Below, one piece after another: positions 1-40,397 of a DNA stretch of 40,397 nucleotides. The stretch lies in NCBI GenBank assembly GCA_947628655.1, contig CANRAS010000018.1:1-40397 (forward strand). Reading direction: 5' to 3'. The notes under the pieces were generated by a model. It saw only the letters and a list, made by a program, of their open reading frames with translations, searched no databases and was not told the origin of the DNA. Position 1 is the stretch's first letter, and the number at the start of each line of letters is the position of its first letter. Source of the DNA: an uncultured Clostridia bacterium (GTDB taxonomy: Bacteria > Bacillota > Clostridia > Oscillospirales > Ruminococcaceae). A program made the position numbers and the translations under genes.

Positions 1-13
1 GCTAGTTTCTAGT

Positions 14-335
14 GTGCGCCCTGTTTCGCTTTGCTGTCGGCGCATCGTGCGCCGACTTTGGGCGAAACGGTAGCGGCATCCTGCCGCTACCGTGCGGGCG
101 CTTATTAGATTGTCTGCGGGTCAATACGCCCTTGCGCCGTCCGTGACGTTCGGCGTGGCTCAATTCACGCGCCCCATTCCCTTATCCCGCGCACCGCAAC
201 CGTCCCGCGTATTAACGCGCCTGCACCGCCCGTGTACGCGCCGTTGCCCGACCGCCCGCAATTCGCCTGACGGCGAATTAACGGCGCTTACGCGCCGTTG
301 TTTTGCGCTCCGCGCAAAACGCGGGCTATGTTTCT
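14..335 (+). repeat. Composite GC-rich palindromic repeat (families A+B), copy 1
   Basis: This non-coding block starts with nested hairpins (GGCGCATCGTGCGCC near 39-55 and GGTAGCGGCATCCTGCCG near 69-87). It continues through a TTAGATTGTC linker into a second part ending in the palindromes GACGGCGAATTAACGG and GCGCTTACGCGCCG. The same order recurs at 22938-23280. Family A alone is at 24736, family B alone at 27965, and the inverted composite is tandem at 39881-40397. Open frames inside it are composition artefacts: they do not keep a frame between copies. Heptanucleotide-like sequence (CTAGTTTCTAG, TAGCTAGAGATTAG) flanks it on both sides. Confidence 0.8.
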
Positions 336-446
336 AGTAGCTAGAGATTAGATGCTGGTAGCTAGAGTATGGGTTAAAGTTTAAACTTTATCTTCTCTTA
401 TTTCCAGCCTCTAGCCTCTGATTTCTTACTTCTTACCTCTCTAACC
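330..446. repeat. Degenerate heptanucleotide repeat tract
   Basis: The tract is built of TAGCTAGAGATTAG-like units followed by pyrimidine-rich units (CAGCCTCTAGCCTCTG, CTTACTTCTTACCTCT). These are the reverse complement of the TAAGAGG/TAGAAGT units found elsewhere in the window. It sits between the GC-rich repeat and the promoter of the next gene, and no gene is seen in it. Confidence 0.6.
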
Positions 447-448
447 CC

Positions 449-477
449 TTGACAATCCCCCAAAATAGTAGTATAAT
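449..477 (+). promoter_or_regulatory. Sigma-A promoter of the DUF389 gene
   Basis: A perfect TTGACA (449-454) and a perfect TATAAT (472-477) are separated by 17 bp, about 25 bp before the ATG at 503. A longer frame opening with TTG at 449 would start inside this -35 box, so the ATG at 503 is the real start. Confidence 0.9.
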
Positions 478-502
478 TCTAAAAGGACAGGGGGGTCATT
501 TT

Positions 503-1906
503 ATGTCAACAGAAACTAAACCGCAAAAGCACGCTGTTCGGGATTATTTCCATAAACTGCTCGATATGCGCAGCAATATGTTAAGCTATGACGAACTCCA
601 CGATATGATGGAGGAAAACACGATTATCCACGGCGCAAATATGTGGATTTTGATGATGGCAATTCTAATAGCGTCTATCGGTCTGAATGTAAACTCAACG
701 GCGGTAATTATCGGCGCAATGCTTATTTCACCTTTGATGAGCGGTATTCTCACTATGGGATATTCGCTTGCTATACGCGATATTTCCATGCTTAAACACG
801 CCGCGTCGCGGTTCGCTACACAAGTGATAATCAGCCTTATCACGTCAACCGTCTACTTCCTGCTCTCCCCGCTCCACACCGCCACAAGCGAAATGATAGC
901 GCGTACAAGCCCCACACTTTGGGACGTGCTTATCGCGCTGTTCGGCGGTATCGCGGGCAGTATCGGAAATACCCGCAAAAAGACCAGCAACGTTATCCCC
1001 GGAGTGGCTATCGCTACCGCGCTTATGCCCCCTATCTGTACGGTCGGTTACGGCATTGCAACGGCTCAGCTTAGCTTTATTCTCGGCGCGTCTTATTTGT
1101 TCTTGATAAATATGCTGTTTATCGCGCTGTCGGCTTTCTTTGTGACAAAGCTCCTAAGAGTTCCCGCGCATACCGAGGTTGACGAAAAACGCGAACGCCG
1201 TATAAAACGCGCGATTACGATAGCGGTTATAGTAACGGTAATTCCGAGCGTACTTTTCGCGGGGCTTACCGTTTACAGGTCGGTACTTGAAAAGAATGCC
1301 GATGATTATTTGAAAAAAGAGTTTGTGTTCTCCGATACGCAATTAGTGCAAAGCAATGTGGACTTAATGGACAAGAAGATTTCCGCGTCGCTTGTGGGTA
1401 TACCGATAACGGACGCGAGAATTTCCGAACTTGAAAACAAACTCAAAGATTATGATTTGGGAGGATTTACACTTCAGATTACACAAAACAAGAGTTTAGA
1501 AACCGAGGCGGACGGCGACAAGGTGACTATCGCCGTTCAGGAAAACACGATACGCGATTTACAATCTCAGCTTGACGCTGAAAAGGAAAAGAACGCGGAA
1601 CTGACGAAAGACCTCGAAACGATTGCCGAACACACGATAGACTGTTCCGCGCTGACGAAAAAAGCGTCCGAGATTTTCACGGACATAGACGAAATTTGGT
1701 GCGGTGTGATGTACAGCAACAGCGGAAAGTACATAATGCTGACAGGCAAGACCGACCGCGAACTTACGCCGTCCGAAGAACAGGTGCTGTGCAATTTCTT
1801 ATCACAGGAAACCGACGGTTGTACGCCCGTAGTCCGCATAGATACCCCCGTTCAGAGCGAGGACGAGGAAACGGAAACAGAAAGCGATACGGAAGTAAGC
1901 GAATAA
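503..1906 (+). CDS. DUF389 family integral membrane protein
   Basis: The 467-residue protein starts at an ATG behind an AGGGGGG ribosome binding site. Residues about 45-265 hold a run of hydrophobic segments with the signature AVIIGAMLISPLMSGI and a second motif around GGIAGSIGNTRKKTSNVIPG, both typical of DUF389 proteins (TIGR00271/TIGR00341-like). After the last membrane segment comes a soluble tail of about 200 residues with a coiled-coil-like stretch (IRDLQSQLDAEKEKNAELTK) and an acidic, Glu/Thr-rich end. The biochemical role of DUF389 is not established; transport or envelope functions are only guesses. It is a single-gene unit with its own promoter and two terminator hairpins behind it. 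Confidence 0.85.
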   Translation: MSTETKPQKHAVRDYFHKLLDMRSNMLSYDELHDMMEENTIIHGANMWILMMAILIASIGLNVNSTAVIIGAMLISPLMSGILTMGYSLAIRDISMLKHAASRFATQVIISLITSTVYFLLSPLHTATSEMIARTSPTLWDVLIALFGGIAGSIGNTRKKTSNVIPGVAIATALMPPICTVGYGIATAQLSFILGASYLFLINMLFIALSAFFVTKLLRVPAHTEVDEKRERRIKRAITIAVIVTVIPSVLFAGLTVYRSVLEKNADDYLKKEFVFSDTQLVQSNVDLMDKKISASLVGIPITDARISELENKLKDYDLGGFTLQITQNKSLETEADGDKVTIAVQENTIRDLQSQLDAEKEKNAELTKDLETIAEHTIDCSALTKKASEIFTDIDEIWCGVMYSNSGKYIMLTGKTDRELTPSEEQVLCNFLSQETDGCTPVVRIDTPVQSEDEETETESDTEVSE

Positions 1907-1916
1907 ATTCCAAAGC

Positions 1917-1947
1917 AAAGCCCCGCCGAACGGCGGGGGAAATTTTG
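1917..1947 (+). terminator. Terminator after the DUF389 gene
   Basis: The stem CCCCGCCG-AA-CGGCGGGG (1921-1938) is followed by GAAATTTTG. It starts 14 bp after the stop codon. Confidence 0.7.
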
Positions 1948-1991
1948 TGTTATTGTACTATCCCCGCGCAGGCGGAAATATTGCTGTGTTT

Positions 1992-2030
1992 AAGCGTTCT
2001 CCCCGCCGTAGGCGGGGAGAACGCTTTTTA
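1992..2030 (+). terminator. Long palindromic terminator/REP-like hairpin
   Basis: A perfect 16-bp stem (AAGCGTTCTCCCCGCC with loop GTA) ends in a T run. Close copies of this hairpin lie at 37272-37394, so it belongs to a dispersed palindrome family while also fitting a rho-independent terminator. Confidence 0.75.
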
Positions 2031-2039
2031 TAAACCCCC

Positions 2040-2068
2040 TTGACTTTCCCGCGAGTTTAAGATATAAT
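2040..2068 (+). promoter_or_regulatory. Sigma-A promoter of the lipoprotein gene
   Basis: TTGACT (2040-2045), a 17-bp spacer and TATAAT (2063-2068). The GGAGGT ribosome binding site is at 2094-2099. Confidence 0.85.
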
Positions 2069-2104
2069 ATAGTAAAGTTTAATTAAGCGGTTTGGAGGTA
2101 ACAT

Positions 2105-2926
2105 ATGAAAAAGTTTTTGTCAATCCTGCTTGCGGGTGCATTTTTGCTCGCTTTAACGATGAGTTTAACGGGGTGTAAGGGTGTGGTTACGAAAAATAAG
2201 CTGAAATCAATGATTGAAGATGGATTGAAAGAAAAGTACAACGAGGAATTTGAATGTATTGATATTTTGCCAAATCAGAATTTTAGCGGTTCATACACGG
2301 GAGTATGCTATCCGACAAATGATAAAGAATTAATGTTTGAGGCGAGCGTATACACAGACGGGCTTTCGGACGGGGATTATTATCCTACAAGCATTGCGGC
2401 AAGAGAACTTTCAAAAATATTCGATACCGAACTTGGTAACGGATTAGGAAAACACTTTACCTATGCATATACTAGTCTTGGTATTCACGACACAGAAACT
2501 GCTCAGAAAATCGCGGATAATGAATTTACGCTCAATTACTATCTTATACACAGCAACGAGGTTTACAATTACAATCATTTAATGCAGATAAACTACACTA
2601 TTATAGTTGATACATCAAGTGAGAGTAATTCATATGAAGAAGAATGGGACGCAATTCTAAATTCTTTAGACAGCGTTCATGAAATTGGACTTGACGGCGA
2701 TATGGATTTGTATTTTAGACTATGGATATATTTTGTTCCCGCCGACGTGTATCAACAATGCCTTGAATATTTTGAAAGAAATGCGGAAGTGCGTTCCAGT
2801 CTTAATGATATAGCCGAAGGATTTCCACCCGAACACAACAGAATTATTCACTTTGATGTCGGCACCAAAACTTGGAACCCTATGACTAAGGAAGAATACA
2901 TTAAATTAAGAGGGGAAGTTGATTGA
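2105..2926 (+). CDS. Predicted lipoprotein of unknown function
   Basis: This is a 273-residue protein. The N-terminus is a clear type II signal peptide: a basic start (MKKF), a hydrophobic core and the lipobox LTGC with Cys at about residue 24. It should be lipidated and held on the outer face of the membrane. The mature part is mixed and rather acidic, with no family motif I recognise. The gene stands alone between its own promoter and a repeat-filled intergenic region. A substrate-binding or envelope-stress role is possible but nothing in the sequence supports one specifically. Confidence 0.8.
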   Translation: MKKFLSILLAGAFLLALTMSLTGCKGVVTKNKLKSMIEDGLKEKYNEEFECIDILPNQNFSGSYTGVCYPTNDKELMFEASVYTDGLSDGDYYPTSIAARELSKIFDTELGNGLGKHFTYAYTSLGIHDTETAQKIADNEFTLNYYLIHSNEVYNYNHLMQINYTIIVDTSSESNSYEEEWDAILNSLDSVHEIGLDGDMDLYFRLWIYFVPADVYQQCLEYFERNAEVRSSLNDIAEGFPPEHNRIIHFDVGTKTWNPMTKEEYIKLRGEVD

Positions 2927-3356
2927 TAAGGATTTGCTTTCTTCTTAATTTCTAACCTCTTACATTCCGTCAAATTTCCAACAATATTGTAAACCACAGC
3001 AGGCAATCCCTTATCCCTAAGTCAACAATAGGGTCTGACAGCATAAGCACCGCGCGTTCTGCGCCGAATGTGTTCTCGTCTTGAACTGTAAGTATCTGCA
3101 AAACGACCGCGCGACACGCAAAAGAGTGTGTCAACCCCGCGTTGCTTGGCGCTGTTAGAGGTTAGAAATAAGAGGTAAGAGGTAAGAGAGTGTGGCATTG
3201 AATGGTTAGGGACTGAAAAAAGCAAGGCGAAAACGCAATGACCCGCAGGACTTACTTCTTACCTCTAAAGTTGCGCCCCATAAGCGCGTGAGGATAGGGG
3301 CATTTCATATAATATGGGCGCAACTTTAACCTCTTACTTCTAAACGCCCATTGCGC
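2927..3356. repeat. Intergenic region with heptanucleotide tracts and an embedded palindrome
   Basis: No gene is seen. It holds short heptanucleotide tracts: TTTCTAACCTCTTAC near 2949, TAAGAGGTAAGAGGTAAGAG near 3168, and pyrimidine versions near 3248 and 3328. Between the last two lies a 12-bp inverted repeat, AAAGTTGCGCCC (about 3267-3278) and its complement (about 3317-3328), with about 38 bp between the arms. Confidence 0.6.
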
Positions 3357-3395
3357 ACAACAAACCCGCCTTGATTTGCAAGGCGGGTTTGTTGT
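3357..3395 (-). terminator. Probable original terminator of tRNA-Ala, now orphaned
   Basis: A perfect 17-bp inverted repeat (3357-3373 and 3379-3395, loop of 5) contains AACCCGCCTTG and its complement. It immediately abuts the left attachment repeat, which is a copy of the tRNA 3' end. On the minus strand it would directly follow the CCA end of the tRNA in the uninterrupted chromosome. The island now separates it from the tRNA by 7.7 kb. Confidence 0.7.
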
Positions 3396-3410
3396 GGTGG
3401 AGATAAGGGG
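3394..3410 (+). repeat. attL direct repeat (copy of tRNA-Ala 3' end)
   Basis: GTGGTGGAGATAAGGGG is identical to 11135-11151 and corresponds to the last 16 nt of the tRNA, including CCA, plus one base. The sequence diverges immediately afterwards (TTACCG here, ATTCGAA in the tRNA). Confidence 0.88.
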
Positions 3411-3534
3411 TTACCGCCGCTATAAATCTGCGCTAATCTGCGTTAGTCTGTAGTGGTCTGTAAAGCGCATTATAATGCGGTTTATTGCTCTATTCTTATC
3501 CGCTGAAATATATGAACTTATGAGAAAATTAAAA

Positions 3535-3580
3535 TTATTTAGGGATAATTTAGGGATTTTAGGGATGGAATTTAGGGGGT
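3535..3580 (+). repeat. Left-end TTTAGGGAT direct repeats (candidate integrase arm sites)
   Basis: Three closely spaced copies of (A)TTTAGGGAT occur about 130 bp inside the left attachment repeat. Two copies of the same motif lie at 11070-11092, just inside the right end. Tyrosine recombinases of the Tn916/lambda type bind arm repeats at both element ends, which is the likely role; binding itself is inferred. Confidence 0.5.
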
Positions 3581-3663
3581 ATGTTTAACGGGTGATAATT
3601 ATTTACAAGGGTAAAATTTATATCACCGTATAATTTAATACTTTAACGTGCTAAAGTAAAAGA

Positions 3664-3746
3664 TAATCTAGTTTGAAACCATAGTTTTCCGAAAAACGAT
3701 ATTGAAGAAATGTAAAAGTGAAATTATTTAGTTTCAAACTAGATTA
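3664..3746. repeat. Perfect 16-bp inverted repeat
   Basis: TAATCTAGTTTGAAAC (3664-3679) is exactly complementary to 3731-3746, with 51 bp between the arms. It lies between the left end of the island and the end of the rha gene. It has no T run directly after either arm, so it is not an obvious terminator. Recombination-directionality, transfer-origin or regulatory use are all possible. Confidence 0.6.
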
Positions 3747-3802
3747 TATTCAACTTTCCCGAAGACGATTAAGGTTAAAATTAAAATATGGCTGTCTGTA
3801 AC

Positions 3803-4522
3803 TTATTTTTTCGACTGTTTGTCTGCTTTTTCCGTACCGCCGCTTAAAAGGCTGTTTTGTTTAGCGGCGGTCTGCGCTTTGAACTGTTCGGCGAATTCCG
3901 TTAAACGCTGTTTGCGGTCTTTGTAGTCCTTGAATATTTGTAGAAGTGAAATATCGTAACGCTGTAGGTGTTCCAGCAGTGTTAATTCCGAGGGGGATAA
4001 GTAAGGGCGTATGCTTGCGCCCGTTTCAAGGTTGTGTTCTGCTCGTAGTTGCTTTGTAGATTTCCCCGTTGCCAGCTTGTTTATCATATTAATTTCATTG
4101 GAATAGAAATAAACGGGGGCATCTATGCCGTAAATGTCCTGTAAAGCGTCTGTTAAGTTGCCGTATTCAATACGGGTTTTGTTAAATTGCCTTATAAACT
4201 CTTGCATAGCGTTGAATTGTGCTATATACTGTTCTTTTATTTTCATTGCTTTTTCACCGCGATAACCCATTGTAAGAATTAAAAAACCGTCCTTTGTAAC
4301 ATTGTAACACGGTCTTTCTTTTCCCTGTCGGTCGGTGTAGGAGGTCGGCTCAAAATTGAGCCCGCTAAACTCCTTAGAACATTGTAACTCCTGTATGTCG
4401 CGTATAACGTTTTTATGTCGTTTATGAAAATAATTTGCTATGTAATAGCTTGTTGTCATTGGTGTGCCGTGTGTATCGGCGCATATGCCGAACTCGTTCG
4501 GCTGAATTAAAAATTTAGTCAT
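3803..4522 (-). CDS. Rha family phage regulatory protein
   Basis: This is a 239-residue protein starting at an ATG behind GGGAGGTTACACA. Residues about 20-110 match the Rha domain (pRha, TIGR02681-like): MTTSYYIANYFHKRHKNVIR, then a block around NFEPTSYTDRQGKERPCYNV and the G-F-L-I-L-T-M-G-Y-R-G-E-K-A segment. The C-terminal half (about 140-239) is a separate, partly helical region with a Lys-rich tail; I cannot assign it. Rha proteins occur in temperate phages and islands and are thought to act as regulators. It is the last gene of a minus-strand cluster with the three small genes upstream, suggesting shared control. Confidence 0.8.
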   Translation of the reverse strand: MTKFLIQPNEFGICADTHGTPMTTSYYIANYFHKRHKNVIRDIQELQCSKEFSGLNFEPTSYTDRQGKERPCYNVTKDGFLILTMGYRGEKAMKIKEQYIAQFNAMQEFIRQFNKTRIEYGNLTDALQDIYGIDAPVYFYSNEINMINKLATGKSTKQLRAEHNLETGASIRPYLSPSELTLLEHLQRYDISLLQIFKDYKDRKQRLTEFAEQFKAQTAAKQNSLLSGGTEKADKQSKK

Positions 4523-4559
4523 TGTGTAACCTCCCCTGTTGCTATACGGTTAATCCTTA

Positions 4560-4841
4560 TTACCCTAGTTTGAGTTCTTTCAGCTTTAAATAACGGCTTT
4601 CCAAATCCTCTATGTCAAGACCCCACGCCTTGAACGCCGTGCGGGTGTTGACACAGGTAGCGTTCCACGCCGTTATATCGTCCTTTATCATCTGCTCCCG
4701 CGCCAGCTTTTTTAGCCTTGTAATGGTCGGTTGGGATATGTTCCCCATAAACAACTCCTTTATATCCTTTGAGGATAATTCAATTCGCGAATAGTAAAGG
4801 CGAATAGCCGAATTAAGGCTTTTTATCTGCGGTATTCTCAT
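4560..4841 (-). CDS. Small putative DNA-binding protein of the island
   Basis: This 93-residue basic protein has a helix-turn-helix-like stretch in residues about 22-50 (SSKDIKELFMGNISQPTITR followed by LKKLAREQM). An AAAGGAG ribosome binding site precedes the ATG. I do not recognise a named family. It sits 37 bp upstream of rha on the same strand, with no gap large enough for a clear promoter of its own, so it is probably co-transcribed with the neighbouring regulators. Confidence 0.65.
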   Translation of the reverse strand: MRIPQIKSLNSAIRLYYSRIELSSKDIKELFMGNISQPTITRLKKLAREQMIKDDITAWNATCVNTRTAFKAWGLDIEDLESRYLKLKELKLG

Positions 4842-4877
4842 AGTGTTTTAAACTCCTTTCAATTCTGTATAATGCTG

Positions 4878-5207
4878 TTAGGCTTGTTTTTGTTGTAAAT
4901 CTTTTTCAAGTTCGTTTATCATTACTTGCATACCCGTTATAAGTGCCTGTAAACGGTCTACCTCTTTCAAAAGTTCTTTGTCACCGCTTAACGCTTTCTT
5001 GATTTTCGTTATAGTGTCGTTTGAATTTATTGAATATTTGGCGGTGTAAACCGCCCTTTCTCTTTTGTTCGCCTGTTCGATTAACTCCCTGTAGGGGCGT
5101 TCGTTGTAAATTGCCCTTTCCCTTTCGTTTGCCTGCTCGATTAAATCCCCGTAGGGGCGTTCGCTTTGCAAATCCGAAAGTAATGTGCCGTATCTCTTAG
5201 AACCCAT
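4878..5207 (-). CDS. Small coiled-coil protein with internal duplication
   Basis: The ATG at 5207 is preferred because AGGAGG lies just upstream; a longer frame to 5228 would include that site. The 109-residue product carries two tandem copies of an E-R-P-Y-x-x-L-I-E-Q-A-N-x-R-E-R-A-x-Y motif near the N-terminus. A charged helical C-terminal half follows (LLKEVDRLQALITGMQVMIN) that should form a coiled coil. No family is recognised. It lies 17 bp downstream of the XRE regulator, so the two are likely one transcript. Confidence 0.6.
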   Translation of the reverse strand: MGSKRYGTLLSDLQSERPYGDLIEQANERERAIYNERPYRELIEQANKRERAVYTAKYSINSNDTITKIKKALSGDKELLKEVDRLQALITGMQVMINELEKDLQQKQA

Positions 5208-5224
5208 AAATATACACCTCCTAA

Positions 5225-5431
5225 TCACTTTAAAATTGAGTTGAACTGCGACAAATAGTTGCTTATTTTTTCTAACGTGTCGGGGGAAACCACACGTTTA
5301 CCGTTTAACCACTCGTAGAGCGTATAATCACTAATTCCCGCACTCCGTGCAAATTTGGCTTTGTTTACGTTTGCTTTGTCAACAAACTTCCGAGTTTTTT
5401 CTAATAAATCAGCGTTGTTTAACTTTTTCAT
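5225..5431 (-). CDS. XRE-type helix-turn-helix regulator
   Basis: This 68-residue protein is essentially one helix-turn-helix domain. The core ANVNKAKFARSAGISDYTLY-EWLNGKRVVSPDTLEKISNYL matches the Cro/CI-like fold (scaffold helix, turn, recognition helix, then the L-x-K-I-x-x-Y-L closing helix). The ribosome binding site is GGAGGTGCAGTAGT. It is the first gene of the minus-strand cluster that ends with rha, and probably controls this cluster and/or the island's switch to excision. Confidence 0.75.
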   Translation of the reverse strand: MKKLNNADLLEKTRKFVDKANVNKAKFARSAGISDYTLYEWLNGKRVVSPDTLEKISNYLSQFNSILK

Positions 5432-6119
5432 ACTACTGCACCTCCGTTTGATAAATTTCCGTATTGGTTAAAAGGTCGCTAAAAGGAAACCGCCCTGTTA
5501 TAGAGCGGTACCCCGTATAGCAACAAAAGCAGTGTGCCGAAAAAAGTCCGTGAACATTGATAAAAGCGGACTGTTTACAGTTGGAAATAGAGTCGACACA
5601 CCGCTTTTTTGGGCGAAAAATAATAGTTTGGTGCTAGCTTTTCATCAAATAATAGCACCTGTTTTTAATACTTTTGCACATTGTTTTGGTAGAAAAAAGC
5701 GTTCCTTTTCCCTCCACGCAACACACAGCGGACGAGCGATTTTCAACCCTTAAAAACAACACTGTCGCACCACGTTTTTAAGGGGTCGATTTTTTAAAAA
5801 CAAATCAAAGTCTGCAAGTTTTTTGTCGCCATTGTTCCCTACACTGTTCACGATTGACTTCCACCGCGCACTCCCCGCAGTACATATTCCTGCCGTTCGT
5901 GACGGGAATTTCCACCGCTAAACGACTGTTTAAAGGCGTTTGCGCGAAACACGTCCGCAGAACCCCTGACAACATACCGCCGCTAAAGGCTAGAGAAACG
6001 CGCACAGTTCGCGCGGGTCTGCGGTCTGAAAGCGGCGGGAACGAAAAAAATTTTTTTCGCGCCTACTATATATACGAAGTCTTAGTTAAAACAATAAGAA
6101 ATAATAATTTACCGTAAAA
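5432..6119. other. Gene-poor interval of the island, left part
   Basis: There is no convincing gene. Short open frames here lack ribosome binding sites and have odd composition. A weak hairpin (CCGCCCTGTTATAGAGCGG near 5489-5508) lies in the leader region of the XRE gene. Further right are T-rich and A-rich tracts and the start of the AT-rich region. Confidence 0.5.
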
Positions 6120-6121
6120 AA

Positions 6122-6575
6122 ATAAAGATATATAGCCTATAAAGGGAATAAACAATAAATTTAAATATATGCCAATAAAGACCATAGATAAAAAATATAT
6201 AGGGTTTATAGAGGAAATAAAGATATATAACCTATAGAGGGAATAAAAGATATATAGCCTATATAAAAAATAAATATATGTGTGCTATATAGAAATAAAT
6301 ATATATGACCTATAGAGGGAATATGTTTAAATAAATGCCTGTAAAGGCTATAGATAAAAGATATATAGAGTGTATAGAGGGAATAAAGATATATAGCCTA
6401 TATACAAGAATTTGATATATATAGCCTATAGAGGGAATATAAGCCTGTAAAGACAATAAGCACAAAATAAATAGGGAATATAATGGAGATAAGCACAAAA
6501 ATAATAGGGGTATAAGGGAAATAAGAAATATATAGCCTATAAAGGGAAATTAAGTATACAAGCAATAAAGAGCGG
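6122..6575. repeat. AT-rich degenerate repeat array (GATATATAGCCTATAGAGGG-like)
   Basis: About nine units share the core ATATATAGCCTATA followed by (G/A)AGGGAATAA. Cores lie near 6131, 6199, 6226, 6249, 6302, 6361, 6390, 6417 and 6529. A second submotif (GCCTGTAAAG, ATAAGCACAA) is interspersed. Spacing is irregular, about 25-110 bp, and stop codons fill the plus-strand frames, so it is not coding there. It is not CRISPR-like, because there are no constant-length spacers. A replication or transfer origin, a protein-binding array or a structured RNA are open possibilities. Confidence 0.75.
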
Positions 6576-6756
6576 TGGAACAATAAAATTTAACGGCTTA
6601 TAAAATGCGGTCAACAAACCCTAAAGGCGAACCAAACAGGGCGCGTTCCGTAACGGGATTAATAGCCTTGAAAGCGGTTGAAAAAGCCTATACACAAAAT
6701 CACGGTTAAAGGCTTGAAATGGTTTACAAGGCGTATGAAAGAGTTTGTCGATAGCG

Positions 6757-6790
6757 CGGCGGCGACGCTTGGAGGCTTTGCCGCCGCTTA
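6757..6790. other. GC-rich hairpin in the non-coding core of the island
   Basis: GCGGCGGC and GCCGCCGC form an 8-bp perfect stem around a 16-base loop, standing out from AT-rich surroundings. No T run follows. A second small hairpin, GTGTC-TGTTTCG-GACAC, lies near 6842-6859. Confidence 0.45.
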
Positions 6791-7402
6791 AAAAGATTTA
6801 GTATGAAAGGCGGTTGAAAGGGGCGCAGACTTTGAAAGGGGTGTCTGTTTCGGACACACCTACAAGATAACAGCTGAAGCAGTAGTTAAAAAGGGTGTAC
6901 AGACTTTGAAAAAGTCGGAGATTGATTGATATGATAGGAATTTGAAAGGGTAAAGAAATTAAAGCAAGTCAGTGATAATGAAAAGGAGAATTGAAGGAAA
7001 TATTCCACGGAAACTAGGTGAAACAAGGAAAGAAAAAGAACGAAAGCTAATGCAAGAAATAAAACCTCCCTTTAAAGGCAAGGGATAAAAAATAACCAAA
7101 ATCCCGTGAAACCGCATCAATAGCTGAAATAGGATAAGTATGCGAATAATATAAAATATATTATATAATATATTAAAAAGAATAGTATACTTATACAACA
7201 ATATATTACACGCATAAATATCCTATTTCCGCTTGTAGAGCGGTTTTAGGATATTTTTATATGAACTTTTGTATTAGCTTATGGTGTGAACTTTTGTAGA
7301 ATTGAGTTACACCTGTTTCGCGCGGATACTTAGCCTATAAAGGGTAGCAGTGCGGGGTTAGAGGGTTTGAAAAGGGTGCACTGTTTCGGTGCGGAGGTTG
7401 CG

Positions 7403-7480
7403 GTAAGCTGATAGAACTGTAAGCCAATAGAACTGTAAGCCGATAAAGCGTAAGCCGATAGAACTGTAAGCCGATAAAGG
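7403..7480 (+). repeat. Tandem 15-16-bp repeat, five copies
   Basis: Five consecutive units resemble GTAAGCCGATAGAACT (two end in AAAGC/AAAGG). They lie in a non-coding stretch that also contains many scattered TAAAGG/TTGAAAGG motifs. The unit resembles the AGCCTATAAAGG element of the upstream array, so both may derive from one motif. Confidence 0.65.
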
Positions 7481-7573
7481 GCGAAACAGTTCGGTAAGGG
7501 TGCAAAACGGCTTGTAAAGGCGGGTTATAAAAGCATCGGTAAAATAGCATAGCTTAACAGCGTTGTATTCGAT

Positions 7574-7688
7574 ACATCAACACAGAGCGCGTACAATGCC
7601 CTAAATTTGAACGAGAACCCCTTTGTGGTATAGTTTCATTGCTAGCCCCTTAAAGGCTCTTAAAATTGATTTTAGAGGGTATTCTGAA
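7574..7688 (+). repeat. 115-bp direct repeat, copy 1, with embedded promoter
   Basis: It aligns without gaps to 9617-9731. The most conserved part runs from ACATCAAC through TTTGAACG, then CCCCTTTGTGGTATAGTTTC, and again over GATTTTAGAGGGTATTCTGA. It contains a promoter-like pair, TTGAAC (7607-7612), a 16-bp spacer and TATAGT (7629-7634), fully conserved in both copies. Copy 1 has no gene directly behind it; a terminator lies at 8122-8161. Confidence 0.75.
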
Positions 7689-7871
7689 TTAGTGTGCGTT
7701 GCTCGTGGTTTATGCCGTTAAATCACTTGCCTTGTTTCGGGGCGGGTGGTGTCAATCCTATCAATCCTATCAATCAATTTCCCCGATAGATAGATTGATT
7801 TCTTTATGATTTATTCCTTTATGATTATAAATAAGGTATGGTCTTAAAGGACTTGAAAACAGTAGCTTGAA

Positions 7872-7893
7872 AAACTTAACAACTAGTCGTTAA
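7872..7893. promoter_or_regulatory. Palindromic operator-like site
   Basis: CTTAACAACTAGTCGTTAAG is a 20-bp near-perfect palindrome centred on ACTAGT. A related sequence, CTTGACAACTAGTTATAA, lies near 8082-8100. It may bind one of the island regulators; this is inferred from symmetry only. Confidence 0.4.
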
Positions 7894-7907
7894 GTGTGAG
7901 CAGTATT

Positions 7908-8051
7908 ATGTCAGATATTAACACAGAGTTGCCGATAATAGAGCGGGTCGGCGGGGTCGGTCTGAATAGCAAACTGTTATTGAGTAGCGGCGGGGTTTGC
8001 TATAAAGTAAAGGTAAAAACAATAGCGGCGGGAGTTCCCGCCGCTATATAA
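7908..8051 (+). CDS. Possible 47-residue small protein
   Basis: An ATG frame begins MSDINTELPIIERVGGVGLN and runs to a TAA. Its last codons fall in the palindrome GCGGCGGGAGTTCCCGCCGC (about 8024-8045). It lies downstream of the promoter in the 115-bp repeat and upstream of a strong terminator, so it is probably on a transcript. The upstream sequence (GTGAGCAG) is a poor ribosome binding site and no family is recognisable. It may equally be non-coding RNA. Confidence 0.25.
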   Translation: MSDINTELPIIERVGGVGLNSKLLLSSGGVCYKVKVKTIAAGVPAAI

Positions 8052-8121
8052 TAAGGATTGAGGACTTATAAAAGTTGTGAAAATACTTGACAACTAGTTA
8101 TAAATCTGAATATATAGAGAA

Positions 8122-8161
8122 AAGAAAAACCGCCGTTATTAAACAGCGGTTTTCTTTTTAT
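8122..8161. terminator. Bidirectional terminator
   Basis: The stem AAAACCGC/GCGGTTTT, with an inner GTT/AAC extension, has a T-rich run on the plus side (CTTTTTATT) and a T-rich run on the minus strand as well. It separates minus-strand genes (8174-9164) from whatever plus-strand transcript starts near 7635. Its presence is indirect evidence that the gene-poor interior is transcribed. Confidence 0.75.
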
Positions 8162-8173
8162 TGCCGTGCTAAA

Positions 8174-8530
8174 TCAATAAACCGTAAAACATACAACATC
8201 CTCGGGGGTTATATGGCGGTAGTAGGTGGGGTCACTCCAACAACTTCCCACTATATCACAAAATGCTTTGTGTGAAATGGGTTTCGGGAGAAAATCCGAA
8301 TATTCCTTTATCCACGCGCGGCGGTGTTCGTCTTTCTCGAAAATTGCTATACTGTAACCCGTGCCGTCCTCGTAAAGCGCGAATTTGGAGCGCGGGAGCA
8401 GTGTTTTCAAGCCTGTTGTGAAGTTCTTGAAATACCCGTCTAGTTTCTCCATAACGCTTTCTTCCTCGTTATAGTTCAGTTTGTCGGTGTTCGCCTTGAA
8501 TTCGTCAAGCAGTTTACCTAATTTGTTCAT
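8174..8530 (-). CDS. Small island protein of unknown function
   Basis: The start at ATG 8530 is chosen because AAGAAAGGAAAAACC precedes it; the longer frame to 8572 has no such site. The 118-residue product is helical and acidic in its N-terminal half (MNKLGKLLDEFKANTDKLNY). A mixed C-terminal half follows, rich in aromatic residues. No family is recognised. It follows the ParB-like gene by 67 bp on the same strand and ends just before the bidirectional terminator, so these two genes likely form an operon. Confidence 0.6.
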   Translation of the reverse strand: MNKLGKLLDEFKANTDKLNYNEEESVMEKLDGYFKNFTTGLKTLLPRSKFALYEDGTGYSIAIFEKDEHRRAWIKEYSDFLPKPISHKAFCDIVGSCWSDPTYYRHITPEDVVCFTVY

Positions 8531-8597
8531 AATGGTTTTTCCTTTCTTAATACATTGTGTTGCCTTGTTCACGCCGTTTCAGGCGTTCCGAACATAG

Positions 8598-9164
8598 TCA
8601 AGCACATTTTTTAATTTCCTTTTTCTTTTGGTAGAAAAAGTTTTCGGGGATTATGTGCGCTTTGATTTTTTCGACTTTCAGAACCTTTGCGGCGCACACA
8701 GCCGCGTAACCGTCAAGGATTTTCCCTTTTGGCGACACTATAACCTTTTTACCGAAACTTCCCGTTTCGTTATAGGCGTTTATACAGGCTTTAACCTTTT
8801 CCTCGTTCGGTGCTGTCCAATGGTCGGGCGGGTAAAGGGTTGAGGTGTCCACGGTTTCAACAGTCGAACACAATTTGCGGTTAAAGCTAGCGCGGGTCTT
8901 GCTCGTTACCAGAATAGCCTTTACAGTGTCCTGCTCGTTGTTCTTTGCCGTGATATAGTCGCGGTAACCCATTATAAGGTTATATGTTTCCTCGCCCTTG
9001 CTTTTAACCTTGTGTACAATAACCATAGGTTCATTTAAAAGGGTGCTAACCTTGTCACCGTTTTCAACCGCTTTCAAGTGGCAAGGCATAACCAAACTAA
9101 CCTTTGATAATGGGATAGTCACGGCGTTGACCGAGTTGTTTTTTCTGAAAGTTGATACTGTCAT
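8598..9164 (-). CDS. ParB-like domain protein
   Basis: The ATG at 9164 is preferred: GAAAGGAAGT lies 7-8 bp upstream, and the alternative start at 9182 would put that site inside the gene. The 188-residue protein has, in residues about 130-170, the segment VIVSPKGKILDGYAAVCAAK followed by VLKVEKIKAHII. This fits the ParB/Srx core (a D-G-x-x-R/A-x-x-A-A-K helix followed by a beta strand). The Arg usual in the ParB nuclease-like motif (DGxHR) is not there, so catalytic or CTPase activity is uncertain. No ParA gene is nearby, so a partition role is unlikely on present evidence. Confidence 0.55.
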   Translation of the reverse strand: MTVSTFRKNNSVNAVTIPLSKVSLVMPCHLKAVENGDKVSTLLNEPMVIVHKVKSKGEETYNLIMGYRDYITAKNNEQDTVKAILVTSKTRASFNRKLCSTVETVDTSTLYPPDHWTAPNEEKVKACINAYNETGSFGKKVIVSPKGKILDGYAAVCAAKVLKVEKIKAHIIPENFFYQKKKEIKKCA

Positions 9165-9200
9165 ACTGTCACTTCCTTTCATTTAATTTTATTGCAAGTC

Positions 9201-9229
9201 TTGACAAACCTGTAATTATATTATATAAT
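9201..9229 (+). promoter_or_regulatory. Strong sigma-A promoter in divergent region
   Basis: A perfect TTGACA (9201-9206) and TATAAT (9224-9229) with a 17-bp spacer drive the ribbon-helix-helix gene. The very AT-rich palindromic sequence ATATTATATAATATA overlaps the -10. On the minus strand TTGTAT plus TATAAT, also 17 bp apart, could serve the ParB-like gene. The region is thus a candidate divergent operator for the ribbon-helix-helix protein. Confidence 0.75.
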
Positions 9230-9351
9230 ATAACTGTACTATATACAAGTGGCGTTTTAAACGAATTTTTAAGGCATTTTTTGTGCAACTTTATATAGAG
9301 CCAATATATTTCACTTTTAACAGAAAAATGTTTACTTTGCAGGAGGTAACA

Positions 9352-9600
9352 ATGGGCGGTAAATACACAGACGCGCAGAAAAGAGCGACAATGAAATACT
9401 TAGAGGAAAAAACCGATTTAATAAGGTTTCGTGCGCCTAAAGGCTCTAAAGCTAAATATCAGGCGTTGGCGAAACGGCGCGGAAAGAGTTTGACGGCGGT
9501 TATTATTGAACTGTTGGAACGCGAACTACAAGCCGAAACAACAGAAAACAGCAGTATAAAAGCGGTGGATAACGAGCAGAGCAAAAACAATAAAGTCTAA
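9352..9600 (+). CDS. Ribbon-helix-helix (Arc-like) DNA-binding protein
   Basis: The start at ATG 9352 sits behind GCAGGAGGTAACA; an upstream frame to 9283 is not supported. The 82-residue protein has the layout of Arc/MetJ-type ribbon-helix-helix regulators: a strand TDLIRFRAPKGSK, helix 1 AKYQALAKRRGK and helix 2 SLTAVIIELLERELQ. The N-terminal KYTDAQKRATMKYLEEKTD is typical of small regulators on Firmicutes integrative elements. A Gln/Asn/Lys-rich tail follows. It is placed between its own strong promoter and the 115-bp repeat in front of the integrase gene, so it may control integrase expression or serve as a directionality factor. Confidence 0.75.
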   Translation: MGGKYTDAQKRATMKYLEEKTDLIRFRAPKGSKAKYQALAKRRGKSLTAVIIELLERELQAETTENSSIKAVDNEQSKNNKV

Positions 9601-9616
9601 CAGTCCATTAACAAGC

Positions 9617-9731
9617 ACATCAACGCAGAGCGCGTTAAATGCCCTAAATTTGAACGATAACCCCTTTGTGGTATAGTTTCATTACAAGGCATATAAAACC
9701 CCTTAAAAACGATTTTAGAGGGTATTCTGAA
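9617..9731 (+). repeat. 115-bp direct repeat, copy 2, upstream of integrase
   Basis: This is the second copy of 7574-7688, lying between the ribbon-helix-helix gene and the integrase. It keeps TTGAAC (9650-9655), a 16-bp spacer and TATAGT (9672-9677). If active, this promoter would give an integrase mRNA with a leader of about 210 nt. The rest of 9732-9891 is T-rich and G-rich sequence with no gene. Confidence 0.75.
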
Positions 9732-9891
9732 CGTTAGGGGGTATGGGGTTGAATTAATTCGCGGGGTGGGTTTACATATTGCTTTTTCTTTTTCGCGGTG
9801 TGGGGTGTGGAGGTGTTGGAAATTTACAAAACTTGAAAAATCTAGTCTACCGTGCTTTTAAAGGCGGGTAAACTGTAAAGGGGTTACGGGT

Positions 9892-11055
9892 ATGTCCATT
9901 AACAAATACTATAAAAATAACAAGCCTGTAAGGGATAAGGAGGGGCGTTTGGGGTATCGTGTGCGCGTTTCCTATACGGATTTGAACGGGAATTACAAGC
10001 AAGCCGAAAAAATTGTTTTCGGACTAGCGGAGGCGCAAATGACCGAACGCCAATTAATGGTTGATTACAAGGAAAGAAAAGACGGTATTTTAAAGAATAG
10101 ACTGACGGTAAATGAACTTATAGACGAATACTTGAATTATCATAGTATAGAGGTAAAAGAAACTTCCCTTGACTCCACCGCTAAAGTATTGAGATTAAGA
10201 GTTAGACCGTATTTAGGGGAATGCAGACTTGACAAGCTGACACAAAAAAGGCTTGCAGAGTGGAAAATAACCATTAGCGGACTTAACCTTTCAGACCGTA
10301 CCAAACAAGGCGCATACTCTATTTTCGTTGCCCTGTTGAATTACGCCGTTAAAATGCAATACATACCGAAAAATCCGCTTTCGGTGTTGGGGAACTTCAA
10401 AAAGAGCAGTAACGCAGAAGAAAAACCGCAGAAGTTGAGGTATTACACGGTCGAACAGTTCCAGAAGTTTATAGCCGTAGCGCAAAAGCATTGTAAAACC
10501 GTTAATGATTGGGGGTTTTATATGTTCTTTTTATTGGCATTTTTCACAGGTTGCCGAAAAGGTGAATTAAACGCCCTGCGTTGGTCTGATATAGAGGGAA
10601 ATGTAATTCACGTTCGGCGGCAAATAGCGCAAAAGTTGAAAGGGATAAAGGACAAGGAAACGACAACAAAAACAAGTGCTAGTAACCGTGACTTGCAAGT
10701 ACCCCCGCAAATAGTAGAGAAGTTGAAAGAGCATAAAGAACGCCAAAAGAAAGCGGCGGGGGATTTGTTTACCGAGGATTTTCGGGTCTGCGGGGGCGTT
10801 GGAACTCTTAGAGATACAACAATTGACAAGCGTAACCGACAATACGCCGAGGAGGCGGGGTTACCGCACATCACTATACACGAATACAGACACTCGCACG
10901 CATCGTTACTAGCTAATAACAATATAAATATACAAGAGGTAGCACGGCGATTAGGTCATAGCAATGTTAATATGACGTGGCAAATATACAGCCATTTATA
11001 CCCTAGTCAAGAGGAAAAAGCACTTGAAATATTAAAAGATATAGAGTTAGACTAG
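9892..11055 (+). CDS. Tyrosine-recombinase integrase
   Basis: This is a 387-residue Tn916/phage-type integrase. Residues about 1-65 form the small N-terminal arm-binding domain. Residues about 70-170 are the SAM-like core-binding domain (LTVNELIDEYLNYH). The rest is the catalytic domain with Arg222 (TGCRKGELNALRW), the H-E-Y-R-H box at His330-Arg333, RRLGHSN with His356 or nearby, and the nucleophile Tyr366 in QIYSHLY. All key residues are present, so the enzyme should be active. It lies 80 bp from the right attachment repeat, the usual place for an integrase that targets a tRNA gene. Confidence 0.93.
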   Translation: MSINKYYKNNKPVRDKEGRLGYRVRVSYTDLNGNYKQAEKIVFGLAEAQMTERQLMVDYKERKDGILKNRLTVNELIDEYLNYHSIEVKETSLDSTAKVLRLRVRPYLGECRLDKLTQKRLAEWKITISGLNLSDRTKQGAYSIFVALLNYAVKMQYIPKNPLSVLGNFKKSSNAEEKPQKLRYYTVEQFQKFIAVAQKHCKTVNDWGFYMFFLLAFFTGCRKGELNALRWSDIEGNVIHVRRQIAQKLKGIKDKETTTKTSASNRDLQVPPQIVEKLKEHKERQKKAAGDLFTEDFRVCGGVGTLRDTTIDKRNRQYAEEAGLPHITIHEYRHSHASLLANNNINIQEVARRLGHSNVNMTWQIYSHLYPSQEEKALEILKDIELD

Positions 11056-11069
11056 TCAAAAATTTTTAA

Positions 11070-11092
11070 TTATTTAGGGATTTTTTAGGGAT
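11070..11092 (+). repeat. Right-end TTTAGGGAT direct repeats
   Basis: Two copies of (A)TTTAGGGAT lie 45-65 bp inside the right attachment repeat and match the three copies near 3540-3575. They are candidate integrase arm-binding sites. Confidence 0.5.
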
Positions 11093-11101
11093 AGAAAAAT
11101 T

Positions 11102-11128
11102 AAAAACCGCATTACAATGCGGTTTTTT
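11102..11128. terminator. Terminator shared by integrase and tRNA-Ala
   Basis: AAAAACCGCAT and ATGCGGTTTTT form a stem with a 4-base loop. It is T-rich on both strands, so it can end the integrase mRNA on the plus strand. On the minus strand it gives the tRNA a new terminator 7-8 bp past its CCA end, replacing the original at 3357-3395. Confidence 0.8.
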
Positions 11129-11134
11129 CATATA

Positions 11135-11151
11135 GTGGTGGAGATAAGGGG
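11135..11151 (+). repeat. attR direct repeat within tRNA-Ala
   Basis: The 17 bp are identical to 3394-3410. They overlap the CCA and 3' acceptor strand of the tRNA gene. Confidence 0.88.
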
Positions 11152-11211
11152 ATTCGAACCCCTGACCTCTTACATGCGAAGCAAGCGCTCTCCCAACTGA
11201 GCTATACCCCC
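11136..11211 (-). tRNA. tRNA-Ala (anticodon CGC)
   Basis: The 76-nt cloverleaf reads on the minus strand. The acceptor GGGGGTA pairs with TATCTCC (two G-U pairs), the D arm is GCTCAGTTGGGAGAGC, and the anticodon stem CTTGC/GTAAG holds the loop TTCGCAT, giving anticodon CGC. The T arm contains GGTTCGAATCC. The CCA end is encoded. The last 16 nt form the island attachment site, regenerated by the integration, so the tRNA remains intact. Confidence 0.92.
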
Positions 11212-11256
11212 ATGGAACGACTGCCGAAATTTGAACGGCTTAGTTGTTACTTTAAC

Positions 11257-11285
11257 AGTATAGCACATTCCGAGCGTTTTGTCAA
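11257..11285 (-). promoter_or_regulatory. Promoter of tRNA-Ala
   Basis: On the minus strand, TTGACA (11285-11280) and TATACT (11262-11257) are separated by 17 bp, about 45 bp upstream of the tRNA 5' end. Confidence 0.85.
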
Positions 11286-11363
11286 GGGGTTTTGAAAAAA
11301 ATCGCGCCGTAGTCCCTTGTGCGCGGTTTAATGCGCTTAAAGAGGAAAATCTGCCGTAGGCTC

Positions 11364-11500
11364 TTTACAAATCAAGTTTTTTGTGCTATAATATAGAAAA
11401 CGCAATATCTTTAACAGGATAAACCGTATACTTCAAAGGGGCATAATATTGGTTTGGGTCAAAGCCTCTTTGTGCTATAATAGTTGTTAGAGAATAGATA
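11364..11500 (+). promoter_or_regulatory. Two promoter-like sites before the aminotransferase gene
   Basis: The string TTTGTGCTATAAT occurs twice, near 11382-11394 and 11469-11481. Each has a TGn-type extended -10 and a weak -35 (TTTACA with 17 bp; TTGGGT with 16 bp). The same string is also the -10 of the toxin-antitoxin promoter at 16519-16531. The leader that follows holds a hairpin (GTTAG...GCTAAC, about 11508-11531). Apart from these, 11286-11567 shows nothing recognisable. Confidence 0.55.
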
Positions 11501-11567
11501 ATAGCAGTTAGTTTGCCGATTGCCGGCTAACTGACGGAAACTAAAAACTATAAGGGGCTGTAACTAT

Positions 11568-12755
11568 ATGCTTAAACCGTTTTCAAACAAAGTCGCGGGG
11601 CTTGCACCGTCGGCTATACGCGAGATATTGAAGTTTACCGCCGACCCGGAGGTTATCAGTTTCGCGGCGGGAAATCCCGCGCCTGAGGCGTTCCCCGTGG
11701 AAACTATACGGCGGTTGTCTGACGAGATTTTCGCCGCCGAGCCGATAAACGCTCTGCAATATTCGGTGACGGAGGGGTACGCGCCGCTGCGTGCCTGGCT
11801 CGAAAACGACCTCCGCTATAAGGGAATGTTCGCGGATAATGATATGGTAATCGTCACGGCGGGCGCACAGCAGGCTATCGAAACGACCGCTAAGATACTT
11901 TGCAACGAGGGCGACGTTATCTTTTGCGAAGACCCCAGCTTTATCGGTTCGCTGAACGCGTTCAGAAGTTACGGTGTAAGGCTTGTCGGACTGCCGACGG
12001 ACAAGGACGGCATTTTGACGGATAAATTTGAGGAGGCTCTGACGGCAGAACCTACCGCGAAATTCCTCTACACTATCCCGAATTTCCAGAACCCGACGGG
12101 AAACACGACGACGCTTGCCCGCCGTCAGGAAATATTAAAACTCGCGGAGAAGTATGGCGTTTACATTCTTGAGGATAACCCCTACGGCGATTTGAGGTTT
12201 GCGGGCGAGCCTGTTGCAAGCTATAAATCGCTCGATACAAAAGGCGTTGTGCTATATGCGGGGACGTTCTCGAAAACGCTTGCTCCGGGACTGCGCGTAG
12301 GGTATCTTTGCGGGGAAAAAGAGTTCGTCGGGAAAGCGGTCGTAGGGTTGCAGACAAGCACCGTTCACACGAACATTTGGGCGCAGATGCTTACATATAA
12401 ATTCGTCACGACCGTTGACTTTAAAGAACACTTAAAGCGTTTGCAGGAAATCTACCGCGGGAAATATACGCGTATGGCGAACGCCCTGAAAGCGAATATG
12501 CCCGATTGCATTACTTATTCGGAACCGCAGGGCGGGCTGTTTATATGGGCGACCATTCCCGACGAGTACGATATGAACGCTTTTTGTACGGAGGCGGTTC
12601 ATAGGAAAGTCGCGCTTGTGCCGGGAAACGCGTTTTTGAGCGACGAGAACGCCGTTTCACATTCGTTCAGAATGAATTTCTCAACGCCGACGGACGAGCA
12701 AATCGACAAGGGCGTAGAAATACTCGGCGCATTTGCGCGGGAGTTTTTTAAATAA
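11568..12755 (+). CDS. PLP-dependent aminotransferase, class I/II (2-aminoadipate/LysN-like)
   Basis: This 395-residue fold-type I enzyme transfers amino groups using pyridoxal phosphate. The cofactor lysine is Lys236 in AGTFSKTLAPGLRVGY, and the phosphate- and ring-contact motifs are IVTAGAQQAIE, PNFQNPTGNT and LEDNPYGDLRF. The N-terminal block (SAIREILKF...VISFAAGNPAPEAFP) is typical of the 2-aminoadipate/aromatic/MocR-catalytic-domain group without the DNA-binding part. Exact substrate cannot be read from sequence: alpha-aminoadipate, aromatic and branched-chain amino acids are candidates. The gene lies 33 bp before trpS on the same strand, so the two are probably co-transcribed. Confidence 0.88.
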   Translation: MLKPFSNKVAGLAPSAIREILKFTADPEVISFAAGNPAPEAFPVETIRRLSDEIFAAEPINALQYSVTEGYAPLRAWLENDLRYKGMFADNDMVIVTAGAQQAIETTAKILCNEGDVIFCEDPSFIGSLNAFRSYGVRLVGLPTDKDGILTDKFEEALTAEPTAKFLYTIPNFQNPTGNTTTLARRQEILKLAEKYGVYILEDNPYGDLRFAGEPVASYKSLDTKGVVLYAGTFSKTLAPGLRVGYLCGEKEFVGKAVVGLQTSTVHTNIWAQMLTYKFVTTVDFKEHLKRLQEIYRGKYTRMANALKANMPDCITYSEPQGGLFIWATIPDEYDMNAFCTEAVHRKVALVPGNAFLSDENAVSHSFRMNFSTPTDEQIDKGVEILGAFAREFFK

Positions 12756-12788
12756 TTTTGCGTTTTAATAACTGAAAGGAAATCCGTT

Positions 12789-13790
12789 ATGGAAGAACAG
12801 AAGAAAAAGAAGATATTAAGCCTTATTCAGCCGACAAATACCCCGCACTTGGGGAATTATCTCGGCGCTATGCAGAATTGGGTAAAAATGCAGGACGAAT
12901 TTGACTGCACCTACGGCATAGCAGATTTACATTCGATAACCGTACGGCAAGACCCCGTAAAACTTCGTGCGCAGATAAGAGAGAGTTACGCTCTGCTTAT
13001 CGCCGCGGGACTTGACCCCGAACGCTCTACACTTTTTGTGCAGGGACACAATCCAAATCACGCGGAACTTGCGTGGATACTCAACTGCTATTCGCAGTTC
13101 GGGGAACTTTCGCGTATGACGCAGTTCAAGGACAAATCGGCAAAGCACCCCGAAAACATAAACGCGGGGCTGTTCACCTATCCCGTGCTTATGGCGGCGG
13201 ATATTCTGCTCTATCAAGCCGACCTTGTTCCCGTGGGGCAGGACCAGCTACAGCACCTGGAACTCGCGCGGAACATCTGCCAGCGCTTTAACGGCATTTA
13301 CGGCGATGTGTTCACAATGCCCGAAGGTTACATCACAAAATCGACGGCAAAGGTTATGTCCCTGCAAGATCCGCTAAAGAAGATGTCAAAATCGGACGAG
13401 AACCCGAACGCCTCCGTATGGGTGCTTGACGACCGCGACACGGTTATCAGAAAGTTCAAGAGAGCGGTGACGGACAGCGAAACGGAAGTCTGCGCGCGCG
13501 AGGGCAAGGACGGCATAATAAACCTTATGTCTATCTATGGCGCGGTGACGGGAAAATCGTTTGAGGAAATCGAAACGGAGTTCAAGGGCAAGGGCTACGG
13601 CGAATTTAAACTCGCGGTCGGCGAGGCGGTCGCTGACAAACTCGCGCCCATGCAGGCGGAATACAAGCGCGTAAGCGCGGATAAGGGCTACATCGACAAC
13701 TGTATGAAACAAGGAGCGGAGAAAGCGTTCAGAGCGAGCAGGAAAACTTTGCAGAAAGTGCAGAAAAAGGTGGGGTTTATAGTTTTGTAA
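12789..13790 (+). CDS. trpS: Tryptophan--tRNA ligase
   Basis: This class I aminoacyl-tRNA synthetase charges tRNA-Trp. It is 333 residues, normal for bacterial TrpS. The HIGH-like motif is PHLGN (residues 19-23, in QPTNTPHLGNYLGAMQ), and the KMSKS loop is intact at residues 198-202. PVGQDQLQHLELAR is the tryptophan-pocket segment of TrpS. The ribosome binding site is AAAGGAAA. It follows the aminotransferase gene closely. No T-box leader is seen directly upstream, so tryptophan-dependent control of this copy is not evident. Confidence 0.95.
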   Translation: MEEQKKKKILSLIQPTNTPHLGNYLGAMQNWVKMQDEFDCTYGIADLHSITVRQDPVKLRAQIRESYALLIAAGLDPERSTLFVQGHNPNHAELAWILNCYSQFGELSRMTQFKDKSAKHPENINAGLFTYPVLMAADILLYQADLVPVGQDQLQHLELARNICQRFNGIYGDVFTMPEGYITKSTAKVMSLQDPLKKMSKSDENPNASVWVLDDRDTVIRKFKRAVTDSETEVCAREGKDGIINLMSIYGAVTGKSFEEIETEFKGKGYGEFKLAVGEAVADKLAPMQAEYKRVSADKGYIDNCMKQGAEKAFRASRKTLQKVQKKVGFIVL

Positions 13791-13797
13791 GAGACTA

Positions 13798-13858
13798 GAG
13801 GTTAGAAGTAAGAGGTAAGAGGTAAGAGGTAAGAGGTAAGAGGTAAGAGGTAAGAGGT
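13798..13858 (+). repeat. Heptanucleotide microsatellite (AAGAGGT)n
   Basis: Seven perfect tandem copies of AAGAGGT (13810-13858) are preceded by the degenerate units TAGAGGTTAGAAGT. It begins 8 bp after the trpS stop codon. With a period of 7, TAA falls in all three forward frames. It is the purest of the heptanucleotide tracts in this window. Confidence 0.9.
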
Positions 13859-14206
13859 GCGCGGGCGTTGCCCGCGCATTTGGCTTTAGGCGTAGCAGCC
13901 GCAACCGTCCCCGCCGTAGGCTGTAAAAGTTTCGCCAGCCTTTTCAAAGGCTGCGGGGGTCACGGGGGCAGAGCCCCCGTGTCGCCGTCCGCAGACGGCG
14001 AAATCCCCCGCCTCAAGAGCTCCGCAAGGGGGTGAATTTTCGCGTCGCTATGCGACGCGAAAAGAGGGGGACGCCCTGCGATAAAGGGCGTCCCCTTTGC
14101 GCCTAGTGGAGCGCACGAAGTGCGCGGAACGGTCGGTTTAAAGCAACCTTTCCGCGCGCGGAATGCCGGTGACATTCCGCGCGCCAAAAGCCACGTTGCG
14201 AACCAT
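13859..14206. repeat. GC-rich palindromic repeats (small hairpin, family E, family C)
   Basis: There are three blocks. The hairpin TGCGCGGGC-GTT-GCCCGCGCA lies at about 13858-13878. Family E at 13926-14003, with CACGGGGGCAGAGCCCCCGTG, is repeated at 27505-27580. Family C at 14086-14203, with CGCACGAAGTGCGCG and GGAATGCCGGTGACATTCC, is repeated at 32987-33097. Frames through them are not conserved as proteins. From 14207 to 14436 there is no gene, only a short ACTATGCACTATGCACTTT tract near 14310. Confidence 0.75.
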
Positions 14207-14436
14207 AAACCCAAAGCCACATAATCCGCTGTAAGGCAATCCCGCGCCCGCAATGGCGCACATTATACAGCATTTTCCGCCAAGCGGATAATGCGTGCGC
14301 TTTGTACTTTGTACTATGCACTATGCACTTTACGCTATAAACTGATAATCCCCCGCAAAACCACCAGAAAACCGCCGTGATTTCCGCACTTTGATTGTGC
14401 ATAATCCACAAAAATATTCCGCGGGCGAAAAAGTAC

Positions 14437-14465
14437 TTGCAATTTGCGGTAAATTGTGTTATAAT
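14437..14465 (+). promoter_or_regulatory. Promoter of rpmB
   Basis: TTGCAA (14437-14442), 17 bp, then TATAAT (14460-14465). About 56 bp separate the -10 from the start codon. Confidence 0.85.
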
Positions 14466-14521
14466 ACAATTTGTTACTGATAAAATATTAGGGGTATGCC
14501 CTTTGAAAGGCGGTGTCATAA

Positions 14522-14710
14522 ATGGCTAAGTGTGAAATTTGCGGAAAGAGCGTTGCCTTTGGCATAAAGGTATCTCACTCGCACAGACGCTCCAACAGAA
14601 CGTTTAAACCCAATGTTAAAAAGGTAAAGGCTGTTGTAAACGGAACTCCTTGCAGAGTTAATGTTTGCTCGCGCTGCCTGCGTTCGGGTCTTGTTCAGAG
14701 AGCGGGCTGA
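14522..14710 (+). CDS. rpmB: 50S ribosomal protein L28
   Basis: This 62-residue protein of the large ribosomal subunit has the usual length. It is the zinc-binding (C+) form, with the pairs CEIC (Cys4, Cys7) and CSRC. The L28 signature is visible in GIKVSHSHRRSNRTFKPNV. It has its own promoter and terminator, so it is monocistronic. Confidence 0.97.
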   Translation: MAKCEICGKSVAFGIKVSHSHRRSNRTFKPNVKKVKAVVNGTPCRVNVCSRCLRSGLVQRAG

Positions 14711-14724
14711 CTGTAATTGTATTT

Positions 14725-14761
14725 AAGAGCCTCTTGGAATGGAGGCTCTTTTATCTTTTTT
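14725..14761 (+). terminator. Terminator after rpmB
   Basis: AAGAGCCTC and GAGGCTCTT form a 9-bp stem with an 8-base loop, followed by TTATCTTTTTT. Confidence 0.9.
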
Positions 14762-14795
14762 GGAAAATTCTTATTAAATTTAAGAGGGGAATTTT

Positions 14796-16469
14796 ATGGC
14801 AAAATCTTCCGATAATTCAGCCGTAAAGTCTACGGTTAAACAACTCCTGCCGTGTATGTTTATTCTGTTTGTGTTCTGCTATATGCTGTTCATTTATGAA
14901 CCTCTTATAATGTACTGCACAAACAAGGACGACTTTATATTTGACTTCGGGCTTATGATAATGCCTACGGCGGGGATATTCGCGCTTATTTTTGTCGGCT
15001 CTGCCGCCGTTTTTGGGCTGTTGTATCTTTTTATCGGCGATTTGCCAAAGGGCGCTAAGATTTTCCGAATAGTGACAGCCGCGCTTTTCGGAGTGTTTTT
15101 GGTGATGTATATTCAAGGCAACTTTCTGACAAGGCGACTGCCCGCGCTTGACGGTTCGCAGATAGACTGGTCACAGTACACCACCGAAAACGTTATAACC
15201 GTGTCGGTCGTGCTGATTGTCGCGTCGCTGATTGTTTTGGGGTCGGTATATTTCGGGTTGGAAAAGACCGTAAAAGTGTCGGCGCTTGTGTCCGCCGCTG
15301 TTTTTGTTATGCTGAATGCCGCGCTTATCTCGAACGCCGCACAAAACGATATTTTCGAGCGCAAAGACAATTTTATCGCTACCATGCAGGATATTGGCGG
15401 CGCGTCGGAGGAGCAGAATTACTTCATTTTTATGGTGGACGCGCAAAACGCGCAGGAATTTACTCAGGTGATAACTTCCGATAATCAGTTCGCGCACACG
15501 TTTGATGATTTTACTTATTATACCGACGCGCTTGCGGCTTATCCGTTTACGCGGGATACCGTGCCGCTGTTGCTTTCGGGAGCGGTGAACAGAAACGAAA
15601 AACCGTTCGCGGAGTATTCGGCGAACGCGCTTAATAATTCGCCGCTGTTTGACGCCCTGGACGAGCGCGGGTACAGTATTCGCCTTTACGATATGGAACT
15701 TGCGTGGTACGGCGACAAGGAACACGAAATCGAGAACGGTCTTTACGGCAACGCAAAAATGCATTTCGGCAGATATTTTAAAAACGAAATGCGGTATGTG
15801 TGGTTCAAATATCTGCCGTATTTCTTAAAGCCCGCGTCGGATATAGAAAACCTTGACTTCAACAGCACACCTGACGCCGATGTGTTTCAATGGTATAACG
15901 ATAAACTCTACAGAGAAATAACCGAAAACCCGAAAATGGAAAAGACGTCGGGCGCGCAGTTTCGGTTTATTCACGCAGAGGGCGCACACGTTCCGCTTAA
16001 TATGGACGAGAACCTGAACCGCATAGAGAACGGAACGTATCTCCAAAAAACAACCGCAACAGTTAAGCTGATTGACGCGTTTATCAAGCGTCTGAAAGAT
16101 AACGGCGTTTATGACAACTCGGTTATTGTGATACTTGCCGACCACGGATTTCCTACAGGTTCAAACGGGACATTTCTCGCACGGTTTGCGCCAATGCTTC
16201 TGATAAAGGGCGCAGGCGAAAAGCACGACCTTGTTATGTCGGACAAGCCCGTTTCGTATTTTGACCTCCCCGACGCGCTGGTTGAACTGCTTGACGGCAA
16301 GCAGAGCGGGGAATTGTTCTCGCAAATACCCGAAGGCGAACGTACCCGCACCTTGATTTGGTATGAATACACAAAGGAGTACCATATGGTGGAATATCAA
16401 ACAGACGGCAAAGCAACGGATTGGGAACAGTTCCAACCGACGGGAAGAGTATTTGACCTTGCGGAGTAG
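14796..16469 (+). CDS. LtaS-like sulfatase-fold membrane protein (paralog 1)
   Basis: This is a 557-residue protein. Residues about 15-185 form about five membrane helices; the rest is an extracytoplasmic alkaline-phosphatase/sulfatase-superfamily domain, the layout of lipoteichoic acid synthase and phosphoethanolamine transferases. Likely active-site residues are Asp215 (FIFMVDAQ), Thr255 as nucleophile (FTRDTVPLLLSGA), His398 (EGAHVP) and Asp449-His450 (ILADHG). It is a close paralog of 17290-18972, sharing the LLP...FCYMLFIYEPL N-terminus and the same motif order. A phosphoglycerol or similar phosphodiester transfer outside the membrane is the family-based guess; the actual substrate is unknown. 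The ribosome binding site is AAGAGGGG. No strong promoter is seen in the short gap after the rpmB terminator. Confidence 0.75.
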   Translation: MAKSSDNSAVKSTVKQLLPCMFILFVFCYMLFIYEPLIMYCTNKDDFIFDFGLMIMPTAGIFALIFVGSAAVFGLLYLFIGDLPKGAKIFRIVTAALFGVFLVMYIQGNFLTRRLPALDGSQIDWSQYTTENVITVSVVLIVASLIVLGSVYFGLEKTVKVSALVSAAVFVMLNAALISNAAQNDIFERKDNFIATMQDIGGASEEQNYFIFMVDAQNAQEFTQVITSDNQFAHTFDDFTYYTDALAAYPFTRDTVPLLLSGAVNRNEKPFAEYSANALNNSPLFDALDERGYSIRLYDMELAWYGDKEHEIENGLYGNAKMHFGRYFKNEMRYVWFKYLPYFLKPASDIENLDFNSTPDADVFQWYNDKLYREITENPKMEKTSGAQFRFIHAEGAHVPLNMDENLNRIENGTYLQKTTATVKLIDAFIKRLKDNGVYDNSVIVILADHGFPTGSNGTFLARFAPMLLIKGAGEKHDLVMSDKPVSYFDLPDALVELLDGKQSGELFSQIPEGERTRTLIWYEYTKEYHMVEYQTDGKATDWEQFQPTGRVFDLAE

Positions 16470-16502
16470 ACGAGGAAATGCGTTTCATTGTAATTAAATT
16501 GC

Positions 16503-16531
16503 TTGACAAACGCCGCTGTTTGTGCTATAAT
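16503..16531 (+). promoter_or_regulatory. Promoter of the toxin-antitoxin operon
   Basis: A perfect TTGACA (16503-16508) and TATAAT (16526-16531) with a 17-bp spacer, about 22 bp before the antitoxin start. Such operons are normally repressed by their own antitoxin at the promoter. Confidence 0.88.
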
Positions 16532-16552
16532 GTGTTAAAAGGAGATGATATT

Positions 16553-16807
16553 ATGGCACAAGTAAGTTTCAGAATTGATGACGAAATAAAAAATCAAGCG
16601 GAACGCGCGTTAGATGATATGGGGCTTACGATGTCGGCGGCGATTACCGTTTTTTTGAAGAAAGTCGGCAGGGAACACAGAATACCGTTTGAAATCAACG
16701 CCGACCCTTTCTATTCCGCCGCGAATATGGAACGGCTGAGAAAGTCCGCCGCGCAAATGGAACAGACGGGCGGGACGGTGCATGAAATAGGAGAAAGCGA
16801 TGTTTAA
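16553..16807 (+). CDS. RelB/DinJ-family antitoxin
   Basis: This 84-residue protein starts at an ATG behind AAAGGAGATGAT. The N-terminal AQVSFRIDDEIKNQAERALD-DMGLTMSAAITVFLKKV is the ribbon-helix-helix DNA-binding domain of RelB/DinJ antitoxins. The C-terminal part (about 55-84, rich in Met, Ala and Glu) should wrap and block the toxin. It overlaps the toxin gene by 8 bp, so translation is coupled. It likely represses its own promoter at 16503-16531. Confidence 0.9.
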   Translation: MAQVSFRIDDEIKNQAERALDDMGLTMSAAITVFLKKVGREHRIPFEINADPFYSAANMERLRKSAAQMEQTGGTVHEIGESDV

Positions 16808-17063
16808 GGCTTTTTCTGACGACGCTTGGGAAGATTACACTTATTGGCAAAAACAGGACAAGAAAACTTTGCGCCGCATTATTAAACTTATTGAAGATAT
16901 TGACAGAAACGGGTATGAAGGGATTGGAAAACCTGAACGGCTTTCGGGCGATTTGTCAGATTATTACAGTAGGCGTATTGATGATAAAAATCGCATTGTT
17001 TACCGCATTGTCGGTGATGTAATTCAGATTATCCAATGCGGTTCTCATTATCGTGACAAATAA
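16800..17063 (+). CDS. yoeB: YoeB/Txe-family mRNA interferase toxin
   Basis: This 87-residue RelE-superfamily endoribonuclease should cut mRNA in the ribosomal A site when not bound by its antitoxin. The family's catalytic residues are all present at the canonical numbers: Glu46 (GKPERL), Arg65 (DKNRIVYRI), His83 and Tyr84 (CGSHYRDK). It pairs with the RelB/DinJ-type gene just upstream, an antitoxin type often found with YoeB. The pair sits between two sulfatase-fold paralogs. Confidence 0.93.
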   Translation: MFKAFSDDAWEDYTYWQKQDKKTLRRIIKLIEDIDRNGYEGIGKPERLSGDLSDYYSRRIDDKNRIVYRIVGDVIQIIQCGSHYRDK

Positions 17064-17168
17064 GTTTGCCGCTCTTGCAATTACCCAAAAATCCCCCAAT
17101 CACCTCCAAAGCAATTGTGAAAAATGCACAATTTCACGAAAAATCTTGTTTTGGTAAAAACTAATTTA

Positions 17169-17197
17169 TTGACACGGCGTTAAAATTGTGGTATAAT
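17169..17197 (+). promoter_or_regulatory. Promoter of the envelope operon (17290-22028)
   Basis: A perfect TTGACA (17169-17174) and TATAAT (17192-17197), 17 bp apart. It precedes the second sulfatase-fold gene and probably drives the following genes. Confidence 0.88.
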
Positions 17198-17208
17198 CAA
17201 CAAGGCGT

Positions 17209-17244
17209 GATTTTTTCCCGCTTGTTTTCGCGCGGGAAAAAATC
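17209..17244 (+). promoter_or_regulatory. Leader hairpin of the envelope operon
   Basis: GATTTTTTCCCGC and GCGGGAAAAAATC form a perfect 13-bp stem with a 10-base loop, at the very start of the predicted mRNA leader (about 5-40 nt from the transcription start). No T run follows, so it is not a simple terminator. It may stabilise the mRNA or be a protein-binding site. Confidence 0.6.
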
Positions 17245-17289
17245 GGCAGAATACAGATTACTAACGAGTTTTAAAAAAGAGGAGCAGTT

Positions 17290-18972
17290 ATGAACGCGTC
17301 TGCACAAGAAATTAAAAAACAATCTAAATTTAAAAACGCCTTTAAGGCGCTTTTGCCGTCATACATCATTGCTTTCGTATTTTGCTTTATGCTGTTCATT
17401 TACGAACCGCTGTTGATGTACAGTACTAATCAGCTTGACTTCTGGTTCGATATGGCGCTGATGATAGGTCCTGTTTTGCTGGGATTTTTGGCGGCGTTTT
17501 TTGGGTGCGTTTTGGTGCTGACGGCGGTGTATTTTATCAACAGAGCGTTCTCGAAAGAGCCGTCCGTGTACAGAATATTCGCGGTCGTGCTGTTTCTCGT
17601 GATGTTTGTCACTTATGTGCAGGGGAATTTCCTGTCGGGCAATCTGCCCGCGCTGGACGGCTCTGTAATAAACTGGAGCGAGTTTGCGAAGAACGACATC
17701 ATCACGGTAGGTATAGCCGCCGTTGCCGCGGGTGTGCTTATTACTCTTTTGGTGCGCAAAGGCACGAGGAAAACGCTGTTTGTGACTATGATAGCGTCGG
17801 CGGGGGTGTTTGCCTTACTGCTTGTGTCGCTCGTGTTTGAACTTATCAGCTGGAACGCGTTTGTGCGCAAAGACAGCGTTATCACGACTAACAGGAATTT
17901 CGATCAGGTTTCAGCCGATACGAATTTCATCATCATACTGAATGACGCCGTGGGTTCTTCGGAATTTAACAGCGTTCTGGAGAAATACCCCGAATATAAG
18001 GAAGTGTTCGAGGACTTCACTTATTATCCCGATACGCTGGGGTGCTTTCCGTGTACGCGCGATACTATTCCCGTTGTTTTGGGCGGAGCGGTAAACACGA
18101 ATGAAATGGATTTTGACAAATTTTCGTCAAACGCTATGAACAACTCTCCGCTTTTCAGGGAACTTGACAGCAGAGGTTACGAGATAAACCTCTATGAAAG
18201 CGAACTCGTGTGGTACGGCGCGCAGAACTTCGACATTGTGAACAGCACAAACTACACTAATTATACCCTGCCGTTCAAGACGTTTTGGAAAGAGCAGTTA
18301 AAGTATGTGGGCTACAAGTATCTTCCGTATACGTTAAAGAAATATTCCGAAATCGAAAGTATGGATTTCAACGGGCTTATCGACAAGTATTTGTGGGATT
18401 TCCGCTCGATATACAACGATATAGAAACTCACCCCGAACTTCAAAAAACGGATAAAAAATCATTCCGCTTTGTTCATACCGAGGGAGCGCATATTCCGTT
18501 CAAATATGATAAGTACGGGGAAATACTCGAGGGTTACAGCGATTACGAAACAGAGATAGAAGCGACTATCCATATGACGAACGAGTATATAAAACGGCTT
18601 AAAGAAAACGGCGCGTATGACAATTCCGTTATCATAGTTATGGCGGACCACGGCAACACGGATTTGAACGACGCCGATGATATGCTGGTACGCGCGAACC
18701 CGATGTTCCTTGTAAAAGGAATAAACGAACACCATGCGTTTGAAAAATCCGACAAACCGCTTTCATATACCGACCTTACCGATATTTATACGAAACTGCT
18801 TGACGGAAAGAGCGCGAAGGACGCGTGCGCGGATATTCCCGACAAGCGCGAGCGGTTCTTTATGTGGTACAGGAATTTCAGACTGGAAGATCATATTGAA
18901 GAATATGTCGTTACCGATAAGGCGTGGGAATGGCAGAAGTTCAAGAAAACGGGACGGGAATTTGATTTGTAA
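17290..18972 (+). CDS. LtaS-like sulfatase-fold membrane protein (paralog 2)
   Basis: This 560-residue protein has the same architecture as the 14796 gene product. About five membrane helices occupy residues 20-190, then comes an extracytoplasmic alkaline-phosphatase-superfamily domain. Candidate metal and catalytic residues are Asp219 (IIILNDAVG), Thr259 (CTRDTIPVVLGGA), His401 (EGAHIP) and Asp453-His454 (MADHGN). The ribosome binding site is GAGGAG. Only 14 bp separate it from the YidC-TagF fusion gene, so the two are co-transcribed. The family precedent (LtaS, EptA, OpgB) is transfer of a phospho-head group from a lipid to an acceptor outside the cell; the acceptor here is unknown. Confidence 0.78.
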   Translation: MNASAQEIKKQSKFKNAFKALLPSYIIAFVFCFMLFIYEPLLMYSTNQLDFWFDMALMIGPVLLGFLAAFFGCVLVLTAVYFINRAFSKEPSVYRIFAVVLFLVMFVTYVQGNFLSGNLPALDGSVINWSEFAKNDIITVGIAAVAAGVLITLLVRKGTRKTLFVTMIASAGVFALLLVSLVFELISWNAFVRKDSVITTNRNFDQVSADTNFIIILNDAVGSSEFNSVLEKYPEYKEVFEDFTYYPDTLGCFPCTRDTIPVVLGGAVNTNEMDFDKFSSNAMNNSPLFRELDSRGYEINLYESELVWYGAQNFDIVNSTNYTNYTLPFKTFWKEQLKYVGYKYLPYTLKKYSEIESMDFNGLIDKYLWDFRSIYNDIETHPELQKTDKKSFRFVHTEGAHIPFKYDKYGEILEGYSDYETEIEATIHMTNEYIKRLKENGAYDNSVIIVMADHGNTDLNDADDMLVRANPMFLVKGINEHHAFEKSDKPLSYTDLTDIYTKLLDGKSAKDACADIPDKRERFFMWYRNFRLEDHIEEYVVTDKAWEWQKFKKTGREFDL

Positions 18973-18986
18973 AAGGAGCGCGAAAG

Positions 18987-21059
18987 ATGTTTCTGGGCAA
19001 GGTCTTAGGTCCTGTAATGAGTTGGTGTTATCAGCTTATCGGCAATTACGGCTGGGCTATTGTGTTGTTTACGCTGTTCAGCAAAATAGTGCTGCTGCCC
19101 GTTTCAATTTGGGTGCAGAAGAACTCTATAAAAATGGTCAGGATGCAGCCGACGATAAACAAGATAAAGATAGACCATTTCGGCGACAAGGACACGATTG
19201 CGGACGAGCAGTCAAAACTTTTCAAAAAGGAAAAGTATAACCCCTTAGCGTCGCTTATTCCGCTGATTATTCAGATAATACTGCTGATAGGTTTGGTAGA
19301 GGTAATAAACCACCCGCTGACTTACATAACGAAAATCGACGATACGAGCATTTCCGCGCTGACGGGAACGGCGCTGTCGGTGAATGATAAACTTGACCCG
19401 CAGTCGTCGGGACTTGAAATAGCCGTTGTTGAAGATATTCAAAACGGCACGGCTCTCGATAAATACGGCGCGGCTGTAAGCGCTGATGTTATCACGAGTA
19501 TAGAGAACCTTAAAATGCGGTTCTTCGGGCTGTCGCTCGGCTGGGTCGCAACTACAACGGGCGGCATTGCGTGGCTTGTACCCGTTATAGCGGGCGTTTC
19601 GGCGTTTCTGCTGTGCTTGGCGCAGAATATGATAAACGTTCTGCAAGCGGAACAGTCTAAGTGGAACAAGTACGGTATGATGATTTTCTCGGTCGGACTG
19701 TCATTGTATCTCGGAATGTTCGTTGCCGCGGGCGTTGCGCTTTACTGGACGGCAAGCAACCTGCTCGCTATTCTTCAGCAATGGCTGTTGAATATCGCGA
19801 TAGACCCGAAAAAGCACGTTGACTACAGCGCGCTTGAAAGCACCCGCAAGGAACTTTTTGAACTCAATAATATGAAATCCGTAAAGTCGCTTTCAAAAGA
19901 GGCGAAAAAGAAAGCGAAAGCCGATTACAAGCGGTTTTTTCATATCATCAACAAGCACCTTGTATTCTATTCCGAAAGCAACGGATTTTATAAATACTAT
20001 AAGGGAATAATCGAGTATATCTTAGCGCATACGAACATTACGATACACTACATAACAAGCGATTTCAACGACGGCATTTTTGAACTTGAAAAGCAAAACG
20101 AGCATATCAAGGCGTATTTCATTGACGAAAAGCGCCTTATAACGCTTATGATGAAAATGGACGCGGACGTTGTGGCAATGACTATGCCCGACCTTGAAAC
20201 GTATCATATAAAGCGCAGTTATATCCGAAAGGATATAGAGTATGTGTACATTCCGCACGGAATGGATTCCAACAATATGGCGTTCAGAACAAAGGCGCTG
20301 AACGCGTTTGACACGGTTTTCGTCAGCGGGCAGTATCAGTTGGAGGAAATGGAGAAGATAGCGAAACTCTATTCGCTTGACAATCAGAAGTTTATTAAAT
20401 ACGGCTACTGTCTGCTTGACCAAATGATAGCCGACTATGAAAAAGAGCATAAGGAAAACGAAACTCCCACCGTGCTTATCGCACCGTCGTGGCAGAAGAA
20501 CAATATAATAGAACTCTGCTTTGACGAACTTATGGAGAACGTGCGCGGTAAAGATTACAATGTCATAGTCCGTCCGCACCCTCAGCACGTTCGCCACGCG
20601 CCCGAAAAGTTCGAGCGGTATAAGGAGCAATACAAGGACGACAGGAACATCACGATACAGACGGATTTTTCGAGCAATTCCACCGTGTTTAACGCGGATA
20701 TTCTTATTACCGACTGGTCGTCTATATCGCAGGATTTCGCGTTCACTACTAAAAAGCCCGTTATATTTATCGACACCCCGCCTAAAATTATGAACCCCGA
20801 CTACAAACTTATCGACACACCGCCCATTAATATCTGGATACGGGACGAGATTGGAAAGGTCGTCAAGGTTTCGGAACTTAACACGATCGACGCGGTAATC
20901 AGGGATATGATAAGCAGGAGCGCGGAGTATCACGACAAGATAGCCGAAGTCACCGAGCGGTGCGTTTACAACATCGGCACGGGCGGTGAAGTCGGCGGGA
21001 AATATATCATCGAGGCAGTTCAAAATCAGATAAAGAGGAGAAAGGAAAGCAAATCATGA
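18987..21059 (+). CDS. Fusion: YidC/Oxa1 insertase + TagF-like CDP-glycerol glycerophosphotransferase
   Basis: This 690-residue single frame starts at an ATG behind AAAGGAG. Residues 1-275 are a YidC/Oxa1/Alb3 insertase domain: FSKIVLLPVSIWVQKNSIKM, then MQPTINKIK, an amphipathic cytoplasmic loop, and later membrane helices ending in GVALYWTASNLLAILQQWLL. The groove Arg conserved in most YidC proteins appears to be Lys33. After a Lys-rich linker (about 275-315), residues 316-690 match the TagF/TagB glycerophosphotransferase family (PF04464-type): YIPHGM with His424, IAPSWQ, VRPHPQH at about 528-534, and SNSTVFNADILITDWSS. The enzyme would use CDP-glycerol (or a related CDP-polyol) on the inner face while anchored by an insertase-like module. 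I see no frameshift or internal start suggesting two separate genes. Confidence 0.88.
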   Translation: MFLGKVLGPVMSWCYQLIGNYGWAIVLFTLFSKIVLLPVSIWVQKNSIKMVRMQPTINKIKIDHFGDKDTIADEQSKLFKKEKYNPLASLIPLIIQIILLIGLVEVINHPLTYITKIDDTSISALTGTALSVNDKLDPQSSGLEIAVVEDIQNGTALDKYGAAVSADVITSIENLKMRFFGLSLGWVATTTGGIAWLVPVIAGVSAFLLCLAQNMINVLQAEQSKWNKYGMMIFSVGLSLYLGMFVAAGVALYWTASNLLAILQQWLLNIAIDPKKHVDYSALESTRKELFELNNMKSVKSLSKEAKKKAKADYKRFFHIINKHLVFYSESNGFYKYYKGIIEYILAHTNITIHYITSDFNDGIFELEKQNEHIKAYFIDEKRLITLMMKMDADVVAMTMPDLETYHIKRSYIRKDIEYVYIPHGMDSNNMAFRTKALNAFDTVFVSGQYQLEEMEKIAKLYSLDNQKFIKYGYCLLDQMIADYEKEHKENETPTVLIAPSWQKNNIIELCFDELMENVRGKDYNVIVRPHPQHVRHAPEKFERYKEQYKDDRNITIQTDFSSNSTVFNADILITDWSSISQDFAFTTKKPVIFIDTPPKIMNPDYKLIDTPPINIWIRDEIGKVVKVSELNTIDAVIRDMISRSAEYHDKIAEVTERCVYNIGTGGEVGGKYIIEAVQNQIKRRKESKS

Positions 21060-21295
21060 CTATGCAGGTTTTATTAAAGAAAATCGTATCAAACAGGGGA
21101 TATATCGACCCGTCTGTTATGACCTACGCGATACAGGCAATCGCGGGCGTTGTTATAGCGGTGGGCGCGGTGTTGGGCGTTCACTTTCACAGAGCGAAGA
21201 AAAAACTCGCGGAGAAACTTAACATTGACGAAAACAAGAACAAGGAAGTAGAGGGCGACGATATTATCGTCACCGACGGCGACAAGGCGGAATAA
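21056..21295 (+). CDS. Small single-TM membrane protein
   Basis: This 79-residue protein's ATG overlaps the stop codon of the fusion gene (ATGA), so it is translationally coupled. One membrane helix is visible (about residues 22-43, TYAIQAIAGVVIAVGAVLGV), followed by a basic stretch (HFHRAKKKL) and an acidic tail. The basic side suggests the C-terminus is cytoplasmic. No family is recognised. The tight coupling suggests a subunit or adaptor of the fusion protein. Confidence 0.75.
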   Translation: MTMQVLLKKIVSNRGYIDPSVMTYAIQAIAGVVIAVGAVLGVHFHRAKKKLAEKLNIDENKNKEVEGDDIIVTDGDKAE

Positions 21296-21314
21296 TTTTA
21301 GCGGGGTTTAACTT

Positions 21315-22028
21315 ATGTCAAATAACTGGAAAAGCATTTGGGAAAAACGGAAGATGAACGAGGACGCGTTCAATACCGATGATATTAACAAACTGTTTGT
21401 CGAACTCAAACGCGCGGACGGCTTTGACGTCGGCGGCGGCGCGATTTCCGAAAAGGAACTTCTCCGTCAGTACGAGGATATAAAAACACGGCTCACGGCG
21501 AACTCGCCGACGGCGTTAAATTCCGTTTACGAGTTCGGATGCGGAGCAGGCGCGAATTTACTGTTATTCGAGCGCGACGGTTTTACCTGCGGAGGTATCG
21601 ACTATTCATCGGCGCTTATCGACATTGCAAAGAAAGTCCTGAAATCCGACGACATAGTATGCGACGAGGCAAAGAATGCGGGCGTTTCTCCGAAATACGA
21701 CTGCGTTCTCGCGAACAGCGTTATTTCGTACTTCCCGAACACGGATTACACACTTGAAGTTCTCGAAAAGATGTACGAAAAAGCGAACTTCTCGATAGGT
21801 CTTATCGACGTTCACAACATTGAAAAGAAAGAGGACTTCTTAGCGTTCCGCAGAAAGACGGTCGAGAATTACGACGAGAAATACGAAAATTTAAGCAAGC
21901 TGTTTTACAGCAAGGATCTGTTCGCGGACTTCGCGAAATCGCACGGGTTGAAGATAGAGTTTTACAATTCCGTTGTGGAGAATTATTGGAACAACGAGTT
22001 TGTTTTTAACTGTTTTCTTTATAAGTGA
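21315..22028 (+). CDS. SAM-dependent methyltransferase, class I
   Basis: This 237-residue protein has the Rossmann-fold methyltransferase motifs. Motif I is VYEFGCGAGANLLLF (about 71-85), the acidic loop after strand 2 is GGIDYSSALIDIA, and motif IV is YDCVLANSVISYFP. The N-terminal WKSIWEKR segment is common in small-molecule and glycan methyltransferases of this class. It is the last gene of the envelope operon, 19 bp after the small membrane protein and followed by a strong terminator, so it may methylate the polymer or a precursor. The substrate is not deducible. Confidence 0.82.
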   Translation: MSNNWKSIWEKRKMNEDAFNTDDINKLFVELKRADGFDVGGGAISEKELLRQYEDIKTRLTANSPTALNSVYEFGCGAGANLLLFERDGFTCGGIDYSSALIDIAKKVLKSDDIVCDEAKNAGVSPKYDCVLANSVISYFPNTDYTLEVLEKMYEKANFSIGLIDVHNIEKKEDFLAFRRKTVENYDEKYENLSKLFYSKDLFADFAKSHGLKIEFYNSVVENYWNNEFVFNCFLYK

Positions 22029-22049
22029 TTAGAAAATAGCTTTTAATAG

Positions 22050-22082
22050 TTTTGGTGCGCGGGCGTTGCCCGCGCACCAAAA
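22050..22082 (+). terminator. Terminator of the envelope operon
   Basis: A perfect 15-bp stem (TTTTGGTGCGCGGGC, loop GTT) lies 22 bp after the last stop codon. Its core GCGCGGGCGTTGCCCGCGC is the same palindrome seen at 13860, 32837 and, inverted, 36181. Confidence 0.8.
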
Positions 22083-22128
22083 TTAACCGATATTCTCTGT
22101 TTACTTCTTAACGAAAAAGGTGAACCAT

Positions 22129-22854
22129 ATGATAGGTTTAGGCACGATAATAAATAGCGCAGCTATCGTCATAGGCGGTGTTGTCGGTCATTTTACGGGA
22201 AAACTGTTCAAGCCCGAACAGCAGTCGGCGCTGAATAAGACCTGCGGAATAAGCGTGCTTTTTATCGCGATAGCGGGCGCAATGCAGGGTATGCTTTCAA
22301 TTGACGGCAATTCGCTTTTGAGCGGGAAATCAATGCTTGTTGTGCTTTGCCTTGCAATCGGCACAATTATCGGCGAACTTATCGGAATTGAAAAGGGTTT
22401 TGAACGCTTTGGCGAATGGCTGAAAGCTAAGACAGGCAACAGCGGGGATAAAGAGTTTGTAAACGCGTTTGTCACCGCGTCGCTTACTGTCTGCATTGGA
22501 GCAATGGCGATTGTCGGGGCAATTCAAGACGGGATTTCGGGGGATTACTCAACGCTTGTTGTGAAGTCCGTGCTGGACTTTATCATCATAGCGGTTATGA
22601 CTTCGTCGCTTGGGAAAGGGTGCGGGTTTTCGGCGATACCCGTGTTTGTTTTCGAGGGAGCAATTACATTGCTTGCGAGATTAGTTTCGCCGGTTATGAC
22701 GGAACTTGCAACGGCGTATCTGTCGCTTATCGGCTCGATACTGATTTTCTGCGTCGGCGTTAATCTCGTGTGGGGAAAGACGGTGCGCGTCGCGAATATG
22801 TTACCGAGCGTTGTTTTGGCGGTAGTCGCGGCGTACGCGCCGTGGAAGTGGTGA
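22129..22854 (+). CDS. DUF554 family integral membrane protein
   Basis: This 241-residue protein starts at the ATG behind AAAAAGGTG; a GTG 9 bp upstream overlaps that site and is less likely. It is almost entirely hydrophobic, with about seven membrane segments. The hallmarks of DUF554 (YdfK-like) proteins are visible: GTIINSAAIVIGGVVGHFTG at the start, the G-E-x-x-G-I-E block (GELIGIEKGFERFGEWL), and TASLTVCIGAMAIVGAIQDG. It is a conserved family in Firmicutes, probably a transporter-like protein, with no proven function. It is monocistronic. Confidence 0.88.
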   Translation: MIGLGTIINSAAIVIGGVVGHFTGKLFKPEQQSALNKTCGISVLFIAIAGAMQGMLSIDGNSLLSGKSMLVVLCLAIGTIIGELIGIEKGFERFGEWLKAKTGNSGDKEFVNAFVTASLTVCIGAMAIVGAIQDGISGDYSTLVVKSVLDFIIIAVMTSSLGKGCGFSAIPVFVFEGAITLLARLVSPVMTELATAYLSLIGSILIFCVGVNLVWGKTVRVANMLPSVVLAVVAAYAPWKW

Positions 22855-22937
22855 TTAGAGGTAAGAAGTAAGATGTAAGAGGTAAGGGTGCGCTGTTGCG
22901 CAGTTTATAGTTAAGAGTGCAAAGTGAATAGTATTAG
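22855..22937 (+). repeat. Heptanucleotide tract after the DUF554 gene
   Basis: TTAGAGGTAAGAAGTAAGAT and similar units start 2 bp after the stop codon. A GTGCGCTGTTGCGCA mini-hairpin follows, then units of the AGAGTGCAAAGTGAATAG type. It leads straight into a GC-rich composite repeat. Confidence 0.65.
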
Positions 22938-23280
22938 GTGCGCCCTGTTTCGCTTTGCTGTCGGCGCATCGTGCGCCGACTTTGGGCGAAACGGTAGCGG
23001 CGTCCTGCCGCTACCTTGCGGGCGCGATTAGATTGTCCTTTAATTAATACGCCCCTGCACCACGGTGCAGGGGTGCTTTTTTCGCGCGGTATGGCGTTGC
23101 TCAATTCACGCGCCCCATTCCCTTATCCCGCATTAGTTTACCGCCCCGCGTCAAACGCGCCCTTACCGCCCGTACCGCGCCGTTGCCCGACCGCCCGCAA
23201 TTCGCCTGACGGCGAATTAACGGCGCTTACGCGCCGTTGTTTTGCGCGTTGCGCAAAACGCGGGCTATGTAACTTCGCGC
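22938..23280 (+). repeat. Composite GC-rich palindromic repeat (families A+B), copy 2
   Basis: It matches 14-335 in order and orientation: the GGCGCATCGTGCGCC hairpin, the GTAGCGG...CCGCTAC hairpin, TTAGATTGTC, then GCTCAATTCACGCGCCCC and the GACGGCGAATTAACGG end. Between the halves is an extra small hairpin, CCCCTGCACCACGGTGCAGGGG. There is no gene. Confidence 0.8.
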
Positions 23281-23327
23281 GTTGCTCAATTCAAGCACGC
23301 CCCGCCGACGCCGTGGCAATGCGTATA

Positions 23328-24185
23328 TTATAAACTCTCAACTATAAACTTCGCTAATCTAATATAATCCTCTAACGACAATTCTTCAGCCCTAGCCGTA
23401 GGCGATAACTGCGCATTTTCCAAAAGACTGGCGATTTCCGCTTTGGTCGCGTGCAGGCTCGCGGAAAGCGGGTTCACAAGCTGTTTCCTCCGTTGTGAAA
23501 AGCCCGCCCTGATAATGCTGAACAGAATATTTTCTTCGCGTTCGGACAGCGGACGCGCTTTTTTTATGTCAAGCCGAATTACCGTGCTGTCAACGTTCGG
23601 CGAGGGCATAAAACTTCCGCGGTTTACGCGAAACAGCGTTTTCGGCTCGCTGTAGTAATTCACCGCGTAGGTTATCGCTCCGCATTCGCGCGTACCCGTC
23701 TTTGCGCAGATACGCTCCGCCGCCTCTTTTTGCACCATTACCGTCATAGAACTAATCGGCAGACGGCTTTCGAGAACTTTCATTATCACGGGCGATGTGA
23801 TGTAATACGGCAGGTTCGCGCAGATTATTGTTTCACGTCCGCCGAATTTTTCCGCGATAATTTCCGCAAGGTCGGTTTTCATTACATCGGCAAATATCAC
23901 GTCAACATTGTCAAAGTCCGCGAGAGTTTCATCGAGAATAGGTTTCAGCCGTTCGTCAATCTCCACCGCCGTTACCCTCTCGCACCGCGCGGCAAGTTCT
24001 CTTGTGAGAACGCCTACGCCCGTGCCGATTTCCAATGCGCAGACGCCCTCTTTCGCCCCGCCCCGCTCCGCGATATTCGGACAGACGGACGGGTTTATCA
24101 GGAAATTTTGACCCAATGATTTTGAAAACGTAAACCCGTTTTTCTCAAACAGTTTCTTTATCGTGGAGATGTCTGTAAGTTTCAA
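23328..24185 (-). CDS. rsmA: 16S rRNA (adenine1518/1519-N6)-dimethyltransferase
   Basis: This 285-residue protein dimethylates the two adjacent adenosines in the 3' terminal helix of 16S rRNA. Visible hallmarks are the N-terminal FSKSLGQNFLIN, SAM motif I ALEIGTGVGVLTRELA, the acidic AVEID, and the catalytic NLPYYIT. The C-terminal FSQRRKQLVNPLS is also conserved. The start codon is TTG at 24185, preceded by GAGGGATATTAAC; no nearby ATG fits the family's N-terminus. It lies one base past the stop codon of the deaminase gene, so its ribosome binding site is inside that gene and the two are translationally coupled. Confidence 0.95.
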   Translation of the reverse strand: MKLTDISTIKKLFEKNGFTFSKSLGQNFLINPSVCPNIAERGGAKEGVCALEIGTGVGVLTRELAARCERVTAVEIDERLKPILDETLADFDNVDVIFADVMKTDLAEIIAEKFGGRETIICANLPYYITSPVIMKVLESRLPISSMTVMVQKEAAERICAKTGTRECGAITYAVNYYSEPKTLFRVNRGSFMPSPNVDSTVIRLDIKKARPLSEREENILFSIIRAGFSQRRKQLVNPLSASLHATKAEIASLLENAQLSPTARAEELSLEDYIRLAKFIVESL

Positions 24186-24186
24186 G

Positions 24187-24681
24187 TTAATATCCCTCGT
24201 TCAAGTCAAGGCTCGTGTCGTGTTCTATCCAATCGCTGACGTTGTAGACCGTGTATTCCGTCGGAGTATTCCGCACAATTACCTTTTCCAGTCCCGCGTT
24301 TATAATCAGCCTCTTGCACATTGAGCAAGGCTCTACGCCGCCGTCAAGTTCGCCTGTTTTGCCGTCAAGACCCGCTAAGTAAATAACAGCGCCTATCATT
24401 GAAGTCCGCGGCGCGGAGATTATACAGTTCGCCTCCGCGTGAACGGAACGGCAAAGTTCGTATCTTTGACCGCGCGGAACATTCAGCTTTTCGCGCATAC
24501 ACGACATTAAATCCGTGCAGTTAGCGCGCCCGCGCGGCGCACCGTTATATCCCGTTGAGATTATCTCGTCGTTCTGCACGATTATCGCGCCGAACAGCCG
24601 CCGCAGGCAAGTACTGCGCTCGGCGACAGTCTGCGCTATATCCAAGTAGTAATTGTTCTTATCCTTGCGTACGTTGCTCAT
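24187..24681 (-). CDS. dCMP deaminase family protein
   Basis: This 164-residue zinc-dependent deaminase likely converts dCMP to dUMP for thymidylate synthesis; ComEB of competent Firmicutes belongs to the same family. Zinc and catalytic residues are His81 and Glu83 (SVHAEANCI) plus Cys119 and Cys122 (EPCSMC). The N-terminal AQTVAERSTCLRRLFGAIIV and TGYNGAPRG are family-typical. AAAGGAG precedes the ATG. It is first in a two-gene operon with rsmA. Confidence 0.9.
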   Translation of the reverse strand: MSNVRKDKNNYYLDIAQTVAERSTCLRRLFGAIIVQNDEIISTGYNGAPRGRANCTDLMSCMREKLNVPRGQRYELCRSVHAEANCIISAPRTSMIGAVIYLAGLDGKTGELDGGVEPCSMCKRLIINAGLEKVIVRNTPTEYTVYNVSDWIEHDTSLDLNEGY

Positions 24682-24701
24682 AATTCAGGCACTCCTTTCA
24701 A

Positions 24702-24845
24702 GTGGCTAGAGAATAGTAGCTAGTAGTTAGTTTAGGTGCGCCCTGTTTCGCTTTGCTGTCGGCGCATCGTGCGCCGACTTTGGGCGAAACGGTAGCGGCG
24801 TCCTGCCGCTACCTTACGGGCGCAATTTAGATTGTCTTTAAGTTT
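24702..24845 (+). repeat. Heptanucleotide tract plus GC-rich repeat family A, copy 3
   Basis: CTAGAGAATAGTAGCTAGTA-type units are followed directly by family A (24736-24823: the GGCGCATCGTGCGCC and GTAGCGG...CCGCTAC hairpins), then TTAGATTGTCTTTAAG. Family B is absent here, so the composite can be split. The remaining sequence up to 25060 shows no gene. Confidence 0.75.
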
Positions 24846-25060
24846 AGAGGTTGATTTTCTCGGCTGTATGGGAATTTGATTTTTACGGTTACTGTTGAAC
24901 GTGAATGTTTGTGTGGAAAAAAAACGAGCGTTGGGCGTATACTAATCTCTAATCTCAAAACAACTAACAACTATATTATAGCACTATTCGGCGGGTATGT
25001 CAACAAAAGAACTAAAATTTCGTTTATTTGTCCGAAAGTTCTATAAAACTGCGGTGTCTT

Positions 25061-25093
25061 ATGACAGACTTTTCGCGGGAAATGTTGTATTAT
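25061..25093 (+). promoter_or_regulatory. Candidate Spo0A-type promoter of spoIIE
   Basis: ATGACA (25061-25066) and TATTAT (25088-25093) are separated by 21 bp rather than 17. Wide spacing of this kind is known for Spo0A-activated sigma-A promoters such as those of spoIIE and spoIIG in Bacillus. A sequence near 25029-25037 (TTGTCCGAAA) is one base away from a Spo0A box (TGTCGAA with an inserted C). The assignment is tentative. Confidence 0.45.
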
Positions 25094-25132
25094 TAAACCA
25101 ATAGGACTTTTAAAATGAGGGGAAGTATATTT

Positions 25133-27403
25133 ATGACGGAAAAAGTAATTCAAAAGAAAAACCGTACTCGGCTGAAAACGGGATTTTCGGCGGAGCATAT
25201 CGGACTTGGCGTTTTGGCGGTTTTAATGGAACTCGGCAGTTCCGTGTTTTCTGCCGCGCCGGCGTCGGCGGCGCTGGCGGCGGGACTTAGCGGGAGCGCG
25301 TCGCTTTGCGTAATGATAGGCGGGATTTTCGGCGCAATGCTCAAAGGATTTCCCGCGTGTTTTGCGGGAGTGGGCGCTGTCGGAATTGTAATGGCGGCGC
25401 GCCTTGTTCCCGACTTGGGCAGACCGCGCCTCGGCATTGCCGTCCGCGCAGGCGGCGCGGTAATGGGAGTGTTCTTTTCGCGGGTTTCGGAAGTTTCAAA
25501 CGCGTCAGAAATGCTTTCCGTGCTTGTCGCGGCGATAAGTTCGGGGGTGTTTGCGGTGTGTACGGCGGTTTTGTTCCCGCCGTCGCAAAAAACACGGCGG
25601 AGCGAGTGGGCTGACGACGGTTCTCCTCGGCGGGCGTTCGCGCTTTGTATCGTGTGCGCGGGCGCGTTTATGTGTCTTGGCGCGTTAAATTATTCCTACA
25701 TAAACATCGGACGCACGCTTATGAGTTTTGTTATACTCGCGGTATCCGCGCAGGCGGGGGCGGCGCGCGGTGCGCTTATTGCCGTTCCCGCGCTCTGCGG
25801 ACTTTGCCTTTCATCGGCGGGGAGTGAAATCGGCGCGGGCGCAGGCGTTGCGGCGGTGTGCGCAATGGCAAGCCTTGCTCTCGAAAAGAAAGGCAAGGCT
25901 GTGCGCGCGGCAGGCTTTGTGTTTATGTGCGCGGCGGGAATGTTGGTCGCGGAAAGCGAGGACGGTTTTCGGCTTATCGCGGAATCCGCGGCGGCGGGCG
26001 TGCTGTTCGCGGTGTTGCCGTTCGAGAAAATCCGTGCGCCCGAAACGGGTTTTTCAGACAAGGGAATTGCCTCAATGATCGGTGCGCGGCTGAACTTCGC
26101 GGCGGACGCAATAGCGGGAATAGGCAGTGGAATATCGGCGGCGGCGGAAGTTCTCGACCGAAAATATTCGTCGAATATATCAGACGTAGCAGACCGCGCC
26201 GCCGACCGCGTTTGCCGTTCCTGCCCAAACTCAATGGTGTGCTGGGGACGGAAATACGAAACGTTCCACGGCGAATTTAACAGGCTTGCGGCCGTACTCC
26301 GCGCGGGCGGCGAACTCGGCGAGTTTTCGCTCTCTCCCGACGTCGCGGAGGAATGTGTGGACAGAGCGGGAGTGATACGCGCCGTAAAAACGGAATACGA
26401 GCGTTTCATTTCGGCGATGTCCGACGAACGCCGTGTGCGGGAACTGCGCAGGATATACACCGACCAGCTTATCGGCGTTCGGGATATTCTTCGGGATATG
26501 GGAAATCTAAGTACGCGGGTTTTATCCGAAACGCGGGATTTCCACGCCGAAGAACGCGCCGAAAAAATTCTCAAAAACAACGGCGTTGAACACCCGCAGG
26601 CGTTCGTTATGCGCGACAGAAACAACCGTTTGCGCTTTGAGGCATACGGCGAAAGCGAACCGCGCGTTACCCGCGAATATTTGGGCGGTCTGTTGTCAAA
26701 CGCGGTGGGCTGTGACATTGAACTGCCCGAAATCAGCGGGAGCGACGAGCGTTACCGCATAACCGCGTCGCAGAGAACGCGGCTTTGCGCAAAAGTCGGA
26801 GCGTATCAGCTCTGCAAGGGCGAAAACCGCGTCTGCGGGGACTGCTACGAATGTTTTACGGGCGCGGACGGCGCGTTTTACGTCGTATTATCGGACGGTA
26901 TGGGTACGGGCAGCCGCGCACGGGTTGATTCGACAATGGCGTGTACGGTAATGGCAAAACTTCTGAAAAGCGGAGTTACGCTGTCGGCGGCTCTCGAAAC
27001 GGTTAATACCGTGCTTATGGTGAAAAGCGCAGATGAAAGCTACGCCTCGCTTGACATTTGCAGGATAGACCTGAACAGCGGAGAGTGCGCGGTCTACAAA
27101 GCGGGCGCGTCAACTACTTACATCAAGTCCGATGAAAAGCTGATACGCGCCGCGCTTTCGTCGCCGCCTGCGGGTACGGGCGGGCGAATGACCGTTCCCG
27201 CGCAGAAATTTTTCGTGAAAAAGGGCGATGTTATCCTAATGATGACGGACGGCGCGTCGCCTGATGAACGCTGGCTTTCGCGGGAGCTTTCACGTCCCGA
27301 TGACCCGTGCGAACTTTCAAAGCGCGTCGCGAAAGCCGCGCGGACAGCGGCGAACGGGCGAGAGGACGATATTAGCGTAATAGCGGTGGTTGTTGGAAAG
27401 TAG
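25133..27403 (+). CDS. spoIIE: Stage II sporulation protein E (PP2C phosphatase)
   Basis: This 756-residue membrane phosphatase dephosphorylates SpoIIAA and so activates sigma-F in the forespore. The ATG at 25133 is chosen because GAGGGGAAG lies just before it; an ATG at 25115 has a weaker site. Residues about 25-300 hold many membrane helices, unusually rich in Ala and Gly. The central region has a Cys cluster (VCRSCPNSMVCW) and a predicted coiled-coil switch region (RVRELRRIYTDQLIGVRDIL). The C-terminal PP2C domain has metal-binding Asp588 (LSDGMGTGSRAR) and Asp706 (MMTDGASPDE), ending in NGREDDISVIAVVV. The length is a little below Bacillus SpoIIE (about 830). It is monocistronic. Confidence 0.95.
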   Translation: MTEKVIQKKNRTRLKTGFSAEHIGLGVLAVLMELGSSVFSAAPASAALAAGLSGSASLCVMIGGIFGAMLKGFPACFAGVGAVGIVMAARLVPDLGRPRLGIAVRAGGAVMGVFFSRVSEVSNASEMLSVLVAAISSGVFAVCTAVLFPPSQKTRRSEWADDGSPRRAFALCIVCAGAFMCLGALNYSYINIGRTLMSFVILAVSAQAGAARGALIAVPALCGLCLSSAGSEIGAGAGVAAVCAMASLALEKKGKAVRAAGFVFMCAAGMLVAESEDGFRLIAESAAAGVLFAVLPFEKIRAPETGFSDKGIASMIGARLNFAADAIAGIGSGISAAAEVLDRKYSSNISDVADRAADRVCRSCPNSMVCWGRKYETFHGEFNRLAAVLRAGGELGEFSLSPDVAEECVDRAGVIRAVKTEYERFISAMSDERRVRELRRIYTDQLIGVRDILRDMGNLSTRVLSETRDFHAEERAEKILKNNGVEHPQAFVMRDRNNRLRFEAYGESEPRVTREYLGGLLSNAVGCDIELPEISGSDERYRITASQRTRLCAKVGAYQLCKGENRVCGDCYECFTGADGAFYVVLSDGMGTGSRARVDSTMACTVMAKLLKSGVTLSAALETVNTVLMVKSADESYASLDICRIDLNSGECAVYKAGASTTYIKSDEKLIRAALSSPPAGTGGRMTVPAQKFFVKKGDVILMMTDGASPDERWLSRELSRPDDPCELSKRVAKAARTAANGREDDISVIAVVVGK

Positions 27404-27466
27404 AAGTAAGCGGTTAGAGGTAAGCAGTTAGAGGTAAGAGGTTAGAAGTAAGAGGTAAGAAAGTGG
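27404..27466 (+). repeat. Heptanucleotide tract after spoIIE
   Basis: Alternating GTTAGAGGTAAGCA, TTAGAAGTAAGAGG and TAAGAGG units start at the spoIIE stop codon (TAG is part of the tract). This is the same family as 13798-13858 but more degenerate. Confidence 0.7.
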
Positions 27467-27504
27467 CGTAGAGCCACGATTTAACTAGTCGCCGCAGGCG
27501 AGGA

Positions 27505-28150
27505 AAAGTTTCGTCCACCTTTTCAAAGGTGGCGGGGGTCACGGGGGCAGAGCCCCCGTGTCGCCGCGAAGCGGCGAAACCAACAGCCGCCGAAAGGCGG
27601 CTGTTATCAAGTTACGAGGTGCAGCTTTTCCCGCGCCTGACCGAATTTCCCCCGTAAGGGGGAAAGAGGGAAAGGCGCGAGGAAAAGCTGCCAAAGGCGC
27701 GTTGGAGTTCGGCGCATAGGGAACAGCAGGCGCGTTACGGTTTGCCGTCGTTTGGCGTTAGCCAAACGACCCCGCCGTCAGGCGGGGTGAAATTCGCTTT
27801 AGCGAATTTCAGACGGCAAACCGTCGCGTTTTCGAGTGCACCAGACTTCGCCCCCTTACGGGGGCGAAGTGGGTGCGCGAGAAAACGCCCACCGCGATAA
27901 GGGGGCGTTATGACCCAAAGCCACACCGTCCCAGCCGTCAAAAGTCGCCTAACCGCTGTAAAGGCGCGTTCGGCGTTGCTCAATTCGCGCACCCCTTGCC
28001 CTTATCCCGCGTTAGTTTGCCGTCCCGCGTCAAACGCGCCTGCACCGCCGTGTACGCGCCTTTGCCCGACCGCCCGCAATTCGCCTGACGGCGAATTAAC
28101 GGCGCTTACGCGCCGTTGTTTTGCGCGTTGCGCAAAACGCGGGCTAAGCG
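27505..28150. repeat. GC-rich palindromic repeats (families E, D and B)
   Basis: Family E at 27505-27580 (repeat of 13926-14003) has CACGGGGGCAGAGCCCCCGTG. Then come AGCCGCCGAAAGGCGGCT and CCCCCGTAAGGGGG hairpins. Family D at 27728-27906 is repeated at 33112-33284, with GTTTGGCGTTAGCCAAAC, ACCCCGCCGTCAGGCGGGGT and TTCGCTTTAGCGAA. Family B without A lies at 27965-28150. No gene is supported in 27404-28275. Confidence 0.75.
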
Positions 28151-28275
28151 CCTCGCATTTCGCATACACCCCCGTATATTGTGTAAACGTTTTCCTGTTA
28201 CATCAATTTCATTGTGCAGAATTTACAAATATTCGGCGTGAAAATGTGAAAAGTCATAAAATATTAACAAAACCC

Positions 28276-28304
28276 TTGCAAATTTTGGGCATATATGATA
28301 CAAT
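28276..28304 (+). promoter_or_regulatory. Promoter of the glg operon
   Basis: TTGCAA (28276-28281), 17 bp, then TACAAT (28299-28304). The leader before glgB is about 113 nt. Confidence 0.8.
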
Positions 28305-28423
28305 GATTATATAAAAATCAGGTGTTAGGTTGGATTAGTTGAAAATAATCGTGAAAAGAAAATCGGTTTTATGTTTTTTGAATTTCAACCGTCGGCTGAT
28401 AACCTGAAGTTGGAGGTATAAAA

Positions 28424-30412
28424 ATGGCAATTGTTGTTCCCGAAAAATACAACGTGCCGCTCTATCTGTTCCATCAGGGCGAAAACGCACACGCGTATGA
28501 TTTTTTCGGTTCGCACAAGGAAACCGTGGACGGCAAAAGCGGAGTAGTGTTCAGATGCTGGGCGCCGCACGCTAAGTCGGTTAGCATTGTGGGAGATTTC
28601 AACCACTGGGACAGAACCCGTAACTGCATGAATAAAATCAGCGACGGCGGTATCTGGGAACTGTTCGTTACGGGTATCAAGCAGTATGACAACTATAAAT
28701 ACAGCGTTGAAGCGCCCGACGGGCTTATCAAGCTGAAAGCCGACCCTTACGGTTATCATATGGAACTGCGCCCGAACACGGCTACAAAGTTCTATGACCT
28801 TGACGGGTATAATTGGAAAGACGGCGCTTATCAGAAAAAACTCGCACAGTCGAGCGTTTACGAAAGTCCGATTAATATTTATGAAGTGAACGCGGGCTCG
28901 TGGAAACACAACGGCGAACATTATGTAAGCTATGAAATGCTCGCCGATGAACTTATTCCGTATGTTAAGGAAATGGGTTATACTCACATCGAACTTATGC
29001 CGATAGGAGAATATCCGTTCGACGGTTCGTGGGGGTATCAGCAGATAGGATATTTTGCGCCCACGTCGCGTTTCGGTACGCCGCACGATTTTATGCGGTT
29101 CGTGGACAAGTGCCATCAGGCGGGTCTCGGCGTTATTATGGACTGGGTTCCCGCGCATTTCCCGAAAGACGCGGCGGGCTTGTACGAATGGGACGGCACA
29201 AGCTGTTATGAATACGAGGACCCGTTCCGCAGAGAGCATAAGAGCTGGGGTACGCACATCTTCAACTGGGGACTTCCCGAAGTGCAGAGTTTCCTTGTGT
29301 CCAACGCGAATTACTGGATTGAGAAATATCACATAGACGGCTTGCGAGTGGACGCTGTAGCGTCTATGCTGTACCTGGACTATGACAGGCGCGACGGAGA
29401 GTGGCGTCCGAACAACAAGGGCGGAAAGGAAAATCTGGAAGCTATCGCGTTCCTGCAAAAGCTGAACGCGGCGGTGTTCAAGGAACATCCGAACATTCTG
29501 ATGATAGCCGAGGAAAGCACCGCTTGGCCTATGGTAACAAAACCCGCGGACATCGGGGGCTTGGGCTTTAACTTCAAGTGGAATATGGGCTGGATGAACG
29601 ATATGCTCCGCTATATGAGCATGGATCCGCTCGGCAGACCTTATAATCACAATCTCGTGACGTTCTCGTTCTACTATGCGTTTTCTGAGAACTTCGTACT
29701 GCCGATAAGCCATGACGAGGTCGTTTACGGAAAGTGTTCAATGCTCGATAAAATGGGCGGTCCGCGCGAGTATAGATTTAATTCTATGCGGACGTTCTTA
29801 GGGTATATGATGGCGCACCCCGGCAAAAAGCTGATGTTTATGGGACAGGAATTTGCACAGTATAAAGAGTGGAATTTCCAGACTCAGCTGGACTGGGAAG
29901 TGCTTGAATTTGAACCGCACTATAAATATCATCAATATGTAAAGGCAATAAACAAGTTCTATCGTGAAAATCCCGCGCTGTGGGAGTGCGACACAAGCTG
30001 GGACGGTTTCCATTGGATTTCTGCGGAGGACAGCCAGAACTCCGTTATTGCGTTCAGACGTATCGCGAAGAACAAGGACGAGATTATCGTAGTGTGCAAC
30101 TTCCAGCCTGTTCGGCACGAGATTTACGAAATAGGCGTTCCGTACTATGCGGATTACGAAGAAGTGTTCTCGTCCGATGCGGTCGAGTTCGGAGGGAGCG
30201 GAATAACAAACGGTACTGTCACCGCAAAGGAAGAGCCTATGCACGACGAGCAGTACAGAATTACCCTTGATATACCGCCGATGTCCGCGATATACCTGAA
30301 ACCGAAAAATATCCGCGACCCGCACGCCGACGCGGAGGAAAAGGCAAAGGAAAAGCAACCCGCCAAGGAGAAATCCGAGGACGACGGCAAGGCTAAGGCT
30401 AAGAGCAAATAA
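28424..30412 (+). CDS. glgB: 1,4-alpha-glucan branching enzyme
   Basis: This GH13 enzyme introduces alpha-1,6 branches into glycogen. It has 662 residues. A CBM48 domain is near residues 35-110 (VVFRCWAPHAKSVSIVGDFN). The GH13 barrel has the nucleophile Asp310 (GLRVDAV), acid/base Glu363 (MIAEES) and His430-Asp431 (PISHDEV). GEYPFDGSWGYQ is a branching-enzyme hallmark. The C-terminal tail of about 35 residues is a run of Lys, Glu and Ala after the normal enzyme end, which is unusual. It is first gene of glgBCD, with an excellent GGAGGT site. Confidence 0.96.
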   Translation: MAIVVPEKYNVPLYLFHQGENAHAYDFFGSHKETVDGKSGVVFRCWAPHAKSVSIVGDFNHWDRTRNCMNKISDGGIWELFVTGIKQYDNYKYSVEAPDGLIKLKADPYGYHMELRPNTATKFYDLDGYNWKDGAYQKKLAQSSVYESPINIYEVNAGSWKHNGEHYVSYEMLADELIPYVKEMGYTHIELMPIGEYPFDGSWGYQQIGYFAPTSRFGTPHDFMRFVDKCHQAGLGVIMDWVPAHFPKDAAGLYEWDGTSCYEYEDPFRREHKSWGTHIFNWGLPEVQSFLVSNANYWIEKYHIDGLRVDAVASMLYLDYDRRDGEWRPNNKGGKENLEAIAFLQKLNAAVFKEHPNILMIAEESTAWPMVTKPADIGGLGFNFKWNMGWMNDMLRYMSMDPLGRPYNHNLVTFSFYYAFSENFVLPISHDEVVYGKCSMLDKMGGPREYRFNSMRTFLGYMMAHPGKKLMFMGQEFAQYKEWNFQTQLDWEVLEFEPHYKYHQYVKAINKFYRENPALWECDTSWDGFHWISAEDSQNSVIAFRRIAKNKDEIIVVCNFQPVRHEIYEIGVPYYADYEEVFSSDAVEFGGSGITNGTVTAKEEPMHDEQYRITLDIPPMSAIYLKPKNIRDPHADAEEKAKEKQPAKEKSEDDGKAKAKSK

Positions 30413-30449
30413 TTCCGAATTTAAAATATAAATCAAGGAGGAAGAAAAT

Positions 30450-31655
30450 ATGAACCACATTAAAAAAGAGTGCGTCGCTATGCTGCTTGCAGGCGGTCAG
30501 GGCAGCCGTTTGTATGCGTTGACGCAGGATATGGCAAAGCCTGCCGTACCTTTCGGCGGCAAATACCGTATCATTGATTTCCCGCTGTCGAACTGCGTTA
30601 ATTCGGGGATAGATACGGTCGGCGTTCTCACGCAGTATCAGCCGATGGTGCTTAACGAGTACATAGGCAACGGTCAGCCGTGGGGACTTGACAGAGCGCA
30701 CGGCGGCGTACACGTTCTCCCGCCGTATGAAACCGCGAGCGGAAAGAGCTGGTATTCGGGAACGGCGAACGCTATCTATCAGAACATCAGCTTTATCGAC
30801 CGCTACAATCCCGATTATGTGGCAGTCCTTTCGGGCGACCATATTTACAAGATGAACTACGGCAAAATGCTTGATTTCCACAAGCAGAAAAACGCGGACG
30901 CGACTATAGCGGTGCTTGAAGTTCCGTGGGAGGAAGCGTCGAGATTTGGCGTTATGAGCGTCGATGAAAACGACACTATCTACGAGTTTGCGGAGAAACC
31001 CGCAGAGCCGAAATCGAACTTGATTTCAATGGGCGTTTATGTGTTCACATGGGCTAAACTTCGCCGTTATCTTATCGAAAACGAAAACGACGAGGGAGCG
31101 ACTAAGGACTTCGGCAAGAACATTATCCCCGCGATGATGGATAACAACGAAAAAATGGTCGCTTACCGCTTTGACGGTTACTGGAAAGACGTCGGAACGA
31201 TAGATTCGCTTTGGGAGGCAAATATGGATATGCTCGACCCGAATGTTCCGCTTGATTTGCTTGACTATAGCTGGAAAATCTATTCGCGCAACCCGATTAT
31301 GCCTCCGCATTACGCAGGTCCGCAGTCGCGCATTGAGAACTCAATGATAGCCGAGGGGTGCGAGATAAACGGTATGATAGACTTCTCCGTGCTGTTTGCG
31401 GGAGTTACCGTTGAGGAGGGCGCTATTGTGCGCGACTCTATCATCATGCCGAATACGGTAATTAAAAAAGGCGCGGTTATCGAATATGCGATAGTCGGCG
31501 AGGACTGCGTTATCGGCGAGGGCGCACACATCGGCGAACGTCCCGAACTTATCGAGGACAAGTCGCAGTGGGGCGTGGCTGTTGTCGGACACCGTGTAAA
31601 CGTTTCGGACAAAGCCGTAGCTCCGCCAAAGGCTATGATTTCTAAGGATATATGA
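30450..31655 (+). CDS. glgC: Glucose-1-phosphate adenylyltransferase
   Basis: This 401-residue enzyme makes ADP-glucose, the glycogen precursor. The N-terminal nucleotidyltransferase motif is complete ([20 protein letters not shown]), followed by [20 protein letters not shown]. The substrate motif [12 protein letters not shown] is also present. The C-terminal third is a left-handed beta-helix. It is 37 bp after glgB with AAGGAGGAAG as ribosome binding site. In Firmicutes GlgC works with GlgD, encoded next. Confidence 0.96.
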
Positions 31656-31673
31656 TAGAGGAGGACGTTTGAT

Positions 31674-32798
31674 ATGGCTAGTATGTCTAAAGTTTTGGGC
31701 TTGATTTTTGCAAATATGCACGAACAGACCCTGCCTGAGCTTACAAAGGCGAGGGCAATGGCAAGCGTTCCGTTTGGCAGTAAGTATCGTCTGATAGACT
31801 TCCCGCTGTCCGCAATGGTCAATTCGGGAATTACCCGCGTCGGAATAATCACTAAGCAGAATTACTACTCTTTGATGAACCATTTGGGAATGGGTTCGGA
31901 ATGGGATTTGGCGCGCAAAACGGGCGGTCTTCACATTCTCCCTCCGTACGGGCGCGAGAACGCGGGTATGTACCGCGGCAGACTTGAGGCGCTCGCGGGC
32001 GCGGCGCAGTTCATTCACGAAAGCAACGCGGAGTATGTCGTTATGGCTGACAGCAACGTAGTCGCAAATATTGATATGCGTTCTATCGTGGACTTCCACG
32101 AGAAAAACGAGGCGGACATTACCTGCGTTTACGGAAAAGTTGTATATCCCACCGAACGCGCTCTTATGCAGACTATACTCTGCGTTGACGAAAACGACAC
32201 GGTATATGATGTTCTCGCAAGACCCGCGATGAGCGGCGAGATGAACGTTGCGCTGAACATTTACGTTATGCGCCGCAAGTTCCTTGAGGACCTTATCCGC
32301 GAAAGCGAATGCCGCAGTCTGTACAGCTTTGAAACGGATATTCTCCAGCACAAACTGCACGATTTCAAGGTAATGGGTTACAAGTATGACAAGTACTTTG
32401 AAATAATAGATTCTATGAAAACCTATTACAAGGTAACGATGGAGATAAAGAACCGCGACATTTCGCGCGAGGTGTTCTCTATGGACACGCCGATTTACAC
32501 AAAGGTGCGCGACATTGCGCCCGCGAAGTACGGCATAGATTGTTCCGTGAAGTCCTCGCTTGTTGCTGACGGGTGCATTATCGACGGCGTTGTCGAAAAT
32601 TCCGTACTGTTCCGCGGCGTTAAAGTCGGCAAAGGCGCGGTCGTAAAGGACAGCATTGTTATGCAGAACGCGGTCATCGAGGAGAAAGCGTCGTTTATCA
32701 ACGCGATTGCAGACAAGGAAGTTACGATTTCCAAGAACCGCACGATTACGGGTTCGGCGGACTTCCCTGTTTACATATCTAAGGGTGGAGTTGTGTGA
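31674..32798 (+). CDS. glgD: GlgD subunit of glucose-1-phosphate adenylyltransferase
   Basis: This is a 374-residue GlgC paralog. It keeps the fold (ASVPFGSKYRLIDFPLSAMV) but lacks the G-G-x-G-x-R nucleotide-binding loop, having HEQTLPELTKARAMASVPFG instead. This is the usual condition of the regulatory GlgD subunit, which raises activity of the GlgC/GlgD complex. It is 18 bp after glgC with AGAGGAGGA in front, and is the last gene of the operon. No glgA or glgP lies in the window. Confidence 0.94.
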   Translation: MASMSKVLGLIFANMHEQTLPELTKARAMASVPFGSKYRLIDFPLSAMVNSGITRVGIITKQNYYSLMNHLGMGSEWDLARKTGGLHILPPYGRENAGMYRGRLEALAGAAQFIHESNAEYVVMADSNVVANIDMRSIVDFHEKNEADITCVYGKVVYPTERALMQTILCVDENDTVYDVLARPAMSGEMNVALNIYVMRRKFLEDLIRESECRSLYSFETDILQHKLHDFKVMGYKYDKYFEIIDSMKTYYKVTMEIKNRDISREVFSMDTPIYTKVRDIAPAKYGIDCSVKSSLVADGCIIDGVVENSVLFRGVKVGKGAVVKDSIVMQNAVIEEKASFINAIADKEVTISKNRTITGSADFPVYISKGGVV

Positions 32799-32799
32799 G

Positions 32800-32985
32800 A
32801 TAGTTACTAGAGAATAGTTGTTAGTAATTAGTTTAAGTGCGCGGGCGTTGCCCGCGCACTTTTCGGCGTAGAGCCGTAAGCAACTAGAGGCTAGAAGTTA
32901 GAGGCTAGAAATTAAGAGAAGATAAGGTTTAAACGTTAATCCACATTCTAGCTACTAGCATCTAATTTCTAGCTACTAGAAGGAT
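32800..32985 (+). repeat. Heptanucleotide tracts flanking the glg terminator
   Basis: TTACTAGAGAATAGTTGTTA-type units (32806-32834) lie before the hairpin. CTAGAGGCTAGAAGTTAGAG units and their reverse complement (32880-32985) lie after it. The latter lead into GC-rich family C. Confidence 0.65.
32835..32865 (+). terminator. Terminator of the glg operon
   Basis: AAGTGCGCGGGC-GTT-GCCCGCGCACTT is a 12-bp perfect stem followed by TTC. It uses the same palindrome core as the terminator at 22050. Confidence 0.7.
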
Positions 32986-32986
32986 A

Positions 32987-33284
32987 GAGGGCGTCCCCCT
33001 TGCACCTAGTGGAGCGCACGAAGTGCGCGGAACGGTCGGTTTAATGCGACCTCTCCGCGCGCGGAATGCCGGTGACATTCCGCGCGCCAAAAGCCACCTA
33101 TAGCGGTTTCGCAGGCGCGTTACGGTTTGCCGTCGTTTGGCGCAAGCCAAACGCCCCCGCCGTTAGGCGGGGGAAATTCGCGACAGCGAATTTCAGACGG
33201 CAAACCGTGGCGTTTTCGAGTGCCCCGGACTTCGCCCCTTGCGGGGCGAAGTAGGTGCGCGAGAAAACGCCCACCGCGATAAGG
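32987..33284. repeat. GC-rich palindromic repeats (families C and D, second copies)
   Basis: Family C (32987-33097) matches 14086-14203, and family D (33112-33284) matches 27728-27906. In family D the loops differ while both arms change together (for example GTTTGGCGCAAGCCAAAC here versus GTTTGGCGTTAGCCAAAC). That suggests pressure on, or copying of, the folded form. Confidence 0.75.
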
Positions 33285-33430
33285 CAACCCCGCGACCCAA
33301 AGCCACCCCCGCGCCCGCCCTCCCGTTTCAAACGCGGTCTACGGCAACACAATGCCCCCCTCTCTCTCGATAATTTCACCAAACGATTTTGTATCTTCCT
33401 ACAATTTTTCCGAAAAGCGGGATTTTGTGG

Positions 33431-33459
33431 TTGAAAATTACGCGCGTTTCTATTATAAT
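33431..33459 (+). promoter_or_regulatory. Promoter of the HD-GYP gene
   Basis: TTGAAA (33431-33436), 17 bp, TATAAT (33454-33459). It lies inside a longer open frame that begins at 33352, which confirms that the gene starts at the later ATG (33496). Confidence 0.85.
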
Positions 33460-33495
33460 AGTAAGAGAACTCTGTTTCGGAAAGGAAGTGACGTT

Positions 33496-34905
33496 ATGAA
33501 TACCAAAAAGCGCGGGCTGTTGCTTGTGAATATTATCCTGCCGATACTTACGCTTATTGGTACGGCGGTGCTTTTGCTGCAGGTTCATTTGTATAACTCC
33601 AAAGACAGAGTGTGCAATCTTGCTGACGGCGAGAGAAACGGAACGTCTTTCGTTTTCGATGAGATTACCGTGGATATTGTCACGCGCGGCGGCGACGCGG
33701 GCGCGTGGATAAGCGAGAACGTCGCGGACGCTGACGGAAATATGCTGTTTCGTGAAATCACGGGTACTATCTATGAACTAGTTCTTACGAACAATTCCCC
33801 GAACCCTATAACCGAATGGACAGCAACTGTTTACATACCCGAAGATATGTATGTAAACAATACATGGAACGGCGATTATGAGTATCATCAGCACGCCCTT
33901 TCGGGAAATGAAAAAGTACAGTCGCTTGACCTTGCCGATTATTCAAAATATGATATTACGCTCGACGGCTATATGACTTCAATAGGACCTATGCTTGACC
34001 TCGACGCGGGCGACAGATTTATTTACTACCCCGACGCGTCAATGGGCGAAGTGCCGATAAATCCGAAAGCGAAAAATTCCGACAAGGAAAGCAACTGCCG
34101 AATTGGGTTTATTATGTATATGCCTGACAAACCGATTGATTATATCGCGGACTTCTCCAAAGGCGAAATTCATTATCATCTGCACGAGGGCGTTTTCAGC
34201 AACCCGCTGTTCCCCGTGCTTTGCGTATTGACCGTAGCGTGGATTAGCTGTCTTATGTCGGCGGTTATTGTAAAACTTAACTTGAAACGCTTTGTGGAAC
34301 AGCAAAAGCGCGACGCGGCGGCTATTGAGCAGACTATGCGCACGTTTGTAAACTTCATCGAGGCGAAAGACCCAAGCACTATGGGTCATTCGGTGCGCGT
34401 TGCGGAATATTCAAGGCTTATCGCCGAGAAACTCGGCTTTTCCGAACAGGAGTGTACGCGCGTTCGTTGGATTGCGCTTATGCACGACTGCGGGAAGATT
34501 TACATACCCGACGCGATACTGACAAAGCCCGGACGGCTCTCCGACGAGGAATACGAAGTTATGAAAAAGCACACGGTTTACGGAAGTGAGATACTGCGCG
34601 ATTTCACGGCGATAGACGGTATGGGCTTAGGCGCGCTCAGTCACCACGAACGCTATGACGGGAGCGGTTATCCTAACGGGCTTTCGGGCGAGGACATTCC
34701 GCTTATAGGGCGAATAATCGGCGTATCGGACGCATTTGACGCGATGAACAGCCGTCGCTGTTACCGCGCACCGCTGAACAAGCGAGTGATACTTGAAGAA
34801 CTTAACAAGAACCGCGGTAAGCAGTTCGACCCCGTGATTGTGGACTGCCTGCTTGCGCTGATAGCAAGCGGAGAAGTAAAGTTTTCGGACGAAACGGCGG
34901 ATTAG
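33496..34905 (+). CDS. Membrane-bound HD-GYP domain protein
   Basis: This is a 469-residue protein starting at an ATG behind AAAGGAAGTG. There are two membrane helices (about 9-29 and 238-260) with about 205 extracytoplasmic residues between them; that part is beta-rich and aromatic (TEWTATVYIPEDMYVNNTWN), resembling a ligand- or carbohydrate-binding module. The cytoplasmic HD-GYP domain has His298 (TMGHSVRVAEYS), His330-Asp331 (MHDCGK), the pair His383-His384 and the GYP motif at 391-393 (HERYDGSGYPNG). HD-GYP enzymes usually hydrolyse cyclic di-GMP or related cyclic dinucleotides. The design suggests an outside signal controlling second-messenger breakdown. It is monocistronic. Confidence 0.88.
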   Translation: MNTKKRGLLLVNIILPILTLIGTAVLLLQVHLYNSKDRVCNLADGERNGTSFVFDEITVDIVTRGGDAGAWISENVADADGNMLFREITGTIYELVLTNNSPNPITEWTATVYIPEDMYVNNTWNGDYEYHQHALSGNEKVQSLDLADYSKYDITLDGYMTSIGPMLDLDAGDRFIYYPDASMGEVPINPKAKNSDKESNCRIGFIMYMPDKPIDYIADFSKGEIHYHLHEGVFSNPLFPVLCVLTVAWISCLMSAVIVKLNLKRFVEQQKRDAAAIEQTMRTFVNFIEAKDPSTMGHSVRVAEYSRLIAEKLGFSEQECTRVRWIALMHDCGKIYIPDAILTKPGRLSDEEYEVMKKHTVYGSEILRDFTAIDGMGLGALSHHERYDGSGYPNGLSGEDIPLIGRIIGVSDAFDAMNSRRCYRAPLNKRVILEELNKNRGKQFDPVIVDCLLALIASGEVKFSDETAD

Positions 34906-34945
34906 CTGTTAGAGATAAGAAGTAAGAAGTAAGATGTAAGACCTG
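34906..34945 (+). repeat. Heptanucleotide tract after the HD-GYP gene
   Basis: GTTAGAGATAAGAAGTAAGA and AAGTAAGATGTAAG units begin within a few bases of the stop codon, the same position relative to a gene end as after trpS, DUF554 and spoIIE. Confidence 0.65.
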
Positions 34946-34970
34946 TGGGTCTAACGGCTGACAAGCAAAA

Positions 34971-35000
34971 AATAATCCCCCGCTCCTGCGGGGGATTATT
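34971..35000. terminator. Bidirectional terminator between convergent genes
   Basis: AATAATCCCCCGC and GCGGGGGATTATT form a perfect 13-bp stem with loop TCCT. It serves the HD-GYP gene on the plus strand and the 35019 gene on the minus strand. Confidence 0.8.
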
Positions 35001-35018
35001 GATTGAATTAGTTTGAAA

Positions 35019-35498
35019 TTACTCAACAAGCGTAAAATCTCCCAACGGGGAACAACTGATTGACTTGCCGTCGTACTTAAACGAGCCTATGTCGTCGGCG
35101 GGAGTGCCGTCGTCGTTCATATTCGCGTAGTGCCTTTCTATATCGATTGTTGTGAGGTGTTCCAAGTTGAAAACGGTATAGGGATTTTCCTTGCAATAAT
35201 CTAAAAGGAACATATTAGCGGTGTGGTCGGCGTTCCATTCGTCCCAGCCCTCGTTAATGCATGCGTCATAAACCATTGCGTACCCGTCACCGTCAAAATT
35301 CAGTTTGAGGGTGCTGTCGGTAAGTTCAAAGTATGCACCGCTGTTCACATCGCCGTTCAAGTAATATTTCCCCTCGGTTATTTCGGGCGCGCCGACTTCA
35401 TTTTCCGCTGTGACGGGACGATTAAGCAAAATAGCTGCCGCTCCCCCGCCTATGCCTAATGCTGCCGCAATAATGATTGGAATAACAACTTTTTTCAT
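35019..35498 (-). CDS. Membrane-anchored or exported protein of unknown function
   Basis: The start at ATG 35498 is chosen because AAGGTGATACTT precedes it. The 159-residue product has an N-terminal membrane helix (KKVVIPIIIAAALGIGGGAA), which may be an uncleaved anchor or a signal peptide. An acidic, aromatic-rich domain follows (GKYYLNGDVNSGAYFELTDS). No family is recognised. It lies 26 bp after the next small exported protein on the same strand, so the two probably form an operon. Confidence 0.7.
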   Translation of the reverse strand: MKKVVIPIIIAAALGIGGGAAAILLNRPVTAENEVGAPEITEGKYYLNGDVNSGAYFELTDSTLKLNFDGDGYAMVYDACINEGWDEWNADHTANMFLLDYCKENPYTVFNLEHLTTIDIERHYANMNDDGTPADDIGSFKYDGKSISCSPLGDFTLVE

Positions 35499-35524
35499 AA
35501 GTATCACCTTGTCCTCTCGTTAAA

Positions 35525-35980
35525 TTATTTCTCATATGTATAGTGTATGCTGGACGCATTGTCCGGCGTAAGCGTAATTGACTTAATTTGCAGTCTTAGG
35601 AAACCGCCCATTTGCAATTTTGTTGTACCTACAATTGTAACATGAGGTATTCGCACCGTATGGTCGGGCGCAGTTGCCGAATACTTCTGAACCTCTTCAA
35701 ATGTGAAAGAGTAATAATTAGAGGTTAATGCGCCGTCCTCACTGATTCCGGAAATTTCGGAATAATTTCCATCGGTGTAATCCACCATAACAAGCCTTGT
35801 TTCGTCAACTTTCAAAAAAGCAATACTAGAAATATTGCTATAATAAGTGCCGAAATAGTTTTCGTTTTCAATTTTCCATTCCGCAAACGCATGTACAGTC
35901 AGCATAAACGAAAAAGTAAAAACAAGAAGCAGTATTACGAGCAATTTAGCTTTTCCGCTGTTGCGTATCGTTGAAACCAT
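35525..35980 (-). CDS. Predicted secreted protein of unknown function
   Basis: This 151-residue protein has a signal peptide (basic MVSTIRNSGKAK, hydrophobic core LLVILLLVFTFSFML, likely cleavage after AFA). The mature part of about 115 residues looks beta-rich. I recognise no family. A strong GAAGGAGGT site and a consensus promoter precede it, and the 35019-35498 gene follows. Confidence 0.75.
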   Translation of the reverse strand: MVSTIRNSGKAKLLVILLLVFTFSFMLTVHAFAEWKIENENYFGTYYSNISSIAFLKVDETRLVMVDYTDGNYSEISGISEDGALTSNYYSFTFEEVQKYSATAPDHTVRIPHVTIVGTTKLQMGGFLRLQIKSITLTPDNASSIHYTYEK

Positions 35981-36055
35981 AGTTTTATACCTCCTTCAAG
36001 TTAAAATATTCCCAAACCCTTTGCTGCGAAAGATATAATATATCTCTACACTTAC

Positions 36056-36084
36056 ATTATAATGCGTTTTTATTAAAATGTCAA
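36056..36084 (-). promoter_or_regulatory. Promoter of the two small exported-protein genes
   Basis: On the minus strand, TTGACA (36084-36079) and TATAAT (36061-36056) are perfect and 17 bp apart, about 75 bp before the ATG at 35980. Confidence 0.87.
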
Positions 36085-36177
36085 CATATTTAAACGCAAA
36101 TTCTCTTGTGTAAATTAACAAATTTTTACAATTGATTTTGGCATATTTAACAGTACCTGCCCCGTTGACAATCAAAA

Positions 36178-36203
36178 AATGCGCGGGCGAACGCCCGCGC
36201 AAA
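36178..36203 (-). terminator. Terminator of cwlD
   Basis: On the minus strand TGCGCGGGCG-TT-CGCCCGCGCA is followed by TTTTTTG. It is a relative of the GCGCGGGC palindrome used behind the envelope and glg operons. Between it and cwlD are heptanucleotide tracts (36206-36232 and 36268-36306). Confidence 0.75.
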
Positions 36204-36305
36204 CTAATAACTATTCTCTAGTCACTGCGCGACCGCATTAGGGCAACCCGCCAATCGCGGGGGCGGTTTTCTTACCTCCTACTTCTAACCTCTTACTTCT
36301 AACCG

Positions 36306-37064
36306 CTACTCGCTTACATCTGACCCGCTTTCCGTGTCGAACTCCGACGGCTTTTCCTCCGTCGCGTCCAGAAACTCCATTACTCCCCCATAAATCGTAA
36401 ACGCTACTTTCTGCTGATACTCCCACGTTGACAACTGCTGTTCCTCTTCAGGATTTGAAAGAAATCCGCACTCTATCATAAGCGACGGATTTTTGTTGAA
36501 CCGCAGAAGATACAGTTCATTGCCCGACAGCTTTATCTCGCGCCCGTTTCCCGGCTGTAACTGCGCGAATTTGTTCTGCATAATCTGCGCTAACGTGCGG
36601 TTTTTCGGGTTGTTATTATTGTAGAACATCTGCCCGCCGAAATAACGCGGGTCGGTGAAGTTGTTTTGATGTATACATAAGAAAATGCTGTCGGGGTAGC
36701 TTTGTATTATTTCAAGACGATTGTCCATATCGTTCAGTTTCTGTTCGCGGATACCCTCAACGCCCGGGTCGTATATCGAAATATCTTCGTCGCGCGTAAG
36801 AACGACTTCAAATCCCGACATTTCAAACATATCCCGCAAAGTCAGAACTATCGACAGATTGATGTCCTTTTCAAGTACTCCGCTGGTACCCACCGCGCCC
36901 GAATCCAACCCGCCGTGTCCCGCGTCAAGTACTATCACGGGCTTATTCGATGTGTCCGCAGCCGTGGGCAGAGCGCGTTCCGTTATCCTCGCGCAAACGG
37001 CAAGCACCAAAAAGCACCCTATCAGCACCAGCGTTAAGTGCAGTGATTTTTTGTTGACTTTCAT
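36306..37064 (-). CDS. cwlD: N-acetylmuramoyl-L-alanine amidase, CwlD-like
   Basis: This is a 252-residue zinc amidase. The ATG at 37064 is preferred, with GGAGGTAAGGAT directly upstream; a longer frame to 37205 adds unrelated sequence. An N-terminal membrane anchor (about 8-26) is followed by an Amidase_3 domain with zinc ligands His50 (LDAGHGG), Glu65 (VLEKDI) and His132 (CIHQNN), and catalytic Glu198 (MIECGFLSNPEE). Length and the ECGFLSNPEEE end match CwlD, which with PdaA makes muramic-delta-lactam in the spore cortex. This agrees with spoIIE in marking a spore former. The C-terminus has an extra acidic Ser/Glu tail. Confidence 0.88.
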   Translation of the reverse strand: MKVNKKSLHLTLVLIGCFLVLAVCARITERALPTAADTSNKPVIVLDAGHGGLDSGAVGTSGVLEKDINLSIVLTLRDMFEMSGFEVVLTRDEDISIYDPGVEGIREQKLNDMDNRLEIIQSYPDSIFLCIHQNNFTDPRYFGGQMFYNNNNPKNRTLAQIMQNKFAQLQPGNGREIKLSGNELYLLRFNKNPSLMIECGFLSNPEEEQQLSTWEYQQKVAFTIYGGVMEFLDATEEKPSEFDTESGSDVSE

Positions 37065-37244
37065 ATCCTTACCTCCGTTGTCGTTTTGTACAAGTCTATG
37101 CGGACAATTTGTTCGATAGAACATTTTTAGAAAAAGGAGTTTCACGGGAATTTGTCGGAAAGTCAAAGGCATTGCTTGCTTTTGGCAGGGAGATACGCTT
37201 AACAAGCCGCATAAAATACACGATTACCCCCGCCGTCATCAGTT

Positions 37245-37400
37245 TAGAGTTAAAAGTGCATAGTGAATAACAGTTCTCCCCCGCCTACGGCGGGGGAGAA
37301 CTGCGGATATATTTAAATATGCGTTTTCCCCGCCGTCGGCGGGGAGAACGCTTTAATTGCTAACGCCCTCTCCCGCCTACGGCGGGAGAGGGCGCAGAAA
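37245..37400. repeat. Three REP-like hairpins
   Basis: The three are GTTCTCCCCCGCC-TAC-GGCGGGGGAGAAC (about 37272-37300), a GCGTTTTCCCCGCC/GGCGGGGAGAACGC form (about 37322-37351), and GCCCTCTCCCGCC-TAC-GGCGGGAGAGGGC (about 37366-37394). They relate to the hairpin at 1992-2026. They lie between the divergent cwlD and Clp genes, where terminators for either gene are not expected. This argues for a repeat family rather than only terminators. The rest of 37065-37515 has no gene. Confidence 0.7.
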
Positions 37401-37515
37401 TTTGCCTGCCGAGTTGCAAAAAACCAACTGCTGACAGCCAATCTCTAAAAACTGCCTGCATAATCCTCCCAAAAATACCAATAATAGGAACGAGAAAATT
37501 TACGGAGGCTATAAA

Positions 37516-39870
37516 ATGGCAAATCAGAACACAACACCCGCGTTTTCAAACGAGGCGGCGGACGCGCTCGGCTGCGCTATTATGATCGCGGGGCAAATGG
37601 GGCATTCGCATATCGGCAGTGAACACTTGTTGTGCGCGCTCGCGAAAAGTACCGAAAGCGCGGCGGGCGCTCTGCTTGTGCGTCAGCGTATTCGCTTTCG
37701 CGATTTAATTTTGCAGTTGAAAGAACGTCAGGGTATTCGGCAGAGCGTCGAACTTTCCGAAAACGATTTCTCGCCGAGGCTGAAAAAACTCCTGCTGAAC
37801 GCTCGAAGTTACGCCGCGTCCAAAAGCGACAGCTGTGTCGGCACGGAGCATATTCTGTACGCAATTCTCACTGACCGCGACTGCACGGCGTATGCAATGC
37901 TGTGCGAACACGGCGACAGCGTTTCCAAACTCTACGGGAGCATTACTCTTAAAAATTACGAACCTCGGCAGTTTGATACTGCCGCGCCGAAGAAATCTTC
38001 AGCTAAAAAGAACGAAACGGGGAAAAATGAACTTCCGATGCTTGCGAAATACGGGGTTGAACTCACGGCGGCGGCGCGTGACGGACTGCTCGACCCCGTA
38101 ATAGGCAGGGAAAACGAAACGGAACGGCTTGTTCAAGTTCTTCTTCGGCGAACGAAAAACAATCCTTGCCTTATCGGCGACGCGGGCGTAGGCAAAACAG
38201 CGGTCGTCGAGGGCTTTGCACAACGAGTGGCAGTCGGCGATGTGCCGTGTGAACTCGCCGAAAAACGCGTTTTCGCGCTGGATATTTCCGCTATGCTTGC
38301 GGGCGCGAAATACCGCGGCGATTTTGAAGAACGCCTGAAAAGCGTCCTCGACGAGGCAATCGCAAACCCCGATGTAATCTTATTTATTGACGAAATTCAT
38401 ATGATAGTCGGCACGGGAGCGGCGGAGGGCGCAATTGACGCGGCAAGTATTCTGAAACCGATTTTAGCGCGCGGAAAAATCTGCCTTATCGGAGCGACTA
38501 CCACGGACGAGTATGCGCGCTATATCGAAAAGGACAGCGCTCTTGAACGCCGTTTTCAGCCGATAACCGTAGGACAGCCCGACGAGGAGGGCGCGGTTTC
38601 CATTCTCTTTGGACTGCGCAAACGCCTTGAGGAACACCACCACGCTGTAATTACCGATGACGCGATAAGGGCGGCGGTGTCGCTGTCTGTTCGCTATCTT
38701 CACGACAGGAAACTCCCCGACAAGGCGATTGACTTAATAGACGAGGCTGCCGCACGCGCGCGGACGGAGCGGACTTTCACGAAAAACATTCTTTTCAGAG
38801 CGTTAAAAGAAAAACAGCCGCGCGACCGAGTGATTGTGGACGAGGAGAACGTCGCAAACGCCGTGTCCGCGATTACGGGGATACCCGCCGCACGGCTTAC
38901 GGAGGACGAGGGCAAACGTCTGTCCGATTTGGAAGAACTTTTAAAGGCTCGTGTAATCGGGCAGGAACAGGCGGTAAAACTCGTCGCGAACGCCGTTCGG
39001 CGAGGAAGAGCGGGGCTTAAAGACCCCGACCGCCCGATAGGCTCGTTTTTGTTCTTAGGGCAGACAGGAGTTGGGAAAACGGAACTTTCCCGCGCTTTGG
39101 CGCAAGGGGTATTCGGCGATGAAAAACGGCTTATCCGCTTTGATATGTCGGAGTTTTCCGAACCGCATTCAATCTCAAAGCTGATAGGTTCTCCTCCCGG
39201 ATATGTAGGGTATGAAGAAAAAGGACGGCTTGTGAAAGCCGTGCGCGCAAATCCGTATTCGGTTGTATTGTTTGACGAGGTGGAAAAAGCGCACCCCGAT
39301 GTTCTGACCGTGCTTTTGCAGATACTTGAGGACGGCAGACTTACCGCCTCAGACGGCACTTCGGCTGATTTCAGAAACACTATAGTTATTATGACGGGGA
39401 ATATCGGAGCAGGGGAACTTCAAAAGCGGACGGTAGGTTTCGCAGGCGAAAAGGGCGGGTCAGCGGACGTTTTGAAAGCTCTGAAAAAACAGTTTCGTCC
39501 CGAACTTCTGAACAGAATAGACAGCATTATCGTGTTCTCTCGCCTGACAGCGGAGAATATGCTGGAGATTTGCAAAAATATGCTTTCGCGTTTATCAGTA
39601 CGCGCCAAACAGCGCGGAATAGACCTGTCGTTCGGGGACTCCGTCGCGCCGTATTTATGTAAAAGCATAACCGAAGAGGATATGGGCGCGCGCCCGCTAA
39701 GACGCGTTATCACCTCGCAGATAGAGGATATGCTTTCCGCGCGTATGGTTCGCGGTGAACTGCACGAGGGCAGCCGCGCGAAAGTCGTCGCCGACGAGGG
39801 CGGGATTAAACTTATGATTTTCCGCGAGGCAAAACCCGCCCGCGCAGAGAGCGGAGCGCGGGTGGTGTAA
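37516..39870 (+). CDS. Clp/Hsp100 AAA+ ATPase (ClpC/ClpA-type) with very short middle domain
   Basis: This is a 784-residue unfoldase subunit of an ATP-dependent protease. The N-terminal Clp repeat domain covers about 1-150 (GHSHIGSEHLLCAL, CVGTEHILYAIL). D1 has Walker A GDAGVGKT at 221-228 and Walker B VILFIDEIH. D2 has Walker A GQTGVGKTE at about 515 and YSVVLFDEVEKAHPD. The VGF tripeptide in KRTVGFAGEKG sits where ClpC has its ClpP-binding loop. Between D1 and D2 the coiled-coil M-domain with the UVR motif of ClpC is missing: KAIDLIDEAAARARTE leads within about 30 residues into VIVDEENVANAVSAITGIPA. So it is ClpA-like in layout but Firmicutes ClpC-like elsewhere. No mcsA/mcsB or ctsR is nearby. 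Confidence 0.9.
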   Translation: MANQNTTPAFSNEAADALGCAIMIAGQMGHSHIGSEHLLCALAKSTESAAGALLVRQRIRFRDLILQLKERQGIRQSVELSENDFSPRLKKLLLNARSYAASKSDSCVGTEHILYAILTDRDCTAYAMLCEHGDSVSKLYGSITLKNYEPRQFDTAAPKKSSAKKNETGKNELPMLAKYGVELTAAARDGLLDPVIGRENETERLVQVLLRRTKNNPCLIGDAGVGKTAVVEGFAQRVAVGDVPCELAEKRVFALDISAMLAGAKYRGDFEERLKSVLDEAIANPDVILFIDEIHMIVGTGAAEGAIDAASILKPILARGKICLIGATTTDEYARYIEKDSALERRFQPITVGQPDEEGAVSILFGLRKRLEEHHHAVITDDAIRAAVSLSVRYLHDRKLPDKAIDLIDEAAARARTERTFTKNILFRALKEKQPRDRVIVDEENVANAVSAITGIPAARLTEDEGKRLSDLEELLKARVIGQEQAVKLVANAVRRGRAGLKDPDRPIGSFLFLGQTGVGKTELSRALAQGVFGDEKRLIRFDMSEFSEPHSISKLIGSPPGYVGYEEKGRLVKAVRANPYSVVLFDEVEKAHPDVLTVLLQILEDGRLTASDGTSADFRNTIVIMTGNIGAGELQKRTVGFAGEKGGSADVLKALKKQFRPELLNRIDSIIVFSRLTAENMLEICKNMLSRLSVRAKQRGIDLSFGDSVAPYLCKSITEEDMGARPLRRVITSQIEDMLSARMVRGELHEGSRAKVVADEGGIKLMIFREAKPARAESGARVV

Positions 39871-39880
39871 GGCACCGCGC

Positions 39881-40397
39881 GATAAGGGCGCGGGTCGTGC
39901 GAATTGAGCCACGCCAAACCCTGCCGCGTTGTCGGGACGTTTTGACTTAAAGACAATCTAATCCCGCGCCCGCAGGGCGCAACCCTATTCATACTATGCA
40001 CTCAGCACTATGCACTGTAAACTGTTATGCAGCCCGCGTTTTGCGCGGAGCGCAAAACAACGGCGCGACAGCGCCGTTAATTCGCCGTAAGGCGAATTGC
40101 GGGCGGTCGGTCAGCGGCGCGTACACGGTCGGTAAGGGCGCGTTTGACGCGGGACGGCAAGGGTACGCGGGATAAGGGCGCGGGTCGTGCGAATTGAGCC
40201 ACGCCAAACCCTACCGCGTTGTCGGGACGTTTTGACTTAAAGACAATCTAATCCCGCGCCCGCAGGGCGCAACTCTATTCATACTATGCACTCAGCACTA
40301 TGCACTGTAAACTGTTATGCAGCCCGCGTTTTGCGCGGAGCGCAAAACAACGGCGCGACAGCGCCGTTAATTCGCCGTAAGGCGAATTGCGGGCGGT
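39881..40397 (-). repeat. Tandem 290-bp GC-rich composite repeat (inverted A/B type), cut by window end
   Basis: 39881-40107 is nearly identical to 40171-40397, with a period of 290 bp; only two differences are seen (CCCTGCC/CCCTACC and AACCCTA/AACTCTA). Each unit contains, inverted, family B (TTCGCCGTAAGGCGAA, GGCGCGACAGCGCC, GTTTTGCGCGGAGCGCAAAAC), an ACTATGCACTCAGCACTATG tract and the TTAAAGACAATCTAAT linker of family A. There is no gene. It begins about 10 bp after the Clp gene stop codon. Confidence 0.88.

Follow-up and report, generated by a model that had tools for sequence, protein, structure and literature searches.

Why would a membrane protein insertase and a glycerophosphotransferase-like enzyme share a single polypeptide? 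The question is raised by a gene from an uncultured Clostridia bacterium of the Ruminococcaceae (assembly GCA_947628655.1, contig CANRAS010000018.1), which we analysed within a stretch of 40,397 nucleotides, hereafter the window. Its 690-residue product joins a YidC/Oxa1 domain to a transferase domain of family PF04464 (Table 1).

Architecture and spread of the fusion

The reading frame opens with ATG and runs to its end in a single frame with zero internal stops. PF02096 (60KD_IMP) matches residues 21-269 with 117.6 bits against a Pfam cut-off of 35, and PF04464 (Glyphos_transf) matches residues 321-594 of the same frame with 49.3 bits against a cut-off of 22.1; the NCBIfam profile TIGR03592 (yidC_oxa1_cterm) scores 110.9 bits against 84.3. 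The original prediction, made by a model from the sequence and its open reading frames, had proposed a single-frame fusion with closely similar domain borders, and on both points it was correct.

The same domain pair, which it had suggested seeking in other genomes, is found well beyond the window. A scan of named genomes yielded 424 pattern matches, 348 of which were confirmed as relatives. We examined 83 loci, namely the window, L027, L028 and the best 80 of these 348, which were chosen by similarity to the fusion, such that the other 268 may include unfused relatives; L025, L026 and L029, duplicates of stretches from genomes G024, G011 and G013, were removed before counting. Both domains lie in one ORF in 83/83 loci, and a transferase domain lacking YidC was seen in none of the 83. 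As L089 and L099 share one genome and several loci are near copies (including L103/L104 and L060/L066), the 83 loci correspond to fewer independent events. Because all of them keep both domains in a single ORF, an assembly join, a frameshift and a chimera were each rejected. The majority of the sequences come from metagenome-assembled genomes (MAGs), which could favour an assembly or gene-calling artefact, but the same join recurs in independent assemblies at 41-83% identity, including L069, whose record is titled Erysipelotrichaceae bacterium NK3D112 and not as a MAG, and the conserved linker and architecture already refute an artefact, to which we assign a negligible probability. The fusion is real.

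Table 1. Features of the fusion gene and its neighbours, in window coordinates.
Feature	Position	Strand	Evidence
Membrane "sulfatase"-fold protein 1, LtaS-like, Thr-nucleophile type, 557 aa	14796..16469	+	PF00884, 45 bits
Candidate sigma-70-like promoter, consensus TTGACA-17-TATAAT, TG before -10	17169..17197	+	12/12 consensus matches
Membrane "sulfatase"-fold protein 2, 560 aa, stop 14 nt upstream of the fusion	17290..18972	+	PF00884, 37 bits
Fusion of YidC/Oxa1 and a PF04464-type (predicted cytidine-nucleotide-dependent) phosphotransferase, 690 aa	18987..21059	+	ORF, profiles, alignment
YidC domain, residues 21-269	19047..19793	+	PF02096, hydropathy, charge
Lys33, at the YidC groove Arg position	19083..19085	+	Alignment; aligned with Arg of a PDB YidC chain
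Transferase domain, residues about 306-690, predicted cytosolic	19902..21056	+	PF04464, family profile
His424 (IPHGM)	20256..20258	+	Invariant in 55/55 aligned fusions
His531 (RPHPQH)	20577..20579	+	Invariant in 55/55 aligned fusions
YIDP small membrane protein, 79 aa, start overlapping the fusion stop (ATGA)	21056..21295	+	Cluster membership, YIDP profile
Class I SAM methyltransferase, 237 aa, 19 nt past the YIDP gene	21315..22028	+	PF13489

Six of 41 relatives carry the fusion (the window's own genome, G011, G013, G018, G024 and G025). Applied to 197 genomes of the order with a threshold of 1e-60, the fusion profile matches in 11, the match in G194 covering the YidC part alone. Going by record titles, the best 80 of the 348 relatives are mostly gut MAGs named as Clostridia, Oscillospiraceae, Lachnospiraceae, Erysipelotrichaceae/Solobacterium and Bacilli, along with 13 named as Ca. 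Saccharibacteria. In a tree of the YidC domain, which has long branches, a midpoint root, few stand-alone YidCs and a bootstrap that had not settled, a branch with 100/100 support and length 1.45 separates the 83 fusions, as a clade, from 15 stand-alone YidCs found in the order, and the 13 Saccharibacteria rows are one nested group among the fusions. The tree apparently fits one origin of the fusion and one transfer into a Saccharibacteria lineage. Both halves show purifying selection: in comparisons with three close relatives, Jukes-Cantor dN is 0.09-0.14 and dS, which is near saturation, is 0.98-2.02. A plasmid-borne origin and a phage origin were also considered and rejected; tblastn against plasmids returned three records, each matching the YidC part alone, and the fusion gave no PHROGs match.

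Taken singly, both domains are of known families; their combination and the genes around it appear to match no described system. The original prediction knew of no enzyme of this design, and our literature search, outside which lay most subscription journals and preprints, found no description either; domain databases may list the architecture. Under the terms tried, the passages retrieved from a paper on YidC evolution and from a YidC review contain nothing on such a fusion.

A conserved module around the fusion

The original prediction passed over the genes that surround the fusion, namely two LtaS-like "sulfatases" (43% identical to each other), the YIDP membrane protein and a methyltransferase. 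We read positions 17290-22028 as one operon. The promoter in Table 1, which would precede this operon, is a consensus match alone, of a kind found 20 times against a mean of 12.3 in shuffled sequence. YIDP gave no matches in Pfam, NCBIfam or PHROGs, and its own profile finds it in 78 of the 83 loci, including 43 of the 44 that are at least 18 kb long. The sulfatase profile matches in 64 loci (33 of these 44) and is without a match in the remaining 19. Methyltransferase homologues lie near the fusion in 7/83 loci; a role as phosphoethanolamine N-methyltransferase was considered, and a PDB search returned weak, unspecific methyltransferases (best E 0.0024).

The sulfatase also follows the fusion genome-wide. 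A homologue of the window's sulfatase is present at 1e-20 in 5/6 fusion-bearing relatives and 0/35 others (Fisher p 8e-6, with kinship among relatives ignored), the one carrier lacking it anywhere in its genome at this threshold being G013. As the sulfatase of G018 lies on other contigs than the fusion, this co-occurrence exceeds linkage. Gene fusions connect the same players: in 15 loci, a total of 17 ORFs join YIDP to the N-terminus of the sulfatase, and L084 and L096 each encode a single chain of some 1200 residues that comprises sulfatase, YidC and transferase. Such a triple fusion would combine a cytosolic transferase, a YidC fold and an outer transferase, which fits a relay, and a scaffold would look alike. 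By neighbourhood, co-occurrence and fusion, the YidC-transferase protein, the sulfatase and YIDP are one module.

In an alignment of 22 of the 66 clustered sulfatases, D219, T256, H396, H401, D453 and H454 are invariant (22/22), and the active-site set (Asp, Thr, Asp-His) aligns with the PbgA and LtaS positions; we presume the roles of these residues to be those established in the LtaS/EptA/PbgA superfamily. The sulfatase profile reaches LtaS (2w5q, best, E 4.5e-8), LTA primase and PbgA/YejM ahead of sulfatases proper. Threonine at the nucleophile position is a feature of LtaS and EptA, and its presence here makes the module "sulfatase" likelier to be a phosphotransferase than a sulfatase. The neighbours thus share with LtaS, EptA and PbgA their profile matches, the Thr and the metal-site residues; they differ in the weakness of the similarity, protein 1 scoring 21.2 bits against an NCBIfam LtaS equivalog cut-off of 970 and protein 2 giving no match, and in their association with YIDP and with triple fusions.

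The transferase half and its donor

The transferase half was predicted to be TagF-like and to use CDP-glycerol, and here the original prediction is not supported. Its two histidine motifs do stand, both residues being invariant across an alignment of 55 fusions of the 83, as is Asp576-Trp577-Ser578; we take H424 and H531 to be catalytic, as in TagF. The domain scores above the Pfam cut-off, and in weak alignments its HG/PHP histidines and ITD-W/Y-S motif align with the stand-alone PF04464 proteins of relatives, which are its likenesses to TagF/TagB. The differences are its distant sequence, the fused YidC, the other neighbours and an own genome without TagD. A family profile built from 29 fusions of the 83 scored 7-26 bits against seven stand-alone PF04464 relatives and found no PDB chain of a solved glycerophosphotransferase, even at E<=1. 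By sequence, the transferase half is a distant, divergent member of PF04464.

Enzymes of this family use CDP-alcohols. TagD (glycerol-3-phosphate cytidylyltransferase, TIGR01518) has no match at E<=1e-3 in the window's genome, which is 95.6% complete and encodes no other PF04464 protein, nor in G011, G018 or G024. The genes near the fusion point instead to amino headgroups. In 15/83 loci there is a LicC-like NTase fused to a CobD-like PLP domain, lying within 3 kb of the fusion in 15/15 and on the same strand in 14/15; the NTase-CobD profile itself counted 17 loci, two of which (L065, L114) hold separate partial matches, so that 15 bifunctional ORFs were used. Phosphonate genes also adjoin the fusion amongst the 83 loci (PEP mutase in 7, phosphonopyruvate decarboxylase in 6, 2-aminoethylphosphonate (AEP) transaminase in 9), along with a LicC-choline kinase in 6 and a TagD-MocA oxidoreductase in 8, while stand-alone LicC-like enzymes occur at 20, their substrate left unresolved by family scans. 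Altogether, at least one type of cytidine-activation gene lies near the fusion in 44/83 loci and in 30 of the 44 long ones.

The window's genome encodes an NTase-CobD protein unlinked to the fusion (G000:C17:4903-6687), 63% identical to that of G018. This enzyme is modestly enriched in fusion-bearing relatives (3/6 versus 1/35, p 0.007) and PEP mutase is not (1/6 versus 2/35, p 0.39). One relative without the fusion, G023, carries NTase-CobD two genes from a LicD gene. Donor genes were counted genome-wide in a sample of 50 drawn from the 80 fusion loci by locus number modulo 8, in a search that covered NTase-CobD, PEP mutase, TagD-type ORFs and TagD. Full-length NTase-CobD was found in 13 of these 50 genomes (14 places), PEP mutase above its cut-off in 10, and a long TagD-type ORF (MocA part presumed) in 9; 26/50 hold at least one of the three. 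True TagD scores above its cut-off in 8, in 4 of them alone, and TIGR01518 has no match at E<=1e-3 in 22 and none above cut-off in 42, most of these genomes being MAGs. None of the four is found in 20/50 (40%), and matches to NTase-CobD, PEP mutase and TagD were likewise not found in the carrier G011, which is 86% complete. Besides the fusion, a further carrier, G025, has a standard PF04464 protein together with an ORF of TagD type. A phosphonate-only donor, suggested by G013/L110, was rejected for the window, whose genome has no PEP mutase; that PEP mutase exceeds its cut-off in just 10/50 fusion genomes also tells against it.

The theme common to the neighbouring enzymes would thus be a cytidine-activated amino headgroup. 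By analogy with its CobD relatives, the product of the CobD-like enzyme may be ethanolamine phosphate; no literature support for a CobD-like phosphoserine decarboxylase was found. Passages of PMC6697681 describe cytidylyl activation of AEP for surface glycans or lipids, with LicD-like transferases encoded nearby. The present loci resemble this PntC tailoring and LicC/LicD phosphocholine decoration in that LicC-like and AEP-pathway genes adjoin the fusion; they differ in that the putative final transferase is the YidC-PF04464 fusion, LicD being found in 5/83 loci. Moreover, the AEP transaminase of Tde1415 is of class V, whereas the PLP domain of NTase-CobD is of class I.

Could the protein nonetheless be a polymerase or primase of the teichoic acid type, using CDP-glycerol and merely anchored in an unusual way? 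PF04464 takes its name from that activity, both histidine motifs are invariant, LtaS-like proteins use glycerophosphate in known cases, and the eight genomes with TagD above cut-off may supply such a donor. Against this stand the four carriers without a TagD match at E<=1e-3, the many sampled fusion genomes likewise lacking one, the distance of the domain from structurally known members, and neighbouring activation genes that are mostly of other kinds. We consider this explanation improbable, and a CDP-glycerol donor is unsupported in the window's own genome.

The YidC half and a proposed mechanism

The YidC half matches solved YidC chains in a PDB profile search and has about five transmembrane helices; a crude hydropathy scan places peaks near residues 25-43, 89-107, 194-212, 232-250 and 245-263, the last two overlapping. 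It retains a cytoplasmic hairpin (residues 44-88) and has a variable outside loop at about 106-175. Lys and Arg number 10 in loop 44-88 versus 5 in 116-193, and from topology and charge, crude as these are, the hairpin and the transferase would both be cytosolic. Lys33, proposed originally to replace the groove arginine, does align with that residue, and 53 of the 55 aligned fusions have K at this position, the other 2 having R. Mean pairwise identity across these 55 is 0.58 in the YidC core, which has 14 invariant positions, 0.55 in the transferase and 0.25 in the outside loop between TM2 and TM3.

The stand-alone yidC that the original prediction had proposed looking for was found in the same genome (G000:C28), where it encodes a 526-residue protein and has the genes for YidD and the RNase P protein (rnpA) on one flank and that for Jag on the opposite one; all six fusion-bearing relatives (6/6) have a stand-alone yidC. 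As the window's organism has a separate housekeeping gene, the fusion constitutes an additional, specialised copy. It resembles YidC/Oxa1/SpoIIIJ in exceeding the PF02096 and TIGR03592 cut-offs and in keeping the groove cation and the cytoplasmic hairpin, and it differs from them in being such a second copy, in its separate clade, in having no signal-type N-terminus and in the replacement of the C-terminal, ribosome-binding tail by an enzyme.

We suggest that lipids or surface sugars are the probable recipients of small charged groups attached by the fusion. The account we favour, tentatively and at a little under an even chance, is that the protein acts as a membrane headgroup transferase, with a YidC fold that serves both as platform and as passage for the headgroup to the outer leaflet, where the sulfatase hands it on. 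The substrate of the cytosolic, GT-B-like PF04464-type domain would be a small cytidine-activated phospho- or phosphono-group. An amino headgroup is the likeliest, its donor being CDP-ethanolamine-like in the case of the window's organism and CMP-2-aminoethylphosphonate or CDP-choline-like in other carriers. The domain would place this headgroup on a membrane-bound acceptor in the inner leaflet, conjecturally a lipid; the polar headgroup might then travel along the hydrophilic, cation-bearing groove of YidC to the outer leaflet, and the LtaS/EptA-like Thr-nucleophile "sulfatase", with YIDP as a possible partner in this outer step, would move it onto a surface acceptor. The order of these steps is conjecture. 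The original suggestion that the YidC fold might act as a membrane platform or a path for lipid-linked substrates agrees with this account, the passage through the groove being itself conjectural.

A bolder form of the proposal is that the protein is a self-contained synthase-flippase, in which the PF04464-type enzyme would load a membrane lipid with amino-alcohol phosphates or aminophosphonates taken from cytidine nucleotides, and the YidC fold would no longer be an insertase and would carry this lipid headgroup across the membrane via its cationic groove to the LtaS/EptA-like partner, to which it is coupled covalently or genetically; we regard this as possible, if unlikely. MprF, the lysyl-phosphatidylglycerol synthase-flippase, unites a flippase part and a cytosolic headgroup-transfer part in one chain, and the proposed fusion would share this design principle, with unrelated folds and with no aminoacyl-tRNA as donor. 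Passages of PMC10491306 report lipid scrambling in liposomes by purified E. coli YidC and, in simulations, by several Oxa1 relatives, an idea repeated in a passage of the review PMC7618853. By analogy with E. coli YidC, the YidC domain of the fusion may scramble lipids too; since many Oxa1 members do so, scrambling is a generic property, which counts against a reading specific to the fusion. If the synthase-flippase proposal were true, the protein, found in several gut lineages, would be the first among YidC homologues to have a dedicated role in the export of lipids or glycans.

Two other functions for the YidC half have to be weighed. It may be no more than an anchor or scaffold that holds a headgroup transferase and the sulfatase together, without a role in transport: an enzyme with a lipid acceptor requires anchoring, the triple fusions amount to physical coupling, and the ribosome-binding tail has been replaced. 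One would expect drift in a mere anchor, however, and the YidC core, with its invariant positions, a K or R at residue 33 in 55/55 and a retained hairpin, is no less conserved than the catalytic half, such that we judge a pure scaffold unlikely but far from far-fetched. The same canonical features would equally suit a working insertase for a special client such as the sulfatase or YIDP, which the transferase modifies or is coupled to, and these presumed clients are encoded next door in most loci. Such a role is quite improbable in our estimation, given that every fusion-bearing relative searched has a stand-alone yidC, that the tail which binds ribosomes is gone, and that the triple fusions hold the presumed client within the same chain.

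Were the module to work as we propose for a headgroup transferase, the universally conserved YidC fold would have come to serve as an enzyme's membrane part, which would bear directly on whether lipid scrambling by insertases has a physiological use. The fusion would also become a candidate for the last steps of surface decoration with amino-phosphates or phosphonates in gut Clostridia, Bacilli and possibly Saccharibacteria, and the analysis puts names to an NTase-CobD enzyme, a YIDP protein and an LtaS-like family. Even if the YidC part is merely a scaffold, a conserved fusion of insertase and transferase with hundreds of genome matches remains noteworthy.

Putative donor-side enzymes and an extended fusion

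One candidate for the donor side, unlinked to the YidC–transferase fusion in the window's own genome (G000), is a bifunctional protein that joins a LicC-like nucleotidyltransferase to a CobD-like PLP enzyme, and whose neighbours in the PDB are CobD, LicC and PntC-AEPT. A limited literature search found no description of this LicC-like and CobD-like combination. In the fusion locus L040 and its relatives, a TagD-like cytidylyltransferase is joined to a Gfo/Idh/MocA oxidoreductase. In L113, the YidC–transferase fusion is an 821-residue protein that carries approximately 185 additional N-terminal residues ahead of the YidC domain.

Genes neighbouring the fusion in the window

The small membrane protein YIDP is encoded in 78 of the 83 fusion loci and carries the motif YIDPSVMTYxIQAxAG ... 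GIDENKNKEVESDEI; the members scanned had no match in Pfam, NCBIfam or PHROGs. A toxin-antitoxin pair lies between the two LtaS-like sulfatase genes, and no ORFs matching an antitoxin or toxin were identified between the sulfatases of the three loci compared (L036, L037 and L048). Further along are glycogen-type genes. Given the proximity of an integrase to tRNA-Ala and the presence of a Rha-like phage regulator, these features probably represent an element integrated at a tRNA site.

Coordinates of the accessory features
Feature	Location	Detail
Rha-like phage regulator	window 3803-4522	
Tyrosine integrase	window 9892-11211	387 aa; ends 80 nt short of tRNA-Ala gene, opposite strand
RelB/DinJ-type antitoxin, YoeB-type toxin	window 16478-17063	
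Promoter of this pair	window 16503-16531	consensus match
YIDP	window 21056-21295	
Glycogen-type genes	window 28424-32798	GlgB-like branching enzyme, then two GlgC-like nucleotidyltransferases
NTase-CobD	G000:C17:4903-6687; L119:4855-6705	
Extended fusion	L113:9431-11896	
TagD-MocA	L040:13468-14799	

A putative amino-polyol route

In several loci the TagD-MocA gene is adjoined by one encoding a HisC-like aminotransferase, and we speculate that together their products might generate a cytidine-activated amino-polyol, such as serinol.
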